From: Skermanella mucosa | Lineage (GTDB): Bacteria > Pseudomonadota > Alphaproteobacteria > Azospirillales > Azospirillaceae | Direction of reading: 5' to 3' | DNA: 64,000 nt | NCBI RefSeq assembly: GCF_016765655.2 | Contig: NZ_CP086106.1 | Coordinates: 5,974,501 to 6,038,500, forward strand | Part shown: positions 1 to 64,000 of the stretch, piece after piece | Numbering within the stretch: position 1 is the first letter of the stretch | Layout: every line of letters starts with the position of its first letter | Position numbers and translations under genes: made by a program | Notes under the pieces: model-generated | Seen by the model: the letters and a program-made list of their open reading frames with translations, nothing else | Database searches by the model: none | Told to the model about the DNA's origin: nothing

Positions 1-137
1 AGCATCGCGACCGAAATCGCCCTGCAGCTTCCATAGGTTCGAGCCTTGAGCGCAAGCAGGGTGCCAGATCCGCCGTTCCAATGACATATCCAAGCTCCAC
101 ATGCCGGTCGGATCATCTCCGGAGATGCTGCCTGCCG

Positions 138-785
138 TCAGTTCTGTTCGGAAGTACTTGGCAGAACTAACCTTTCGATGATGATTCCGGTCGATGGATG
201 CTCCAGATGCCAGCGCAGAAAGACGAGCCTCTCTGAGCCGGGCGCCATCATTCCGCTGTCGCGTGCCGTATCCAGCATCTTTTCTATGCCCTCGGTCAGA
301 TCCGCCAAGCTGGGATTGTCTTCACTCAGGAGTCCGAACCCAACCACCAGTCGGTAGTATTGGGACGGCGGCAGATTATCGGCTAAACCGGCATAAACCT
401 CGTCCAGTCCGAGTGTCGTTCCGAGAACATCGACTCTGATGGGCCGCTTGCTTCGAGCGCTGGCATACTGGTTCAGCGACGACCAACCCGGAGATCCTGA
501 ACTCTCTCGCGATAAATCGGCCTGCGGAACCATGAGGTGAAGGTGAGGCTCCAGGGGATGCGCCGTGATGCGAGGAAGAGTAGTCCTGAGATCAGCTAGC
601 GCCGCCATATCTATGTGCTCGGCAATAACGACGGCCAGCACAGGGTCGGCACCGTTTATGACGAGCAGATCGGCCTTGACTCCTTCGTCGATGTGAACAC
701 CCTCGGCAACCGTGTAGCCCTTCCCGGCGCAGGCAGGGCTGATCAGTCGGCGGACATTCCCTACCAAGCAATCCCGGTGTCTCAT
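138..785 (-). CDS. Hypothetical protein downstream of nirX
   Basis: I do not recognise this 215-residue protein. It has no signal peptide, transmembrane segment or metal-binding motif that I can see, and looks like a soluble cytoplasmic protein of mixed composition. The frame is open upstream to a TTG at 896 that overlaps the nirX stop, but the ATG at 785 has a strong GGAGGAGA ribosome site 7 bases upstream, so I take that start. It lies 107 bases downstream of nirX on the same strand and may be the third gene of a nirI-nirX unit. A role in nitrite respiration is suggested only by position. Confidence 0.6.
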   Translation of the reverse strand: MRHRDCLVGNVRRLISPACAGKGYTVAEGVHIDEGVKADLLVINGADPVLAVVIAEHIDMAALADLRTTLPRITAHPLEPHLHLMVPQADLSRESSGSPGWSSLNQYASARSKRPIRVDVLGTTLGLDEVYAGLADNLPPSQYYRLVVGFGLLSEDNPSLADLTEGIEKMLDTARDSGMMAPGSERLVFLRWHLEHPSTGIIIERLVLPSTSEQN

Positions 786-892
786 GACTCGCTCTCCTCC
801 CGTTATCTTGCTGTCCGAATCAACAGGAAGTTCGAAACTATTGATCCAACAGATGCGATGCTCTCCCGACACCCCGACCAAATGTCTGTCCG

Positions 893-1897
893 TCAATGAA
901 TACCCGGGCCATGTTCCACGAGGCGTATCCAGTCATTGCCGGCCAGCAGTACCGTGGCAGGGCCGACTTTTGCCACCAGCACCTCCACTTCGTCCTGCGG
1001 CGTCAAGCATAAGGCGGTTGACAGGGCATCGGCCGCTGTCGCACTCCCGATCACGACTGTGACGCTGGAGTATAGCGCTCCTCCCTTTCCTTTCCGGGGG
1101 TCGAGGATGTTGAGGTCGGCGCTTCCAGCCGATGTAGCAACCGCCCGGTTGATGACATCGAATTCCCGCAGCACATGGTCCGACTTACCGGGATCACGCA
1201 CGCCGATGCGCCACGGCCGGCCGTCCGGCTTGGGCCCCAGGGCTCTCATCTCGCCGAGGTCCAGCAGGACATGCTCGATGCCTCTGGCGCGGAGAAGCTC
1301 GGCCACCCGGTCGGTCACATAACCCTGGGCTATGCCGTTCAAGGTTACCCCCATGCCGGGCTGACCGAAGCGGATCCGCCGGGAAGTGATTTCGATCCGG
1401 TGATAATCGATTAAAGCCAATGCTGCCCGAAGATCCTCACGCCGAGGTACGGTCCCCGCCTCCCTGTGCGTCGCCAGCAATCGCCAGAGCGGCTGGACCG
1501 TCACGTCGAAACGTCCGTCGCTGAGGTCGCCGAATCGCGCCGCTTCGGTCAACAGCCGGCGCATATCCAGGCTGGGTCTGAGCAGTTCGCCGTCACGGTT
1601 CAGCCGGCACAGGGCAGAGCCCGGCCGGAACAGGCTGAACTCACTCTCAAGACGATCGATCTCGGTAAGACAGGCCCCGATGATCGACCGGGCCTCTGCA
1701 GGATCGGGATGGAAAAGGGTGATGTTCGCCACCGCCCCCAGGGCAGTGCCTGTCCATTCATGGCGCAGAATGCCGGCATCCGCACCGCTGGCGACAGACT
1801 GGGGAACAAGCAGGCAGCCGGCCGCGGCGCCGAGGAGCTGAAGAACACGGCGCCGTGGCATCACGTCCCCTCTGGTCGTGTCCGAAACCGGGGTCAT
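893..1897 (-). CDS. nirX: NirX/NosX-type FAD:protein FMN transferase (ApbE family)
   Basis: This 334-residue exported ApbE-family flavin transferase should attach FMN covalently to a threonine of its partner, here most likely the periplasmic flavin domain of NirI. The N-terminus carries a twin-arginine signal (RRRVLQLLGAAAG near residues 15-27), so it probably acts in the periplasm. The ApbE core follows, with family-typical stretches such as FSLFRPGSALCRLN and LNGIAQGYVTDRV. It overlaps the nirI stop by four bases (ATGA), showing translational coupling. A second copy, nosX at 24614-25636, belongs to the nos operon. The pairing of a NosR-like and a NosX-like gene divergent from nirS matches the nirIX arrangement described in Paracoccus, so I name it nirX rather than nosX. 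The start could also be the ATG 12 codons in. Confidence 0.85.
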   Translation of the reverse strand: MTPVSDTTRGDVMPRRRVLQLLGAAAGCLLVPQSVASGADAGILRHEWTGTALGAVANITLFHPDPAEARSIIGACLTEIDRLESEFSLFRPGSALCRLNRDGELLRPSLDMRRLLTEAARFGDLSDGRFDVTVQPLWRLLATHREAGTVPRREDLRAALALIDYHRIEITSRRIRFGQPGMGVTLNGIAQGYVTDRVAELLRARGIEHVLLDLGEMRALGPKPDGRPWRIGVRDPGKSDHVLREFDVINRAVATSAGSADLNILDPRKGKGGALYSSVTVVIGSATAADALSTALCLTPQDEVEVLVAKVGPATVLLAGNDWIRLVEHGPGIH

Positions 1898-4104
1898 GGC
1901 TTCACCTCCGCAGTATCCTGGGTCGCCTTTGCGGGATTTTCACCGGAAGCGACGCCGCGCGCCGCCCCGGCGCCTGCCCTGCTCTCGCGCCGTCTGCGCC
2001 GGATGATCATGGGCGGGCAAGTATGGGTGTCGTAGTAGAGGGTCTGGCATTTCAGGCAGTAGATGCATTCGTTGGGATTGATCTCCCCGGTCGGGTGGAT
2101 CGCCTCGACCGGGCAACGCTGCTCGCAGATCCGGCATTCCCGGCCGCACTGGGGATGCCGTTTCAGCCATCGGAACATGCGCAGCCGGGCCGGGATCGCC
2201 AGGGCAGCTCCGAGGGCGCAGAGATAGCGGCAGTAGAAGCGCTCGATGAACAGGCCGGCGGTCAGGAGGGCCACGGGATAAGCCACCCAAACCCAGTCGC
2301 GCATGAACCGCAGTGTGATCGCCGTCTTGAACGGCTCGACCTCCGCGTAGACGGCGGCACGCTCCATCGACGTGAGGGAGACGGCGAACAGCGAGATGAA
2401 CAGGATGTACTTGATCGGCCAGAGCCGCTCGTGCAGCCCGAAGGGAACCCGGACCTGCGGTACCCGCAGCGCCCGGGCCGCCCGGTTGGTCAGTTCCTGC
2501 AGCGCCCCGAACGGGCAGAGCCAGCCGCAGAACACGCCGCGCGCCCAGAACAGCAGCGCCACCGCGACGAAGCTCCAGAGGATAAACAGCAGCGGATCGA
2601 GCAGGAAGAACGTCCAGTCGAATTCGGTGCGCAGGGCATTGGTGAAGGTCAGGACATTGATCACCGACAGCTGGGCGTGGGCGTACCAGCCGATCCAGAC
2701 CAACGTGATCGTGAGCATCACGATGCGCAGGCGGTTCCACAGCAGCGGGCGCTTGGCGAGCGCGTCCTGGAATACCAGGATCCCGGTCAGCGTAACAAGA
2801 ATGGAGGCCAGGATCCCGATATCTCCCCGGCGGCTCCACCAGACCTCGCGCCAATCGACGCTGACCAAATCGGCCTGCGCCACTGTCGGCTGCGCTGGAG
2901 CCGGTAGATAGCGCGCAGGCAGATCATATGGCAGGTTGAACACCTCCAAGACGGTTCCACGATCGGGGGAGGTTCGAGTCACCAGCAGCTCAAGGCGCCA
3001 GGGGGCTGCGGGATCGAAGCCGCTGTCCTCGGGCATCACGAACAGGGCCGTTTCGCGGAACTCCGGCGCACCCTGCAGCGGCATTTTCTCGATGATGCGC
3101 TGCTGATCGGGAGACAGCGTGAAGGTCCTGCTGCCCTGGACGATCTGCAACCGCTCGAACACGCCACTCCGCCGGTACTCGGTTCCCTTGAAGGAATAGA
3201 GGCCGGTAGCACCGACGAAGATCAGGGAACTTCCGGCACCGAGATTGGTGATCAGGTCCGCGTAAACACGGTCGCCGAGGAGATTGCGACCGATGCGGGC
3301 CGGCGATGCCAGTCCGGCATAGAGCGTGATGAAGTTGCTCTCCGCCGGACCGTCCAGGCCGGGCAGGTTCTCGGCTCCCTGCCGGCGAAAGGCTTCACGC
3401 ACGACGCCGGTGGTGAGCGCCAGCTCGGCGATTGAGCCGTCGGTGCGCAGGTCGGCCCAGCTGGCCGATTGGAACTCATCCCGAAGCGCCGCCGCGGAAC
3501 CAGGTCTATGGTCCCCGAGCAGTCCGAGCGCGTCCGCCACGATGCGGCTCGTTCCGACGATCAGGCTGTTCAGCGTCAGGGACGTTACCGTGGCGCCGCT
3601 GATGCCATCGACTACCCGTGAGACGCTGTCCGATCCCGAGACGGAGCGGAGCTTGACCGCTTCCCGGATGTCCGCATTGCGGTACTGCGCCACGAAGGCT
3701 CGGAGGTGCTCGTCGGTGATTCCGAGGATCAGGATCGGCTCATGATGCTCGACCAGATGGGCTCCGACAATCCGCCCCTGCAGGTCGATCCCGATCGCGA
3801 CATTCATCGGCTTGGCCGAGTAGCCGGCACTGTCCATAATGTCGGCGCTGAAAAAGACATAACCCGCTATCGAGCCATTCCGGTAGGCCGGATACACAGG
3901 GATCTGCGGCATCCTTTCGCCGAAACCGTCCGCGTCGGCAAACACATGCACCAGTTCGCTCACGCGAGGTTCAGCCGCCTGGACAGCTGAACCGACAAAG
4001 ATAAACCCCAGAAGCAGAAGCAGCAGCGGGAGCGTGGATAGCAGCGGGAGCGTCCTCGCAATTGCGGATATCTGGAGCAAAGCAATACCGGCTTTCACGT
4101 TCAT
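1894..4104 (-). CDS. nirI: NirI, NosR-like membrane flavoprotein with polyferredoxin tail
   Basis: This 736-residue protein is a NosR/NirI-type membrane flavoprotein. It begins with a hydrophobic leader, followed by a periplasmic FMN-binding domain with the covalent-FMN motif DGISGATVTS. A transmembrane block (roughly residues 420-620) contains two CxxxCP-type signatures ([13 protein letters not shown] and CRYLCALGAAL). The cytoplasmic tail carries two 4Fe-4S motifs (CRICEQRCP and CIYCLKC). NirI is thought to support nirS expression or nitrite reductase function, as NosR does for N2O reductase. It is divergent from nirS, and the 184-base gap holds an FNR/Dnr-type palindrome that could serve both directions. 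The paralogue nosR is at 31310-33616. I saw no strong ribosome site before the ATG. Confidence 0.87.
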   Translation of the reverse strand: MNVKAGIALLQISAIARTLPLLSTLPLLLLLLGFIFVGSAVQAAEPRVSELVHVFADADGFGERMPQIPVYPAYRNGSIAGYVFFSADIMDSAGYSAKPMNVAIGIDLQGRIVGAHLVEHHEPILILGITDEHLRAFVAQYRNADIREAVKLRSVSGSDSVSRVVDGISGATVTSLTLNSLIVGTSRIVADALGLLGDHRPGSAAALRDEFQSASWADLRTDGSIAELALTTGVVREAFRRQGAENLPGLDGPAESNFITLYAGLASPARIGRNLLGDRVYADLITNLGAGSSLIFVGATGLYSFKGTEYRRSGVFERLQIVQGSRTFTLSPDQQRIIEKMPLQGAPEFRETALFVMPEDSGFDPAAPWRLELLVTRTSPDRGTVLEVFNLPYDLPARYLPAPAQPTVAQADLVSVDWREVWWSRRGDIGILASILVTLTGILVFQDALAKRPLLWNRLRIVMLTITLVWIGWYAHAQLSVINVLTFTNALRTEFDWTFFLLDPLLFILWSFVAVALLFWARGVFCGWLCPFGALQELTNRAARALRVPQVRVPFGLHERLWPIKYILFISLFAVSLTSMERAAVYAEVEPFKTAITLRFMRDWVWVAYPVALLTAGLFIERFYCRYLCALGAALAIPARLRMFRWLKRHPQCGRECRICEQRCPVEAIHPTGEINPNECIYCLKCQTLYYDTHTCPPMIIRRRRRESRAGAGAARGVASGENPAKATQDTAEVKP

Positions 4105-4213
4105 TTGCAGCAGCCTGTGAATGGCCGAAAGTACGCTCCGAATTTACGGAGAAATCGGTTGATCCTGTTTCTTTTCCCAAAAAGCATTCTGGGCGTTTTT
4201 TCCCTTACATACC

Positions 4214-4227
4214 TTGCTCCCGAGCAA
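4214..4227. promoter_or_regulatory. FNR/Dnr-type operator between nirI and nirS
   Basis: TTGCTCCCGAGCAA is a perfect 14-bp palindrome of the TTG-N8-CAA class bound by the Crp/Fnr family. Its centre (4220.5) is 68 bases before the nirS ATG. A start near 4262 would put it at -41.5, the usual class II position, with a weak -10-like CTACTC at 4251-4256. It could also activate nirI in the other direction. Confidence 0.75.
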
Positions 4228-4285
4228 GTTCCCCCTCGAAAATTTGTGCTCTACTCAGACCGCTCGAACCTTATCGGGAGGATAG

Positions 4286-6091
<1,806 letters not shown>

Positions 6092-6149
6092 ACCTGACCT
6101 CCTCCGGCGGGCGGCATCGCCCGCCGGCTGCCCCGACCAAAGGTGAGCC

Positions 6150-6506
6150 GTGGGTAAATTCCGGTATTTCCGATTTTTTCAGCCTAAATCGGCTCTTCTC
6201 GTGATGGTTTCCTCGGCGCTGTTAGCGTCCAGTGTGGTGTCGGGCGCCGAGCGCCCGACACCTGCCCGTCAAGTCGAGCTGATGACGCTTCTCAGGCATG
6301 ACTGCGGCTCCTGTCATGGACTGACCATGAAGGGCGGCCTGGGCCCGCCCCTGCTACCCGACACCCTGGCGGGCAAAGACAAACCGACATTGGTCGGGAT
6401 CATCCTCGACGGCGTGCCCGGAAAACCAATGCCGCCGTGGCGCTTCGAATTGCAGCCGGAAGAGGCCCGATGGCTGGTTGATCGACTGCGCGAGGGATTG
6501 AAATGA
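6150..6506 (+). CDS. nirC: NirC, small c-type cytochrome
   Basis: This 118-residue exported monoheme cytochrome c is of the NirC/c55X type. A basic, hydrophobic leader ends near ASSVVSGA. The heme motif is CGSCH, and a likely Met axial ligand lies in GKPMPPW about 40 residues later. NirC proteins are proposed to donate electrons to NirS or to take part in heme d1 maturation. It starts at a GTG preceded by AAAGGTGA and overlaps nirF by four bases, so it belongs to the nir operon. It is short, as expected for the family. Confidence 0.85.
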   Translation: MGKFRYFRFFQPKSALLVMVSSALLASSVVSGAERPTPARQVELMTLLRHDCGSCHGLTMKGGLGPPLLPDTLAGKDKPTLVGIILDGVPGKPMPPWRFELQPEEARWLVDRLREGLK

Positions 6507-7663
6507 AGCATTTAGGCGTCCTGATGGGAGCCATCCTCCTGGCCGTTCCAGTATACGCTACGGCTGCGGATCAGCGCGGAACCGGCGATCTCGGCATCGT
6601 CGTGGAGCGCGCCGCGGGTCGTGTCCAGGTCATCGATTCAAGTCTCCGTACGAAACTCGCGAGCGTTCCCGAGCTTGGTGACCTCAGTCATGCCTCGGCC
6701 GTATTCTCGCGCGATGCGCGGTACGCCTACGTCTTCGGGCGTGATGGCGGCCTCAGCAAGGTTGATCTGCTTACCGGAAACCTGGAAAACCGCGTGGTTC
6801 AGGCCGGCAACAGCATCGGCGGTGCGATCTCTCAGGATGGAAGGCTGGTTGCCGTTTCCAATTACGAGCCGGGTGGCGTGCGGGTATTCGATGCCGGAAC
6901 GCTGGAGCCGCTGGCCGACATTCCGACCGGATCCAAGGTGGTCGGCCTGGTCGATGCCCCGGACCAGCGATTCGTGTTCAGCCTGTACGATCTGGGGGAG
7001 ATTTGGCTGGTGGACATGAGCGATCCGGCAGTCCCGGAAATCACGAAATACCCGAATGTGGGGCAGAATCCCTACGACGCCCTGATCACGCCGGATGGCC
7101 GCTACTACGTGGCGGGTCTGTTCGGCGAGGACGGGCTGGCGCTGCTCGATCTATGGCATCCCGAGAAGGGCGTACGGCGCATTCTCGACGGTTACGGTCG
7201 CGGCGAGGACCCCCTGCCCGTCTACAAGATGCCGCACCTCGAGGGTGTCGCGATTGCAGGGAAAAATGCCTTCCTCCCCGCCGTCGGTCGGCACGAAATC
7301 CTGGTCGTTGACATGGACAAGGATTGGCAGGAAATCGGCCGGATCCCGGTCCACGGCCAGCCGGTCTTCGCCGTGTCCCGGCCAGACGGCCGGCAGATCT
7401 GGGTCAACTTCGCTTATCCCCACAACGACACGGTCCAGGTGATCGACGCGGCCAGCCTGGAAGTGGTGCACAGCATCAAACCCGGCCCGGGGGTGCTTCA
7501 CCTGGAGTTCACTCCGCGCGGCGAGCAGGTCTGGGTATCGGTGCGCGATGCCGATCGGGTTGATGTCTACGATACCCGCAGCTTCACGCTGCTCGGCTCC
7601 CTGCCGGCGGACAAGCCCAGCGGCATCTTCATGACCGCCCGCGCCCACCGCATCGGGTACTAA
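6503..7663 (+). CDS. nirF: NirF, heme d1 biosynthesis protein
   Basis: This 386-residue protein has a signal peptide (about residues 1-21) and a cd1-like beta-propeller with repeated blades such as GDLSHASAVFSRDARYAYVFGRDG. No CxxCH heme motif is present, which separates it from NirS and NirN. NirF is required for heme d1 synthesis and acts in the periplasm near the end of the pathway. The gene overlaps nirC by four bases and is four bases from nirDL. Whether it is soluble or membrane-attached cannot be read here, as I see no clear lipobox. Confidence 0.93.
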   Translation: MKHLGVLMGAILLAVPVYATAADQRGTGDLGIVVERAAGRVQVIDSSLRTKLASVPELGDLSHASAVFSRDARYAYVFGRDGGLSKVDLLTGNLENRVVQAGNSIGGAISQDGRLVAVSNYEPGGVRVFDAGTLEPLADIPTGSKVVGLVDAPDQRFVFSLYDLGEIWLVDMSDPAVPEITKYPNVGQNPYDALITPDGRYYVAGLFGEDGLALLDLWHPEKGVRRILDGYGRGEDPLPVYKMPHLEGVAIAGKNAFLPAVGRHEILVVDMDKDWQEIGRIPVHGQPVFAVSRPDGRQIWVNFAYPHNDTVQVIDAASLEVVHSIKPGPGVLHLEFTPRGEQVWVSVRDADRVDVYDTRSFTLLGSLPADKPSGIFMTARAHRIGY

Positions 7664-7666
7664 GCC

Positions 7667-8692
7667 ATGGATCTGGACAATATTTGCGACGTGCCGCTAC
7701 GACCACTCGAGCGCCGTCTGCTGGACGCATTCCAGCGCGATCTGCCCCTGGTTGAGCATCCCTATCAGGTCATGGCCGACGCGACAGGGAGCCGCGAGGG
7801 TGACGTTCTGGAGGCACTTGATCGGCTGCGTGAAACTGGCGTGCTGAGTCGCGTCGGGCTCGTCATCCGGCCCAATATGGCGGGCGCCAGCACCCTGGCG
7901 GCCATGGCCGTTCCAGATGGCGATTTGGCTGCGGTGGCGGCCAGGGTCAGCGCCCGGCCGGAGGTCAACCACAACTACGAGCGCGAGCACCGGCTGAACC
8001 TCTGGTTCGTCGTCGCGGCGGCGGATGCGCAGGCACTGCAGCAGACTCTGCGAGAGATCGAGCGGGAAACCGGGTACGCGGTGCTCAACCTGCCGCTGGA
8101 GGCTGCGTACCACATCGATCTTGGTTTTTCGCTGTCTCGCGATAGCGCGAGGAACCAGAGAAAATCAAAGAAGATGGACCCGGCAGGTGGTTGGGCAGTG
8201 CGTGTGACGGATCAGGATCGTCATATACTTGCGGCCTTACAGGATGGGCTGCCCCTGGTTCCCCGCCCCTTCGCCCAGCCGTCAGCTCGACTCGGCATCA
8301 CGGAAGCGGAGTTGCTCAGCGAGCTCCGATGGCTTCTCGTCTGCGGCGTGATCAAACGGTGCGGCCTTATCGTCCGTCACCACGAACTGGGTTACCGGGC
8401 CAATGCCATGGTGGTCTGGAACGTTCCGGACCACTCGGTCGATGAGGTCGGTGCCAGGCTGGCCACCCTGCCCTTCGTCACCCTCTGCTACCGGCGCCCG
8501 CGCCGCCTGCCGGACTGGCCCTACAATCTGTTCTGCATGATCCATGGACGCGACCGCAACACCGTCGTGGAGCAAGTGGCCACCATTCGCGCCCTGCCCG
8601 GCCTTGCCGGGGTCCAACACACGATGTTGTTCAGCCGCCGGCGCTTCAAGCAGCGAGGCGCCACCCTTTCCCGGACCCCGGAGGCTGCCTGA
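7667..8692 (+). CDS. nirDL: NirDL fusion, siroheme decarboxylase
   Basis: This 341-residue protein contains two Lrp/AsnC-like halves in one chain. Residues 1 to about 155 resemble NirD (LERRLLDAFQRDLPLVEHPY, EHRLNLWFVV). Residues from about 175 to 330 resemble NirL (DRHILAALQDGLPLVPRPF, RRLPDWPYNLFCMIHG). The NirDLGH proteins decarboxylate siroheme to didecarboxysiroheme in heme d1 synthesis. They share the AsnC fold but act as enzymes rather than DNA-binding regulators. In many denitrifiers nirD and nirL are separate genes; here a linker rich in Lys, Ser and Arg near residues 160-172 joins them. The stop shares a base with the nirG start (TGATG). Confidence 0.92.
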   Translation: MDLDNICDVPLRPLERRLLDAFQRDLPLVEHPYQVMADATGSREGDVLEALDRLRETGVLSRVGLVIRPNMAGASTLAAMAVPDGDLAAVAARVSARPEVNHNYEREHRLNLWFVVAAADAQALQQTLREIERETGYAVLNLPLEAAYHIDLGFSLSRDSARNQRKSKKMDPAGGWAVRVTDQDRHILAALQDGLPLVPRPFAQPSARLGITEAELLSELRWLLVCGVIKRCGLIVRHHELGYRANAMVVWNVPDHSVDEVGARLATLPFVTLCYRRPRRLPDWPYNLFCMIHGRDRNTVVEQVATIRALPGLAGVQHTMLFSRRRFKQRGATLSRTPEAA

Positions 8693-9135
8693 TGGACGAT
8701 CTCGATCGCCGCATCATCAATAATCTGCAGGGCGGCTTTCCAGTTTCCGAGCGCCCGTTCCTCGATGCGGCCCAAACCCTGGGCATCGGGGAGCGAGATC
8801 TGATCAGCCGCATCGAGGACATGCTGGAGACGGGCGTGTTGTCCCGGTTCGGACCGATGTACCACGCCGAACGGCTGGGCGGCGGCCTGACGCTGGCAGC
8901 ACTGGCAGCGCCGCCCGGACGCTTCGACGAAGTGGCGGCTCTGGTCAACGCCCATGCGGAAGTGGCGCACAATTACGAGCGCGATCACGAACTGAACATG
9001 TGGTTCGTCCTTGCTACGGAGCGGCCCGGCGACATCGACCGCATGCTCGCCGAGATATCTTCCGAAACCGGACTGGTGGTCCACGACATGCGCAAGTTGG
9101 AGGAATTCTTCGTCGGCCTGAGGTTTGAGGCATGA
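8692..9135 (+). CDS. nirG: NirG, siroheme decarboxylase subunit
   Basis: This 147-residue Lrp/AsnC-like protein belongs to the heme d1 siroheme decarboxylase set. It has an N-terminal winged-helix-like segment (LDRRIINNLQGGFPVSERPF) and the conserved NYERDHELNMWFVLATE shared with the NirD half of nirDL. The start overlaps the nirDL stop by one base and the end overlaps nirH by four bases, so production is coupled. By similarity it pairs with NirH, as the NirD-like and NirL-like halves pair in NirDL. I see no signal peptide, consistent with cytoplasmic action. Confidence 0.9.
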   Translation: MDDLDRRIINNLQGGFPVSERPFLDAAQTLGIGERDLISRIEDMLETGVLSRFGPMYHAERLGGGLTLAALAAPPGRFDEVAALVNAHAEVAHNYERDHELNMWFVLATERPGDIDRMLAEISSETGLVVHDMRKLEEFFVGLRFEA

Positions 9136-9623
9136 GCGACGATCCGCCCATCGATGCCCTTGACCGGCGTCTGATCCAAGCGACTCAGGCCGGACTGCCG
9201 CTTGTCGAACAGCCTTATCATCACCTAGCAGGCGAACTCGGCATTCCAGCCGAGGACGTGATTCGCCGGCTGAACCGGATGCTGAGTGCCGGGATCATCC
9301 GCCGGATCGGCGTCGTGCCGAACCACTATGCCCTGGGCTACCGCGCCAACGGCATGTCAGTCTGGGATGTGCCGGACGACGCTGTCAGTGCGATCGGCCG
9401 CCGGGTCGGCGCCCTGGATTTCGTCAGCCACGCCTACCACCGACCCCGCCACCTGCCGATGTGGCCCTTCAACCTCTTCGCCATGGTCCATGGCCGCACA
9501 CGGGCCGAAGTCGAGGACAAGGTGGCGGCGATCGCAGACTTGATCGGCCCTGCCGACCGCGGCCATTCCATTCTCTACAGCACGCGCATCCTCAAGAAGA
9601 CCGGATTGCGGATCGTCGGATAG
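9132..9623 (+). CDS. nirH: NirH, siroheme decarboxylase subunit
   Basis: This 163-residue Lrp/AsnC-like protein resembles the NirL half of nirDL: LDRRLIQATQAGLPLVEQPYHHLA at the N-terminus and RPRHLPMWPFNLFAMVHGR near residue 110. The second motif includes a conserved His in the family's substrate pocket. With NirDL and NirG it should form the siroheme decarboxylase machinery of the heme d1 pathway. It overlaps nirG by four bases, and nirJ begins 11 bases after its stop. Confidence 0.9.
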   Translation: MSDDPPIDALDRRLIQATQAGLPLVEQPYHHLAGELGIPAEDVIRRLNRMLSAGIIRRIGVVPNHYALGYRANGMSVWDVPDDAVSAIGRRVGALDFVSHAYHRPRHLPMWPFNLFAMVHGRTRAEVEDKVAAIADLIGPADRGHSILYSTRILKKTGLRIVG

Positions 9624-9634
9624 GAGATCTCCCC

Positions 9635-10843
9635 TTGCTGCGAATCACCCAGTGCATGCACGAAATCCTGGACCCGACGCCGGTTCGCCCGAAGCGGAAC
9701 CCGCCCGGCCCGGTCGTGATCTGGAACCTGATCCGACGCTGCAACCTGCGCTGCAAGCACTGCTACTCGATCTCGACGGACGTCGATTTTCCGGGCGAAC
9801 TGAGCACGGCCGAGGTCTTCAAGGTCATGGACGACCTCAAGCACTTCCGGGTTCCGGTACTCATCCTGTCCGGCGGCGAGCCCCTGCTGCGCCCCGACAT
9901 CTTCGAGGTCTCGCGCCGCGCCAAGTCCATGGGCTTCTATGTCGGCCTCTCCACCAACGGCACGCCGATCGACGAGACCAACATCGCCTCCATAGCCGAG
10001 GTCGGCTACAACTATGTCGGCATCAGCCTCGACGGGATCGGGCCGACGCACGACCGGTTCCGCCGGCGCGACGGTGCGTTCGACGCCTCGTTGCGCGGCA
10101 TCCGTCTATGCCTCGAGAACGGCATCAAGGTCGGCCTGCGCTTCACCCTGACCCAGGACAATTTCCATGAACTGCCCGCCGTGCTGGATCTGATGGACCG
10201 GGAGGGTGCCGACAAATTCTACCTGTCGCACCTGAACTACGCCGGCCGCGGCAACAAGCATCGCACGGATGACGCCCATTTCGGGATGACCCGGGCGGCC
10301 ATGGACTTGCTGTTCGAGAGAGCTTGGCGCAGCGTCGAAAGCGGTGACGGAAAAGAGTTCGTCACCGGTAACAATGATGCCGACGGCGTTTATCTACTGA
10401 TGTGGGCGGCCGAGCGCTTCCCGGAGCGGCTGGATCACCTGCGTGCCAAACTCGTGCAGTGGGGCGGGAACTCGTCTGGTGTCAACGTCGCCAACATCGA
10501 CAATCTCGGCAACGTCCATCCCGACACCTTTTGGTGGCACTACAATCTCGGCAATGTCCGCGACCGGCCGTTCTCGGAAATCTGGCCGGACGTATCCGAC
10601 CCGATCATGGCCGGATTGAAGGCGGCATCTCGTCCGGTGGAAGGGCGCTGCGCCTCTTGCCGGCACCTCAAGATCTGCGGCGGCAACACACGGGTCAGGG
10701 CGCTTCAGCTCACCGGCAATGCCTGGGCCGAGGACCCCGGATGCTATCTTACCGATCAAGAAATCGGGGTCACGGACAGCCAGCCCCGCGTACAGCTGAC
10801 ACCCTACCGGAGCAGGAAGTCCCATGAAGTCGCGGCGAATTAG
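9635..10843 (+). CDS. nirJ: NirJ, radical SAM heme d1 biosynthesis protein
   Basis: This 402-residue radical SAM enzyme carries the canonical CNLRCKHCY cluster motif near residues 33-41 and a C-terminal auxiliary iron-sulfur region (GRCASCRHLKICGGN with a downstream Cys in EDPGC). NirJ removes propionate side chains from didecarboxysiroheme to create the keto groups of the d1 ring. The reading frame is open upstream inside nirH, but the TTG at 9635 has GGAGAT 8 bases upstream and gives MLRITQCMHEILDPTP, which matches the family's usual N-terminus, so I choose it. It overlaps nirN by 20 bases. Confidence 0.93.
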   Translation: MLRITQCMHEILDPTPVRPKRNPPGPVVIWNLIRRCNLRCKHCYSISTDVDFPGELSTAEVFKVMDDLKHFRVPVLILSGGEPLLRPDIFEVSRRAKSMGFYVGLSTNGTPIDETNIASIAEVGYNYVGISLDGIGPTHDRFRRRDGAFDASLRGIRLCLENGIKVGLRFTLTQDNFHELPAVLDLMDREGADKFYLSHLNYAGRGNKHRTDDAHFGMTRAAMDLLFERAWRSVESGDGKEFVTGNNDADGVYLLMWAAERFPERLDHLRAKLVQWGGNSSGVNVANIDNLGNVHPDTFWWHYNLGNVRDRPFSEIWPDVSDPIMAGLKAASRPVEGRCASCRHLKICGGNTRVRALQLTGNAWAEDPGCYLTDQEIGVTDSQPRVQLTPYRSRKSHEVAAN

Positions 10844-12434
10844 TCTCTGCGCCATCGCGGCGCTTCTGGTCGGAACCGGCGGACCGCTCCACGCTGCGGA
10901 ACAGACCCCTGCTCCCGTCTTACGGGAGCGGCAGGCCGACAATCATGCGGCTGCCCTCTACCAGGAGCACTGCTCCTCGTGTCACGGCGCTGGGCGGCTG
11001 GGCGGCCAGGGACCTGCCCTCCTGCCGGAAAATCTCGGCCGACTCGGCAAGAAAGCGGCCGAGGATATCATAGCCCAGGGCCGGGCCGCCACCCAGATGC
11101 CAGGCTTTGCCGACCGGCTGAGCGCGGAACAGATCACCGCCCTGGCGGAACTGGTCTATACGCCGCTTCCATCCCTGCCCGATTGGACCCTGGCCGACAT
11201 CGAGGCGTCACGCGCCTTCGATGCCGCCAAAGCGGCTTTGCCAAACAAGCCGGTCTTCTCGGCGGACCCGCTGAACCTGTTCGTCGTCGTCGAGAGCGGC
11301 GACCACCACGTCACCATCCTCGACGGCGACCGGTTCGAGCCGATCCACCGCTTCCCCAGCCGCTTCGCCCTGCATGGCGGCCCGAAGTTTTCGGCGAACG
11401 GCCGCTACGTGTTCTTCGGATCTCGGGACGGCTGGATCACCAAGTACGACCTCTACAACCTGGCGACCGTCGCCGAAGTGCGCGCCGGCATCAATCTGCG
11501 CAACATCGCGCTGTCCAGCGACGGACGCTACGTCGCCGCGGCCAACTACCTGCCGCACAGCCTGGTCATCCTGGATGCCGCCGACCTGAAACCATTGAAG
11601 GTGATCCCGACCACGGACCGTGCGGGCAAGGCAACCTCACGGGTCAGCGCCGTCTACGATGCCCGTCCCCGCGGCAGCTTCATCGTCGCCCTCAAGGACA
11701 TCCCGGAGCTCTGGGAGGTCGCTTACCGGGACGATGCCAAGCCGATCTACCGCGGCTTCGTCCACAGCTACGAGACCGGCATGGTCGAGGGAGTGGCCGA
11801 GCCCGGCAAGTTCGGCGCCCGCCGCATCGCCCTTGACCAGCCGCTCGACGACTTCTTCTTCGACCCGGACTACCGCCACCTGCTGGGATCGGGACGCGAT
11901 GCCGGCAAGGCGGTGGTCGTTCACCTCGATGTCGGCCGGCCGATCGCGACGATCGACATTCCGGGATTGCCCCACCTCGGCTCCGGCATTACCTGGACCT
12001 GGCAGGATCGCCCCGTCATGGCGACGCCGAACCTGAAGGAAGGATCTCTCAGCATCATCGACATGAAGGACTGGAGCGTCATCAAGCGGATAGAAACGGC
12101 GGGTCCGGGGTTCTTCCTGCGCAGCCACGAGAACACCCCCTATGCCTGGGCCGACGTGTTCTTCGGCCCGAACAAAGATGTCATGCATGTGATCGACAAG
12201 GGCACGCTGGAGGTAGTGGCGACACTCAAGCCCGAACCCGGAAAGACTTTCGCCCATGCCGAGTTCACCCGCGACGGCCGCTTCGTCCTGGTCAGCCTGT
12301 GGGAGAATGATGGCGCCGTGATCGTTTACGACGCCTCGACGTTCGAGGAAGTCAAGCGCCTGCCCATGGTCAAGCCTTCCGGAAAATACAACGTCTACAA
12401 CAAAATCAATCTGTCGGATGGAACCAGTCACTGA
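10824..12434 (+). CDS. nirN: NirN, cd1-like dihydro-heme d1 dehydrogenase
   Basis: This 536-residue periplasmic protein has a signal peptide, a c-type cytochrome domain with CSSCH near residues 52-56, and a C-terminal propeller like that of NirS. It has motifs such as FSANGRYVFFGSRDGWITKYDL and ends in PSGKYNVYNK, comparable to the NirS end [10 protein letters not shown]. NirN oxidises dihydro-heme d1 in the last step of cofactor synthesis and helps deliver it to NirS. It closes the operon, and its last seven bases overlap the end of the convergent regulator gene. Confidence 0.92.
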   Translation: MKSRRISLCAIAALLVGTGGPLHAAEQTPAPVLRERQADNHAAALYQEHCSSCHGAGRLGGQGPALLPENLGRLGKKAAEDIIAQGRAATQMPGFADRLSAEQITALAELVYTPLPSLPDWTLADIEASRAFDAAKAALPNKPVFSADPLNLFVVVESGDHHVTILDGDRFEPIHRFPSRFALHGGPKFSANGRYVFFGSRDGWITKYDLYNLATVAEVRAGINLRNIALSSDGRYVAAANYLPHSLVILDAADLKPLKVIPTTDRAGKATSRVSAVYDARPRGSFIVALKDIPELWEVAYRDDAKPIYRGFVHSYETGMVEGVAEPGKFGARRIALDQPLDDFFFDPDYRHLLGSGRDAGKAVVVHLDVGRPIATIDIPGLPHLGSGITWTWQDRPVMATPNLKEGSLSIIDMKDWSVIKRIETAGPGFFLRSHENTPYAWADVFFGPNKDVMHVIDKGTLEVVATLKPEPGKTFAHAEFTRDGRFVLVSLWENDGAVIVYDASTFEEVKRLPMVKPSGKYNVYNKINLSDGTSH

Positions 12435-13171
12435 AGCCGGGAGTCAGGATAATCGATAGGTAGTCTCGGGCGCGACTTTAGCTCCCCGGTCTTCTCCGCA
12501 ATGGCGACAAGCGCATGCAACTGCCGGACGATGATCCGGCGGCGGCTCGCATCGACGATGCCCCGGGCCTCCCAATCGTTCAGGACCCGGCTGACCGTGA
12601 ACATCGACGTCCCTGCCAGTTCAGCCATGTCCTGGCGCAGCAGCGGGATCTCGATTTCGATATAGTGACCCACGCGGCGCCCGGCATACTGCACAAGCCG
12701 CAACACTGCGTGCGCGATGCGGCGTTCGACCGACTGATGAGCTATTTCCCGCAGGCGGTGCTGGGCATCCTGGTAGCGGGCAGCGACGATACCGAGAGCG
12801 TTGAGGCCGACACGCGGATGCGCCAACATCAGCTCCTTGATCGTCCTGGCCGGCCATCGCAGGTCCGTGCAGTCGGTGATCGCGAAGGCATCGGCTGGAT
12901 ATCCTGTGCTCAGGAACACCGCCGCGATGCCGTACATCTCGCCCGGGCCTACGAGATGGATCAGCACCTGTTCGCCATCGGGGCCAGATTGAACGATCTT
13001 TGTCCGGCCCTCGATCAGAAGATGGCAATTTCTGGCGGGCGCTCCCTGGTTGAAGATGCGTGTTCTCTTTTTTATCTGCCGAATCTGTCCGGCGTTGAAG
13101 ATCGTATCCAGTGCGTCCGGTTCCAGGCCTTGGAACAGTTCCGCGTCTTTGAGAATCGAGGAGCCAATCAC
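12428..13171 (-). CDS. Crp/Fnr-family regulator (Dnr/Nnr-like)
   Basis: This 247-residue regulator has a cyclic-nucleotide-binding-like beta-roll (about residues 10-125), a long dimer helix, and a C-terminal winged helix with recognition helix AGTSMFTVSRVLNDWEARGIV. It lacks the four-Cys arrangement of classic FNR, so it is more likely a NO-responsive Dnr/NnrR-type or related regulator than an oxygen-sensing FNR. It starts at a GTG preceded by GGGGGA. Its position next to nirN, with FNR-type palindromes before nirS, norE and nosR, suggests it controls these operons. The exact subfamily cannot be settled by eye. Confidence 0.85.
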   Translation of the reverse strand: MIGSSILKDAELFQGLEPDALDTIFNAGQIRQIKKRTRIFNQGAPARNCHLLIEGRTKIVQSGPDGEQVLIHLVGPGEMYGIAAVFLSTGYPADAFAITDCTDLRWPARTIKELMLAHPRVGLNALGIVAARYQDAQHRLREIAHQSVERRIAHAVLRLVQYAGRRVGHYIEIEIPLLRQDMAELAGTSMFTVSRVLNDWEARGIVDASRRRIIVRQLHALVAIAEKTGELKSRPRLPIDYPDSRLQ

Positions 13172-13317
13172 TGCTTACATTCCCCCAGGAGGGCGGCGGG
13201 CCAGTATTGGTTCTTTGTGGCCTGCCGCTTCGGTTCTTGTTCAGGGTGATGCTGGAGCCGGCGCGATACGGTCTTGGACATCCTTGAAGGGCACATATCT
13301 GCCGATCGCACTGCAGC

Positions 13318-14781
13318 TCATTGCATCGATTCAGGTGCCAGGAAGACGCTGTCGTAGACCGCCTTCTCGCCGGGGGTTTGCCCTGCCAGATTGAAGGCTA
13401 TGTCGGTGGAAGCGGCCTTAAGCGCGTCACGCGGAGCCCTGATGGTGACGCGGAATGTGGCGATGGAGTCGGAACGGACCTCGAGTTCAACCGGTCCCTC
13501 CTGTTCGTCCCGCCCGACCACGTGCACGACAGCCTCCGGGATACCCGTGACGCTCAAGGCGTAGTTATGGGCGTGGCGGGTCATGTTGCTGATCTTGACC
13601 GTGTAGCCGTTGCGGATCGCACCGTCGGAAAGCTCGACGTAGAGCGGTGCGCGGTCTCGCTCGACCGAGACGTCGAGCCTAGGCCGGAGCAGCAGCGTGC
13701 CGGCCATGATTGCTCCCACTACCAGCAGGATCAGCGCGTAGACGATCGTCCGCGGGCGGATGGCGGTCCAGTGCGTGGGCCGATCCTCGGCGCGTGCCGC
13801 CGAGTTGGCGAGCGTGTCGTAGGAGATCAGCCCGCGCGGACGGCCGACCGTGTCCATGATCGGTGCGCAGGCGTCCACGCACAGGCCGCAATTGATGCAG
13901 TCGCCGTTCCAGCCATCCCGGATGTCAATCCCCATCGGACAGACCTGGACGCACTGCGAACAGTCGATGCAGTCGCCGAGACCCTTGACAGTCCGATCGT
14001 CCCAGCTCTCTGACTTGCGCTTGGCCCCGCGCCGGTCGCCGCGCCAAGCCTGGTAGGTCACCACAAGGCTGTGCTCGTCGAGCATGGCCGACTGGATGCG
14101 CGGCCAGGGACACATATAGGCGCACACCTGCTCGCGCGCCCAGCCGGCCAGCAGATAGGTCGTCGCGGTGAACAGGCCGACGAAGGTCAGGACCGTGACC
14201 GACACGTCGAACCTGAGCGCGTCGGACAGGAGCGTCGGCGCGTCCGTGAAGTACATGACCCAGGCGCCGCCGGTCACGAGGCTGATCAGAACCCAGGCAG
14301 TGTGCTTGGCGGTCCGGCGGGCCAGCTTGGCCAGAGTCCAGGGGGCCTTGTCGAGACGGATCCGCTCGGCCCGGTCGCCCTCGATCCGGCGCTCGACCCA
14401 GATGAAGAGGTCGGTCCACACCGTCTGCGGGCAGGCATACCCGCACCAGACACGCCCTGCCAGCGAGGTCGCGAGGAACAGGCCGATCGCGGCCATGATC
14501 AGCAATCCGGTCAGGTAATAGACTTCCTGCGGCCAGATCTCGATCATGAAGAAGTACAGCCGGCCCTGCCCGGCATCGACCAGGATGGCTTGGTCCGGCG
14601 CCCCGGGCCCACGGTCCCAGCGAAGCCACGGCGCCACGTAGTAGATGGCCAGGAGAAGCCACAACATCTGCCACTTGAGCCGCCGGTAGAAACCGGAAAC
14701 TGACTTGGGGAAGACCTTGATTCGGCTGGCATAGAGCTGGGGCTTGGCCTCGGCCTTCAGCGTCGGCGATCCGTCCGGCAT
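13318..14781 (-). CDS. ccoG: CcoG, cbb3 oxidase accessory/copper-reducing protein
   Basis: This 487-residue membrane protein (CcoG/FixG/RdxA family) has N-terminal transmembrane helices with CxxxCP motifs (CGYACPQTVWTDLF, CAYMCPW). A cytoplasmic ferredoxin segment follows (CIDCSQCVQVCPMGIDIRDG, CINCGLCVDAC), then another helix near 345-365 and a C-terminal periplasmic Ig-like domain (about 380-480). CcoG is known to reduce copper for cbb3-type oxidase assembly. No ccoNOPQ or ccoHIS lies nearby, so the gene is displaced from its usual operon. It might support copper supply here for oxygen or N2O respiration. GGAGG lies 9 bases before the ATG. Confidence 0.93.
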   Translation of the reverse strand: MPDGSPTLKAEAKPQLYASRIKVFPKSVSGFYRRLKWQMLWLLLAIYYVAPWLRWDRGPGAPDQAILVDAGQGRLYFFMIEIWPQEVYYLTGLLIMAAIGLFLATSLAGRVWCGYACPQTVWTDLFIWVERRIEGDRAERIRLDKAPWTLAKLARRTAKHTAWVLISLVTGGAWVMYFTDAPTLLSDALRFDVSVTVLTFVGLFTATTYLLAGWAREQVCAYMCPWPRIQSAMLDEHSLVVTYQAWRGDRRGAKRKSESWDDRTVKGLGDCIDCSQCVQVCPMGIDIRDGWNGDCINCGLCVDACAPIMDTVGRPRGLISYDTLANSAARAEDRPTHWTAIRPRTIVYALILLVVGAIMAGTLLLRPRLDVSVERDRAPLYVELSDGAIRNGYTVKISNMTRHAHNYALSVTGIPEAVVHVVGRDEQEGPVELEVRSDSIATFRVTIRAPRDALKAASTDIAFNLAGQTPGEKAVYDSVFLAPESMQ

Positions 14782-15145
14782 GTCACCGGCCTCCCGTGAA
14801 ATATGCGGGGCTGCCTTTGTCTGTGAAGCTCATCCCGAAGTAGGTCTCTACACACCGAACCTTCCGGCAGGCAGCAGGTCTACGGCCAGACTGCCCCTCG
14901 CCGTCCTGTGCCGTATAGCTGACCGATTCTAAGCGGACAGGGGTGTCCATAGGCGTCACTTTCTTCAGGCGGTACGGAACGCATCCCGCAGCCTGTAAAG
15001 GCCACGGGTTTGCACAAGAAAATTGCAATCGATAGTTAACGCTGGGCTGGTTAACGTAATATTAACCTAGGCGAGGATCAGGATCGATGTTTAAGACGGC
15101 CGGCTCCAGGGCTGCGAAGCTGCCGGGACCGACCGCTATTGCCGA
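14782..15145. other. Intergenic stretch without a supported gene
   Basis: Between ccoG and the SDR gene I see no convincing gene. A 55-81 codon minus-strand frame here (ending one base before ccoG) has no recognisable features. Around 15035-15070 the DNA is AT-richer and carries repeated GTTAAC/GTTAA words, which may belong to the ccoG promoter, but I find no good FNR-type palindrome. Confidence 0.4.
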
Positions 15146-15898
15146 TCATCCGACGGTGTAGCCGCCGTCGATCACGATCTCCTGGCCGTAGATGTTGCGG
15201 GCAGCGTCGGAGGCCAGGAAGACGGCCATCTCGGCGATATCCTCGGGCTTGCCGAACTGGCCGGGCATCAGCCTGGCGTTGATCTGTTCCGCAACAGCCT
15301 GCAGCGTGTCCGGCTGAAGTCCGACCTTGCCCCACAGAGGGGTGGCGATCGGGCCGGGTGCGATCGCGTTGACGCGGATACCCTGCGGCGCCAGTTCGGC
15401 CGCCAGCGTCTGGGTAACCGATTTCAGAGCCGCCTTGCTGGCGCTGTAGATGGCGAGCCCGGGAAAGCCGACCTGGGTCAGGAAGCTGGTGTTGAACAGG
15501 ATCGAGCCGCCCCGGTTGATATGCGGCAGGAAGAGCCGGGCGGTCTGCACGGCGCCTACGAAGTTGACGCTGAATTGCTCCTGGATCGCCTCCTCCGTGC
15601 TGTCCGCGAAGGACACCACTTTGGCCATACCGGCGTTCGGGACGACGATATCGACACTGCCGTAGTGTAGAGCGGTGTCCTCCACTAACCTCTGCAGGTC
15701 GGCAGATTTTGTGACGTCGCCGGCGACAGCGAGTACGGCATCCGGGGCGGACGCGCGGATCACCTCCAACCCTTCCCGGTCCCGGGCAAAGACAACCAGA
15801 CGCGCGCCAGCATCCAGGTAACGCTCGGAAACTGCCCGGCCTATCCCGGTACTGGCACCGGTGATGACGGCGACTTTTCCCTCGAGCACCCTCGGCAT
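15146..15898 (-). CDS. SDR-family NAD(P)-dependent oxidoreductase
   Basis: This 250-residue classical short-chain dehydrogenase/reductase shows the nucleotide-binding TGASTGIG at residues 13-20, the structural NAG motif (VPNAGMA), catalytic Ser in NTSFLTQVG, YSASK with the catalytic Tyr and Lys, and a glycine-rich C-terminus (IVIDGGYTVG). It should oxidise or reduce an alcohol/ketone, and the substrate is not readable. The frame is open to 16003, but the ATG at 15898 has GGAG at the right distance and begins right before the Rossmann fold, so I use it. A perfect FNR-type palindrome at 15981-15994 is suitably placed to activate it, suggesting anaerobic expression alongside the divergent nor genes. 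Confidence 0.88.
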   Translation of the reverse strand: MPRVLEGKVAVITGASTGIGRAVSERYLDAGARLVVFARDREGLEVIRASAPDAVLAVAGDVTKSADLQRLVEDTALHYGSVDIVVPNAGMAKVVSFADSTEEAIQEQFSVNFVGAVQTARLFLPHINRGGSILFNTSFLTQVGFPGLAIYSASKAALKSVTQTLAAELAPQGIRVNAIAPGPIATPLWGKVGLQPDTLQAVAEQINARLMPGQFGKPEDIAEMAVFLASDAARNIYGQEIVIDGGYTVG

Positions 15899-15980
15899 TT
15901 CCAGACTCCTGTCCTTCGATGATAGGTTCGGTTGAACCAACTTCGGAGCCGAATTCATAGCAGGTATAGCGGCCTGGGAT

Positions 15981-15994
15981 TTGACTACGGTCAA
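15981..15994. promoter_or_regulatory. FNR-type operator between SDR gene and norEF unit
   Basis: TTGACTACGGTCAA is a perfect palindrome of the TTGAY-N4-RTCAA class. It lies 90 bases upstream of the SDR start and about 135 upstream of the chosen DUF6522 start, so it can serve either or both divergent units. Confidence 0.72.
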
Positions 15995-16123
15995 ATCTAC
16001 CAATCAAATTCCAGTTTATTGTTCCGGTCAGCCCAAAGAGCGGTGTGAATTATCATTCATCAAGTGGAAGACCGCCTGAATGAGGGATCCCCAGACCATC
16101 CCATGTCTATCGAGGAGCATCAC

Positions 16124-16402
16124 ATGACAATTCTGCGCACCAGCCCGATTGGCATTATCGGCAGCAAGGTGGCCGAAGTGCACGCGGCCGGGGATCTCGT
16201 CTTCGACGCGGAGGCTGTTGCTCCTCTCCTGGGGCTGACAGCCAAAACCTTCATGGATGACCTCAGGAAAGGCATCCTCTACCAGATGTTCGAGCGGGGA
16301 ACGGAGGAGGATCTGGGTAAAAGCAGGGTGACGTTTCGCCACAGGGCGCGGCAAGCCATTCTGACCATAGACGATCATGGACGTGTGCTCGATGTCACCT
16401 GA
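16124..16402 (+). CDS. DUF6522-like small protein preceding norE
   Basis: This 92-residue protein, with LDVT at the C-terminus and FEVEVHAAG-like strands (KVAEVHAAGDLVFDAEAVAPLLGL), resembles the DUF6522 family found beside nor and denitrification genes. Its function is unknown. No signal peptide or metal motif is evident. The frame is open from 16064, but GAGGAG six bases before the ATG at 16124 supports this start. It overlaps the norE start by about 26 bases, so the two are probably co-transcribed from the FNR-type site at 15981. Confidence 0.65.
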   Translation: MTILRTSPIGIIGSKVAEVHAAGDLVFDAEAVAPLLGLTAKTFMDDLRKGILYQMFERGTEEDLGKSRVTFRHRARQAILTIDDHGRVLDVT

Positions 16403-17027
16403 GGAGAACCCAGACACCTGGCCGCGGGAGCAGATCACATCCTTCGAAGACACCGATTCGCCTGACCGGAACGGGCCAGCCGAGGGCGCGGACTGGGGTC
16501 CGCTGTCCAGCCTGCCCGGCAATCCCATGATGTGGATCCTAATCCTGGGCGAACTGGCGGTTTTCGGGGCATTGTTCGTCGGGTTCGCAACGGCGCGCGC
16601 TCTCGATCCCAACACCTTCAACACCTCGCAGGCCCATCTCGACGGCCTCCTCGGCGGGCTGAACACCATGGTCCTCGTAACCAGCGGCTGGCTCGTCGCC
16701 GTCGCCGTCCAGCGCAAGGCGTCGAACCGCAGCCACCGGGCGGCCATGCTGGGCGCCATGGCATTTGGCTGGATGTTCCTCGCGATCAAGGTCGTTGAAT
16801 ACGCCGATAAGATCGGCCAGGGCTTCACGCCCGAAACAGACATGTTTTTCCAACTCTACTACCTGATGACCGGTTTCCATGCACTGCACGTCGTCATGGG
16901 CCTGATCATCCTGGGCATCGTCACTTGGCATGACAGCTTGGAGAACATGGAAACCGGTGCGGCGTTCTGGCACATGGTTGACCTGATCTGGGTGCTGCTT
17001 TACCCCATCGTCTATCTGCTGCGGTGA
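16377..17027 (+). CDS. norE: NorE, cytochrome c oxidase subunit III-like protein
   Basis: This 216-residue membrane protein belongs to the heme-copper oxidase subunit III family, NorE branch. After a polar N-terminus (about 45 residues) it has five hydrophobic helices, with typical motifs GELAVFGALFVGF, WMFLAIKVVEY, YYLMTGFHALHVVMGL and FWHMVDLIWVLLYPIVYLL. NorE supports nitric oxide reductase activity but is not catalytic. The start could be ATG 16377 or ATG 16392. norF follows three bases after its stop. The norCBQD genes that would normally accompany it are missing from the window; an IS66 element begins 122 bases after norF. Confidence 0.87.
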   Translation: MDVCSMSPEENPDTWPREQITSFEDTDSPDRNGPAEGADWGPLSSLPGNPMMWILILGELAVFGALFVGFATARALDPNTFNTSQAHLDGLLGGLNTMVLVTSGWLVAVAVQRKASNRSHRAAMLGAMAFGWMFLAIKVVEYADKIGQGFTPETDMFFQLYYLMTGFHALHVVMGLIILGIVTWHDSLENMETGAAFWHMVDLIWVLLYPIVYLLR

Positions 17028-17030
17028 GAC

Positions 17031-17312
17031 ATGACTGTCCTGACACGCACCTGGATCCTTCTGATAGCGCTAACCTCGCTTTCCCTTCTGGCGGGTAGAC
17101 CCGGCGGCGAGGGCAGCATCGGCCTGTTTGGTGTCGGCCTAGTGCTGATGGCTGCCAACTTCAAGGCCGACCAGATCCTCACCCATTTCCTAGGCCTCCA
17201 GCGCGCCGGATCGGGCTGGCGCATGCTGTTCCGGGTCATGCTCACGTTGCTGGGAGTGACGATATTCGCGATCTATGCGCTCACGCCCATGATCACGGAT
17301 GCCTCCCGCTGA
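17031..17312 (+). CDS. norF: NorF, small membrane protein of NO reductase cluster
   Basis: This 93-residue protein has three hydrophobic segments (WILLIALTSLSLLAG, IGLFGVGLVLMAANFKADQIL, MLTLLGVTIFAIYALTPM) and matches the NorF/cytochrome c oxidase subunit IV-like family. The KADQIL segment after helix two is typical. NorF assists NorCB function or stability in denitrifiers. It follows norE by three bases. It is the last gene before the IS66 insertion, and what originally followed it is unknown. Confidence 0.82.
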   Translation: MTVLTRTWILLIALTSLSLLAGRPGGEGSIGLFGVGLVLMAANFKADQILTHFLGLQRAGSGWRMLFRVMLTLLGVTIFAIYALTPMITDASR

Positions 17313-17474
17313 GGTCGATCCGGGCTGTAGCTTTTGAGGACAATAGCTGGATTCGCCCAGCTCCAGTTACTATCGGCGCTGGCATTGGACGGCAAATGTA
17401 GGAAACGGACTCTCGCCCCCTCACCTGATCAATCGTAAGCGATGCGAGCGGACCCTTGGCCTTTGGCTGCGCGA

Positions 17475-18044
17475 TCACCGCATGGATCTGTTGCGGCGGG
17501 CCTTGAAGTGTTCGCGCAAGTCCAGGATGGCCTTGGCTACGGCCGGGACGTCGGCCTCGGCGATGGCCGCCGTGCCGAACAGCACGGGGCCCAGGGCCTG
17601 GAACGGAGCGTGTTCCGGTTTGCCCGGGTTGGTCACGCTCTTCCACGCGCGCGGCGCCAGCCGGGTGGCCACCAGGAACCCAAGCGACCAGAAGATCGGG
17701 TCCAGCCCTCCTGCGTGGTGCGGCGCCAGGTGCGGCCGGTACAGGCCGGGGAACTGCGCCATCGTCTCCGACAGGCGGTTATGGTGGTCCGCCACGGCCT
17801 GGACGGCCCGGTGTTCCCGAGTGCTCTCCGCGGCGAGCAGGGCGTGGTCGCCCAGCAGGTCGCCGAGCCAGATCCGCGGATCGAGGAACTTCGGCCCGAT
17901 CAGCACGGCGGTCAGGTAGCCGTCGAGGCCGTCCAGGCGCGACACCGGCGCCGCCCGGCCCCGCAGGTACGCTTCGAGCTCCTCCGCGTCCAGCATCGTC
18001 CTGGGCGCCGCCGGCCCGGTCTGCGCAGCGGGCTCGGCCGTCAT
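17475..18044 (-). CDS. UPF0149 (YecA/YgfB-like) passenger protein of IS66
   Basis: This 189-residue protein resembles the UPF0149/YecA family: an N-terminal LDAEELEAYLRG and GLDGYLTAVLIGPKFLDPRIWLGDLLG, a mid segment FSL-like SLGFLVATRL, and a basic C-terminus (ARRNRSMR). The zinc-finger tail of some YecA proteins is absent. It overlaps the tnpC stop by four bases and lies inside the IS66 terminal repeats, so it travels with the element. Such genes are often seen downstream of IS66 transposases, and their role in transposition is unknown. I start at the ATG that gives MTAEPAAQTG. Confidence 0.75.
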   Translation of the reverse strand: MTAEPAAQTGPAAPRTMLDAEELEAYLRGRAAPVSRLDGLDGYLTAVLIGPKFLDPRIWLGDLLGDHALLAAESTREHRAVQAVADHHNRLSETMAQFPGLYRPHLAPHHAGGLDPIFWSLGFLVATRLAPRAWKSVTNPGKPEHAPFQALGPVLFGTAAIAEADVPAVAKAILDLREHFKARRNRSMR

Positions 18045-18942
18045 GCCGCCCGGACCGTCCCGGCATCGGCGTCCCGCTCGGCTTTCCATGCCCACGGCAG
18101 CAGGCGGTCGAGGTCGTTGGCCTTCACGGCACCCGACACGATGCGCTCCAGCACGTCGGCCAGGTAGGAGAACGGGTCGAGGCCGTTCAGCCTGGCGCTG
18201 TTGATCAGCGAGGCGAGGATCGCCCAGTCCCGGCCGCCCGCCGCGGAGCCGGCGAACAGGGCGTTCTTGCGGCCCAACCCGATCGGGCGCATCAGTCTCT
18301 CCACGGTGTTGGTGTCCACCTCGATGCGGCCGTCCTCGAGGAAGGCGACCAGCCCGTCCCAGTGACCCAGGGTGTAGGCGATCGCCTTGGCCAGGCTCGA
18401 CTGGCCGGAGATCTCCGCCCGCACCGCCATCAGCCGGACCTTCAGCGCCTCCAGGATCGGCCGGGACCGGTCCTGCCGGACCCGCAGGCGGGTCTCCGCC
18501 GTCGTGCCGCGGATGCGTGCCTCGATGGCGTAGACCTCGCCGATGCGCCCGATCACCTCCCGCGCCACCTCCGACCGGGTCGTCCTGAACACCGCCACGA
18601 ACTTGCGGCGGGCATGGCTCAGGCAGAAGACGAGCCGGATCGTCGCCCGCTTCCGGCGGCGGACGAGCGCCTTGTAGGCCGCATAGCCGTCCACCTGGAG
18701 AAGCCCGTCGAAGCCCGCCAGCTGGTCCTGGATCGCCGCCGTGTCCCGCCCCTCGGCGAACACGTAGCCGACTGCGGGCCGGGCCGGTCCCTGCCAGGGG
18801 CGGTCATCCACCGCCTGGGCCCACAGCTGGCAGATCCTGGTGCGGCCCCGTCCGGGATCCAGCCGGGGCAACGGCGTCTCGTCGCAGAACACCCGCTCCT
18901 GGGATCGGATGTAGAGCAGCAGCCGCTCGTACAGTGGCTTCA
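18041..18942 (-). pseudogene. tnpC: IS66 transposase TnpC, 3' part (split by IS21)
   Basis: This is the C-terminal 60 percent of an IS66 TnpC DDE transposase, beginning at KPLYERLLLYIRSQ. It keeps the catalytic-core stretches QVDGYAAYKALVRR, CLSHARRKF and a final NTVERLMRPIGLGRKNALFAGS, with the typical C-terminal ALASLINSARLNGLDPFSYLADVLERI. The matching 5' part is at 21567-22240. Both halves share the duplicated GGCTTCA at the IS21 junction, so the gene was intact before insertion. It cannot make a full-length TnpC now. Confidence 0.92.
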
Positions 18943-19036
18943 TGTAGCGCGACAATCTGGATGGAGAGAGCGGCGATCAGGATAAGAATGCCTAAGGTCG
19001 CGGCGTCAGGATGATTGACGCTGATCGGGCTGGATT

Positions 19037-21381
<2,345 letters not shown>

Positions 21382-21566
21382 TCATTGGCGTGAAGATCCT
21401 CGATCCTGGCCGCATTCACCGCTTCCGTCAGCGACGTCCTTTTCCAGGAAAGGATGTCGGTGTCGCGGTCGTGACTACGGTCAGGCTACGCCCGCCCTCC
21501 GTCACGACCGCGACATTCCATTCCGACCCTGATTGACGCTCTTCCTATCCTGATTGTCGGGCCATA

Positions 21567-22240
21567 GGCTTCAGCCACCACGCCGCCCGGCGGACCCAGA
21601 ACACCAGCGTTGTCCGGTCCAGCGCGATGCCCTGGCCGGCGAACATCTGGGCCTGCCGGTACAGCGGCAGGTGCCAGGCGAACTTCGCCACCACCACGTG
21701 GGCGACCAGCGCGGTGGTGGCCATGCCGCCGTCCACCACGCGCGGCCTGGCGGCGGCCTGGACCAGGGTGCCGTGGCAGCATCGGCAGGCATACTTCGGC
21801 CGGATGGTGCGCAGGACGCGCACAAGGGCCGGGATCACGTCCAACGCCTCGGCGACGTCCTCGCCGATCCGGTGCATCGGCCCGGCGCAGCACGGGCACG
21901 CGGTGCTCTCCGGCTCGATGGTCGTCTCGACCCGCGGCAGATGCCGGGGCAGAGCGCCGACATTCCGGTTCGCCGGACGGCGCGGGTGTCGCCCCGGCTT
22001 ACCGGACGTGCGGTCCGCGTTGTCGTTGGCGGCTGGGGTCGCCTCGACGGCGAGGTCGCCGAGATCGAGGACGCCCTGGTCCGGGTCGATCACCGCGGTC
22101 CTCTCCGACTTCGCCCCGAAGATCAGCGCCTTCAGGGTCTTCACCTGCGCTTGCAGGTCCGCGTTCCTGGCCTCCAGATCACGGATGCTCCGGACCAGTT
22201 CGGCGGGGTCTGCGGAGAGCGGGTCGGGAGGCTCGGCCAT
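21567..22240 (-). pseudogene. tnpC: IS66 transposase TnpC, 5' part (split by IS21)
   Basis: This N-terminal part of IS66 TnpC has the leucine-zipper-like SIRDLEARNADLQAQVKTLKALIFGAKSER, the zinc-ribbon region with CPCCAGPM and CRCC, and the start of the DDE domain up to AAWWLKP, where the IS21 junction falls. After it, a few codons read into IS21 DNA before a stop. Together with 18041-18942 it reconstructs a complete TnpC. Confidence 0.92.
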
Positions 22241-22291
22241 GCCCCGGAGCATACCGCAAAAGCCGACAACACCCCAGACGGATCAACGCCT

Positions 22292-22645
22292 TCAGCCCAT
22301 CCACCGGGGCGTCTTCACGGGTGGCGGTGCGGCCGCGCGCCACTCCAGTCCGTCGAGTAGCAGCGCGAACTGGACCGCGCTCAGCCGGACCGCGCCGTCC
22401 TGGACCGGCGGCCAGGGGAATCCGCCGTCCTCCAGCCACTTTGTTGCGAGGATCAATCCGCTGCCGTCCCAGATCAAAAGTTTAAGCCGGTCCTTGCGCT
22501 TGGAGCGGAAGACGAAGACGTCGCCGCAGTAGGGATCCGCCTTCAGCGCCTCGGCCACCAGGGCGACCAGGCCGTGGACCCCTTTGCGGAAATCGATCGG
22601 CTGCGTGGCGAGCACGACCTTGAGGCCGGGACGCGGCGTGATCAT
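22292..22645 (-). CDS. tnpB: IS66 TnpB
   Basis: This 117-residue IS66 accessory protein (Orf2) has the family signature IDFRKGVHGLVALVAEAL, DPYCGDVFVFRSKRKDRLKLLIWDGSGL and a C-terminal WPPVQDGAVRLSAVQFALLLDGLEWR. TnpB is required for IS66 transposition in studied elements, but its biochemical role is unclear. It overlaps tnpA by four bases. It is intact, though TnpA and TnpC are both damaged. Confidence 0.92.
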   Translation of the reverse strand: MITPRPGLKVVLATQPIDFRKGVHGLVALVAEALKADPYCGDVFVFRSKRKDRLKLLIWDGSGLILATKWLEDGGFPWPPVQDGAVRLSAVQFALLLDGLEWRAAAPPPVKTPRWMG

Positions 22646-23090
22646 CCCCGCCCTCGGGCGGCCGCGACGACCGCCGCGGCGAGGCCGGGATCGACGGCGC
22701 CGTGGAACACCAGCCGCCCGCTGCGCAGATCCATCTCGATCCGGCCCGGCACCGTCTCCCGGGATGCTTGACGCCGGTCCCGCGGAGGAGCGGGCGCAGG
22801 CTCCTCGACCACGGTGACCGGGACGAACAGCGGCGTCTGCGCCGGCATCGCTTCCGGGACGGCACCTGCCTCCCGGCGCCAGACCGTGAGCAGGCCGCGG
22901 TTCACTCCGTTCCGCCGCGCGATCTCGGAGATGTTGGCGCCCGGTACCGCGCTCTCCGCCACGATGCGCGCCTTCTCCTGCGCCGTCCCACGCGCCGTTG
23001 ACGCCGTCCCGTGATCACCTCGACCCGCCGATACGGCCTGTCTTCATCCTTGGCTTCAAGCCTGGGATGAAGCCTGACGCCATCCTCCAT
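22642..23090 (-). pseudogene. tnpA: IS66 TnpA, apparently frameshifted
   Basis: Two frames together give an IS66 TnpA. The first, from the ATG at 23090, reads EAKDEDRPYRRVEVITGRRQRR. The second resumes as AQEKARIVAESAVPGANISEIARRNGVNRGLLTVWRREAG, the helix-turn-helix part. The switch lies near 22985-23000 in a CGGCGCGTGGGACGGCGC stretch. The second frame alone gives a 106-residue protein lacking the usual N-terminus. Either a real frameshift or a sequencing error in GC-rich DNA could explain it. Confidence 0.75.
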
Positions 23091-23189
23091 CGCCCCCTCC
23101 GTGCCCCGTGAACCCGCGCGTAATCTCGCTCACAGACCCGGTTCCGGGAAGAAGGGTGCACTCGCATCGCTTACGATCAATCTACTGAA

Positions 23190-23669
23190 TCACTTGCAAT
23201 CACCGCTTGATCCTTCCGCGCAGGTGCGTCCATCAACCCAAGTGACACCTGCCAGGTTGGTATAAGTCAACTCGATGCGCTTGAGATCGGCGCCGGTGAG
23301 GTTTGCCCGACCCATATCGGCGGCGCGGATCTGAGCTGCGGTAAGATCAGCGCCCGAAAGGTTCGCGCCGGACAAGTCAGAGCGATTGAGTATCGCATTG
23401 GACAGGTTCGCATTCGAAAGATCGGCACCTGACAAGTCCGCCCGGTACAGATCCGCCCCGCGGAGATCGGCTCCAGATAAGTTCGCATTCGACAAATCGG
23501 CGCCGGCCAAGTCGGCATTCAACAGATTTTGGCCAGACAGATCGGCTCCCGCACAACCTGTGCGAGGCTTTATTTCACAGCCTCGTATGGTCTGCTGCGC
23601 CGAAGCGGTTCCGGCGCTGAAAACCACGAAGGCGGAAAGGCCAAAGCCCAGGTAAGTCGATGCTCGCAT
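23190..23669 (-). CDS. Secreted pentapeptide-repeat protein
   Basis: This 159-residue protein has a signal peptide (about 1-24, ending TASA) and about 17 tandem pentapeptides of the A(D/N)LSX type ([19 protein letters not shown] and onward), which fold into a right-handed quadrilateral beta-helix. A Cys pair near the N-terminus ([10 protein letters not shown]) and another at the C-terminus ([11 protein letters not shown]) may cap the helix with disulfides. The function is unknown. Its stop lies only 8 bases from the IS66 target duplication, so the insertion just missed it. It is on the same strand as the nos operon but separated from it. Confidence 0.85.
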
Positions 23670-23822
23670 CTCTTTCAGCTCCTTCAGCTACGCGGGGCTT
23701 ATCATTGACACCTCCATCAAACAGCTGGAGGCACGAATGCAACTGTCCAGCCTTGCAGATTCGTTTTTGAAGAATCATGCATGAGGCGCTGACTTCAGGG
23801 AAGCCTGCCCAGTCTCAGCAAT

Positions 23823-24101
23823 TCATGGTTGCATGGCAGTGAAGTGGTTCCGTCTATGTACAACTTCGCCTGGAACAGAGATGGTCATTCTACTTCGGCA
23901 TGATACCGGACACTGTTCGCAAGCCTCCGGATCGTCGCAAGTCCTGTCGCGGACTGCACTGAGCCGGAGGATCAAGTCACGCAACCCTGGTGAGCTTAAG
24001 TCAGCAAGCGAACTCAGGTGGAAGATGGCTTCATCGAGACGATCGCGATAACCAAGCATGACGCCAGTTTGTCTTTCCGGAAGCAATAAGTTGAGTGACA
24101 T
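23823..24101 (-). CDS. Small Cys-rich hypothetical protein with FNR-type box upstream
   Basis: This 92-residue protein is unrecognised. It has a helical N-terminal half (YRDRLDEAIFHLSSLADLSSPGLRDLILRLSAVRD) followed by a Cys cluster CDDPEACEQCPVSC that could bind a metal or iron-sulfur cluster. The start is uncertain: ATG 24101 has no clear ribosome site, and the ATG 14 codons later (24059) is an alternative. A perfect FNR-type palindrome 95 bases upstream supports it being a real gene expressed at low oxygen. Confidence 0.55.
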   Translation of the reverse strand: MSLNLLLPERQTGVMLGYRDRLDEAIFHLSSLADLSSPGLRDLILRLSAVRDRTCDDPEACEQCPVSCRSRMTISVPGEVVHRRNHFTAMQP

Positions 24102-24189
24102 AGCCTGTCACGGTTAATGCCGGTCGCCTCGCGCTTCTGAGCGCTTCATACGCGGCCGCGAGAAGATACAGCCTTAAGTCCTGGAGCTC

Positions 24190-24203
24190 TTGACCAGGGT
24201 CAA
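24190..24203. promoter_or_regulatory. FNR-type operator upstream of the Cys-rich small gene
   Basis: TTGACCAGGGTCAA is a perfect TTGAC-N4-GTCAA palindrome. Its centre is about 96 bases before the ATG at 24101 on the minus strand, allowing a -41.5 class II layout with a leader of about 55 bases. Confidence 0.7.
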
Positions 24204-24341
24204 GGCATCGGTTTTTTCTATTTTTCTGAAGTATCAACGGCTTCATCCGGCCAGAGGAGACGGCGGGATGAAGCTGCACGCGGCGGACGAATCAGGCGAA
24301 CTTCCAGGGATCAGCGGACCGGTGTTGCCCGTTCTACAGCG

Positions 24342-24617
24342 TCACTCTTCTCCAGCGAGTTTCTCATGAGCGGCTCGGGGAGCGTCCTGGAGATCCGCAT
24401 TGACCTCGTTGAGGCGGGCGGCGAAGCGGTTGATGTCGGGATCCGTTCCCTTGCCCGAGGCGAGAACGCCTAGCCGGTGCGAGGCCAAGACCTGTCGCGC
24501 CGCCTCTCCGGTGAACTGTTTGTCGGGCGGCATGTTCGAATCGGCCGTTACCTGGTTCTGCTGGGCCGAGGCTGCGCCGGTTGCTCCGAACACGGTCAGC
24601 AGATCGGCTACGATCAA
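24342..24617 (-). CDS. Small secreted protein at the end of the nos operon (DUF4142-like)
   Basis: This 91-residue protein starts at a TTG overlapping the nosX stop (TTGA). Its first 18 residues (ADLLTVFGATGAASA) look like the hydrophobic part of a signal peptide, and the mature part (EAARQVLASHRLGVLASGKGTDPDINRFAARLNEVNADL) weakly resembles the DUF4142 family. Three codons upstream in frame read R-K-Y, the basic region a signal peptide normally has, after AAAGGAG. However, the codon that should start it is GTC, so the original start may have been lost. It ends early compared with DUF4142 proteins. Function unknown. Confidence 0.5.
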   Translation of the reverse strand: MIVADLLTVFGATGAASAQQNQVTADSNMPPDKQFTGEAARQVLASHRLGVLASGKGTDPDINRFAARLNEVNADLQDAPRAAHEKLAGEE

Positions 24618-25636
24618 GTATTTCCTGACAGGTCTCCTTTGCGGATTTGTGTTGTTCCGACGGGGTCGGTGAACAGAGCCATAGAGCCGCCGGCAGCACT
24701 CAGCACCCTGTCAGCCTCAGTCATGGGCATCAGGGTCAGGGCCGTCGAAAGGGCATCGGCCGTGGTGGCATCGCGCGCGACCACGGAAACGCCGGCATAC
24801 CGCCCGGCGCTTGTTCCGGTCGCGGGGTCGAGGAGATGGTGAAAGCGCCCGGAGGAGCCGAACTGGAACCCGGTTGCCGCTGATGTCGCAACCGCCTGGT
24901 TCCTTATGTCCAGCGTGCGTGCGATCTGGTCGGTCGCCCGCGGGTCGGCCAGACCGATCTGCCACGCCCGCCCATTCGGATGAGTGCCGAAAGCCCGGAT
25001 CTCGCCGAGATCGGCCAACACGCTGTCGCATCCGCCCGACTGAAGGATTTCAGCAATACGATCGGTGATGAAACCCTGAGCGATGCCGTTGAGTGTGATA
25101 GCCATGCCTTTTTTCGCGAAGGCCACGCGGTCCGCTTCGATCAGCAATCCGTCATATCCGACTAGGTCAAGGACGCGTTCGACGGCATCCCGGCCAGGAC
25201 CTTCGGCAGGCGCGTCGGTCCTGGAAAAATGGTCGGCATAGAGGCGCCACAGCGGCTGAACCGTGACATCGAAAGCGCCGCCGGTTAGCTGGCTGAACCG
25301 GACGCAGTCGCTCAGCAGCACCACCAGATCCGACGGCGGACCGTCCAGATGTCCGTCACGGTTCAGCCTGCACAATGCCGAGCCCGGGCGGTAAAGGCTG
25401 AAGATGCTTTCCAGACGGCCGATCTCGGCGAGGCACCGCTCGATCAGGTGGGCGGCAGTGCCCGGGTCGGGATGGTGGATCGCGATCGACGCCGGCCCGC
25501 CGAGTGCTGCGCCGCTCCAGCGGTGCAGCAGAGGGGATGCGGCCGATGCCGGCAGCGGCATCAGGCCCATCGTGGTGACGCCCGCGGCGAGGTTCAGAAA
25601 GCGGCGGCGCGAGAGGATCCGTCCCATCGGTGGCAT
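24614..25636 (-). CDS. nosX: NosX, FAD:protein FMN transferase
   Basis: This 340-residue ApbE-family flavin transferase has a strong twin-arginine signal (SRRRFLNLAAGV near residues 9-20), so it is exported folded. The core has FSLYRPGSALCRLN, ITLNGIAQGFITDRI and LADLGEIRAFG. It should attach FMN to the covalent-flavin threonine of NosR. It is a paralogue of nirX (893-1897). It follows nosL by six bases and overlaps the next small gene by four bases. Confidence 0.92.
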   Translation of the reverse strand: MPPMGRILSRRRFLNLAAGVTTMGLMPLPASAASPLLHRWSGAALGGPASIAIHHPDPGTAAHLIERCLAEIGRLESIFSLYRPGSALCRLNRDGHLDGPPSDLVVLLSDCVRFSQLTGGAFDVTVQPLWRLYADHFSRTDAPAEGPGRDAVERVLDLVGYDGLLIEADRVAFAKKGMAITLNGIAQGFITDRIAEILQSGGCDSVLADLGEIRAFGTHPNGRAWQIGLADPRATDQIARTLDIRNQAVATSAATGFQFGSSGRFHHLLDPATGTSAGRYAGVSVVARDATTADALSTALTLMPMTEADRVLSAAGGSMALFTDPVGTTQIRKGDLSGNT

Positions 25637-25642
25637 CTCCGC

Positions 25643-26176
25643 TCAATGACCCGAATGATCCGAACTGCCCAGCACATAGCTCTCGGGCACCGCGTCGAAG
25701 GCGACGACCTGACCGCCATGGATCTCGGCAAACTGCCGGGCGGCCTGCTCCTGGCCGAAGGGAACCGCCTCGTCGCCGCCCATGCCGCCCTTCCTGGTGC
25801 TGCCGATCACGTACCAGGCATGGCGCGCATCGACCCAGGTCCCGGGTTCGGGATGATCCCAGTCCTTCACCGCGGCCATGTCCGTCACGTAGATCGCGGC
25901 GATGTCCTTAGGCTCCTCGGGCAGTTTAGTGAAGGCGATGGCATCACGGGCGGAGGAGAACCAGACCGGCTCGTCCCGGCTGCGCAGGATCGCCTGCCCC
26001 TTGGGGCCGGGATGCTCGGCGAGCGCCATCCCGCAATAGTGCCCTATTGCCTCGTCTGTCACCTCGTACGGAGTTGGGGGAGCCGACGCCTGCTGTTCCT
26101 CCCCGCAGGCCCCGAGCAGCAGGAGCACTGCTCCCAGGATGGTCGATACCAGGAAGGTTGGTGCAGGGCGCGTCAT
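25643..26176 (-). CDS. nosL: NosL, copper chaperone lipoprotein
   Basis: This 177-residue lipoprotein has lipobox LLGAC at about residues 20-24 and the NosL copper-binding signature HYCGMALAEHPGPKGQ. It delivers Cu(I) for assembly of the N2O reductase copper centres. A His-containing tail (SDHSGH) may also bind metal. It overlaps nosY by four bases. It is placed between nosY and nosX, the common order in alphaproteobacteria. Confidence 0.93.
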   Translation of the reverse strand: MTRPAPTFLVSTILGAVLLLLGACGEEQQASAPPTPYEVTDEAIGHYCGMALAEHPGPKGQAILRSRDEPVWFSSARDAIAFTKLPEEPKDIAAIYVTDMAAVKDWDHPEPGTWVDARHAWYVIGSTRKGGMGGDEAVPFGQEQAARQFAEIHGGQVVAFDAVPESYVLGSSDHSGH

Positions 26177-27003
26177 ACTTGCCTCTTCTGAAAAAGCAGG
26201 GTCGCCAGGACCAGCGGTACGGCGATCCAGGCCGCCAGCGCGGTCAGCAGGAGTGCCGGCGGCAGACGCAGGGTCTCGGCCAGGCCGGCCACGCCTGCGA
26301 AGACGCTGACATTGGCGAAACCAGTAAGATTGAACAGGCGATACGCATCCGCCGGGTTCAGCAGCAGCAGCACGTTGACGATCTCGGGGGTCATGATCCG
26401 CCCACCGTCCGCGACGAGAACACCCAGAAGCGCCATGTCGTAGAGCAGGACGAACAACAGCCAGGCTCCGACCGCAAGCCCCGCCGCCGTGCCGCGGTTG
26501 CCAACCGCGGCGCTGATCAGGTAGCCGAGGGCTACGAATGCGGCGCCGAGCAGGACGGAGGATCCGATCATGGCAACGAACGGCCGCCAGACGGCGAGAT
26601 TGCCCCCACTCCCCCCTGCCGCCAGTGCCAGGCCGGCGGCCCCGTAGCCGAGCACCGTGGCAAAGGCGAGGATCGACACGTGCCCCAGGAACTTGCCGAT
26701 GATGATCTGCAGGCGGGAAACCGGATATGTCAGCAGCAGCAGCATCGTGCCGCGCTCGAATTCCCCGACCAGCGCATCGTAGGACAGCAGCAGGGCTATC
26801 AATGGCAGCAGGAAGATCGTCAGGCTGGACAGGCTGACGACGGTCACCTCGACCGGGCCGACACCGACGGTTCCTGTCGGAGCACTACCGAGGAAGGACA
26901 GGGTCAGGGCGAGGGCCGCCATCAGCACCGTAATCGCCAGAACCCAGCGATTGCGGAGACCGTCACGGATCTCCCGGCCGGCAAGGGTCAGGATGTGCCT
27001 CAT
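26173..27003 (-). CDS. nosY: NosY, ABC transporter permease
   Basis: This 276-residue integral membrane protein has six hydrophobic segments and begins MRHILTLAGREIRDGLRNRWV, a cytoplasmic lead-in typical of NosY. It also has the conserved YDALVGEFERGTMLLLLTYPVSR loop. With NosF it forms the ABC transporter of the NosDFY complex used in CuZ-site assembly, probably by transducing ATP hydrolysis to NosD. It overlaps nosF and nosL by four bases each. Confidence 0.94.
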   Translation of the reverse strand: MRHILTLAGREIRDGLRNRWVLAITVLMAALALTLSFLGSAPTGTVGVGPVEVTVVSLSSLTIFLLPLIALLLSYDALVGEFERGTMLLLLTYPVSRLQIIIGKFLGHVSILAFATVLGYGAAGLALAAGGSGGNLAVWRPFVAMIGSSVLLGAAFVALGYLISAAVGNRGTAAGLAVGAWLLFVLLYDMALLGVLVADGGRIMTPEIVNVLLLLNPADAYRLFNLTGFANVSVFAGVAGLAETLRLPPALLLTALAAWIAVPLVLATLLFQKRQV

Positions 27004-27938
27004 CCCGCGTGCCCTCCATCGAGGAACTGCGCATACAACTCATCGAGCGTCGGTGGAAAAATCTCGATGTCGCGGACGGCCGGCCCGAAGGCGGCGGCCC
27101 GCCGAACGACCTCCATCTTGCTGTCGCCGCCGCAGGTGAGATCCACAGCGAAGCCGTTCATTTCCCCGCCGCTGATGCTGGGGGTGTTGAGGGCGGTGCC
27201 ATTGAGCTGTCGGATCAGGTCCTCTGCAGAACCCGCAACCGAGATCCGCATGCGCACCGGCAGGCGCGCGATGGAGCGAAGCTTCTCGATGGTCCCGAGC
27301 GCGATCAGGCGGCCCCGGTCCATGATCGCGACGCGATCAGTCTGTCCTTCGAGTTCAGTCAAGGCGTGGGAGGACAGAAGGACGGTAGCGCCCGCATCAC
27401 GCAGATCCGACACGATGGCATAGAAGTGCTGGCGAAGCTGCGGGTCGAGGCCGGTCGTCGGCTCGTCGAGCAGCAGCACGCGGGGCGAGCCGAGCAGTGC
27501 CTGGGCAAGGCCGAGACGCTGGCGCATGCCCTTGGAATAACTCCCGACCCGTTTCCCTGCCGCATCGGCGAGACCGACCCGTGCCAGCAGATCACGTCCT
27601 TCTACCCTCGTCACGCCCTTCAACTTGGCGAAGAAGGTGATCACTTCCGCGCCGGTCATCGACGCGTTGAAGGCGATGGTTTCGGGCAGGAAGCCGACGC
27701 CGTTGCGGGCCCGCACCGCGGAAGATGCCGCGGGATCCTCGCCCAGCACGCGCACGATTCCGGCCGAGGGACGGATCAGCCCCAGCATCAGCTTCATCAG
27801 CGTGGTCTTGCCGGCGCCGTTGTGGCCGACCAGGGCCACGCTCTCACCCGGATTGAGATCGAGATCAACGCCCTGGACTGCCATTTGGGATCCATAGCAC
27901 TTCTCGATTCCCAGCATTTTGATCGACGGGTTGGTCAT
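27000..27938 (-). CDS. nosF: NosF, ABC transporter ATPase
   Basis: This 312-residue ABC ATPase has Walker A GHNGAGKT, signature YSKGMRQRLGLAQALLG, and Walker B VLLLDEPTTGLDP. The frame is open much further upstream inside nosD, but the ATG at 27938 overlaps the nosD stop by one base and gives [16 protein letters not shown], the usual NosF start, so I use it. It powers the NosDFY complex for N2O reductase CuZ assembly. Confidence 0.94.
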   Translation of the reverse strand: MTNPSIKMLGIEKCYGSQMAVQGVDLDLNPGESVALVGHNGAGKTTLMKLMLGLIRPSAGIVRVLGEDPAASSAVRARNGVGFLPETIAFNASMTGAEVITFFAKLKGVTRVEGRDLLARVGLADAAGKRVGSYSKGMRQRLGLAQALLGSPRVLLLDEPTTGLDPQLRQHFYAIVSDLRDAGATVLLSSHALTELEGQTDRVAIMDRGRLIALGTIEKLRSIARLPVRMRISVAGSAEDLIRQLNGTALNTPSISGGEMNGFAVDLTCGGDSKMEVVRRAAAFGPAVRDIEIFPPTLDELYAQFLDGGHAG

Positions 27939-29344
27939 CAGCCCGCCTTCGCGCTCTGAAGCGACAAGCTCAACTCCTCCGGAGGTGCTGGCATGACCGG
28001 CCGTGGGGTCGGCGGCCGGATCAGGGGGCGGGTATCGACGACGCCGCCCGGCGTGAGAGCGGGAAACTGCTTCTGGACCCACCGGATGACCTGGATGCCG
28101 GGGCTGTTCAGGAGCAGCTTGGCGGCAGGATAGGTCCAGACAATGCGGTCGATGATGTCGTTGGGGCGGTATGCCTCGTCCGCGATACCGTCGCCGCTCA
28201 GGTCGAACGCGGCGTTGTCGCTCCAGTAGTTTCCCCGGCCCTCGGCCGACCAGTCCAGGGAGCGCGTTCCGACGTACTTGACCTGGGTGCGGTTGTTGAC
28301 GAAAGCGTTTTCGGAGAGCTGGTTACGTTCAGAGCCGGCGGTGAAGTGAATGCCGATCGCGCAATCCTCGAACCAGTTGTCCCGGAAGAAATTCCGGTTG
28401 GCGTTGTAGATAAAAACGCACTTTCCGGTCCCGCTGCCTGGATCCACTGAACCAGACATTTCCTTCGGAACATGGGATTCCGTATCTGATCCGTTGTCGG
28501 CAACCGCACCTGGGTCTTCCGTCCGCCGGCCCAGGACCACGTTGCCCTCTATCCGGGAGTTGTTGGCTGCGTTGAACAGGAGGCCGTGATCGCGGCTGCC
28601 GATCGACCAATTGTCCAGGACCCTCAGGCGATCCGAGAACATGATGGCCAGGGCCGCGTGACTGCCGACCGACACGTTGCCGGACACCTCGCTGTCGTTG
28701 GTGTACATGTAGTGGACCGCAAAGCGCACCCCCTCGAACCAGTTGCCCTGGAACAGATTGCGCCGGCTGGTCACAACGTAAATGCCGTCGCGGCCATATC
28801 GGATGCGGTTGCCCACCACCTTGGCGTCAGGCGCATTCCAGACCGAGATACCATTGCCGGCTTCGGCGGTCCGGACATCCCGCAGGCCGGTGATCAGATT
28901 GTGCCGGACCTCGGAGCCCACAGCTCCATGCAGGTAGACACCGTAGAGATTGTTCTCGAGACGGTTGGCCTCGATAACCGACCGGGTCGCCGTCCGTTCA
29001 ATGAAAATGCCGGCATCCATGGCCTGGAGGTCGCGTCCGGAGCCGCGAACCTCCAGTCCTGAAACGACTGTCCCGGCGGCCTGGATCGTCACGACGCTGC
29101 CGGTACCGTTTCCTTCCACAACAGCACCCGGCATGCCCTGCAGGGTGATGCGCTTGTCCAGCCTGACCGGCCCGGCATGAATGCCGGGCCGGAGAACCAG
29201 GACATCGCCCTCGGCCGCTTCCGCGACCGCGGTCTGAAGATCGCCACCGGCCGGCACCGACCTCTCAGCCGCTGGTGCGGGACTCGCCGCGGCGAGAGCC
29301 ACGGCGAGTCCGACCCATACCCGGCAGGTCACGCGGGCGATCAT
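27938..29344 (-). CDS. nosD: NosD, periplasmic copper-site assembly protein
   Basis: This 468-residue exported protein (signal peptide about 1-25) is a parallel beta-helix of the carbohydrate-binding/sugar-hydrolase (CASH) type, with repeated rungs such as [24 protein letters not shown] and a late [28 protein letters not shown]. It is the periplasmic partner of NosFY and NosL in maturation of the N2O reductase copper centres. Its ATG overlaps the nosZ stop by four bases. A Ser/Asp-rich loop near residues 285-305 looks longer than the surrounding repeats. Confidence 0.94.
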
Positions 29345-31293
29345 GTTGACCGCGGTTCAACAAGCAGGCGACCGCGCATTTCCATGTGCATGGCGTGGCA
29401 GAACCAGGTGCAGAAATACCAGTGAACCCCCGGACGCTGGGCGATGAAGGTGACCGACGCCGTCGCCTGGGGCGCTATCTCCATGTTGATGCCGTAGTTG
29501 ATCAGGCAGAAGCCGTGGGTGAGGTCCTCCACCTCGTCCATGTTGGTGATGAAGATCGTCACCTCGTCGCCCTGCTTGACCTCGATCTTCTCCATGCTGA
29601 ATGCGGGTGCGACCGAGTGCATGTAAACCCGCACCTTGTTGCCGTCGCGCACGATCTCGTTCGCGTATTCCAGTTCGATGCCGTCCTGGGCGGCTTGCCT
29701 GCGGGCATCCTCCCAGAACGGATCCTGGCGATTCCAGATGTGCACCGGGTTGATCTTGGACGCGTGGACGATGGTGGCGTCGTGCGGTTCGGCGAAGCTG
29801 GGGCTGTCGTGAACGAGGCGCATCTGCTCGCCCGAGATGTCGATCAGCTGATCGCATTCCGGCTTCATGGGGCCGACATTGATGAAGCGGTCCTTGGAGA
29901 ACTTGTTCAGGGACAGCAGCCACTTGCCGTCGGCCTCCTTGGTCTGGCCCATGGAGGTGTGGTTGTGGCCCGGCTGGTAATGGACGTCGATCTTCTGGAT
30001 GATAGGATCGACCCTCTCGCCCTTGTAGGCGCGGATCGCCCGGTCGATGTTCCACTTGACCACCTGGCTGTCGATGAACAGGGTGGTGAAGGCGTTGCCC
30101 TTGCCGTCATAGGCGGTGTGGAGCGGCCCGAGACCCAGCTCCGGCTCGGCCACGATGCAGGCGCGCGGGTCGATTTTGTCATCGAACAGGGCGTCGAACT
30201 GGCGGACGTCAAGCACCGAAACGGTCGGCGCCAGCTTTCCATTGACCACGACATGGACGCCGTCGGGCGCCGTGTTGATGCCGTGCGGGCTGTTCGAGAT
30301 CGGGATGTACCGGGTGTAGCGCGAGCCATGCCGGCCGTCGATCACCGGCACGCCATTGATTTCCTTGTAATCCTTGTTGCGGACGGCTTCCTCGATCCTG
30401 GCCAGGTTGAAGACCACCGCCCAGTCCTGCTCCTTCGCCATCATGTCGGCGAGGACCACGCCTTTTTCCGAATTGTAGCAGGTCGAGAAGGCGTACTTGC
30501 CCTGGTAGTCGGCATCGGTGTTGTCGAGGTTGCCATCGACCATCACCTGCCAGGCGACCTTCATGGTATCGCCGTCGATCGCGGAGAAAATTGACCAGTA
30601 CTTGTCCGGTTCGTCCAGGATCTTGCCGTCGTTGGGGACCGGCACTTCGTACTCGCCGTTGCAGAAGACATAGCCAGTCCGCGGGAATTTCTGCACCCGC
30701 ATGCCATGGACCGTGTTCTGGTTCGGCAGCTCGATGATTTTGTCGCAGCGCATGACGTCCAGGCGGATCCGGGCGACGCGGGTGTTGGCCTTGTCGTTGA
30801 TGAAGAGGTATCGACCGTCATAGGTCCCGTCGGTGAACGACAGGTGCGGATGGTGGGTGTCGCCGTTCGTGTAGATGCCTCCCTTGTCCGCAAGAAACTC
30901 CCGGGATTCGGGGCGCAGCCCCTCGGTCAGGATCTTGCGGCTCTCGTTTGTCTGTCCCCATCCCGTGGCGCTGCAGCGGTTGAACACCGGGATCCGGGTC
31001 ATCTCACGCATGGACGGCAGGCCGAACACACGGATTTCGCCGCTCTGGCCACCGCTGAAGAAAACGTAGTAATCGTCGAGCTGGCCAGGTTCCAGGTGTG
31101 AGGTGGCACCGCCCTGCTCCGCGGCGGCGACCGGGGTTGGCGCCAGGAGGGACTGGCCGACCAGGGTTGCCGCGGCCCCCCCTCCGGCGCCGGTCAGCCC
31201 AGCCAGGGTCGCCAGCCTCGCGGTGCCGCCGAGCAGTTCGCGCCGATCGATCGACATTGCCTGTTCGACAGTTTTCTTCGTTTCGTCGGACAT
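29341..31293 (-). CDS. nosZ: NosZ, nitrous-oxide reductase
   Basis: This 650-residue enzyme reduces N2O to N2 in the periplasm. It has a twin-arginine signal ([17 protein letters not shown] near residues 15-31), a seven-bladed propeller with CuZ-ligand histidine stretches ([47 protein letters not shown]), and a cupredoxin domain with the CuA motif [12 protein letters not shown] at residues 628-639. The Tat signal marks it as a clade I (typical) NosZ. The ATG 12 codons downstream is an alternative start. It lies 16 bases after nosR in the same operon. Confidence 0.97.
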
Positions 31294-31309
31294 TTTCCCA
31301 TTCCTTCGT

Positions 31310-33616
31310 TTATTTTAGGGGGTCAGCGCCCCTCGCGGGAACCGCCTGCAGCCGGCCGTCCGGAAGGTCGGTGATTTCCGCCTTCCGGCCGCCCGACCGC
31401 ATCGTCGGAGATGACATTGCCTGGCGTTTCTCACGTTTGAGGCGCTTCTGGATCACCACCGGGCATTTATGATCATGGTGATAGAGCATCTGGCAGTGCA
31501 TGCAGTAGATGCACTCGTTGACATTGATGTGCCCTTCCGGGTGGATGGACTGGACCGGGCACTCGGTTGCGCATCGCTGGCAGGGGCTGCCGCATTCGCG
31601 ATAGCGGCGCAGCCAGTCGAACATGCGCAGGCGCGCGGGGATCGCCAGTGCGGCCCCGAGCGGGCACAGGTAGCGGCAGAAGAAGCGCTCGATGAACAGG
31701 TTCGCGACCAGCAGCGCGATTGCGAAGGTGACAAACGGCCACTCTCGCACGAAGCGCAGCACGATCGCCGTTTTGAACGGCTCCACCTCGGATACCTGCT
31801 CGGCGAGCGTGAGCGAGTAGAGCGACAGGCCGAACAGCGCCAGGAAAATGACGTACTTGATCGGCCACAGCCGCTCGTGCAGGCCCCACGGCACCCGGAT
31901 CTGAGGCACCCTGAAGAAGGTGCGCCCGATGCGGTTGGTCAATTCCTGCAGCGCCCCGAACGGGCAGAGCCAGCCGCAGAATGCGCCGCGCGCCCAGAAC
32001 AGCATCGCCGCGGCGACCGCGGTCCACAGGATGAAGACCAGTGGGGACAGCAGGAAATAGTCCCAGCTGAAGCCGGTGATCAGCGCATTCGTGAAGGTCA
32101 GGACGTTGACCACGGAAAGCTGCGCCGTCACCCACCAGCCGAGCCAGAGCAGCGTGAAGGACAGGAACGCCAACCGGACGCGGTCATACAGTTTGGGCCG
32201 CCTCACCAGCTGATGCTGGAAAAAGAAGATGCCGGTCAGGATGCCAAGCGACGTCCCGAGGATCGCGATATCGACAGTTGAGCTCCGCCAGATCCGTTGC
32301 CATAGGGGCTCCTCAGGGAGTCCTGCAGTCTCTATGTTGCGCGGACGTTCCTGAGCGGCTGTCCCTTCCGGAGATGAAATTTCCTCGGCGAGGACGTCCG
32401 GCGTGTCTGCCACCACGGCGCGCTGCTCGGTCCGGACATAACGCTCGGGAAGCTCGTAAGCGACATCGAAGGTCAGGAATGCCTTGTCCCGTGCGCCGAT
32501 GGAACGCTGAACCAGCAGCTGAAGACGCCACGATTCGACGGGGTTCAGTTCAGTCCCCTCCGGGACGGCAAAAATGGAGATTTCCCGGAAACGGGGGGCA
32601 CCGTCGGCGCCGAGCTGGTTGATCCGCTCGTGGTTGCGATCCCGGAAGCGGATCGTCTCCTGGTCCTGGATGATCTCTATCCGATCGAAGATACCGCCCC
32701 GGACGTAGCCTGATCCCTTGAAGCTGTAAGTGCCATTGCCGGCGACCAGGATTGCCTGCTGACCCGACTTGAGACGTTGCCGCAGACGGTCGTAAGCCGC
32801 CTCGCCCAGGAGTGAGCGTCCGATCGTCGGCACGCTCACCGGGGCCGTGTAGAGATCGATGAAGGTGTCGTCCGCCTGGCCCGGCTCCGGGCGCGCGGCC
32901 GCGGCCTCGTTGCCGGATCGAACGAAGGCTTCGTTGATGTCGCCGACGGTCAGGTGAAGGCGGCGGATCGAGCCGTCCCCGACCAGGCTTTCCCAGTCGC
33001 GGTTTTCCGCTGCAGTCATGTCGATGGTTCGCATGGCCGGCGGAATGGCGGCTGTGACCTCCGGCTGCGCACTGCCAAGGCCGCGCATCTGGGCGACACG
33101 GCCGGCGGAGCGCATGATGCTGTCGCCCATCACCATCACGGTGACAGTGGCGCCGCTCACGATGTCAACCGACGTTCCAGACTCGGTCACGGAAGCGGGA
33201 CGCAGCACGTTCCGGCCGACATATCCTCCGATGAAAGCGGTGATCTTCTCCTCGGGTATGCCGATCAGGACGATCGGCTCCTTGTGCTCGACAAGCCTGG
33301 CCCCCGCGATCGTGCCGTCCAGCGCGAGGCCGACGACGATGTGGATCGGCTTGCCCGAGTAACCGACGGCGTTGACGAAGTCGGAGTTCAGAAAGGCGTA
33401 GCCGAGCAGACGGTCACGCTGGTAGGCCGGCGCCACGGGCGGCGATCCCTGCAGCGGACCGAACCGATCGGCCTCGGGAAAAACCTGTGCCGGTTCCACC
33501 ATCCCGAGGAAGTTTGCCAAGCCGGCCGCCTGCTGCGCCGATGGCGGTGTCGGCGATAGGCAGACCGCGGCGATCACCGCTGACATGAACAGGAGAAACC
33601 TGATTGCCTTCGTCAT
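31310..33616 (-). CDS. nosR: NosR, membrane flavoprotein for N2O reductase
   Basis: This 768-residue NosR has a signal peptide, a periplasmic FMN-binding domain with the covalent-FMN motif [14 protein letters not shown], transmembrane helices with [13 protein letters not shown] and [11 protein letters not shown], and a C-terminal pair of 4Fe-4S motifs ([22 protein letters not shown]). It supports nos expression and electron flow to NosZ. It is a clear paralogue of NirI at 1894-4104. Compared with NirI, its linker before the helices is longer (about residues 395-440). An FNR-type box lies 61-74 bases upstream. Confidence 0.95.
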
Positions 33617-33676
33617 GCCGTCACCTTGAGGTGGGGCAATACTGCAGACACGCGGCCCTTGCGGAGAGTCTGCCGG

Positions 33677-33690
33677 TTGATCAGTATCGA
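33677..33690. promoter_or_regulatory. FNR-type operator upstream of nosR
   Basis: TTGATCAGTATCGA matches TTGAT-N4-ATCAA at nine of ten half-site positions. The centre is 67 bases before the nosR ATG, so a -41.5 placement gives a leader of about 25 bases. It is too close to the ferritin-like gene (34 bases from its ATG) to act at -41.5 in that direction. Confidence 0.65.
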
Positions 33691-33714
33691 CGCACCGAAC
33701 GGGGAGACTTCGTC

Positions 33715-34632
33715 ATGGCATCGTCCTTCAACCCGAATTCCTGGCATATTTCCTCGGTGGAGGAACTCATGGCGCTGGCCGAAGCGCAGGAGCATCGGGC
33801 TGCCGCGCGCTACGATCAGCTTGCCGCGCGCATGGACCGCTTCGGCAGCCTGGAGACGGCCGCCCTGTTCCGGCGGTTGGCGGCCATGGAGCGGGAGCAC
33901 GTCGAGGCCCTGTCCGACTGGGGTGGATCCGCAGCCCCTCACGGGAAGCTCCCGGACGAACTGGGAGAGGGAACGGCCACTGACACGGACGAGGTTCCTG
34001 CGTCGCTGACCCCTTACCGGGCGCTGGCGATCGCGGTCCGGAATGAGGAGCGGGCCTTCAGCCTGCTGACCTATATCGCCGCCCATGCGCAGACATCCGA
34101 GATAAGCGCACGGGCCGAGGCGCTGGCTATCGAGGAACTCCACCATGTGGCGCTTCTGCGCGCCCAACGGCGCAAGGCATACCACGCAGAGCGCCACGGC
34201 GCGCGGGATCATGAGCGCGAGATCGACATCGCCACACGGTCCGTTGCCGACCTGCGGATTGTCGCCGGGAGGCTGCTGTCCCGCGCGCTCGAAACCCATC
34301 AAGCCCTTGCCCAGGAACTGCGGGCTGCCGGCGACCAGGAAGGAGCGAATCTTCTGTTCCACCTCATTGCCAAGGAACTGGCCGAAGCCCGGCGGCTTGG
34401 TATCCGTGGCTTCGGAAACTCCGGAGAGGAAGCTGCCGAAGCGCACGGTTCGGCAACATCGGCCGGCCTGGATTCCGGCGCTATGTGGCCGGTCGAAAAC
34501 ATGGTTGATATTTTCCTGGCTGCCGCGGAGCGGAGCCGGGACGAGAAGGTGGTGCTTGAAGCGCAGCGGCTGGGGGGCGTGGCAATCACCTGGCTGGCGG
34601 AGTTGCGCGCCGACCTGGAAGCGACTGCTTGA
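33715..34632 (+). CDS. Ferritin-like (rubrerythrin-type) protein divergent from nosR
   Basis: This 305-residue, mainly helical protein has rubrerythrin-like di-iron motifs: EAQEHRAAARYDQLA, AAMEREHVEALSDWG (ExxH), VRNEERAFSLLTYIA and AIEELHHVALLRAQR (ExxHH). A second helical region near residues 165-205 (VADLRIVAGRLLSRALETHQAL) and a C-terminal ENMVDIFLAAAERSRDEKVVLEAQRL may be a divergent second ferritin-like half. It may handle iron, peroxide or NO stress in anaerobic respiration, which is inference. The frame is open from 33604, but GGGGAG before the ATG at 33715 supports this start. Confidence 0.75.
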   Translation: MASSFNPNSWHISSVEELMALAEAQEHRAAARYDQLAARMDRFGSLETAALFRRLAAMEREHVEALSDWGGSAAPHGKLPDELGEGTATDTDEVPASLTPYRALAIAVRNEERAFSLLTYIAAHAQTSEISARAEALAIEELHHVALLRAQRRKAYHAERHGARDHEREIDIATRSVADLRIVAGRLLSRALETHQALAQELRAAGDQEGANLLFHLIAKELAEARRLGIRGFGNSGEEAAEAHGSATSAGLDSGAMWPVENMVDIFLAAAERSRDEKVVLEAQRLGGVAITWLAELRADLEATA

Positions 34633-34692
34633 TGCCCGAAAGGTGATCATTCTTCACTCATTCAATCCCGTCGGGATTGCCTGCACATACTG

Positions 34693-34744
34693 GGCACGCT
34701 CCTTCGATGGGAGGCAGATGCGCCTCCCATCGAAGGAGCGTGCC
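34693..34744. terminator. Perfect 23-bp hairpin between convergent genes
   Basis: Arms 34693-34715 and 34722-34744 are perfect reverse complements around a six-base loop (AGATGC). It sits between the ends of the ferritin-like gene (+) and the cytochrome c gene (-), so it could terminate both. There is no long T-run on either side. Confidence 0.65.
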
Positions 34745-34758
34745 GTGACCGCGGAGGC

Positions 34759-35139
34759 TCAGGAATTCTGTTTCAGGTAGGCAATGATGTTTTGCCGCTC
34801 CGATTCGTTCTTGATGCCCGGGAAGGCCATTTTATTGCCCGGGATGAAGCCTTTGGGATCGGCGAGGTACTTGTCGAGATTGTCCTCGGTCCACGACACA
34901 TCAGTCTCCTGGATCGGCTTGGAGTATGAGAAACCTTGCACAGCACCGGCTTCGCGGCCAACGACGCCATGGAGGTTGGGACCTACCCGGTTCGCTCCCC
35001 CCTGCTCGATCGTGTGACAAGCTTTGCACTTGTTGAAAGCCTTTTCTCCGGCTGCCGCATCGCCTTGAGCCGACGCGATGGAAACCGGTGTCATTGCGAG
35101 TGCTGCTGCGATAGCCAACAGAGTCTTATAGATCGTCAT
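34759..35139 (-). CDS. Soluble class I cytochrome c (c550/c2 type)
   Basis: This 126-residue exported monoheme cytochrome c has a signal peptide (MTIYKTLLAIAAALAMTPVSIASA), the heme motif CKACH, the following GGANRVGPNLHGVVGREAG typical of mitochondrial-type cytochromes c, and a likely Met ligand in GNKMAFPGI. It could carry electrons from the bc1 complex to NirS, NosZ or an oxidase. I choose the ATG at 35139, preceded by GGAGGAG; the frame also opens 10 codons upstream without a signal-peptide rationale. Its position beside the nos block fits a denitrification role. Confidence 0.9.
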   Translation of the reverse strand: MTIYKTLLAIAAALAMTPVSIASAQGDAAAGEKAFNKCKACHTIEQGGANRVGPNLHGVVGREAGAVQGFSYSKPIQETDVSWTEDNLDKYLADPKGFIPGNKMAFPGIKNESERQNIIAYLKQNS

Positions 35140-35426
35140 TCCCACTCTCCTCCTGACACTCTTCGGCATGATCAGCGTTGTCTTCTGTACCTAGACAGGT
35201 TCTTTCATTGAGTTTTTGGTTGGCATTGCAATGGACTCATTTTTCTAAAAAATAAATAATATTTATTTGACTTGTAGAAGAAATAATCAACGCTAGCTCA
35301 AGGATTTTTGACATTCCGTTACTCCAATAGTAGAAATAACCGATGCTAACAGCTTCCTTATAGGGGCCAGCTGAGTAGCTGTCCTTGCGCTAGAGCAAAC
35401 TTTCCGGAAAAAATACAGGCGGGTTA
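35140..35426. other. AT-rich intergenic spacer
   Basis: I see no gene. The stretch 35235-35300 is unusually AT-rich for this GC-rich region and probably contains the cytochrome c promoter. No good FNR-type palindrome was found. Confidence 0.4.
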
Positions 35427-35980
35427 TTGGGTGTTAACATAGGTCCATGGCCTGTTGCCCGACACCGTGGTCCTGCCCAACGACGCGGGGCAGTTCGCCG
35501 TCGGACGTTACGCCATGTGCTGATGTATCGGCTTGGCACTGGGCCGGTCCTCGAGGTCTTGGCGGCGTTCCGGCGGCTGGCCGAGCACAACGTCGCCGAG
35601 GTGCGTGAGATCGTGGCGAACTGCTTTACCCGGCTCGATAGCCTGGAGGCGGTCTCGCGCGAGGAGTTGTCCCAACGCCCCCAGGAGAGCAGCGTTACCG
35701 TGCTCGATGTCCGCTCCGAGGACGAGTTCGCGTTGGGTCAACTGCCAGGCGCCGTGAATATCCCGCTGGCCGACCTCGAGCGGCGCCTCGCCGATCTCTC
35801 GTCCAATCACGGAGTGGCCGCCTACCGTCGCGGGCTGTACTGCGTGTTGTCCTTCGAGGCAGTCGCCGAGTTCCGGCGTCACGTTTACCGGGTCTGCCGC
35901 CCCAAGGACGGCTATCCGGAGTAAAAGGCTGCCGGCTTGCCAGTCGAAGCCCTTTTCTGAGCGCTCCTCTGACCTGGGTG
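35427..35980 (+). pseudogene. ArsR-rhodanese regulator, degraded
   Basis: The translation matches the C-terminal half of ArsR-type regulators fused to a rhodanese domain: RHVLMYRL (end of the winged helix, with one inserted codon), VLEVLAAFRRLAEHNVAEV, then VSREEL, VTVLDVRSEDEFALGQLPGAVNIPLADLERRL. Three faults show decay. The N-terminal helix-turn-helix is missing. The rhodanese active loop reads AYRRGLYC where AYCRGPYC is expected, so the first Cys is Arg. A TAA at 35922 interrupts a C-terminus that continues in frame as KAAGLPVEALF. It is next to an island full of IS elements. Confidence 0.7.
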
Positions 35981-36097
35981 TCCGAGGACGCAATATGACG
36001 GCGACCGCACATCGCCCATCCTGCGCGACAAGTCCTGCGACAGCGTTTTTGGTGACAATCCCTATCAGGCTCTGTGAGCAGAGCCCGAAGGATCAAG

Positions 36098-37496
36098 GAG
36101 CTATGGGGGAAACTGGGTGATGACGAGGTGAGGAAGGTGGCGTAACGAGGTAGGTGCTTGACGCCTGCCAGAACCTCCACGAGGGAGCGCTACGCCATGA
36201 ACGAAGATACCAGCATTGTCCGGCTTCGCCAGCCCGAAGAGATCGATGATCCCCTGACGGCCCTTCTCCGATCGGGAGCCCGCCAGTTGTTGGAGCAGGC
36301 CATCGAAGCCGAGGTGGCGGCTTTCCTGGCTGCCAGCAAAGACCTGAAGCTGGCCGACGGCCGGGACCGGTTGGTCCGGCATGGCCATGGACCGGAGCGC
36401 ATGATCCAGACCGGGATTGGGCCGGTCGAGGTCCAGCGGATCAAGGTCCGTGATCGCGCTCCCGGTCCGGCAGCCGAGCGCATCCGGTTCAGCTCAGCCT
36501 TGCTGCCGCGCTGGGCGCGCCGGACGACCAGTCTCGACGCCCTGCTGCCAATCCTGTATCTGCGCGGCGTTTCAGCCGGTGATTTCCAGGAGGCGCTGAG
36601 CGTTCTGCTCGGCAAGGACGCGCCCAACCTGTCACCGGCGGTCATCGCGCGGCTGAAGGAGAGCTGGGCGGACGACTACGCGCGCTGGCAGCGGCGGGAC
36701 CTGTCGGCCCGGCGCTACGTCTATGTCTGGGCCGACGGCGTCTACCTCCAGGCCCGCATGGAGCCTGCCGCCGAGTGCATGCTGGTGATGATCGGCGCCA
36801 CGCCGGAGGGTAAAAAGGAACTGCTCGGCTTCCAGGTCGGCGTCCGCGAAAGCGCCCAGAGCTGGCGCGAACTGCTGATCGACCTGAAGGCCCGCGGGCT
36901 GGGAATCGCCCCGGAACTGGCGGTCGCCGATGGTGCTTTGGGCTTCTGGAAGGCGCTCGACGAGGTCTTCCCCGGCACGCGTCATCAGCGCTGCTGGTTT
37001 CATAAAAGTTCTAATGTTCTCAACAAGGTGGCGAAATCGCTCCAGCCCGCGGTCAAGCAGGACCTGCGGGAGATCTGGATGGCGCCCGACCTCAAGGCGG
37101 CGGAGCATGCCCTTGATACCTTCGAGAAGAAGTACGGCGCCAAGTACTCCGGTGCCGTCGAATGCCTGACCAAAGATCGTGATGCCCTGCTGGCCTTCTA
37201 CAGCTTCCCGGCCGAGCATTGGGATCACGTGCGGACCACAAACCCTATAGAAAGCGTCTTCGCCACAGTCCGGCACCGGACGGTCCGCACCAAGGGGGCG
37301 CTTTCCCAGGACACTGCCAAGCTCATGGTCTTCAAGCTGATCTCGGCAGCATCCAGAACTTGGCGGCGACTTCAGGGCGAAAACCAGTTGCCCAAGATCA
37401 TCCAAGGCGTCAAATTCCGCGACGGCATCGAGGTCAGCGTGCCGACATCACACAGCGCCGCCTGAACACCTCGTCACCCAAATTCCGCTATAGCTC
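36098..37496 (+). mobile_element. IS256-family element, copy 1
   Basis: The element begins GAGCTATGGGGGAAACTGGG and ends with the imperfect reverse complement (reading inward, GAGCTATAGCGGAATTTGGG). It is flanked by a perfect 9-bp duplication AGGATCAAG (36089-36097 and 37497-37505). One transposase gene fills it, and it looks complete. Confidence 0.9.
36197..37465 (+). CDS. IS256-family (Mutator-type) transposase
   Basis: This 422-residue DDE transposase has an N-terminal DNA-binding region (LLRSGARQLLEQAIEAEVAAFLAA, typical of IS256), WADGVYLQARM with the first catalytic Asp, LAVADGALGFWKAL with the second, the CWFHKSSNVLNKV Cys-His region, and TTNPIESVFATVRHRTVRTKG carrying the late Glu. 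The frame is open from 36158 but I start at the ATG of MNEDTSIVRL, preceded by GAGGGAG. It is intact and probably functional. Confidence 0.93.
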   Translation: MNEDTSIVRLRQPEEIDDPLTALLRSGARQLLEQAIEAEVAAFLAASKDLKLADGRDRLVRHGHGPERMIQTGIGPVEVQRIKVRDRAPGPAAERIRFSSALLPRWARRTTSLDALLPILYLRGVSAGDFQEALSVLLGKDAPNLSPAVIARLKESWADDYARWQRRDLSARRYVYVWADGVYLQARMEPAAECMLVMIGATPEGKKELLGFQVGVRESAQSWRELLIDLKARGLGIAPELAVADGALGFWKALDEVFPGTRHQRCWFHKSSNVLNKVAKSLQPAVKQDLREIWMAPDLKAAEHALDTFEKKYGAKYSGAVECLTKDRDALLAFYSFPAEHWDHVRTTNPIESVFATVRHRTVRTKGALSQDTAKLMVFKLISAASRTWRRLQGENQLPKIIQGVKFRDGIEVSVPTSHSAA

Positions 37497-37699
37497 AGGA
37501 TCAAGGCTGATCGGTCGTGTTCTATATCACATGCCGGATCCAGGGTTCTGAAAACATAATCTTAATGATCCAAAAATCCTTCGCATCTGCGACCACTCTG
37601 GCCAATCGTTCCTCGTCAACAATATTATATGCGGCCTTCAGCTTCGCCCAATCGTCTGGTGGATTGCCGTCATACACGACGGCTTATTGTCGCCCGGCC

Positions 37700-37868
37700 A
37701 CAAAGGCCCGTTACGAGGCATGGGGCAGCTGGACGGCGAATCCGAGCAGGGCATCGAGATGCAACGCCGGTGTGGTGGCTGCGGTTCCAGCGGAACATGA
37801 GTTCCTGGAGATAGCGCTCCCGGCACGCCTTGCGGAAGCTGTGGAAGACGCCAGTCCCTCAGCACTTG
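37700..37868 (-). pseudogene. Transposase 3' remnant (IS1595-like)
   Basis: Read on the minus strand, about 37868-37750 encodes GVFHSFRKACRERYLQELMF followed by RWNRSHHTGVA, which resembles the C-terminal YLxEFxxRxNRR motif of IS1595-type transposases. The frame is then lost. Only this fragment is recognisable, next to the IS256 copy, so it is debris of an older element. Family assignment is tentative. Confidence 0.4.
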
Positions 37869-37890
37869 AGTTCGCGAAGAAGCTGTAAAT

Positions 37891-38388
37891 TCACGGCAGC
37901 AGGTGTACCGGGGGTTTACGGGACGCCACCGCGACGATACCGGGATCCAGGTTCGGCGGAACCGGCAGAGGCTCCTCCGGGTCGGGCTCGGGAATGGGTT
38001 GTTCGGGCTCAGGTTTGGACTCGGGTTCGTCCTCCGGGGGCAGCCCTGATGCCCTGATGATCGCCGTGGACGCCTCTTTATCGATCTCGGCGAGAGCCTC
38101 AGCGGCTTCGGTAACACCCACCCTGGTCCGCTCGTGAGCCGTCGGCCATCTCGCAGATTTGAGGTCGCTCTCGCAGAGCGGGACCTCCGGCCGCTTCCAC
38201 GGAGGGATACGCGTCGGGCTATATTCAAACATTTCGATGATTTCCTTTTCCGCGCAGCCTCTCTGCCGCACCAGGTCGGCGAGCGCCCAGTCCTCGATGA
38301 TTTGGTCGCCGGGCTGCTTGCGGCAGTCATGCTCTTCAAAATCATGAAGCAGATCTTCGCTGATATCGATGTGGCGTTCGTCCGTCAT
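37891..38388 (-). CDS. Hypothetical protein with acidic N-terminus and Pro/Glu-rich tail
   Basis: This 165-residue protein is unrecognised. Residues 1-60 are acidic (MTDERHIDISEDLLHDFEEHD) with two Cys. The middle has PPWKRPEVPLCESDLKSARWP. The last 60 residues are a low-complexity Pro/Glu run (EDEPESKPEPEQPIPEPDPEEPLPVP) ending in a short basic piece. The ATG at 38388 follows a strong GGAGGT. It is the last gene of the minus-strand accessory operon that starts with the AAA+ ATPase. The tail looks intrinsically disordered. Confidence 0.6.
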   Translation of the reverse strand: MTDERHIDISEDLLHDFEEHDCRKQPGDQIIEDWALADLVRQRGCAEKEIIEMFEYSPTRIPPWKRPEVPLCESDLKSARWPTAHERTRVGVTEAAEALAEIDKEASTAIIRASGLPPEDEPESKPEPEQPIPEPDPEEPLPVPPNLDPGIVAVASRKPPVHLLP

Positions 38389-38547
38389 TTCGACCTCCAC
38401 CCCCTGAACATGCCCCCTATAAGACACATTAGACAGAACAATGATCCTTGAAGGGGTCAGGCGGATCACCAAATTGCTCGCACGATCCGCTCAGTCACGT
38501 AGATCCGGGACTGATCTTCCAGGATAGTCTGATAGCGACGATCATGA

Positions 38548-38862
38548 TCAGACCCACCCCTCTGTGTCCGCCACGCCTTCATCAAGTCGTTCCTGAGTTT
38601 CACTCTCCGACGGATCGTCCCGCAGCAGGAGCGACTGTCGCCTGCATTCGTCAGACAGACGAGCAGATGCTTCCAGCTCGACACTCACGACGCCCGCCAC
38701 CGCCCGCAGCGCCGGGATCAATGCCGGATCCGCTTGACCACCAACGATGCCAGCGCGGGGAAGAACGCGGCTGATCCTCAGCCCCGTCGCCCGCAGATCC
38801 TATGCGATCTGGTTGATCCGCCCTAGCGCGGCTTCTTCGATGATCACGATGAGGGACTGCAC
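38548..38862 (-). pseudogene. Small alpha/beta protein gene with in-frame TAG
   Basis: From a GTG at 38862 (GGAGAG six bases upstream) the frame reads MQSLIVIIEEAALGRINQIA, then TAG at 38800-38802, then continues for 83 more sense codons: DLRATGLRISRVLPRAGIVGG and so on, ending DEGVADTEGWV. The pattern (beta strand, helix, a VLPRAGIV-like strand, then ALRAVAGVVSVELE) resembles small proteins often labelled ketohydroxyglutarate aldolase-like, with an inhibitor-I9-like fold. A single stop breaks an otherwise normal gene, just after the exonuclease gene. Confidence 0.55.
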
Positions 38863-38887
38863 TTAAGCTCTCCGAAACGGGTGGGAG

Positions 38888-39547
38888 TTAACATCTCCCC
38901 TTGGGATCGGTCAGCGCAAGAATGACATGTACCCATCTGGCCGAGTCTGACCATGCCCGGTGACGAACCGGATGCACGCGTTCCGCATCGTCGAGCGCCT
39001 CGGCAATAGCAGCGTCATTGCCGCCGGCGAGCAGCTCGACGATGTTCCAAACGCTCCAAACCCTGAATCCAAGCGCTTCCTGGCCTGCCGCACGGAACAG
39101 CGCCGTCAGCCAGACTTCGTCTGCCGGTGAGTCCGTGAGGACCTCGTGACCTGCAATTGCTCCAACCAGTTCATGATAAACCTGGACGGAGGGAAGGCCG
39201 CTCTTCTCAATTTCGTCGAGCGAAATGCCGTGGATTGCTTCCGCCGCAGGATCCCACCGCCAGGAGCGCCATTCCTCGGACGGCCGGATCAGCCAGGTCC
39301 TGGTTTCGCCGGTCTCAACGAACGTGATCCCGATCTCGATCGGAAACGTGTTCGGCGGCAGGCCGGAGGCTTCGACATCGAGCACGACAAGAGGTCGAAC
39401 TTCCTCCTGCAAGAAAGGCGAGCAGTTCTCGCTCAGCTTGGACGGACTGTTCCCGTGCCGCCACCAGCCGACGATGCACACAGCAATGATCGTCGCCAGC
39501 GTCGCGACGATCACTTCTCTTAATAGATCTTCAGAGAAAAGCACCAT
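38888..39547 (-). CDS. Membrane-anchored DEDDh-type 3'-5' exonuclease-like protein
   Basis: This 219-residue protein has an N-terminal hydrophobic helix (VIVATLATIIAVCIVGWW, about 11-28) and then an RNase-T/DnaQ-like fold. Motif I is VVLDVEASGLPPNTFPIEIG (D and E of DEDD), a helix-capping AAEAIHGIS follows, motif II is probably within TDSPADEVWL, and motif III is HRAWSDSARW (H and last D). The order and spacing fit a DEDDh exonuclease tied to the inner membrane. It lies 79 bases downstream of the DUF2283-like gene in the accessory operon. The substrate is unknown. Confidence 0.7.
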   Translation of the reverse strand: MVLFSEDLLREVIVATLATIIAVCIVGWWRHGNSPSKLSENCSPFLQEEVRPLVVLDVEASGLPPNTFPIEIGITFVETGETRTWLIRPSEEWRSWRWDPAAEAIHGISLDEIEKSGLPSVQVYHELVGAIAGHEVLTDSPADEVWLTALFRAAGQEALGFRVWSVWNIVELLAGGNDAAIAEALDDAERVHPVRHRAWSDSARWVHVILALTDPKGRC

Positions 39548-39626
39548 TATCGTATTTCTGACTTTACAAAGGGAAATCCCATTGGGAATTTACGGCATCG
39601 AGCAAAGCCTCAAGATATGATCCTGC

Positions 39627-39992
39627 CTACCAGTCGAAATCATGTTCGGAGCCGAGCTCGCCATGGCTGTCGCGCATCACGTCGGCAACCGGGTCCGTCT
39701 TCTGAACGTCCATCGGTTTCATTCCGAGGAGCTCCCTCAAGACCCAGTACGTCGGAGCATCTTCCTGCCGCACATTGAGCGACTGTTGGAACATCGCCAG
39801 GGCTTCTCCGATAATCTCCGGCTGCTTGGAGGCGTCCAGGATAGTCCAGCCTACTACCCGGCCCATCTCGTCAAGATCGATGGAATGATTGCCCTGGGAA
39901 TGGCATATCAGCGTGTAGCTCCGCACGACCGGCCTGATCCGAATTTTCAGGATGTCGAGCGAGACATCATATTGAACGCAGTCATTACTCAT
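39627..39992 (-). CDS. DUF2283-like small protein
   Basis: This 121-residue protein begins MSNDCVQYDVSLDILKIRIR and contains SIDLDEMGRVVGWTILDASKQP, the strand pattern and conserved glycine/DAS of DUF2283. The C-terminal half (EALAMFQQSLNVRQEDAPTYWVLRELLG) is an extra helical region. DUF2283 proteins are small and often sit in toxin-antitoxin-like or phage contexts, but the function is unknown. The ATG overlaps the previous gene by eight bases, so it is translationally coupled. Confidence 0.65.
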   Translation of the reverse strand: MSNDCVQYDVSLDILKIRIRPVVRSYTLICHSQGNHSIDLDEMGRVVGWTILDASKQPEIIGEALAMFQQSLNVRQEDAPTYWVLRELLGMKPMDVQKTDPVADVMRDSHGELGSEHDFDW

Positions 39993-40380
39993 CCCGCACA
40001 GTCCTTCTCCTGAGTGCCCGAAGCTCATCCTCCGTCGCGGCGCAGCAGGGATGGGCAAGGGCGACGATCTCGATGAGCGAAGTCACGGCTTCAGCCGGCG
40101 ATCCGAATACCGTATTCCCGGTGATGCACTGGATCATCACGGCGTCGATGGCTGCCGGGTGCATGTAATCGTCGGTTGGCCAAGGCGTCATGATCCGGTA
40201 GCGTGCCCCATACACCGTCTCGATCATTCGACCCTCTATGCGGGCGATCCGGGATGACATGTGCCACTCACCGTCAGGTACGCCGTCGATGCCGTAACCC
40301 CGCCCCACGACCACGAAGCCGATCGTCGGGACACCGATCATGCGATATTCGTCGATGCGCGGTACATCACCATCAATCAT
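39985..40380 (-). CDS. Hypothetical protein, tandem paralogue B
   Basis: This 131-residue protein is unrecognised but clearly related to its upstream neighbour (40373-40750). Shared features are IDEYRxIxxP at the start, YGIDGVPDGEWHM (YGLEGVPDGIWHI in the other), a central YRIMTPWP/YRTLEPCP, and a C-terminal TEDELRALRRR (TEEELAALRRR). It has a Cys pair in AHPCCAATE. No known domain is visible. It overlaps both neighbouring genes by eight bases, implying tight co-production. Confidence 0.65.
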   Translation of the reverse strand: MIDGDVPRIDEYRMIGVPTIGFVVVGRGYGIDGVPDGEWHMSSRIARIEGRMIETVYGARYRIMTPWPTDDYMHPAAIDAVMIQCITGNTVFGSPAEAVTSLIEIVALAHPCCAATEDELRALRRRTVRDE

Positions 40381-40750
40381 CGCTCGCCGCCCTGCGCCTC
40401 AAAGCAGCCAGCTCCTCTTCGGTCGCAATGTATATCGGGTTTGTCAGTGAGACGGTATCGATGATCGTCGCGATGCTGTGCGCTGCGGATCCGAACCCGG
40501 TCTGCTTGAACAGGTCCTCGGCGGCTTCGGCGAGCGCATCGTCGGCGTGGAACCGATTGCTCGGGCAAGGCTCGAGCGTTCGATAAACCTCGCCGGTCAC
40601 CGTGTGGATATGGGTATCAGTCAACCCGGAGAGCAGCGGGGTTATGTGCCATATGCCGTCAGGCACGCCCTCCAGGCCGTAGATGCGACCGAGAGCGGCG
40701 CAGCCCGTCAGCGGAATATGGATGATGCGGTACTCGTCGATCACTGCCAT
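40373..40750 (-). CDS. Hypothetical protein, tandem paralogue A
   Basis: This 125-residue protein is unrecognised. It is a paralogue of the next gene, with YGLEGVPDGIWHITPLL near residues 24-40 and a helical C-terminus TEEELAALRRRAASDD. The frame is open far upstream in the ATPase gene, but the ATG at 40750, eight bases after GGAGGGA, is the best start and gives MAVIDEYRIIHIPLTG. It begins 19 bases after the AAA+ ATPase stop. The conserved GVPDGxWH in both copies is a candidate active or binding site. Confidence 0.65.
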   Translation of the reverse strand: MAVIDEYRIIHIPLTGCAALGRIYGLEGVPDGIWHITPLLSGLTDTHIHTVTGEVYRTLEPCPSNRFHADDALAEAAEDLFKQTGFGSAAHSIATIIDTVSLTNPIYIATEEELAALRRRAASDD

Positions 40751-40769
40751 TTCCATTCCCTCCGCACGG

Positions 40770-42281
40770 TCAATTGCGCGTAAGCTTCTCCGCCCGCGTG
40801 GCGGCAATGAGGGCGCGCCGGTGCAGTGCTGCGAGTTGCCGGGCATTGAGTTCGCCGGCGGCAAAACCCGAACGCATCGCCTCGACGACCTCTCCCGGCA
40901 GCTCCGGCAGATCCGAGACTGCAACGCCGAACTCGTCGGCGACATCCTCGGTCAGTCCGGCCATGATCACGCCGAAATGCTCCGGCCGCGGGCGCGGCAC
41001 CTGAAGAACGCGGCAGCGGGCTCGAAGCAGCGGATCGACGCGGTCGGCATGGTTGGCCGTCAGGACCCAGGACACCGCAGACAGGTCCGCCGGCATTTGC
41101 AGGCATTCGTCGTAGTATTGCCGCGCCGTCGCGGGTTCCACCATTGTCAGAAGCACGTCGGAAATCCGGCCGTTGTGCCGGCTGTCTGCCGCCTTGTCGA
41201 TCTCCTCGACGCAGAGCAAGGGGTTTGCGACGCCATGCGTCCACATGACCATCAGGGGAAGGCACGGATGAGCCGAGGCCCACCCCCTGGAAGTTCCGGC
41301 AAGAGCGCGGCTGTCGGAAGCACCTCCGGCACTGACCTGGGTGAACGGCACTCCGGCATAGCCGGCGATGGAGCGCGCAAGCCTCGACTTGCCTACGCCG
41401 GAGTGCCCGGTAAGAAGAAGCGGCGGCAGGGCGAAATACGGACGGCCGAGACGTGCGGCCAGCGCCAACTCGCCCGTGATAATGTCGATGATCTCTATGC
41501 ACCACGGAAACGATGATACCAGATCGCTGCGGTACTCGTCCGGGTCAGGCATAGCGGCAAGGTAAGTCAGACCGGACAGCGCCTCGTAGCCCTCGAATTC
41601 CTTCCATGTCTTCTTTGCCCCGGCCTCGTCGGCCCGCAATGAAGGGCGCAGCACGATCATCGACGGCGGCGGCTTCGGCGGGGCGAGCAGCAGCGAATCG
41701 ATCACCTCGGCCGGTTCGGGCGGCAACCAGCCGGCATCCTCCAGCTTCGCGACCACGGCCGCGTTCTCGGGATTCAGCGGATCCGCGATGGCCTGTATGA
41801 GGTCCAGCTCAATGGCGACCCTGGCCGGCGTATCCGCCCGGAGAATCAAAGCGAACAGCGTGCGGAACCGTCCGATTCGGATGCGGAGATCATACTCGTT
41901 CACGGTACAGGGATGGGCCAGCCACCAATCGAGGTGCGCGCATGCGAGACGCAGTTCGACGATATCCTCGTCCTTGTTTTCCAGGAAATACAGAAAAAGA
42001 CATGTTGCCCGGAGATCGCGCACGAGATCGCCCCCGGACTGGCCGAACAGGTCGCCGACCTTGCCCGCGATCCGCAGAAGCGGCAGATCACCATGCTCAT
42101 CCGCCAGCCTGCTCCGTCCGAGATCCAGGACGTCCGGGAAGTCCGGCACATCCTCGACTGTTATCCTGATCGCGGCGCGCGCTCCGGCCAAATGCTCGGG
42201 CGTCATCTCTGCCGGGGGAAGTCGCCAAACGGACAGGAATGCGCGCACATCTTCCGGCGATAGAGCGTCGTCCCCGGACAT
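40770..42281 (-). CDS. AAA+ ATPase of the Lon/MoxR-like type, no protease domain
   Basis: This 503-residue protein has a helical N-terminal domain (about 1-215) and a AAA+ domain from about residue 225. Walker A is LLLTGHSGVGKSRLARSIAG, Walker B is NPLLCVEEIDKAA, sensor 1 is VSWVLTANHADRVDPLLRARC, and a C-terminal helical lid ends in LNARQLAALHRRALIAATRAEK. The core resembles Lon ATPase, but there is no Ser-Lys protease domain. It may remodel a partner such as the tandem paralogues encoded next. GGGGGA before the ATG at 42281 supports this start. It is the first gene of the accessory operon. Confidence 0.75.
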   Translation of the reverse strand: MSGDDALSPEDVRAFLSVWRLPPAEMTPEHLAGARAAIRITVEDVPDFPDVLDLGRSRLADEHGDLPLLRIAGKVGDLFGQSGGDLVRDLRATCLFLYFLENKDEDIVELRLACAHLDWWLAHPCTVNEYDLRIRIGRFRTLFALILRADTPARVAIELDLIQAIADPLNPENAAVVAKLEDAGWLPPEPAEVIDSLLLAPPKPPPSMIVLRPSLRADEAGAKKTWKEFEGYEALSGLTYLAAMPDPDEYRSDLVSSFPWCIEIIDIITGELALAARLGRPYFALPPLLLTGHSGVGKSRLARSIAGYAGVPFTQVSAGGASDSRALAGTSRGWASAHPCLPLMVMWTHGVANPLLCVEEIDKAADSRHNGRISDVLLTMVEPATARQYYDECLQMPADLSAVSWVLTANHADRVDPLLRARCRVLQVPRPRPEHFGVIMAGLTEDVADEFGVAVSDLPELPGEVVEAMRSGFAAGELNARQLAALHRRALIAATRAEKLTRN

Positions 42282-42777
42282 CCGTTCCCCCTGAGAGTCG
42301 ATGACTTTGATTCTTCTGCCGGAACAAAGCGGGAACGTCAAGTGAAAAGAAGCCTATTGTGTGGTCTAATTTCCACGCATTTCAGGCAAGCCGGAGATCC
42401 TCCAAGACCTGTCTGTTGATAGGGGTAGATCCTGGAGTATATGGGAGATGGATTAGCCGTTGACCGCATTCGCGGTCCGACGACAACATGGGCATTGCGC
42501 GCCCCAGGTAACTACTCACCCCCCTGGCTTTAGCCGGTAACATGCTGAAACTATGCTGGTTTTCGGGTTCTGCAGCCATACCCCATAGTGAAGTAACGGC
42601 TCGCGGCTGGTCTCGCCACAAGTATTTGTTTTACTTGATCAGCTGATCCGCCGAAGAGCAGGGCAAATCGTTATTTGATACCGCTTATGCGGAGCGTCGC
42701 CCAAATCCAGCGGTATCAATGCGTTACCGGTTGTCAGGGAGGTGAGCAATCACCGCCCCAGAGGAGCGTCGGGGATT
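42282..42777. other. Intergenic region with 11-bp inverted repeat
   Basis: No supported gene. It contains TTGATACCGCT (42675-42685) and its exact reverse complement (42709-42719) 23 bases later, and the palindromic TGATCAGCTGATC at about 42639-42651. These could be an operator or an old recombination site. The promoter of the AAA+ operon should lie in the left part. Confidence 0.45.
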
Positions 42778-42915
42778 ATGGACTTGGACTTTCCATCTTT
42801 GGTCGCGTTAGTACTTGGCATCCCCATGATTACCTTGGGTGGGGCCGGCTGTGTGTACTACGGCATCGGCTGCTGGCGCATGGCTCGGATCCTTCGGGAG
42901 CAGAACCGGCGCTGA
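42778..42915 (+). CDS. Small single-pass membrane protein
   Basis: This 45-residue frame encodes MDLDFPSLVALVLGIPMITL followed by GGAGCVYYGIGCWR and a basic end (MARILREQNRR). One hydrophobic helix with a positive C-terminus fits a small inner-membrane protein with its C-terminus inside. GAGGAG lies 12-17 bases upstream. The composition is not random, but there is no homology I can name. Confidence 0.45.
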   Translation: MDLDFPSLVALVLGIPMITLGGAGCVYYGIGCWRMARILREQNRR

Positions 42916-43006
42916 CCTGCCGGCAGCCCGTGTTGCCGCAGGAACAGCCACTTCAGGCGGGATTGTCGCGTTCGCGTTGTTGTCTGGACGCGACCCGAGT
43001 TTGAGC

Positions 43007-43130
43007 ATGGGGGTCAATACGCTCTCCCCGCTGAGCAATTTCACATATCGCCACCTGTTCACCGCACAAGTCATCGCGCTGATCGGCACCAGGCTCCTGA
43101 CCGTGGCGCTTGGGAACCAGGGCAAAGACC
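43007..43130 (+). pseudogene. MFS transporter N-terminal remnant
   Basis: MGVNTLSPLSNFTYRHLF followed by TAQVIALIGTRLLTVALG matches the usual first helix of a major facilitator permease (NxTYRxLFxAQVIALxGTGLxTVALGLLAY). The similarity ends there and the rest of the transporter is missing. It is a fragment of a deleted gene. Confidence 0.55.
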
Positions 43131-43334
43131 TCCCACACCTGAAAAGCTCGGTGGCGGTCGATCATCAATCTTCCACCATCTGTCCTGGAGCCGATACTTT
43201 CCCAATGCGACCTCATAGCCTTGCCTGAATGCGCCTCATTGGGTAGTTGATTGTCCGTGCATTGGTATTCTACTCGAGCGATATGCAGTGCGTGACGTGA
43301 GTGGCGCCACCTAAGTTAAACCAGGGAGGAGATC

Positions 43335-43430
43335 GTGCGGTATTTCTTGATTGGCATCACCCTTGTGCTTGTATCTGGCTGCGCATCGGACGCGCCACCC
43401 AACACGCCCAAAGAGTGTCAGGCGACGTGA
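43335..43430 (+). CDS. Tiny lipoprotein
   Basis: A 31-residue frame from a GTG with GGGAGGAG just upstream reads MRYFLIGITLVLVSGCASDA and ends in PPNTPKECQAT. The lipobox LVSGC is well placed after a hydrophobic signal, giving a mature lipopeptide of 16 residues, comparable in size to entericidin-type proteins. The ISL3-family element begins seven bases after its stop. Confidence 0.55.
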   Translation: MRYFLIGITLVLVSGCASDAPPNTPKECQAT

Positions 43431-43436
43431 GAAAGT

Positions 43437-45196
43437 GGTCCATCCGCATTCCCGGTGCAGCAGTATCGGGCTGGAGCACGACCATTTCAGGCCGCTTCGA
43501 GAACACGGTGGCGCAGTAGATCGAACTTGGCACGACCGGACATGGTCCGCTTGATCGTCTTCAGGTAGCTGATCTGCCCCTCGACAGGACCGGTACTCCA
43601 CGGCAGCGACAGAGCTGCCCGGATTGCCGCAAGATCGCGGACAAGACCATCGGCGAACCCGGCCAGGGCAGTGTCCTTCGCCGCTGCCAGCCAGGAATCC
43701 AGCCGCTCCGCTTGTTGGTATCGCACCATGCCGTTGAACGCGCGCGCCAGTGCGATGATCCGGCCAAGTTCCGGCGACGCGGCAATCAGGGCTTCGACAA
43801 ACCGCTGCTCCGTCGTGTCGATCGTCTCGTAATCGGCCACCACGAACCACGCGGCCCGGCGTTTCGACGGCATCTTCCACAGCCTCCCGCAAGGCTCCGT
43901 TCCGGATGATGACGGGTCGGCACCCCGGAGGCGTCTGACCCAGCGCTGCACTGTCCGGAGCTGCCCTCGAAAGCCGCGCCTGCGGATTTCTTCCCACAGC
44001 TGTGCCGCGTTGCGGCAGCCCTCGTTCCAGCGTTGGTGCAGATACTCGGCGTGAACATCGACCGCACTGCCGCGGGACCGCTGGTCCCAGGTCGGCAGCT
44101 GACCCGATCGCAGCCATCGGCGCACCGTCTTCGGATTGAGGCCGAGCGTTCGGGCGATGCGTTTGATCGGCCAGTTCCTCTGATGCAGCGCCATCACCTC
44201 GTCAAAGCGAGCTCGCCGGATGGCATGCCGATCCGGGTGCGACGGCTCGGGAACGGGCATGACGGACGGCTCGGACGCCGACGGTGTCGATGGCGGCACG
44301 TCCGAAGCCTTGCTTGTTGCGGTCGCTGCCGCCGTTGCCGCACGCAGGTCACGATGATGCCGATCGAGAACTCGGGCCACGGCATCGTTGAGGTTGCGCA
44401 GGAGATGCCACCGATCGCTGACCTGGAGGGCATCCGGAGCGCCGGTTCGGATGCCGTCGGCATAGCTGCCGGCGCGATCACGGGCAACGATCTCGGTGCC
44501 GGGATGATCCTTCAGCCAGGCCGCGACCGTGTCACCTTGGCGGTCGGGCAGCAGGTCGATCGGTCGGTTGCGCTCCAGATCGACGATGATCGTGCCGTAG
44601 CGCTGGCCCCGCCGCCACGCCCAGTCATCGATGCCGATGACGCGTGCCGGCGGGGCTGGTTCGATCGGCACGGCCCGGATCAGGCGTAGCAGCGTGTCGC
44701 CGCTGACCGGCATGGCGAGCCGATCCGCCAGGCGGGCGCCCGACTCCCCTCCCGCATGCAGGGCGATGCGGCGTTGCGCCTCGGCGAGGCGGACGGTCCG
44801 CCGAACCCTCGGTAGGACCACCTCCGGCAGGCGCTCGGCGAAGATCCGGCGCGGGCACCTGGGGGTCGAGCAGCGAAAGCGACGGACTCGGAGATCGAGC
44901 CGACCGATCCTCCCCTGCCAGGGGAGATCCCCAAGGTGCCGGGTGTAGCGGCTGTGGACGCGATGCGAGCGGCGCTTGCACAAGGGACAGGGCGCCGTGG
45001 CGGCGCGAGCGCGGACGGCGAAGACGACACGATCCGGGTGGACGACGACCCGCTCAACCGCGAGACCGGCGGGGAGCAGGGACAACAGCGAATTGGACAC
45101 GGAGAAGGCGGCACTCTCGGAGAAAAAGCGTTTCTCCTCATATAATTACTTCCACCATTCGGCGCACTCGCCCTGCACCGGGAATGCGGATGGACC
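43437..45196 (-). mobile_element. ISL3-family element
   Basis: Ends begin GGTCCATCCGCATTCCCGGT and are matched by the reverse complement at 45196, extending over about 24 bp. One transposase gene is inside. The expected 8-bp target duplication is not seen (left flank GAGAAAGT, right flank CCATCCTG), suggesting a rearrangement after insertion. Confidence 0.88.
43487..45100 (-). CDS. ISL3-family transposase
   Basis: This 537-residue transposase has an N-terminal zinc-finger domain (CPLCKRRSHRVHSRYTRHLGDLPW, then FRCSTPRCPRRIFAE), the DDE core with VIGIDDWAWRRGQRYGTIIVDL and EIVARDRAGSYADG, DALQVSDRWHLLRNL, a second helix-turn-helix (IKRIARTLGLNPKTVRRWL), and the terminal STGPVEGQISYLKTIKRTMSGRA with the catalytic Glu. 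It is full length and uninterrupted. Confidence 0.93.
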   Translation of the reverse strand: MSNSLLSLLPAGLAVERVVVHPDRVVFAVRARAATAPCPLCKRRSHRVHSRYTRHLGDLPWQGRIGRLDLRVRRFRCSTPRCPRRIFAERLPEVVLPRVRRTVRLAEAQRRIALHAGGESGARLADRLAMPVSGDTLLRLIRAVPIEPAPPARVIGIDDWAWRRGQRYGTIIVDLERNRPIDLLPDRQGDTVAAWLKDHPGTEIVARDRAGSYADGIRTGAPDALQVSDRWHLLRNLNDAVARVLDRHHRDLRAATAAATATSKASDVPPSTPSASEPSVMPVPEPSHPDRHAIRRARFDEVMALHQRNWPIKRIARTLGLNPKTVRRWLRSGQLPTWDQRSRGSAVDVHAEYLHQRWNEGCRNAAQLWEEIRRRGFRGQLRTVQRWVRRLRGADPSSSGTEPCGRLWKMPSKRRAAWFVVADYETIDTTEQRFVEALIAASPELGRIIALARAFNGMVRYQQAERLDSWLAAAKDTALAGFADGLVRDLAAIRAALSLPWSTGPVEGQISYLKTIKRTMSGRAKFDLLRHRVLEAA

Positions 45197-45366
45197 CCAT
45201 CCTGACGTCGGTTGACACCGTCCATCGGGCAGGATCACCGTTACCCAGTCCGGACCGCGGCACGACGCTTCGGGAGCGACATCAAGCCGCTGACCGAAAA
45301 GGGAATGGCGTCGCTCGGTGATCGAGACTTCAGTGATCAGCCGTTCGAAAACAGCGGCAGTCTGTG

Positions 45367-45540
45367 ATGATCGGGGATTCCACTTACTCCGAGGCGATAC
45401 TGGACCGCATTGTTCACGCCGCCTACCGGGTTGAACTTCAGGGCGACTCCCTGCGCAAACCCGCTCGTGGTGGCACCGCCCCTTCCGCCAGCGCCATCGA
45501 TCAACCCGCTTCCAACCTCGAGAAAACAACCGTAAAGTGA
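45367..45540 (+). pseudogene. IstB (IS21) C-terminal remnant
   Basis: MIGDSTYSEAILDRIVHAAYR followed by VELQGDSLRKP matches the end of IstB proteins (typically DPTxADAILDRxVHNAYRIxLxGxSxRK). The ATPase core is missing. It comes from an IS21 subgroup different from the intact istB at 19037. It marks older IS debris beside the ISL3 element. Confidence 0.65.
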
Positions 45541-45559
45541 ACTTACGTCAAACGCCCAC

Positions 45560-45591
45560 GGCTGGCCCCGCCCCATGGGGCGGGGCCAGCC
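45560..45591. repeat. Perfect 32-bp GC-rich palindrome
   Basis: The sequence from GGCTGGCCCCG to CGGGGCCAGCC is a perfect palindrome centred on CATG at 45574-45577. It follows the IstB remnant stop by 20 bases and may be the transcription terminator of the lost IS21 element. Confidence 0.6.
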
Positions 45592-45769
45592 GTCGCCCTC
45601 GCGAAGTGCCTGCCATGGTTGAAGCGCAGGTGGCCGGATTGATGAAAATGCCGTTCGGATTCGTGAACATATGCACTGGAGGGGCACCGGCCGCGCTGCT
45701 GGATATCAAATCGCTGGGGCGCTCAGCAGGAGCGCGCCGAAACCCATCAAGTTCGCTTGGCGCAGGTCA

Positions 45770-46174
45770 TGCTCGACGTCCAGTATCGAGCCGTGCTTCG
45801 CGCCTTCCCTGCACCGCCTGCTGTGTTGGGTGATCGTCGTCGCTCGGCGGCGGAAGACCTTGAAGGACGGCACCCTGGCCCAGTACCGCGCCACGGCAGA
45901 CCGCCGCCTCGACCGTCTGCTGGCGATGCCGGCGGTGACCGCGGCCAACGCAGAACTGCAGCAGCGGGCCAAACGCTGGCGCGCCTAGTTCTTCGCCTTC
46001 ATGACCGACCGCGACGTGCCGCCAACCAATAACACGGCCGAGCGGGCACTCCGCCACAGCGTCATCTTCCGAAAGGTGACCAACGGCTTCCGCTCGATCT
46101 GGGGTGCCGACATCCACGCCCTAGTCCGATCGGTCATCGGAATCAACCACCTCAACGGCTTCTCGGCCCATTAA
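45770..46174 (+). pseudogene. IS66-type transposase C-terminal remnant
   Basis: The translation SLHRLLCWVIVVARRRKTL, YRATADRRLDRLLAMP, TNNTAERALRHSVIFRKVTNGFRS and ADIHALVRSVI matches the C-terminal catalytic part of IS66 transposases, with a TAG at 45986-45988 breaking the frame before FFAFMTDRDVPPTNN. The N-terminal part is missing. It is a different lineage from the IS66 at 17435-23174. Confidence 0.7.
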
Positions 46175-46593
46175 GCAATCGCTGCCACTTGATAGGCCAG
46201 AACATCCTCGCTGTCTGACCAGCCCCGTTAGCAATAGTAACCGGTATACAAATTGTCCAATTTGAAATTCTAAAATGTTTATTATTCCAAATATTTCAGA
46301 TTTGGAAATTTGATATATATAATTTCGGGAGCAATAAATAAAGCAGCCCAATTGTTGATTACAATTTTTGCCATTACTGTCAAGACTTTCTTTTGTACAA
46401 GACCGGTTAACAGTTTTTTAACAGGTTTTTGGTCACATCGCTTAACACGTTACCATGAACCTTGAATGAGTCTTCAGTGAGTGCAAAAAATCGTGTCCCA
46501 ATGACCTTCGGCACCGGCCTTGTTCACACGTGAGCAGCCGTCGGCCTATAGTGGCCTTTCACCCAAACTTCTGATGATTGAGCGGAGAATACA
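46175..46593. other. AT-rich intergenic region upstream of the island excisionase genes
   Basis: About 420 bp with much higher AT content than its surroundings and no supported gene. It has the inverted repeat TTCCAAAT/ATTTGGAA (46285-46292 and 46300-46307), and repeated TTAACA words near 46407-46446 (GGTTAACAGTTTTTTAACAGG). It could hold the promoter/operator of the downstream excisionase-integrase unit or recombinase arm sites. Confidence 0.45.
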
Positions 46594-46743
46594 ATGTGGA
46601 CACAGCCGTCCGACATTAAGGTCAAAACAGACCGATCGGAATGCGATTTAAGAAGCTGCTCGCTGTATGAAGGCATCGAGATCAATCCTCATATCATGAG
46701 CAACCTCAAAGCACGTCTTATAGTGGTAGGGGAGATGTCCTGA
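46594..46743 (+). CDS. Small hypothetical protein upstream of excisionase
   Basis: A 49-residue frame, MWTQPSDIKVKTDRSECDLR and on to LKARLIVVGEMS, ends in TGATG that overlaps the start of the excisionase-like gene. AGCGGAG lies 8-14 bases upstream. The coupling suggests a real small gene of the island's recombination module, but I cannot name a family. Confidence 0.4.
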   Translation: MWTQPSDIKVKTDRSECDLRSCSLYEGIEINPHIMSNLKARLIVVGEMS

Positions 46744-46865
46744 TGGCTACGCAGATTGATCCGGATCGTATCTACAGCCTAGCCGAAGCAGCGCCTTTGA
46801 TTCACTCCAGCATCAAAACGCGCTCTTTGCGGGAGGCTATCGCCACAGGCAGACTCAGGGGGCAT

Positions 46866-48310
46866 GGTAACGTCCAACGGAGTGGTGGAAATTGGCCCTT
46901 GAAGGGTTGAGGCGGCCCGGGTGGAGCTCGCAGAGCGGAGCCCGGGCCGCCTCAACCCTCCGCCGCTGGGGCCGCAACGACGTGGAGGTGGTCATCACGC
47001 TCTTCAGGTAAGGTCGAGTTGCGACACGAGACCAGACCCCGAGAGAGGCATGATGACCAAGGATACGATGACACTTCTGCTCGACCAGATCCAGGCCAGT
47101 ACCGATGGCGACTTCCTGCGCGCCATCGCCGCTCACACGCTCCAGCGACTGATGGAGTTCGAGGTCGACGGCCTGATCGGCGCCGGGCGCCATGAGCGGT
47201 CCGACGAGCGCACCACATACCGCAACGGACATCGGGATCGTCAGCTGGAAACCCGGCTCGGCACGCTCGACCTGAAGATCCCGAAGCTGCGCCAGGGCAC
47301 CTACTTTCCGGCCTTCCTGGAGCCCCGCAAGACCGCCGAGAAGGCGCTGACGGCCGTGATCCAGGAAGCGTGGATCCAGGGCGTGTCCACCCGCAAGGTC
47401 GATGACCTGGTCCAGGCGCTGGGCATGACCGGCATCTCCAAGTCGCAGGTCTCGGCCCTGTGCCAGGACATCGACACCCGCGTGCTGTCCTTCCTCGAGC
47501 GGCCGCTGGACGGCGAGTGGCCCTACCTCTGGCTCGATGCGACCTACATCAAGGTCCGCCAGAATGGCCGCATCGTGTCGATCGCGGCGATAATCGCCAC
47601 CGGTGTCAACCAGGACGGCCGCCGCGAGATCCTCGGGCTCGGCCTGGGCCAGTCGGAAGCCGCCACCTTCTGGATCGAGTTTCTGCGGGGGCTGGTCCGT
47701 CGCGGTCTGAAGGGCGTGAAGCTGGTGATCTCCGACGCCCACGAAGGTCTCAAGGCGGCTATCACCCAGGTCCTGAGCGCCACTTGGCAGAGGTGCCGGG
47801 TTCATTTCATGAGATCGCTCTTGGCCCATGTGCCGAAAAGCCAGCAGTCGGTCGTCTCGGCCGCTGTCCGGCAGGTCTTCGTCCAGCCCGATCGCGAGAC
47901 TGCCGGACAAGCCTGGCGCCACGTCGCCGATCAGCTCCGCCCACGCTTTCCCAAGGTCGCCGCCCTGCTTGACGATGCCGAACACGACGTGCTCGCCTAC
48001 ATGGACTATCCTGAACCCCATCGTAGCAAATTGCACTCGACCAATCCGATCGAACGCCTGAACAAGGAAGTAAAGCGCCGGACCAATGTCGTCGGGATCT
48101 TCCCGAACGAGGCCAGTGTTCGCAGGCTTGTTGGTGCTGTACTTCTCGAGCAAAACGACGAGTGGCAACTACAACATCGTTACCTGACGCTTGAGACCAT
48201 GACCGGCATGGTCGCCAGTGATGAAGCAGCCCTCGCCGCGCTGACCAAGACCTGACCTACGGTGCTGATGGCCTCCTCCCAATTTACACCAGCTTGACGG
48301 ACGCAATCCA
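46866..48310 (+). mobile_element. IS256-family element, copy 2 (different subgroup)
   Basis: The ends share related motifs: left GTCCAACGGAGTGGTGGAAA, right (reverse complement) GTCCGTCAAGCTGGTGTAAA. The direct repeat GGGCAT (46860-46865 and 48311-48316) flanks the element. It carries one transposase gene and interrupts the excisionase-like gene. It differs from copy 1 in sequence and end structure. Confidence 0.8.
47050..48255 (+). CDS. IS256-family transposase (copy 2)
   Basis: This 401-residue transposase has the N-terminal LRAIAAHTLQRLMEFEVDGLIGAGRHER, WLDATYIKVRQNGRIVSIA (first Asp), LVISDAHEGLKAAI (second Asp), CRVHFMRSLLAHVP, and the terminal STNPIERLNKEVKRRTNVVGIFP with the catalytic Glu. 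This is the IS256 subgroup with ERxxYRNGxRxRxLxTRxG (here ERTTYRNGHRDRQLETRLG). It is intact. It starts at 47050, with GAGAGAGG upstream; a second ATG follows directly. Confidence 0.93.
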   Translation: MMTKDTMTLLLDQIQASTDGDFLRAIAAHTLQRLMEFEVDGLIGAGRHERSDERTTYRNGHRDRQLETRLGTLDLKIPKLRQGTYFPAFLEPRKTAEKALTAVIQEAWIQGVSTRKVDDLVQALGMTGISKSQVSALCQDIDTRVLSFLERPLDGEWPYLWLDATYIKVRQNGRIVSIAAIIATGVNQDGRREILGLGLGQSEAATFWIEFLRGLVRRGLKGVKLVISDAHEGLKAAITQVLSATWQRCRVHFMRSLLAHVPKSQQSVVSAAVRQVFVQPDRETAGQAWRHVADQLRPRFPKVAALLDDAEHDVLAYMDYPEPHRSKLHSTNPIERLNKEVKRRTNVVGIFPNEASVRRLVGAVLLEQNDEWQLQHRYLTLETMTGMVASDEAALAALTKT

Positions 48311-48380
48311 GGGCATCCAAGATCGGTCGTACTGTGCTGGTGACTGGCGCTGATATCATCACTTATCTGGAGCGAGCAAA

Positions 48381-49550
48381 ATGCCCCGCGCCTACAAGGG
48401 CCCGCGTCTCGAACTTTACGGCCCAGACACCCGGTTCGGTGCCAAAGCCAAACGTGGCTTCACCGAATACCGTTTCTACATCGTCTGGTCAGACGCCGGC
48501 AGAAAGTGCGAGCGCAGCACGGGCACGTCAGACATCGGCGTTGCTGAAAGGTGTTTCCGCACCTTCCTCGAAGCACGCGCCGACGCTGCCAGAGTCGCCA
48601 ACCAAATTGATGGCCCCCGCCGTCCTGACCAAATGAGTGTTGCCGATGTGCTCGACATTTACGGCCGCGAGCATGCTCCGCAAACGGCGGCCCCAGCCCG
48701 CATCGGCTATGCAATCGACGCGCTTCTGCCATTCTGGGCGGAGCTAGCGGTCAGCGACATCAAAGGTGAGACCGTGCGCCGGTACATGCAATTCCGCCGC
48801 GACCGGTTTGCGGCGCGTGAGGCCGAACGTGTCACCGAGCAGACCGCTCGCGGTAGGCTCCCACCACCTGCCCGCACCCTTTCGGACAATACTGTACGGC
48901 GCGAGCTAGTGATGCTTAGTGCCGCCTTGAAGTATTGCAATGAAGAAGGTTATCTGATCAACCCGCCGACGGTCTGGCTGCCGGAGAAGGGCGTGCCACG
49001 TGACAGACATCTATCCCGATCGGACATAGCTCGGCTTCTGTGGGCAGCTCGGAAATCCGCGCGCAGCCGCACGCATCTGACGCTCTATATCTTAGTCGCG
49101 TTCTACACGGGTGCACGCCGGAGTGCGATCTTGGAACTACAGTGGCAGCCGAACTCCTTAGGCGGGTGGGTAGACTTGGAGCGCGGCATAATTGACTTCC
49201 AAGGGAGCGCGCGGCGCACCAAGAAGCGCCGGAGTGCGATCCCAATTCCGGGTCGGCTGATGACGTTTCTGAAGCTGGCGCGGCGTAGGACCATGCGATA
49301 CGTGATCGAGTTTGAAGGTCGTCCGGTGCGCGATCCGAAAAAGGCTTTGGCGACGGCCGGCCGTGCCGCCGGGCTCGGAAACGTGTTCAGCCACCTGCTG
49401 AAGCATTCGGCCATCACGTACCTTTTGGGCGCTGGAGTGCCGCTGTGGGAAGTCGCCGGCTGGACCGGGACCAGCGAGGAGACAATCAGGCGCGTCTACG
49501 GCCATCACTCGCCAGACTATCTGTCGAGTGTAGTGAAGGCGCTAAGATAG
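48381..49550 (+). CDS. Tyrosine recombinase/integrase of the genomic island
   Basis: This 389-residue phage-type integrase has an N-terminal SAM-like core-binding region (about 85-195) and a catalytic domain with FYTGARRSAILELQW (first Arg), a Lys in TKKRRSAIPIP, HLLKHSAITYLLGAGV (HxxK/R variant), a conserved Trp/His in WEVAGWTG, and the final Tyr in RRVYGHHSP. It should integrate the island into the tRNA-Arg(CCG) 3' end found 120 bases downstream. The ATG overlaps the 3' part of the broken excisionase gene. The gene is intact. Confidence 0.92.
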   Translation: MPRAYKGPRLELYGPDTRFGAKAKRGFTEYRFYIVWSDAGRKCERSTGTSDIGVAERCFRTFLEARADAARVANQIDGPRRPDQMSVADVLDIYGREHAPQTAAPARIGYAIDALLPFWAELAVSDIKGETVRRYMQFRRDRFAAREAERVTEQTARGRLPPPARTLSDNTVRRELVMLSAALKYCNEEGYLINPPTVWLPEKGVPRDRHLSRSDIARLLWAARKSARSRTHLTLYILVAFYTGARRSAILELQWQPNSLGGWVDLERGIIDFQGSARRTKKRRSAIPIPGRLMTFLKLARRRTMRYVIEFEGRPVRDPKKALATAGRAAGLGNVFSHLLKHSAITYLLGAGVPLWEVAGWTGTSEETIRRVYGHHSPDYLSSVVKALR

Positions 49551-49667
49551 CACCCGTCAATCCCCGTAACATCCCGCAACGAACGCAATTTAATCATTCC
49601 GAACTTCATCCATCCACGAACAGAAAGTGAAAATTTGCAGAATGCCATGCGAACATCAACATGCATC

Positions 49668-49717
49668 CTGCCCTCCGAAGGCAGAGGTCGTACGTTCGAA
49701 TCGTATCGGGTCCGCCA
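49668..49717 (+). other. tRNA-Arg(CCG) 3' half: island attachment site
   Basis: CTGCC-CTCCGAA-GGCAG (49668-49684) forms an anticodon stem and loop with anticodon CCG. It is followed by a variable loop, a T-arm with GTTCGAATC, and an acceptor strand ending CGGGTCCGCCA at 49717. The D-arm and the 5' acceptor strand GGACCCG are absent upstream, so this is the duplicated 3' half of a tRNA-Arg gene (att site), not a functional tRNA. Confidence 0.8.
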
Positions 49718-49725
49718 TCGAATTC

Positions 49726-49758
49726 AAGGGCTTAGCTGGCAACCAGCTAAGCCCTTTT
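49726..49758 (+). terminator. Rho-independent terminator after the tRNA fragment
   Basis: AAGGGCTTAGCTGG (49726-49739), loop CAAC, then CAGCTAAGCCCTT and TTT forms a perfect stem followed by T residues. This is probably the original terminator of the tRNA-Arg gene, kept next to the attachment site. Confidence 0.85.
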
Positions 49759-50093
49759 GATTTTCAGCAAGCGCATGATCATTTATGGATACGCGCGACC
49801 AGCGGTGTCGCGGGTCGCGTGGAACCGAGGCTGAGGACACCTCAGCCCAAAGCGCGACATTGATTTGAGTTTCATGCCCGCCGCTCCAGATCGTTAGCCG
49901 AGACGCCTGTCCGGCATTCCGGGGAAACAAACCCGCTTGTCCAGCATCCGAACCACGGCCTCCCGCAGGATCATCCGGAAGGCCGCCACGGATAGCCCGG
50001 TTCAGCGTTCCGTAACAACCAGTGCCGGCGCACCTTTTGGCATGGCGTCTGTTTGCTGTTCAAAAGTCCGCCGTAGCCAGAGATTGGATATCC
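49759..50093. other. Intergenic region right of the island
   Basis: About 335 bp between the terminator and the amidotransferase gene. I see no convincing gene, RNA or operator. The host chromosome to the right of the island begins here. Confidence 0.4.
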
Positions 50094-50933
50094 GTGTCCC
50101 TTCACCTCCTGATCGTCGCCAGCGAAACGCCGGATCAAGCCGAAGCGCGCCGCCAATCCGTTGGGGCTGCGTCGCACGAGACCTATGCATCGACCGTGCG
50201 CTCGCTCGCCGAGGACGCTTCCATCGATTTCGCGTCCTGTGTCGACGGATCGAGAACGCCTTCGATCCCCGAGTTTCGTCGATATGATGGAATCTTCTTC
50301 GCCGGCTCTCCGATCCAGATGCACGAGGATACCGGGGAAAGCCGTTCGGCCGCCCGTTTCGCGGCTGATGTGTTCGAGTCCGGAACGGCCGCGTTCGGAT
50401 CATGCGCCGGTCTGCAGATCGCGGCCGTCGCGGCGGGAGGGACGTGCAAGCCGCGCGAATCGATGATGGAGGCCGGATTCGCGCGAGGGATCACGGCGAC
50501 GGAAGCCGGGCGTGATCATCCGCTCCTGCAGGGGCGGCCGATCGTCTGGGACGCCCCGGCCATGCATTTCAGCGTCATCGATACGATGCCGGAAGGCGGT
50601 GTCGTCCTGGCAAGGACGAAGAGCACGCCGATCGAAGCCGCGGAGATCAGGTCGCAGAACGGGATTTTCTGGGGCGTGCAGTATCATCCCGAGCTGACGA
50701 TCGCCGAGATCGCCGCATCCCTTCGCCGGCAGACGGACGATCTCATCGCGCAGGACATGGCAAGGGATCGCGTGGCCATCGAGTATTACGCAGCTTTGCT
50801 CGACGACCTTCACTGCGACGCTACGCGCAGGGACATTGCCTGGCGGATCGGAATCGACGACGAGATCATCGATGAGAAAAAGCGCACGAGCGAGCTGCGC
50901 AGCTTTCTGCGTCTGCTGGAGCGGCGAGCGTGA
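50094..50933 (+). CDS. Class I glutamine amidotransferase-like protein
   Basis: This 279-residue protein has a type 1 GATase fold: a GIFFAGSP oxyanion strand near 65, the nucleophile motif FGSCAGLQIAAVAAGG with the catalytic Cys, and GVQYHPELTIAEIAA with the His-Glu pair. It resembles stand-alone GATases such as GuaA-like or gamma-glutamyl hydrolases. The C-terminal 60 residues are helical and acidic/basic rich (DEIIDEKKRTSELRSFLRLLERRA). I take the GTG at 50094, giving MSLHLLIVASETPDQAE, as the natural start of the fold; the frame opens earlier at 50022. Substrate unknown. Confidence 0.8.
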   Translation: MSLHLLIVASETPDQAEARRQSVGAASHETYASTVRSLAEDASIDFASCVDGSRTPSIPEFRRYDGIFFAGSPIQMHEDTGESRSAARFAADVFESGTAAFGSCAGLQIAAVAAGGTCKPRESMMEAGFARGITATEAGRDHPLLQGRPIVWDAPAMHFSVIDTMPEGGVVLARTKSTPIEAAEIRSQNGIFWGVQYHPELTIAEIAASLRRQTDDLIAQDMARDRVAIEYYAALLDDLHCDATRRDIAWRIGIDDEIIDEKKRTSELRSFLRLLERRA

Positions 50934-50972
50934 ACCCGCTTCCGCTCAGGACATCGTCCGCCACCTCTCCCT

Positions 50973-51992
50973 TCACCCCTCCTCCTGCAAGGCGTTGAAG
51001 ACGGTGGTCTGGCGGCGGTAGAGGCTGGCGGCGTCGGCGTGGAAGCGGCCGCATTCGTCCCTCGGCACCAGGGGGAGGATGCGGAGCGTGGTCAGCGCCA
51101 GCGTGGGGTCGGCGGTGCTGCCCGGCCAGTTGCCCCAGAGATCGCATACCGGCTGCCAGCCGTCGAGCAGCCAAGCAAGGCGGTCGACCGCCTGCTTGAG
51201 GGTCGGGCCGCGGGAGTCCCAGTCTTCCAGGAGGGGGCCGGGTTCCGCCATCGCGGCATCGACCTGACGGACAAGGTCGTCGCCGATCGCCACGGTCAGC
51301 CGGGCCACGTCGGCGATCAACGCGGTCGCGTCGCCGCCGGCGCCCTCGACGCGGGCGGCGAAACCGCGGACCCGGGCGAACAGGGTGCGCAGCGGCCCCC
51401 GGCCGTCGTCGGCGTCGACGCCGAGCGGGAGGGCGACGGACGCGGCCTTCTGGATCCGGTCGAACAGGTTCTCCGGCTGCAGCGCGGCGCGGGCGGCGGC
51501 CTTGCCCGCCGGCGTCGCCAGCAGCAGCGGCGTCATGGGATAGCCGTTGACGGTCAGGCCGGGGGACGGGATCAGGCGGCGCAGCAGGTGGAACGCGGTC
51601 ACCGTGGCGACCTGGGCGCGGTCGGCCAGCAGGTCGTCGGCATCCTGGAGCATGGCTTCGCCGGCGAGGCCGCTGCGGGCGACACGGTAAGCCGCGACCT
51701 GGATGCGCTCGGGCGTGACCGCCAGGGTCGTCAGGACTTCGGCATGCAGCGTCAGGTCGTGCAGGTTCAGGCGCAGCATGTCGGGAAGCGCGCGCCACGG
51801 CAGGATATAGACGCCGCGTCCGCCCGAGAACCCGTAGACCAGCGCTTCCAGCTCGCCCTGGGCCGCCCGCCTGACGCGGGCATTGGCGAGGTCGGGCTTC
51901 TGGAACGGCACCGTGGCGCCGCGCTCCTCGAAGGTGGCGGGCACATGGTCGCCGGACAGGCGGGTCGCGAACGGCGGCAGGGTCTCGTTCAT
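50973..51992 (-). CDS. Hypothetical protein
   Basis: This 339-residue protein is unrecognised. It is mainly helical, begins MNETLPPFATRLSGDHVPATF, and lacks a signal peptide, transmembrane helix or catalytic motif that I can identify. A segment VNGYPMTPLLLATPAGKAAARAALQPENLFDRI suggests a compact helical domain. It ends converging with the amidotransferase gene, and it lies downstream of the next hypothetical gene on the same strand, so the two may form an operon. Confidence 0.7.
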   Translation of the reverse strand: MNETLPPFATRLSGDHVPATFEERGATVPFQKPDLANARVRRAAQGELEALVYGFSGGRGVYILPWRALPDMLRLNLHDLTLHAEVLTTLAVTPERIQVAAYRVARSGLAGEAMLQDADDLLADRAQVATVTAFHLLRRLIPSPGLTVNGYPMTPLLLATPAGKAAARAALQPENLFDRIQKAASVALPLGVDADDGRGPLRTLFARVRGFAARVEGAGGDATALIADVARLTVAIGDDLVRQVDAAMAEPGPLLEDWDSRGPTLKQAVDRLAWLLDGWQPVCDLWGNWPGSTADPTLALTTLRILPLVPRDECGRFHADAASLYRRQTTVFNALQEEG

Positions 51993-52086
51993 GGTGGGCG
52001 ACTCTTGGGAAAGGGATGCCGGACGATGATGCGCCCGAGGAATTGAAGAATTGCTTGCCGACGGGCAACCCCACGTGGAAGGCCGC

Positions 52087-53583
52087 TCACCCGCCCCGGG
52101 CCGGGGCGCAGCAGGACCGGACGATCTCCGACAGGAAGGCCTCCCGGGTCTTGGGGGCCGGCCGGCCGGTCGCGTCGACGAAGGCGGTCTGGAGGAAAGT
52201 CAGGACGCTTTCCTGCGGGCAGAGCTGCTCGAAGGCGTGTGCCGCCCGCGCCGCGACGCGCAGCGCGCGGTCGGCCAGCGCCGGGTCGGGAGCAGGGTCG
52301 GGCGGCGATCCGGGCGCAGGCGCGGCGCCGGCGAGGATACCTGATCCGGTATCGGGGTCGGGACGCGCCAGGGCGGCGATCCGCCGCCGGGTCGCGGCCA
52401 TCAGGCGCTCGACCGAGGCGGCGGTCATGTCCGCGAAACCGGCTCCGGCGCAGACCTCGCGGCCGACCGACAGCATCTCGACCGCCGCCGACAGGGCGGC
52501 GACGAACTCCGATTCGTCCCGGGTCCGGGGCATCGCGGGGAGGCGTTCGATCATCCCGTCCACGTTGGGCATCAGCCGGTCGCGGACCGTCGCCTTGAGG
52601 TCTTCGCCCAGGCGCTCGGCGGCGGCCGTCCCGGCGCGGCCCATGGGCTGGGCGCGCAGCACGGCCAGCCGTTCGGCGGCCGGGCGGAGCCCGCGCGCCA
52701 GCGACGGGGGGTCCAGGTCGCGCGCCGCTTCCTCGGCGGTCTCCAGCCCGATGTCCTGGCGGGCGTCGTCGGCGGTGCAGCGCACGATGTCGGACAGGAT
52801 GCGGACGACCTCCTTGGACCGGTGGCGGCCGAGTGCCGTGGCGAAGTCGGGGAAGGCGCCGCGCGACAGGGGGGAACGCGCCAGGGAGAGCAGCAGGACA
52901 TGCATGGCGAGGGCATCGTCCGCGGCGGCGCGCAGGAATTCCGACACCGCCGGGTCGGTCCGGCCCCGGGCGAGGTCCTGGCGGATGCGCCAGAGATCGA
53001 AGCGCAGTCCGATCGCCAGGTCCATTTCCGGAACGATGTCCCAGATGTCGGGATGGATGCGCTTGCCCACGTTGGCGATGGCGGGGTTTCCCACCGCCGC
53101 GGAGCGCATGGCCGACAGGGTCCCCCGGCCCGCCTCGAACAGGGGATGGTCGAGGGCGTCGCGGTCCGGCCGGAGCGGCAGCGGAAACTCCTCGGTCGGG
53201 CCGCGCAGCAGGCCGGGCACGGTCGCGGGCCTGGTCAGCAGCCGCCAGAACGGCATCAGGATACGGCGGGGGATCAGCCCAGCCGGCCGCACCCGGGGGT
53301 TCCGGTCGGTAAGAAGGTCCTCGAACGGCAGGCAGAACAGCCGCATGGGCGTGAGCACCTTGGGCGGCCGGGTCGCCCGCAGGCGGGGACGAAGCGCGTC
53401 CTCCAGCGCCGCGCGGGCGGGGGATGGCGGCAGTTCCGCCGAATAGCGGTGGATCCGCTCGATGGTCCGAGCCGGCAGGGTCGCGATCTCCTCCGCCGTC
53501 GGCAGCACCATGCCGGGGGCCATCCCGGCAACCACGTCCGCGGACCCGGCGTGCATCTTCAGGTCAAGGGCGGGGGCCGGCAT
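52087..53583 (-). CDS. Hypothetical protein
   Basis: This 498-residue protein is unrecognised. It is rich in Ala and Arg, with helical stretches and a Pro/Asp-rich low-complexity segment (PDPDTGSGILAGAAPAPGSPP, about 430-455). It has no signal peptide, and I cannot see catalytic motifs. It lies 94 bases upstream of the 339-residue hypothetical gene on the same strand, a likely two-gene unit. GC-rich codon use is similar to flanking core genes, so it is probably a host gene and not part of the island. Confidence 0.7.
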   Translation of the reverse strand: MPAPALDLKMHAGSADVVAGMAPGMVLPTAEEIATLPARTIERIHRYSAELPPSPARAALEDALRPRLRATRPPKVLTPMRLFCLPFEDLLTDRNPRVRPAGLIPRRILMPFWRLLTRPATVPGLLRGPTEEFPLPLRPDRDALDHPLFEAGRGTLSAMRSAAVGNPAIANVGKRIHPDIWDIVPEMDLAIGLRFDLWRIRQDLARGRTDPAVSEFLRAAADDALAMHVLLLSLARSPLSRGAFPDFATALGRHRSKEVVRILSDIVRCTADDARQDIGLETAEEAARDLDPPSLARGLRPAAERLAVLRAQPMGRAGTAAAERLGEDLKATVRDRLMPNVDGMIERLPAMPRTRDESEFVAALSAAVEMLSVGREVCAGAGFADMTAASVERLMAATRRRIAALARPDPDTGSGILAGAAPAPGSPPDPAPDPALADRALRVAARAAHAFEQLCPQESVLTFLQTAFVDATGRPAPKTREAFLSEIVRSCCAPARGG

Positions 53584-53719
53584 GGAACCGCCCTTTCGAC
53601 TGGACTCGGATCATTCCCCGCCGGCTCCCCCTCTCAGCATGGTCTTGCGCAGCATTTCCTTAGAAACCGTAGCTTGCATATTATTATATTCAGGTTAAGG
53701 GAAATGCCGCCGTTCGCCT

Positions 53720-55387
53720 TCAGCTCCAGCTTTCCACGGCGCCCTGGCGCCGGCCGCGCAGCCGGGACGGCGCCACCGGCTCCAGTTGCTTCGGCGTCGA
53801 GACCGGCGTCCAGACCGGAACCGGCGTGGCCTTGCCGAACAGCCATCCCTGGCCCAGGGTGACGCCGATTCCGCGGAGGAAATCGCTTTGGGCGGCGGTT
53901 TCCACCATTTCACCGACGGTCCTGATCTCCAGGTCGCCGCACAGCCGGGCGAGCCCGCGCAGCAGGGTGTCGTCCCGCCGCGATCCGCCGATCCGCCTGA
54001 TGTAGGAACCGTCGATCTTCACCCCGTCTATGGCCAACGCCTGGAGATATTGGAAAGACGCCGCACCGGCCCCGAAATCGTCGAGATACACGGCGAAGCC
54101 GCGCCGCCTCACCTGCTGGATCACCTGGTCGGCCCGGGCCAAGTCGCGCAGCCGGGCGCTTTCGGTGATCTCCAGCGACAGCCGGCCGGCAAGGTCCCGG
54201 TTCTCGTCCAGCAGCGCCAGCAGCAGCCGGATGAACACGGCGTTCTCCAGCGACTGGCCGGAAAGGTTGACCGCGAGGCGGAGCGGCCCGGCCCCGCGCT
54301 CCCGGTCCCGGGACCGCATCGCCGAGATCGACCGCGTGCAGACGGCGAAGTCGAACTTCTCGATGACGCCGATCTCCTCCGCGAACTGGACCTTCTCGAA
54401 GGGGCTGCTGCCGTCCTTGAAGCGGGCCAGGACCTCGAAATGGTGAAGCGCCCCGGTCGCGAGCTCAACGATCGGCTGGAAGGACAGGTCGAACTTCTCT
54501 TCCCGAATGACCTCCGCGAAGTCGTTCATGCGCCGGATCGCGGTATCGACCATCTGCTCGAACGCCTGGGTCATCGATCCGGGCAGCGCCGCCGCCGGAC
54601 CCTGGGTGGAGAACCGGTTGACCGCGAAGCGGACCGCCTGCAGCAGTTCGTCCTGTCCCAGCCCGCCGGAGTCGAGCGCCATGTCGTGGGCGCTGAGCCC
54701 GAGGTCGATGCCGTTGCGGGCTCCCTCCTCCGTGATGTCGGCCAGGCCCTGGCGCAGGATGGAGTCGCCGCCCCTGTGGGTGACGCCGAAGCGCGCCTCG
54801 CCCAGCCGGGCAGCGGCGTTGCCGTCGACCGCCGAATTCCGCAGCAGGGTACTGATCCGCTGCACCAGGGTGTTGCACATGGCCGGATCGCTTTGCGCCA
54901 GGCCGAGCAGCCCCGGCGCCTCGACGAGCGTCATGTTGGCGCCGGCCCCGCCCGCCCGGCTCGCGGCCTCGACGAAGTCCTCGATGCCGACGAGTCCGGC
55001 CCCGGGATCGGCCCCGGTCTCGCCGGCGGCGGGAAGGGCCGTCAGCACGCAGGACAGCCACTCCTGCGGTCCCGCCAGCCGGCAGGCGCTGAGCGACGCG
55101 CGCCGGGCCGGTTCGCCGATGCCCAAGCCGGCGGGCGCCATGCGAACCTCCAGCGGCCCGGATCGCCCCTGCGGCCCGAGGGTCGCCGCAAGGCCGCGGA
55201 CCGCCTTCCGGTCCGCCGGGTCGAACAGGTCGAGCCAATCCCTGCCGATCAACTCATCGTCGCGCCGATCCGTCAGCGTCGAGGCCGCGCCGATGGCAAA
55301 CCGGATTTCGCCGCCAGGACCGACCTCGATCAGCAGATCGGCTGCCGCGAAGGCGAAGGAGATGAACCTCTGAAGTTGGCTTTTCAT
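53720..55387 (-). CDS. PAS-EAL protein (putative c-di-GMP phosphodiesterase)
   Basis: This 555-residue cytoplasmic protein has an N-terminal PAS-like domain (about 10-75), a middle region, and an EAL domain from about residue 300. The EAL motif reads FEVLARF. Other catalytic positions seem kept: LAVNLSGQSL (Asn), LEITES (Glu), YLDDFGAG (Asp-Asp), VKIDGSYIR (Lys) and VGEMVET (Glu). It may hydrolyse c-di-GMP, though EVL instead of EAL leaves some doubt. I start at the ATG of MKSQLQRF. It is divergent from the globin-coupled chemoreceptor gene, which carries a PilZ domain. Confidence 0.85.
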   Translation of the reverse strand: MKSQLQRFISFAFAAADLLIEVGPGGEIRFAIGAASTLTDRRDDELIGRDWLDLFDPADRKAVRGLAATLGPQGRSGPLEVRMAPAGLGIGEPARRASLSACRLAGPQEWLSCVLTALPAAGETGADPGAGLVGIEDFVEAASRAGGAGANMTLVEAPGLLGLAQSDPAMCNTLVQRISTLLRNSAVDGNAAARLGEARFGVTHRGGDSILRQGLADITEEGARNGIDLGLSAHDMALDSGGLGQDELLQAVRFAVNRFSTQGPAAALPGSMTQAFEQMVDTAIRRMNDFAEVIREEKFDLSFQPIVELATGALHHFEVLARFKDGSSPFEKVQFAEEIGVIEKFDFAVCTRSISAMRSRDRERGAGPLRLAVNLSGQSLENAVFIRLLLALLDENRDLAGRLSLEITESARLRDLARADQVIQQVRRRGFAVYLDDFGAGAASFQYLQALAIDGVKIDGSYIRRIGGSRRDDTLLRGLARLCGDLEIRTVGEMVETAAQSDFLRGIGVTLGQGWLFGKATPVPVWTPVSTPKQLEPVAPSRLRGRRQGAVESWS

Positions 55388-55636
55388 TGATCGGTCTCGA
55401 TGAAACGATTTTAGCTTTCCCCTTCCCAATCCTACTTGGAGGTTACTTCGAAAGGTAAAAACCTTAGTTATACATTTGGTTATAGGCAGATCCGGAGCAT
55501 TGAAATAATCAACTTATGAATCCCGGCATAAATCCAAATTTTGCAACATAAAGTAATCATATCAAGAAATAATTCATTGCTTGAACATATCCTGGCTTCG
55601 GCAGGGGAAAGCTTCTCATCGATTCCAGAGGACTTT

Positions 55637-57325
55637 ATGAGTGTAGACGACAATAATCCTTCATGGCTCGCGTCGGACAGCCAGTCGCGGCGCCTGGCCG
55701 TGTTCCGCCTGACCGACGCCGACATCGACCTGGTCCGAGAGCAGAGATCCTTTGCCGAACAGCGTCTCCCGGCTCTGCTGGAACAGTGGCAGTCCCGTTT
55801 CGCCGCCTGGCCCGAGATCCAGTCGGCGCTGGCCAACCCCGCCGTCCATGCCGTCCGGGTGCGGCACTGGGTCCGTGCCGTGTCCGGCCGGATCGACGAC
55901 GATTTCATGCGGTCGGCGACCCAGCTCGCCCGGACCTTCTATGAGAACGGCGTGCCCGGCTATGCGGTCGCGGTCTGCCACAACGTCGTGGTCACCGGCA
56001 TCGTCGAGGAGTTGGGGCTGGAGGCCGGGGGGAACGGTCTCGGCTCGCTGCTCCGGTCCGGCGACGCGGCCCGGAAGCTGGCGCTGCGCAACGCGCTGAC
56101 CAAGCTGGCCTGGCTCGACCTGGAGCTGCTGCTGGAGACCTACGCCGAGGCCGAGGCGGAAACCAGGACCGCGGCGCTCCAGGCGATGGCGGAGACGGTG
56201 GAGCGGGAAGCCCGCTCGGCGGTCGAACGGGTCGCCGTCCATACCGACGGCATGGCCCGTGAAGCCGAGGGCATGGCGGAGTCGGCGGAGCGGGTCGGCG
56301 CCAGCTCCCGCACCGTGGCCGCTGCGGCCAACCAGGCGCTCGCCAATGCCCAGACGGTCGCGGCCGCGACCGAGCAGCTGGCGGCCTCGATCCGCGAGAT
56401 CACCGCCCAGGTGGCCCATTCGGGCGCGGTGACCCGCCGCGCCGTGGAGAGCGGCGAGCGCACCCAGGCGACCATCGGCTCGCTGTCCCTGGCGGTCGGC
56501 AAGATCGACGAGGTCGCCAAGCTGATCAGCGCCATCGCGGGCCAGACCAACCTGCTGGCGCTGAACGCGACGATCGAGGCGGCACGGGCCGGGGAGGCCG
56601 GCAAGGGCTTCGCCGTGGTGGCCCAGGAGGTCAAGAACCTGGCCAACCAGACGGCTCGCTCGACCGAGGAGATCACCCGCCAGATCAGCGAGATCCAGAG
56701 CGTGACCGCGACCGCCGTCGGCGCCGTCGCGGAGATCGGCCAGACCATCGGCGAGATCGACCGGGTGTCCGGGGCGATCGCCGCGGCCATGGAGGAACAG
56801 GCCGCCGCGACCCACGAGATCAGCCGCAACGTCGCCGAGACCACGGTGGCCGCGCAGGAGGTTTCGATCCGCATCTCCGAGGTGTCGAGCGAGGCGGTCC
56901 AGACCGGCGAGCAGGCGGCCCAGGTGAAGGCCGGCTCCAGCGGGGTGGCGGTCAGCATCGACGAGCTCCGCCGGGTCCTGGTCCGGGTCGTCCGCACCTC
57001 CACCGCCGAGGCGAACCGGCGGCGCGACGAACGCTTCGAAGTGGACGAACCCTGCTCGGTCGAGTTCGGGTCGGACCGGCGGACCGCCAGGATCGCGAAC
57101 CTGTCGGAAGGCGGGGCGATGATCACCGGCGTTTCCGGCATCCGCGTCGGCGCCCAGGGGGTCCTGGCGCTGGACCGCCGCGGCGTCCGGGTACGCTTCG
57201 ACGTGCTGGACGGCGACGGCGGCGCGCTGCATGTCCGTTTCACCGCGCAGGACATGGAGAATCCGCGTTTCGCGGCGGCGTTCGACGCGATCACGGGCGG
57301 GCTGCGGCCGGCGGTGGCCGCGTAG
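55637..57325 (+). CDS. Globin-coupled chemoreceptor with C-terminal PilZ domain
   Basis: This 562-residue soluble receptor has three parts. Residues about 15-160 form a protoglobin-type sensor ([20 protein letters not shown], with a candidate proximal His in [10 protein letters not shown]), which should bind heme and O2, CO or NO. Residues about 170-440 form a coiled-coil chemotaxis signalling domain with the conserved tip [20 protein letters not shown]. Residues about 458-555 form a PilZ domain ([23 protein letters not shown]), which typically binds c-di-GMP. No transmembrane segment is present. The start at 55637 follows AGAGGAC. It joins gas sensing, chemotaxis and c-di-GMP in one chain. 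Confidence 0.9.
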
Positions 57326-57396
57326 GGGGGCGGCACGGGGGGGCGGCACGGGGGGACGGTACCGGGGGGACGGTGCCGGGGGAACGGGGGGCCGTC

Positions 57397-57410
57397 TTGA
57401 CGCAGGTTAA
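57397..57410. promoter_or_regulatory. FNR-like site upstream of the alcohol dehydrogenase gene
   Basis: TTGACGCAGGTTAA matches TTGAY-N4-RTCAA except for one position (GTTAA for GTCAA). The centre is 72 bases before the ATG at 57476, allowing a -41.5 placement. It shares the wider context TCTTGA-N6-GGTTAAGG with the site at 58473. Confidence 0.6.
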
Positions 57411-57475
57411 GGGACGGTCCCCGGCGATCGGGCAGGATCGCGTCCGACAGGACACGAGCCACGAAAGCACCCCCC

Positions 57476-58486
57476 ATGAAGGCAATGGTTCTGCAGCGCC
57501 CCGGCGGCCTGCTGGTTCCGACGGATCGGCCCGACCCTATCCCCGGGCCGGGCCGGATCCTGATCCGGGTGCATGCCTGCGCGGTCTGCCGCACGGACCT
57601 GCACGTGATCGACGGGGAGCTGCCCGACCCCGTCCTGCCCCTCATCCCCGGCCATGAGATCATCGGCTCCGTGGTGGAGGCCGGGCCCGGAGCGGAGCGG
57701 TTCGCCCCGGGCGACCGGGTCGGGGTGCCGTGGCTCGGCTGGAGCTGCGGCACCTGCGCCTGGTGCCTGTCCGGCCGCGAGAACCTGTGCGACCGGGCCC
57801 GCTACACCGGATACCAGATCGACGGCGGCTATGCCGAGCTGACGGTGGCCGACGCCCGCTACTGCTTCCCGATCGACCCCTCCTATACGGACGCGGAGGC
57901 GGCGCCGCTGATGTGCGCCGGCCTGATCGGCTACCGGGCTCTCCGCATGGCCGGCGATGCGGCCCGCCTGGGGCTCTACGGTTTCGGCGCCGCGGCCCAC
58001 ATCGTGGCGCAGGTCGCCCGCCACCAGGGGCGAGAGGTCTTCGCCTTCACCCGGCCGGGCGACCGGGGCGCCCAGGACCTCGCCCGCGAGCTGGGGGCGG
58101 CCTGGGCCGGCGGGTCCGACGAGCCGGCGCCCGAGCCGCTCGACGCCGCGATCCTGTTCGCCCCCGCCGGGCCACTGGTGCCGCTGGCGCTTCGGGCCGT
58201 GACCAAGGGCGGGACGGTGGTGTGCGCCGGCATCCACATGAGCGACATCCCGTCGTTTCCCTACGAGATCCTGTGGGGCGAACGGGTCGTCCGGTCCGTC
58301 GCCAACCTGACCCGGCGCGACGGCGAGGAGTTCCTGGCGCTGGCCCCCCGGGTGCCGGTCCGGACGCGGGTGACGGAGTATCCGCTGGAGCGGGCCAACG
58401 AGGCCGTGGCGGCGCTCCGGTCCGGCGCCATCACGGGGGCCGCCGTGCTGACGGTGGGGAAAACAGGCAGTCTTGATCCAGGTTAA
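57476..58486 (+). CDS. Zinc-dependent alcohol dehydrogenase
   Basis: This 336-residue medium-chain dehydrogenase has the catalytic-zinc Cys in [28 protein letters not shown], and structural-zinc cysteines [15 protein letters not shown]. The nucleotide-binding region [16 protein letters not shown] is a variant of GxGxxG. It resembles the AdhA-type group common in alphaproteobacteria. It may reoxidise NAD(P)H under low oxygen. A FNR-like site upstream and the neighbouring hsp20-hpf-usp genes fit a microaerobic response. Its stop codon lies within a second FNR-like site. Confidence 0.9.
58473..58486. promoter_or_regulatory. FNR-like site upstream of hsp20, overlapping the adh stop
   Basis: TTGATCCAGGTTAA is one base off the FnrL/FixK-type box TTGATCCAGGTCAA. 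Its last three bases are the stop codon of the dehydrogenase gene. The centre is about 102 bases upstream of the hsp20 ATG. Confidence 0.62.
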
Positions 58487-58581
58487 GGCACGCCGGCCGG
58501 CGCCGCGGCAGTCTTTTCCGTGCGGCGACACCGAGGTCGCGCCAATCAAGAAACAATCCTGAAACTCAGGAGGATCGAGCC

Positions 58582-59136
58582 ATGACCAGCATCCTGGACA
58601 AATCGGCCGGGACGTCCGAAGCCCAGCCGCCGGTAACCGGAAACAAGGGTGCGGCCGAACGTGCCGGACACCCCCTGCTGAGCCTGCGTGACGAGATCGA
58701 TCGCCTTTTCGACGATTTCTCGGCCGGCATGATGCGCAGTCCCTTCCGGACCCGCCTGATGGATTTCGAGCCTTTCCGCCGGTTCGAGACGGTGTTCTCG
58801 GGAGCGGTGCCCACCGCCGAGGTCGCCGAGAAGGAGAAGGAATACGTGGTCACGCTGGAACTCCCCGGCATCGACCAGAAGGACGTCGAGATCAGCGTCA
58901 GCGGCGGGATGCTGACCGTGAAGGGCGAGAAACGGGAGGAAAAGGAGAAAACCGAGAAGCAGCTCCACCTGTCCGAACGGCGCTACGGCTCGTTCCAGCG
59001 CTCCTTCCCCGTCCCGGAAACGGTCGATCAGGACAGGATCGCCGCCGCCATGAAGGACGGCGTGCTCACCGTCACGCTGCCCAAGACCGAGGAGGCCTCG
59101 CGGCCGGCGCGGAAGATCGAGGTTTCGGGCCCGTAG
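58582..59136 (+). CDS. Hsp20-family small heat-shock protein
   Basis: This 184-residue protein has a variable N-terminus, then an alpha-crystallin domain (about 75-170): PTAEVAEKEKEYVVTLELPGI, EISVSGGMLTVKGEKREE, RYGSFQRSFPVPETVD and MKDGVLTVTLPK. It acts as a holdase chaperone for unfolded proteins. It is downstream of an FNR-like site and upstream of hpf and usp, a set often induced together at low oxygen. AGGAGG lies 9-14 bases before the ATG. Confidence 0.93.
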   Translation: MTSILDKSAGTSEAQPPVTGNKGAAERAGHPLLSLRDEIDRLFDDFSAGMMRSPFRTRLMDFEPFRRFETVFSGAVPTAEVAEKEKEYVVTLELPGIDQKDVEISVSGGMLTVKGEKREEKEKTEKQLHLSERRYGSFQRSFPVPETVDQDRIAAAMKDGVLTVTLPKTEEASRPARKIEVSGP

Positions 59137-59184
59137 CCCGCTTCCCTCCAGTCCCGGCCATGAGCCAACCCTGAGGCGGATCAA

Positions 59185-59532
59185 ATGCAGACACCACTCA
59201 AGATCACCTTCAAGAACCTGGATCCGTCGCCGGCGCTGGAAGCGCGCATCGGCGAGAAGGCCGCGAAGCTGGATCATTTCTGCGAGCATGTCGTTGGCTG
59301 CCACGTGGTCGTGGAGAGGCCCCACGGCAGCCGCCAGCAGGGTGATCTCTACCGGGTGACGGTCGACTTGACCGTTCCGGGCGGGGAACTGGTCGCCGAC
59401 GGCGTCCACGAGGACGCCCACGCCGCGCTCCGCGCCGCCTTCGACGCGACGGTCCGGCGGCTGGAGGACCATGTCAGGCGCCGGCGGCTGGACGTGAAGC
59501 GGCACGATCCGATGCCCCATCCGACGGCGTGA
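59185..59532 (+). CDS. HPF/RaiA-family ribosome hibernation factor
   Basis: This 115-residue protein has the HPF/RaiA beta-alpha-beta-beta-beta-alpha pattern: LKITFKNLDPSPALEARIGEKAAKLDHF, CHVVVERPHG, YRVTVDLTVPGGELVADG and a last helix DAHAALRAAFDATVRRLEDHVRRRR. Basic residues on the last helix fit ribosome binding. It would silence ribosomes during anaerobic or stress-induced slow growth. It is a short form, without the C-terminal dimerisation domain of long HPF. It overlaps the usp region and is probably co-transcribed with it. Confidence 0.85.
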   Translation: MQTPLKITFKNLDPSPALEARIGEKAAKLDHFCEHVVGCHVVVERPHGSRQQGDLYRVTVDLTVPGGELVADGVHEDAHAALRAAFDATVRRLEDHVRRRRLDVKRHDPMPHPTA

Positions 59533-59546
59533 CGGGAGGCTCGCCC

Positions 59547-60437
59547 ATGATCAGGAAGATCCTGGCGCCGCTGGACGGCCAGCCGTCCGACCGGACCTCG
59601 CTGGCGCTGGCGTTCGACATGGCCCGGCTGCTGGACGCCCATGTCGAGGGGGTCTTCCTGGCCACGGACCCGGCCGGGAGCATTCCGATCATGGGCGAGG
59701 CGGTTCCGCCCGAGTTCATCGACGAGATGATCCGGGAAAGGGAGGAAGCCGTGGCCGCCGCCGGACGCGAGGCCGAACGGTGCTTCGACCGGGTCCGGCA
59801 GGCGGCAGCCCTGCCGCTGGCCGAGGCGCCCGGCGCGGGCACCGGGGGGGCCAGCGCCTGGTTTCACATGAAACTTGGGAATGTCGAGCGGACCCTGGCG
59901 AGGATCGCCCGCTGCGCCGACCTGACCGTCCTGCCCCAGGGCGACCGTCCCTTCCCGGGGACCCTGGCCAGGGTCCGCGACGCGGTGCTGTTCGACGCGG
60001 GGCGACCGCTCCTGCTGGCTCCCGCCGTTCCGGTCGAGGGTTTGGGGCCGGTCGAAAACTTGGGAAAGGTCGTCGCGATCGCCTGGAACGACAGCGCGGA
60101 GGCGACGCACGCGATCATCGACGCGCTGCCGTTGCTGACCCGGGCATCCAAGGTCCTGATCCTGGTGCAGGAGGACTTCCGCCGCCAGATCGACGGCGCC
60201 GTGGACCTCGCCGCATATCTCGCGTGGCACGGCATCGACGCGGCCATAGACAGGTTGCCGAGGGTCGAGGAGGAGCCGATGGGACAGGTGCTGACCCAGC
60301 GCGCCCTCGACCTGGGCGCCGGCCTGCTGGTCATGGGCGCCTACGGACACAGCCGCTTCCGAGAGATGGTCCTGGGCGGCACGACCCGCCATGTGCTGGA
60401 AAACCCGGCCCGGATCCCCGTGCTGATGGCCCACTGA
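59547..60437 (+). CDS. Universal stress protein (two Usp domains)
   Basis: This 296-residue protein has an N-terminal Usp half (MIRKILAPLDGQPSDRTSLA) and a C-terminal half (KVVAIAWNDSAEATHAIIDA, ending GAYGHSRFREMVLGGTTRHVLEN). The second half keeps the ATP-binding G-x2-G-x9-G(S/T) motif, while the first is degenerate. The frame is open from 59529, but the ATG at 59547 follows GGGAGG and starts at the natural domain edge. It is last in the microaerobic set. Confidence 0.9.
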   Translation: MIRKILAPLDGQPSDRTSLALAFDMARLLDAHVEGVFLATDPAGSIPIMGEAVPPEFIDEMIREREEAVAAAGREAERCFDRVRQAAALPLAEAPGAGTGGASAWFHMKLGNVERTLARIARCADLTVLPQGDRPFPGTLARVRDAVLFDAGRPLLLAPAVPVEGLGPVENLGKVVAIAWNDSAEATHAIIDALPLLTRASKVLILVQEDFRRQIDGAVDLAAYLAWHGIDAAIDRLPRVEEEPMGQVLTQRALDLGAGLLVMGAYGHSRFREMVLGGTTRHVLENPARIPVLMAH

Positions 60438-60511
60438 CGGGACCGGGGCACCGGGACGCGCCAGACCGGCCGGGTTGACCCGTTCCAGACGGCCTGCCGT
60501 TCCATTTGACG

Positions 60512-60605
60512 CGATGCGTTGGGCCACGGCCCAACCTGCGGTTCGATGCAGGGCAAAGGTGATGCAAGCCGTCGATCGTAGGTTGGGCCGTGGCCCAACG
60601 CATCG
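60512..60605. repeat. 26-bp inverted repeat, REP-like
   Basis: Arms 60512-60537 and 60580-60605 are perfect reverse complements with a 42-base spacer. Each arm also contains a near-palindrome TTGGGCC(A/G)(C/T)GGCCCAA. It could be a dispersed REP/BIME-type element or a terminator of the usp gene. Confidence 0.7.
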
Positions 60606-60646
60606 GTCCGGTTGCCCCGGGCGGGTCAAAGCGATCGGGTACCGTT

Positions 60647-61117
60647 CTATCTTCTCACATGCTTGGGCTGGAAGCTTTTCACGTAGTTCTCGCTTTGCCG
60701 GACATGTTCGGAGTTGTTCGTCCAGAAGTCCGGGGCTTCCTGATCGATGACCTTCCAGAGCATCTTCAGGAGCCTGTAGTAGTTCTTCTGGTCCAGCAGC
60801 GGCTCGATTGCCTCGACGTCGAAACCGGCGGCGTGCCGGGGGCCTGCCTTCCGCAGATGCTCCTTCACGTTATGCCAGATTCTCAGGATGTCCCCGTGCT
60901 GTCCCTCCCGGGTGCTGCGGTGCTTGATGTAGGTTTCCTGGATCGCATAGTAGAACGTCTGGAGCGTGGTCAGCGCGCCCGGGTCCTTGATGGTCATCCG
61001 TTCCGGCAGGATATCGCACTGGTCGAGCAGCAATATCTCCGAACTGTCGACGAACTGCATCCGGACGCCTTCGATATACAGGACCTCACCTTTTTTGACG
61101 GAGTATCGAAGCGCCAT
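60647..61117 (-). CDS. flbT: FlbT, flagellin expression regulator
   Basis: This 156-residue protein matches FlbT, a post-transcriptional regulator of flagellin synthesis in alphaproteobacteria that acts on flagellin mRNA stability. The conserved beginning LRYSVKKGEVLYIEGVRMQF and the helix LTTLQTFYYAIQETYI are visible, and GRHAAGF-like segments follow. It is the last gene on the minus strand of the flagellin locus. The typical C-terminus of FlbT is shorter than this one. Confidence 0.9.
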   Translation of the reverse strand: MALRYSVKKGEVLYIEGVRMQFVDSSEILLLDQCDILPERMTIKDPGALTTLQTFYYAIQETYIKHRSTREGQHGDILRIWHNVKEHLRKAGPRHAAGFDVEAIEPLLDQKNYYRLLKMLWKVIDQEAPDFWTNNSEHVRQSENYVKSFQPKHVRR

Positions 61118-61173
61118 TCTTCTTGCTCACTCGGTTCTGGAAACGGTGCGGATGGTCCGGCGGGCCCGGTGCC

Positions 61174-62508
61174 TCAGCCTGGTTTCCGGGCGACGAAGAT
61201 CGTACCGAACACCGGCCGGCCGGCGTTGACGCGGAGCTGCTCGCGGGCGGCGGTCACCACCTCGAAGCCGGCGTCGGCCAGGGTTTTCTCGACATAGGAC
61301 CGGCGGTGGGCGAAGCGGCCCGCCGTGGAAACCTCAAAGTCATCAAGGAAACACTCCTCGACCGAGAAGACGAACAGGCCGCCGGCTTCCAGGACGTCGG
61401 AGACCTTGGCGACGAACCCGTCGAGCCGGCCGATATAGCCGCACACGTCGGCGGCGACCGCGACCGAATAGGCGCGGTCGATCTCGCCCAGCGATTCCTG
61501 CAGGTTGACGGCCTCGATCTGGTCGTAGACGCGCTTCTCCAGCGCCTTGGCCAGCATGTTGCGGGAGATGTCGACGCCCTTCTGGAAGTCGGCGACGTCG
61601 CGCAGCATGAGGCCGGCCAGGCCGGTCCCGCAGCCGAGGTCGAGGACGGAAGCGAAGCGCGGCCGGCCGGGAGCGGCCTTCAGCAGGTAGCGGCGGACGA
61701 GGCCCGGCACGCGGTATCGCAGCTTCTCGATCAGGTCGGTTTCGAAGTGGCTGGCGTAATCGTCGAACAGCCCCGCCACGAACTCGGCCGGAACGGTGTC
61801 CATCGCCTCGTTCCGCAGCAATGCCAGCATGTGCCGCGACCGGGAGTTGGTCGGGTCCAGCTCGACGGCCCGCTCGAACGCCGCCGCGGCGTCGGCGCGG
61901 CGCCCGGGGCTGCGGTGCAGGGCATTGCCCATGTTGTGGTACAGCTCCGGCGCCTCGACGAAGGCCAGGGTACGCCGGCAGACCTCGATGCTGCGCCCGA
62001 AATCCTTCAGGTAATTCAGCGTGCTCGACAGGTTTACCGCCGCATCGACCATGTCGGGGTGGGCCGCCAGGACGGTTTCGAACAGCTCGACCGCGGCCTC
62101 GTGGTTGCCCTGCCCCCGCATCGCGAGGCCCAGGTTCACGTAGAGCTGGGGATGCTGTTCAGGTTCGGAATTGTTGATCGCCTTGACGTGGAAGACGACC
62201 GCCTCGTCGAACATTTGCAATTTCTGGAGATGGACGGCGAAGCCGTTGAGCAGTTCCCAGTCATGGGGCCTGGCCATCACGGCGGTCGCCAAGTCCTGGA
62301 CCGCGTCGCCCAGCTCGCCCTGGCGGGCGCGGCAGGCTCCCCGCAACGCCAGCAGGTCGGCGTCTTCCGGCAGGGCGCCGAGCGCCGCATCCACCAGGGT
62401 CCGTGTCCCCTCCAGGTCGCCGCGCGCCAGAAGGATGGCTGCGCGCTGCTTCAACTCCGCCATGCCGGCGGGATCAAGCGGGTCTCGCAGGGTTATCTCG
62501 GCAAGCAT
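61174..62508 (-). CDS. TPR-repeat SAM-dependent methyltransferase
   Basis: This 444-residue protein has about six tetratricopeptide repeats (about 15-245) followed by a class I methyltransferase domain. Its SAM-binding loop is VLDLGCGTGLAGLML near residue 290, with VDISRNMLAKA (acidic ribose-binding residue) and the later GGLFVFSVEE. Between flbT and the DUF1217/flaF genes, it may methylate a flagellar protein or a flagellin glycan, but that is inference from position. No signal peptide is present. Confidence 0.85.
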   Translation of the reverse strand: MLAEITLRDPLDPAGMAELKQRAAILLARGDLEGTRTLVDAALGALPEDADLLALRGACRARQGELGDAVQDLATAVMARPHDWELLNGFAVHLQKLQMFDEAVVFHVKAINNSEPEQHPQLYVNLGLAMRGQGNHEAAVELFETVLAAHPDMVDAAVNLSSTLNYLKDFGRSIEVCRRTLAFVEAPELYHNMGNALHRSPGRRADAAAAFERAVELDPTNSRSRHMLALLRNEAMDTVPAEFVAGLFDDYASHFETDLIEKLRYRVPGLVRRYLLKAAPGRPRFASVLDLGCGTGLAGLMLRDVADFQKGVDISRNMLAKALEKRVYDQIEAVNLQESLGEIDRAYSVAVAADVCGYIGRLDGFVAKVSDVLEAGGLFVFSVEECFLDDFEVSTAGRFAHRRSYVEKTLADAGFEVVTAAREQLRVNAGRPVFGTIFVARKPG

Positions 62509-62556
62509 CGATTCTCTCCAGTTCCAGGCCGAACCGTCCGGCGGCCATGGCGGCGC

Positions 62557-63297
62557 TCAGGCGAAAAGGTTGAGTTTCCACTGCTCCGGACCGGCCGACA
62601 CGGACGTGTCGTCGGAAAGCATCAGGAAGCGCTTCGCCATCTTGTCGACGAATTTCGGATCGCCCAGGTCGGAGACCTTCAGGCGTTTCTCGATCGCGGC
62701 CGCCTGCGCCTCGACCGACTGGTTGGCGATTTCCAGGGGCAGGCCCAGCGCCGTGGTGACGACATGGCGCAGGCGCTGGTCGCCCAGGATGTCGTAGGCG
62801 TTCTTCACGCCGGCAGCATTGTCCTTCAGGTACAGGGCCAGGGGGACCGCCGAGTTCTGGGTGGACAGCCCGTCGTTGTACCTGCTCTTGACGTAGAGTT
62901 CGGCCAGGTCGTCCTTGGTGCTCTCCCGCTGGATCTGCCCCATCCCCTTCTCGCCGAACTGGAGCAGGCTGGCGGCGGCCTTGTAGCGCTTGTCGGTCAG
63001 CCTGTTCATCAGGGCGTCGGAATCCTCGGCCTTTTGGGTCAGGGCCTTCCTGATCAGACCCATCTTGTCCGTTTCCTTGCCGAGATCCACCGCATCCAGG
63101 ACGAACTGCGTCAGGCGGCGGTCCTTGAACAGGTCCTCGACCGACTTGACGCCCTGGATCTTGTCGCGGAAGTAATCCACCTCGGCCTTGACGTCCTTCC
63201 GGGCGGCCATCTTCTCCAGCGCCGTGTCGCTCTGCTTGAGGGCGAGCTGATAGGCCGCCAGGGCCGGCATTTTGTAGAAGACGATGCTGTTGGACAT
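62557..63297 (-). CDS. DUF1217-family flagellar protein
   Basis: This 246-residue protein matches DUF1217, found in flagellar loci of alphaproteobacteria: YFRDKIQGVKSVEDLFKDRRL, DALMNRLTDKRYKAAASLLQFG, and LRHVVTTALGLPLEIAN. It is helical, with no signal peptide. The role is unknown. It is close to flaF and the flagellin gene, supporting co-expression. Confidence 0.8.
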   Translation of the reverse strand: MSNSIVFYKMPALAAYQLALKQSDTALEKMAARKDVKAEVDYFRDKIQGVKSVEDLFKDRRLTQFVLDAVDLGKETDKMGLIRKALTQKAEDSDALMNRLTDKRYKAAASLLQFGEKGMGQIQRESTKDDLAELYVKSRYNDGLSTQNSAVPLALYLKDNAAGVKNAYDILGDQRLRHVVTTALGLPLEIANQSVEAQAAAIEKRLKVSDLGDPKFVDKMAKRFLMLSDDTSVSAGPEQWKLNLFA

Positions 63298-63331
63298 GGC
63301 CGGGCCTCCCGAGGCGAGTGGAACGATCCCC

Positions 63332-63745
63332 TTACGCCCCGAGGCGCTGGTTCTGCGGAATGGTCGGCGCCGGAGTCACGGTCGCCTCGGGCAGGGCCGC
63401 GAGCCCCTCGATCATCTGCGTGTTGATATCGATCAGGAAATCGACGTCCAGCTTGCCGGTCGCGTTCTCGTCGATCTCGCGGATGACGGTCTGCCCGATG
63501 GAGATGATCTGGGCGCGGAGCGGTGCCGGCAGGCGGTTCTGGTCGTCCCGCAGCAGGCTGACGACGGTCTGCCAGAGCAGCCTGTTGTCCGACGCGGCCC
63601 TGACGAGACCCAGGCCATCCGGGTTCGCCTTGCCCTCGATCAGGCCGAAAGTGACGCGCTTGAAAAGGTTCGCTTCCTGCGAGCGATAATCCTTGTTCAT
63701 CATCGCCGCCTGTTTATAGGCATTGAGCTTCGGGTTCATTGCCAC
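63332..63745 (-). CDS. flaF: FlaF, flagellin biosynthesis regulator
   Basis: This 137-residue protein matches FlaF, needed for flagellin synthesis and export in alphaproteobacteria, opposing FlbT. The features are LNAYKQAAMMNKDYRSQEANLFKRV, NRLLWQTVVSLLRDDQNRLP, and IDINTQMIEGLAALPE. It lies downstream of the flagellin gene with a strong hairpin between them. Confidence 0.88.
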   Translation of the reverse strand: MAMNPKLNAYKQAAMMNKDYRSQEANLFKRVTFGLIEGKANPDGLGLVRAASDNRLLWQTVVSLLRDDQNRLPAPLRAQIISIGQTVIREIDENATGKLDVDFLIDINTQMIEGLAALPEATVTPAPTIPQNQRLGA

Positions 63746-63827
63746 TTCCGTTCAGCACCGCTTCCGGTGATGGTTTCGAGGAGTAGAGGAAAGTTCTTGA
63801 GTGCGCGGGGACTGGTTCGAAAGAGGC

Positions 63828-63869
63828 GCCCGCCCCCTCTCCTGACGGGGTTTCGGAGAAGGGGCGGGC
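63828..63869. terminator. Hairpin between flagellin and flaF
   Basis: Arms GCCCGCCCCCTCTCC (63828-63842) and GGAGAAGGGGCGGGC (63855-63869) form a 15-bp stem with one mismatch. It lies directly after the flagellin stop on the minus strand. Only a weak T-rich stretch follows. Confidence 0.6.
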
Positions 63870-63875
63870 ATTGCC

Positions 63876-64000
63876 TTAACGGAACAGCCCCAGCAGGGAC
63901 TGCGGCGACTGGTTGGCGATCGACAGCGCCTGGCTCGAAAGCTGCTGCTTTACCTGCAGGGACTGCAGGCGGGCACTTTCCTTGGCGAGGTCGGCGTCGA
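63876..64000 (-). CDS. Flagellin, C-terminal end (partial)
   Basis: The last 40 codons of a flagellin gene run off the window edge. They encode [20 protein letters not shown] and [20 protein letters not shown], the conserved D0 helix and terminal LLGLFR. The position next to flaF and flbT supports it. The stop is TAA at 63876-63878. Confidence 0.92.

Follow-up and report, generated by a model that had tools for sequence, protein, structure and literature searches.

A compact group of minus-strand genes in Skermanella mucosa raises the question of whether these genes form a module and, if so, what that module might do. The DNA analysed (the window) is 64,000 nucleotides long, and an earlier note had described seven of its closely packed genes, with several 8-base overlaps, as a single set.

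Organization of the locus

In the window, AAA leads, followed by parA, parB, a DUF2283-like gene and an exonuclease gene, all on the minus strand. AAA (40770-42281) encodes a Lon-type AAA+ ATPase of 503 aa without a protease domain, parA (40373-40756; 127 aa) a putative remote relative of DUF6634 with no Pfam match at E<=1, and parB (39985-40380; 131 aa) its tandem paralogue. The DUF2283-like protein (39627-39992; 121 aa) falls below the Pfam cut-off, and the DEDDh 3'-5' exonuclease-like protein (38888-39547; 219 aa), which has a PADLOC DEDDh match, is a candidate effector. Close packing is borne out for these five genes, but only two pairs overlap by 8 bases (parA/parB and parB/DUF2283-like), the other spacings being gaps of 13 bases (AAA-parA) and 79 bases (DUF2283-like-exonuclease). 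Transposase-like frames lie on both sides of the region.

A core of four genes (AAA, parA, parB and the DUF2283-like gene) is complete twice in G002, a genome of the window's genus, and the DUF2283-like gene goes along with the core in both copies. In the second copy, neither the exonuclease gene nor the MazE-like or Pro/Glu-rich gene is present. A seven-gene operon is therefore rejected, and what had been described as one consists of a four-gene core and a separable exonuclease gene. The core operon is real, and the last two of the seven genes, the stop-interrupted and the Pro/Glu-rich gene, probably lie outside the module. The gene noted earlier as stop-interrupted has an intact copy in G002, the end of which matches the MazE-like family PF11455 (31.6 bits, cut-off 22).

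This core goes beyond a chance grouping, given its two copies in G002 and the dN/dS values of 0.15–0.32 (0.15–0.22 for AAA) obtained in the core comparisons, leaving out that of parB with the first G002 copy (0.97, from 4 changes only). These substitution patterns indicate that the core evolves under purifying selection; the value for the exonuclease (0.81) comes from 7 changes only and is uninformative. Relative to G002, dS is about 0.01 for parB, the exonuclease and the Pro/Glu-rich gene, but 0.14 for AAA and 0.18 for parA; pieces of the locus therefore recombine.

The AAA ATPase

AAA had been read as a Lon-like ATPase without a protease, and the reading is confirmed: it matches TIGR00763 at 7.6e-22 over model positions 356-496 of 795, where the match stops, the C-terminal protease domain being missing. 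Lon structures match AAA within residues 266-497 only, and the motifs GHSGVGKS (Walker A) and VEEID (Walker B) were identified by eye. AAA and the Lon protease have the Lon-type AAA+ domain in common, whereas AAA lacks the protease domain and has an N-terminal region that varies between relatives. A single-sequence structure model of AAA was unusable (pLDDT 35). The phage search yielded nine records at 67–77 bits, which is the level of Lon, covering at most 43% of the query. Among the 600 pattern matches listed for viral contigs there was one AAA locus, at which searches for DUF6634, the parA family, metallophosphoesterases and the exonuclease gave no match at E<=0.1.

The paralogous proteins and DUF6634

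The two small proteins were correctly described as related (39% identity). The predicted structure of parA consists of a six-strand domain and C-terminal helices; this domain resembles small viral proteins, several of them from named phages, and a PDB fold search for parA gave no match (best E 0.43). Neither parA nor parB matches PF20339 (DUF6634) at E<=1, G000 gave no PF20339 match at E<=0.01, and a G080 relative reaches 17.7 bits (cut-off 27). A DUF6634 model matches members in G067, G063 and G080 at 1e-10 to 6e-10, and hhalign aligns the parA family with DUF6634 at 94.4% (E 8e-8) when both G067 sequences are included, falling to 24% once one bridging G067 sequence is omitted. By this transitive link, parA and parB are probably remote relatives of DUF6634. 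They have its central motif pattern, frequent gene pairing and AAA adjacency, in addition to the profile match of the parA family, but they lie under Pfam detection and the window order has AAA first.

In a search beyond the window's family, covering 385 genomes of the class with at most 10 candidates scored per genome, the par-family model found only the window's own; a scan of genome contigs gave a single locus, in Roseomonas genomospecies 6 ATCC 49961. On plasmids, no match was found with parA or G067 par1, and four weak records with G067 par2 (best 3e-4). In viral contigs, 173 stretches fit the pattern and none was a relative; the DUF6634 protein of G418 had no match in phages at E<=0.01.

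Recurrence of AAA with DUF6634

A curated PF20339 search in the alphaproteobacterial family of G418 (17 genomes) found six DUF6634 genes in five loci, in all five of which the nearest match lies upstream of AAA on the same strand, 11–79 bp away. These are all the AAA loci that remain in this family after removal of six hits as Lon by size and score (75–79 bits, frames of 804–829 aa). The AAA of G118, one of these loci, is a fragment. In the window's family (82 genomes), two of the three DUF6634 genes lie <450 bp downstream of AAA. The arrangement differs between loci: DUF6634-DUF6634-AAA with a 4-bp overlap in G418, DUF6634-AAA-metallophosphoesterase in G464, AAA with a DUF6634-like gene (7e-9) downstream and then two opposite-strand metallophosphoesterases in G361, and metallophosphoesterase-AAA-DUF6634-metallophosphoesterase on three plasmids. 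Two loci on Methylobacteriaceae plasmids have DUF6634-model matches 1–2 kb downstream of AAA.

AAA and DUF6634 thus recur, closely packed, in several families. In a survey of 14 loci with AAA relatives, 11 had no recognisable DUF6634 neighbour, and of the remaining three, two rest on weak matches; two such genes have no Pfam match. A list of 18 AAA loci comprised two with DUF6634, four others with the main metallophosphoesterase type and 12 with neither. Counted from the DUF6634 side, AAA is found within 3.2 kb in only 4 of 14 loci, a count that leaves out the near-duplicate plasmid loci L094, L095 and L097 (L076 was kept), L087 (same record as L074) and the weak L089; 11 of 24 plasmid records with DUF6634 were examined.

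The exonuclease and the enzyme slot

The exonuclease matches the PADLOC DEDDh model, a generic CRISPR-associated model, at 2.9e-8. The predicted catalytic residues D57, E59, D139, H196 and D201 (D-x-E, D, H-x4-D), typical of DEDDh 3'-5' exonucleases, are kept in 6/6 aligned sequences, although the window protein has no Pfam RNase_T match (its G063 homologue reaches 20.7 bits, cut-off 24) and differs in its linkage to a DUF6634-like gene and in an extra hydrophobic N-terminal stretch. The protein is a probable exonuclease of this type; the membrane helix is seen by eye only, and the hydrophobic stretch is missing from the G063 and G067 homologues. In these two genomes of the window's family, exonuclease homologues adjoin parA-like genes with no AAA alongside. 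A model of the window-type exonuclease had no match in the 14 DUF6634 loci, and the main metallophosphoesterase type occurred six times within and three times beyond 3.2 kb. More weakly than the recurrence of the pair, these loci indicate a third slot that is frequently a metallophosphoesterase elsewhere and a DEDDh exonuclease in the window. A module of ATPase, paralogues and nuclease, as proposed earlier, is thus upheld in part: the AAA-DUF6634 operon occurs in other families and the paralogue-exonuclease pair in G063 and G067, but not all seven genes together. The case that would have refuted it, homologues that never co-occur and an order confined to this genome, was checked and did not hold, but the complete set including the exonuclease was seen in no genome other than G002 and that of the window.

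Possible function of the module

We give an even chance to the reading that the window contains a divergent member of a mobile module made up of a protease-less Lon-type AAA+ ATPase, one or two DUF6634-type proteins and an exchangeable hydrolase, with a role in conflict, perhaps against phages. The DUF6634 pair, in view of the resemblance of its predicted domain to small viral proteins, would sense or bind a component of the invader, AAA would remodel the DUF6634-invader complex by ATP hydrolysis via its variable N-terminus, and this remodelling would free or recruit the hydrolase, which would stop the phage or plasmid by attacking either its target nucleotide signal or nucleic acid. A regulatory part for the DUF2283-like protein is a guess. 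A sharper version is only tentative: an immune module, so far undescribed, in which paired DUF6634 decoys or sensors akin to the small phage-protein fold would be read out by AAA, its variable N-terminus picking the target, unleashing one of several interchangeable effectors, be it a metallophosphoesterase, an exonuclease or a phosphatase.

Anti-phage defence may be the role of the module; some of its loci adjoin known defence genes, these genes having been picked by eye and without a control. None was noticed in the window, of which the scan covered the seven proteins of the set. IetAS is an AAA-plus-effector defence system, and the general layout of IetAS and of the PADLOC candidate PDC-M37 is similar, but their small-protein families differ from that of the module. 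PDC-M37B gives a weak match (5.2e-8) to the AAA at one locus of Paracoccus aminovorans, whereas the window AAA has no PDC-M37 match at E<=1. PADLOC identified no described system in the seven window proteins (next to the DEDDh match, TRIP13 at 0.0021) and did not name the module in nine proteins of relatives. No mention of DUF6634 or PF20339, and nothing on an AAA/DUF6634/nuclease set, was found in titles and abstract openings; PDC-M37 turned up in a single paper.

It is rather unlikely that the genes instead serve DNA metabolism or maintenance of plasmids and islands, with AAA remodelling replication or transfer complexes, DUF6634 proteins as adaptors and the nuclease or phosphoesterase processing the element's DNA or RNA. 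Some AAA relatives do lie near plasmid transfer or replication genes, one DUF6634 has a fused region whose ParA-like match is weak and stays under the cut-off, and the likeness to small phage proteins would also fit; this role is less compatible with the patchy presence of DUF6634 (above cut-off in 3/82 genomes of the window's family and 4/385 of the class), the exchange of the enzyme between loci and the defence genes that, in an uncontrolled selection, adjoin some loci.

A toxin-antitoxin or stress locus, in which the nuclease or phosphoesterase would be a toxin that the DUF6634/DUF2283 proteins restrain and that AAA frees or removes, seems improbable, given that the second core copy has neither the MazE-like gene nor the exonuclease and that the DUF2283 model matches, among the loci surveyed, only the window and G002, plus weakly G003 of the same genus (0.0043). 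The small, tandem, overlapping genes, the adjoining MazE-like antitoxin relic and the position of the DUF2283-like gene between the parA/parB pair and the nuclease would suit such a locus. The resemblance to DUF2283 noted earlier stays under the cut-off of PF10049 (18.3 bits in the window and 20.8 in the second G002 copy, against 23), and nothing linking DUF2283 with a toxin was found in titles and abstract openings.

A chance assembly of cargo genes among insertion sequences, which the flanking transposase-like frames and the unequal dS values might suggest, is very improbable. The fact that AAA and DUF6634 recur together in several families contradicts it for AAA-parA-parB, and the purifying selection on the core also speaks against it; it may still apply to the exonuclease at its present position.

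For DUF6634, these results supply a genomic setting and a role that can be tested, within a recurrent module of AAA ATPase, small protein and hydrolase that is apparently undescribed and is unnamed by PADLOC models in the proteins scanned. If the module is a defence system, a protease-less Lon-type ATPase would join the immune repertoire, tied to a fold in common with phage proteins.

Genes of the locus and the conserved core

The genome carrying the window is 7.84 Mb in size, and the finding comprises five genes, all on the minus strand: AAA, encoding a Lon-type AAA+ ATPase without a protease domain (40770-42281), the small tandem paralogues parA (40373-40756) and parB (39985-40380), a DUF2283-like gene (39627-39992) and a DEDDh exonuclease-like gene (38888-39547). 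There are 8-base overlaps at the parA/parB and parB/DUF2283 junctions, and gaps of 13 bases between AAA and parA and of 79 bases between DUF2283 and the exonuclease gene. The exonuclease-like gene is followed by a stop-interrupted gene (38548-38862), for which an intact copy exists in G002, a genome of the same genus (locus L036, 8012-8326); this copy has at its end a segment resembling MazE antitoxins (PF11455, 31.6 bits vs 22), and no partner toxin was recognised by eye. A Pro/Glu-rich protein without Pfam, PADLOC or NCBIfam match at E ≤ 1 is encoded at 37891-38388, and its gene was present, among 16 loci searched, only in the first G002 copy.

The whole stretch occurs once in G002 (identity 96% for AAA, 94% for parA, 98% for parB, 96% for DUF2283 and 98% for the exonuclease). 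The core consists of four genes, AAA, parA, parB and the DUF2283-like gene, because a second G002 copy, 270 kb from the first, contains these only (94, 87, 86 and 79% identity, respectively), and G004, also of this genus, has retained AAA (83%) with a decayed parA. Of the seven-gene operon proposed in the earlier note, it is this core that recurs in the second copy, which lacks the exonuclease and the last two genes. The dN/dS ratios were 0.15-0.22 for AAA, 0.15-0.28 for parA, 0.26-0.32 for DUF2283 and 0.24-0.27 for parB, excluding for the latter the comparison of the window with the first G002 copy (4 changes, 0.97); the exonuclease ratio of 0.81 comes from just 7 changes and is uninformative. 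In the comparison of the window with the first G002 copy, dS was 0.14 for AAA, 0.18 for parA and 0.07 for DUF2283, and about 0.01 for parB, the exonuclease and the Pro/Glu gene; such unequal values along the locus suggest recombination between copies. A metallophosphoesterase piece was seen downstream of the second G002 core, at about 1 kb (L037, 11230-11490, E 2e-21).

The surroundings include a presumed denitrification-type region (1894-35169) with nos-like and cytochrome genes, among them two presumed NosR-like genes (1894-4104 and 31310-33616). The module is flanked on either side by transposase-like genes (36158-37465 and 43487-45100), presumably IS256-like and ISL3-like. A possible phage-type integrase frame was noted by eye at 48381-49550.

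Family and predicted fold of parA and parB

Neither parA nor parB is matched by any Pfam family. However, a model made from 15 DUF6634 (PF20339) proteins, with the parA family excluded, matched parA-family members of G067 (par2), G063 and G080 at 1e-10 to 6e-10, and a profile-profile comparison of the parA family with DUF6634 gave 94.4% (E 8e-8) when both G067 sequences were included and 24% (E 8e-4) without par2. The bridging matches and profile scores indicate that parA and parB are probably remote DUF6634 relatives, through a transitive link and below the Pfam membership cut-off. The parA-family profile matches five of the 82 genomes of the window's family and, across 385 genomes of the class, only the window's own among the best candidates scored (up to 10 per genome). 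A small domain with the motif KEKxGxLR was observed in three lineages, either next to DUF6634-type genes or fused with them (L038, 7849-8556; L093, 5572-6432; L062, 6962-7564; BLASTP 6e-15, 2e-8).

The parA structure was predicted from a four-sequence alignment as five models (pLDDT 72 for the best and 40-65 for the others, with blocks at 76-91 within residues 1-60), giving a six-strand domain followed by helices. This fold has no match in the PDB (best E 0.43) and resembles functionally uncharacterised small proteins of viruses, with three matches at E ≤ 0.001: the top match is an unnamed protein (E 5.8e-4, TM 0.82 on the target, rmsd 1.1) and the third comes from Rhizobium phage RHph_Y1_20, the next being from Caulobacter phage phiCbK (1.1e-3).

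Recurrence in other genomes and plasmids

The curated DUF6634 model scored over its cut-off in three of the 82 family genomes. In G005 and G022, DUF6634 is on the strand of the AAA match and downstream of it, at distances of 432 and 438 bp; in G026 it is followed by a metallophosphoesterase (and a second one, by eye), without AAA. Among the 385 class genomes, four have DUF6634 over the cut-off, ten have AAA at E ≤ 1e-20 and G418 has both, in the order DUF6634-DUF6634-AAA with a 4-bp overlap. The family of G418 (17 genomes) contains six DUF6634 genes in four genomes at five loci, at all of which the nearest DUF6634 match is upstream of an AAA match on the same strand, with its end 11-79 bp away; once six matches taken as Lon are dropped, five AAA loci remain, all of them DUF6634 loci (one AAA, in G118, being an N-terminal fragment with a stop). 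DUF6634, AAA and a metallophosphoesterase stand in a row in G464, its DUF6634 being fused to a region whose ParA-like match is weak and below the cut-off. The G361 locus combines AAA with a DUF6634-like gene (7e-9) and, on the opposite strand, two metallophosphoesterases. The arrangement metallophosphoesterase-AAA-DUF6634-metallophosphoesterase occurs on plasmids of Paracoccus yeei, P. aminovorans and Ketogulonicigenium, with AAAs confirmed as related to that of the window, and plasmids of Methylorubrum AM1 and Methylobacterium DM1 have two DUF6634-model matches 1-2 kb downstream of AAA. At one place in G432, a metallophosphoesterase and AAA are preceded by weak DUF6634-like frames; at another, two weak DUF6634-like genes are found with AAA and a gene weakly resembling dual-specificity phosphatases. 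For two of these weak genes, Pfam gave no match. In Bradyrhizobium barranii, metallophosphoesterase-DUF6634 adjoins a different, IetA-like AAA, and in Thalassobaculum an RNase H/PolB-exonuclease-like gene precedes two DUF6634 genes.

Genes of the parA family lie close to relatives of the window exonuclease in G063 and G067. The two genes adjoin in G063 (the longest frames overlap; a later start codon places them 17 bases apart) and are separated by one gene in G067; both loci have another exonuclease copy no more than 5 kb away, and AAA was not found at either. Being related to each other, these loci count as a single independent case. The parA-family gene of G080 stands alone.

Several results weigh against the module. 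No DUF6634-like gene was seen at E ≤ 0.05 in 11 of 14 AAA-anchored genome loci scanned, with weak matches at two of the other three. Of 18 AAA loci listed, DUF6634 is present at two and the main metallophosphoesterase type at four others; the remaining 12 have neither, and at one of them a second metallophosphoesterase type lies about 5 kb off. AAA lies within 3.2 kb of DUF6634 at 4 of 14 DUF6634 loci, two of which (G005, G022) were first noticed from the AAA side and are also found by the PF20339 search. Around these 14 loci the exonuclease model had no match, and the main metallophosphoesterase type occurred six times inside vs three times beyond 3.2 kb, the lengths of DNA compared being equal. 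The N-termini of the AAA proteins vary widely, and a relative from Azospirillum ramasamyi lacks, by eye, the usual Walker B glutamate. An N-terminal LWRT-like segment of a Methylorubrum CM4 metallophosphoesterase (L090, 6424-7698) resembles AAA N-termini by eye.

The recurrent part is AAA with DUF6634-type proteins, the enzyme slot being variable or empty. The suggested co-occurrence of ATPase, paralogues and exonuclease is supported in part, elsewhere for AAA with DUF6634-type proteins; the full set with the exonuclease was seen in the window genome and G002 only.

Possible function and novelty

Eight of ten neighbouring proteins, picked by eye and without a random control, match defence models at E ≤ 1e-5. 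SIR2 and HerA adjoin DUF6634 in G118 and, in G063, lie 2-6 kb from the paralogue-exonuclease pair; PDC-M48B is next to the module locus in G470, and a ThsB-like TIR protein next to that in G464. UvrD-type helicases at the G418 and G470 loci match the GajB and RTasHel models, matches that may be generic. In 50,697 phage records, no match to the AAA family exceeded the Lon level (9 records, 67-77 bits). DUF6634 (PF20339) is not mentioned in the literature searched, which excludes bioRxiv preprints and most subscription journals, and the listings and abstract openings seen there hold nothing relevant to the gene set as a combination.

The module may have a role in plasmid maintenance, or a toxin-antitoxin-like one. 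A putative conflict module is favoured, because of the patchy distribution, the plasmid or island location, the exchangeable hydrolase, the variable ATPase N-terminus and the neighbours. By kind, it would belong with mobile AAA-plus-effector modules.
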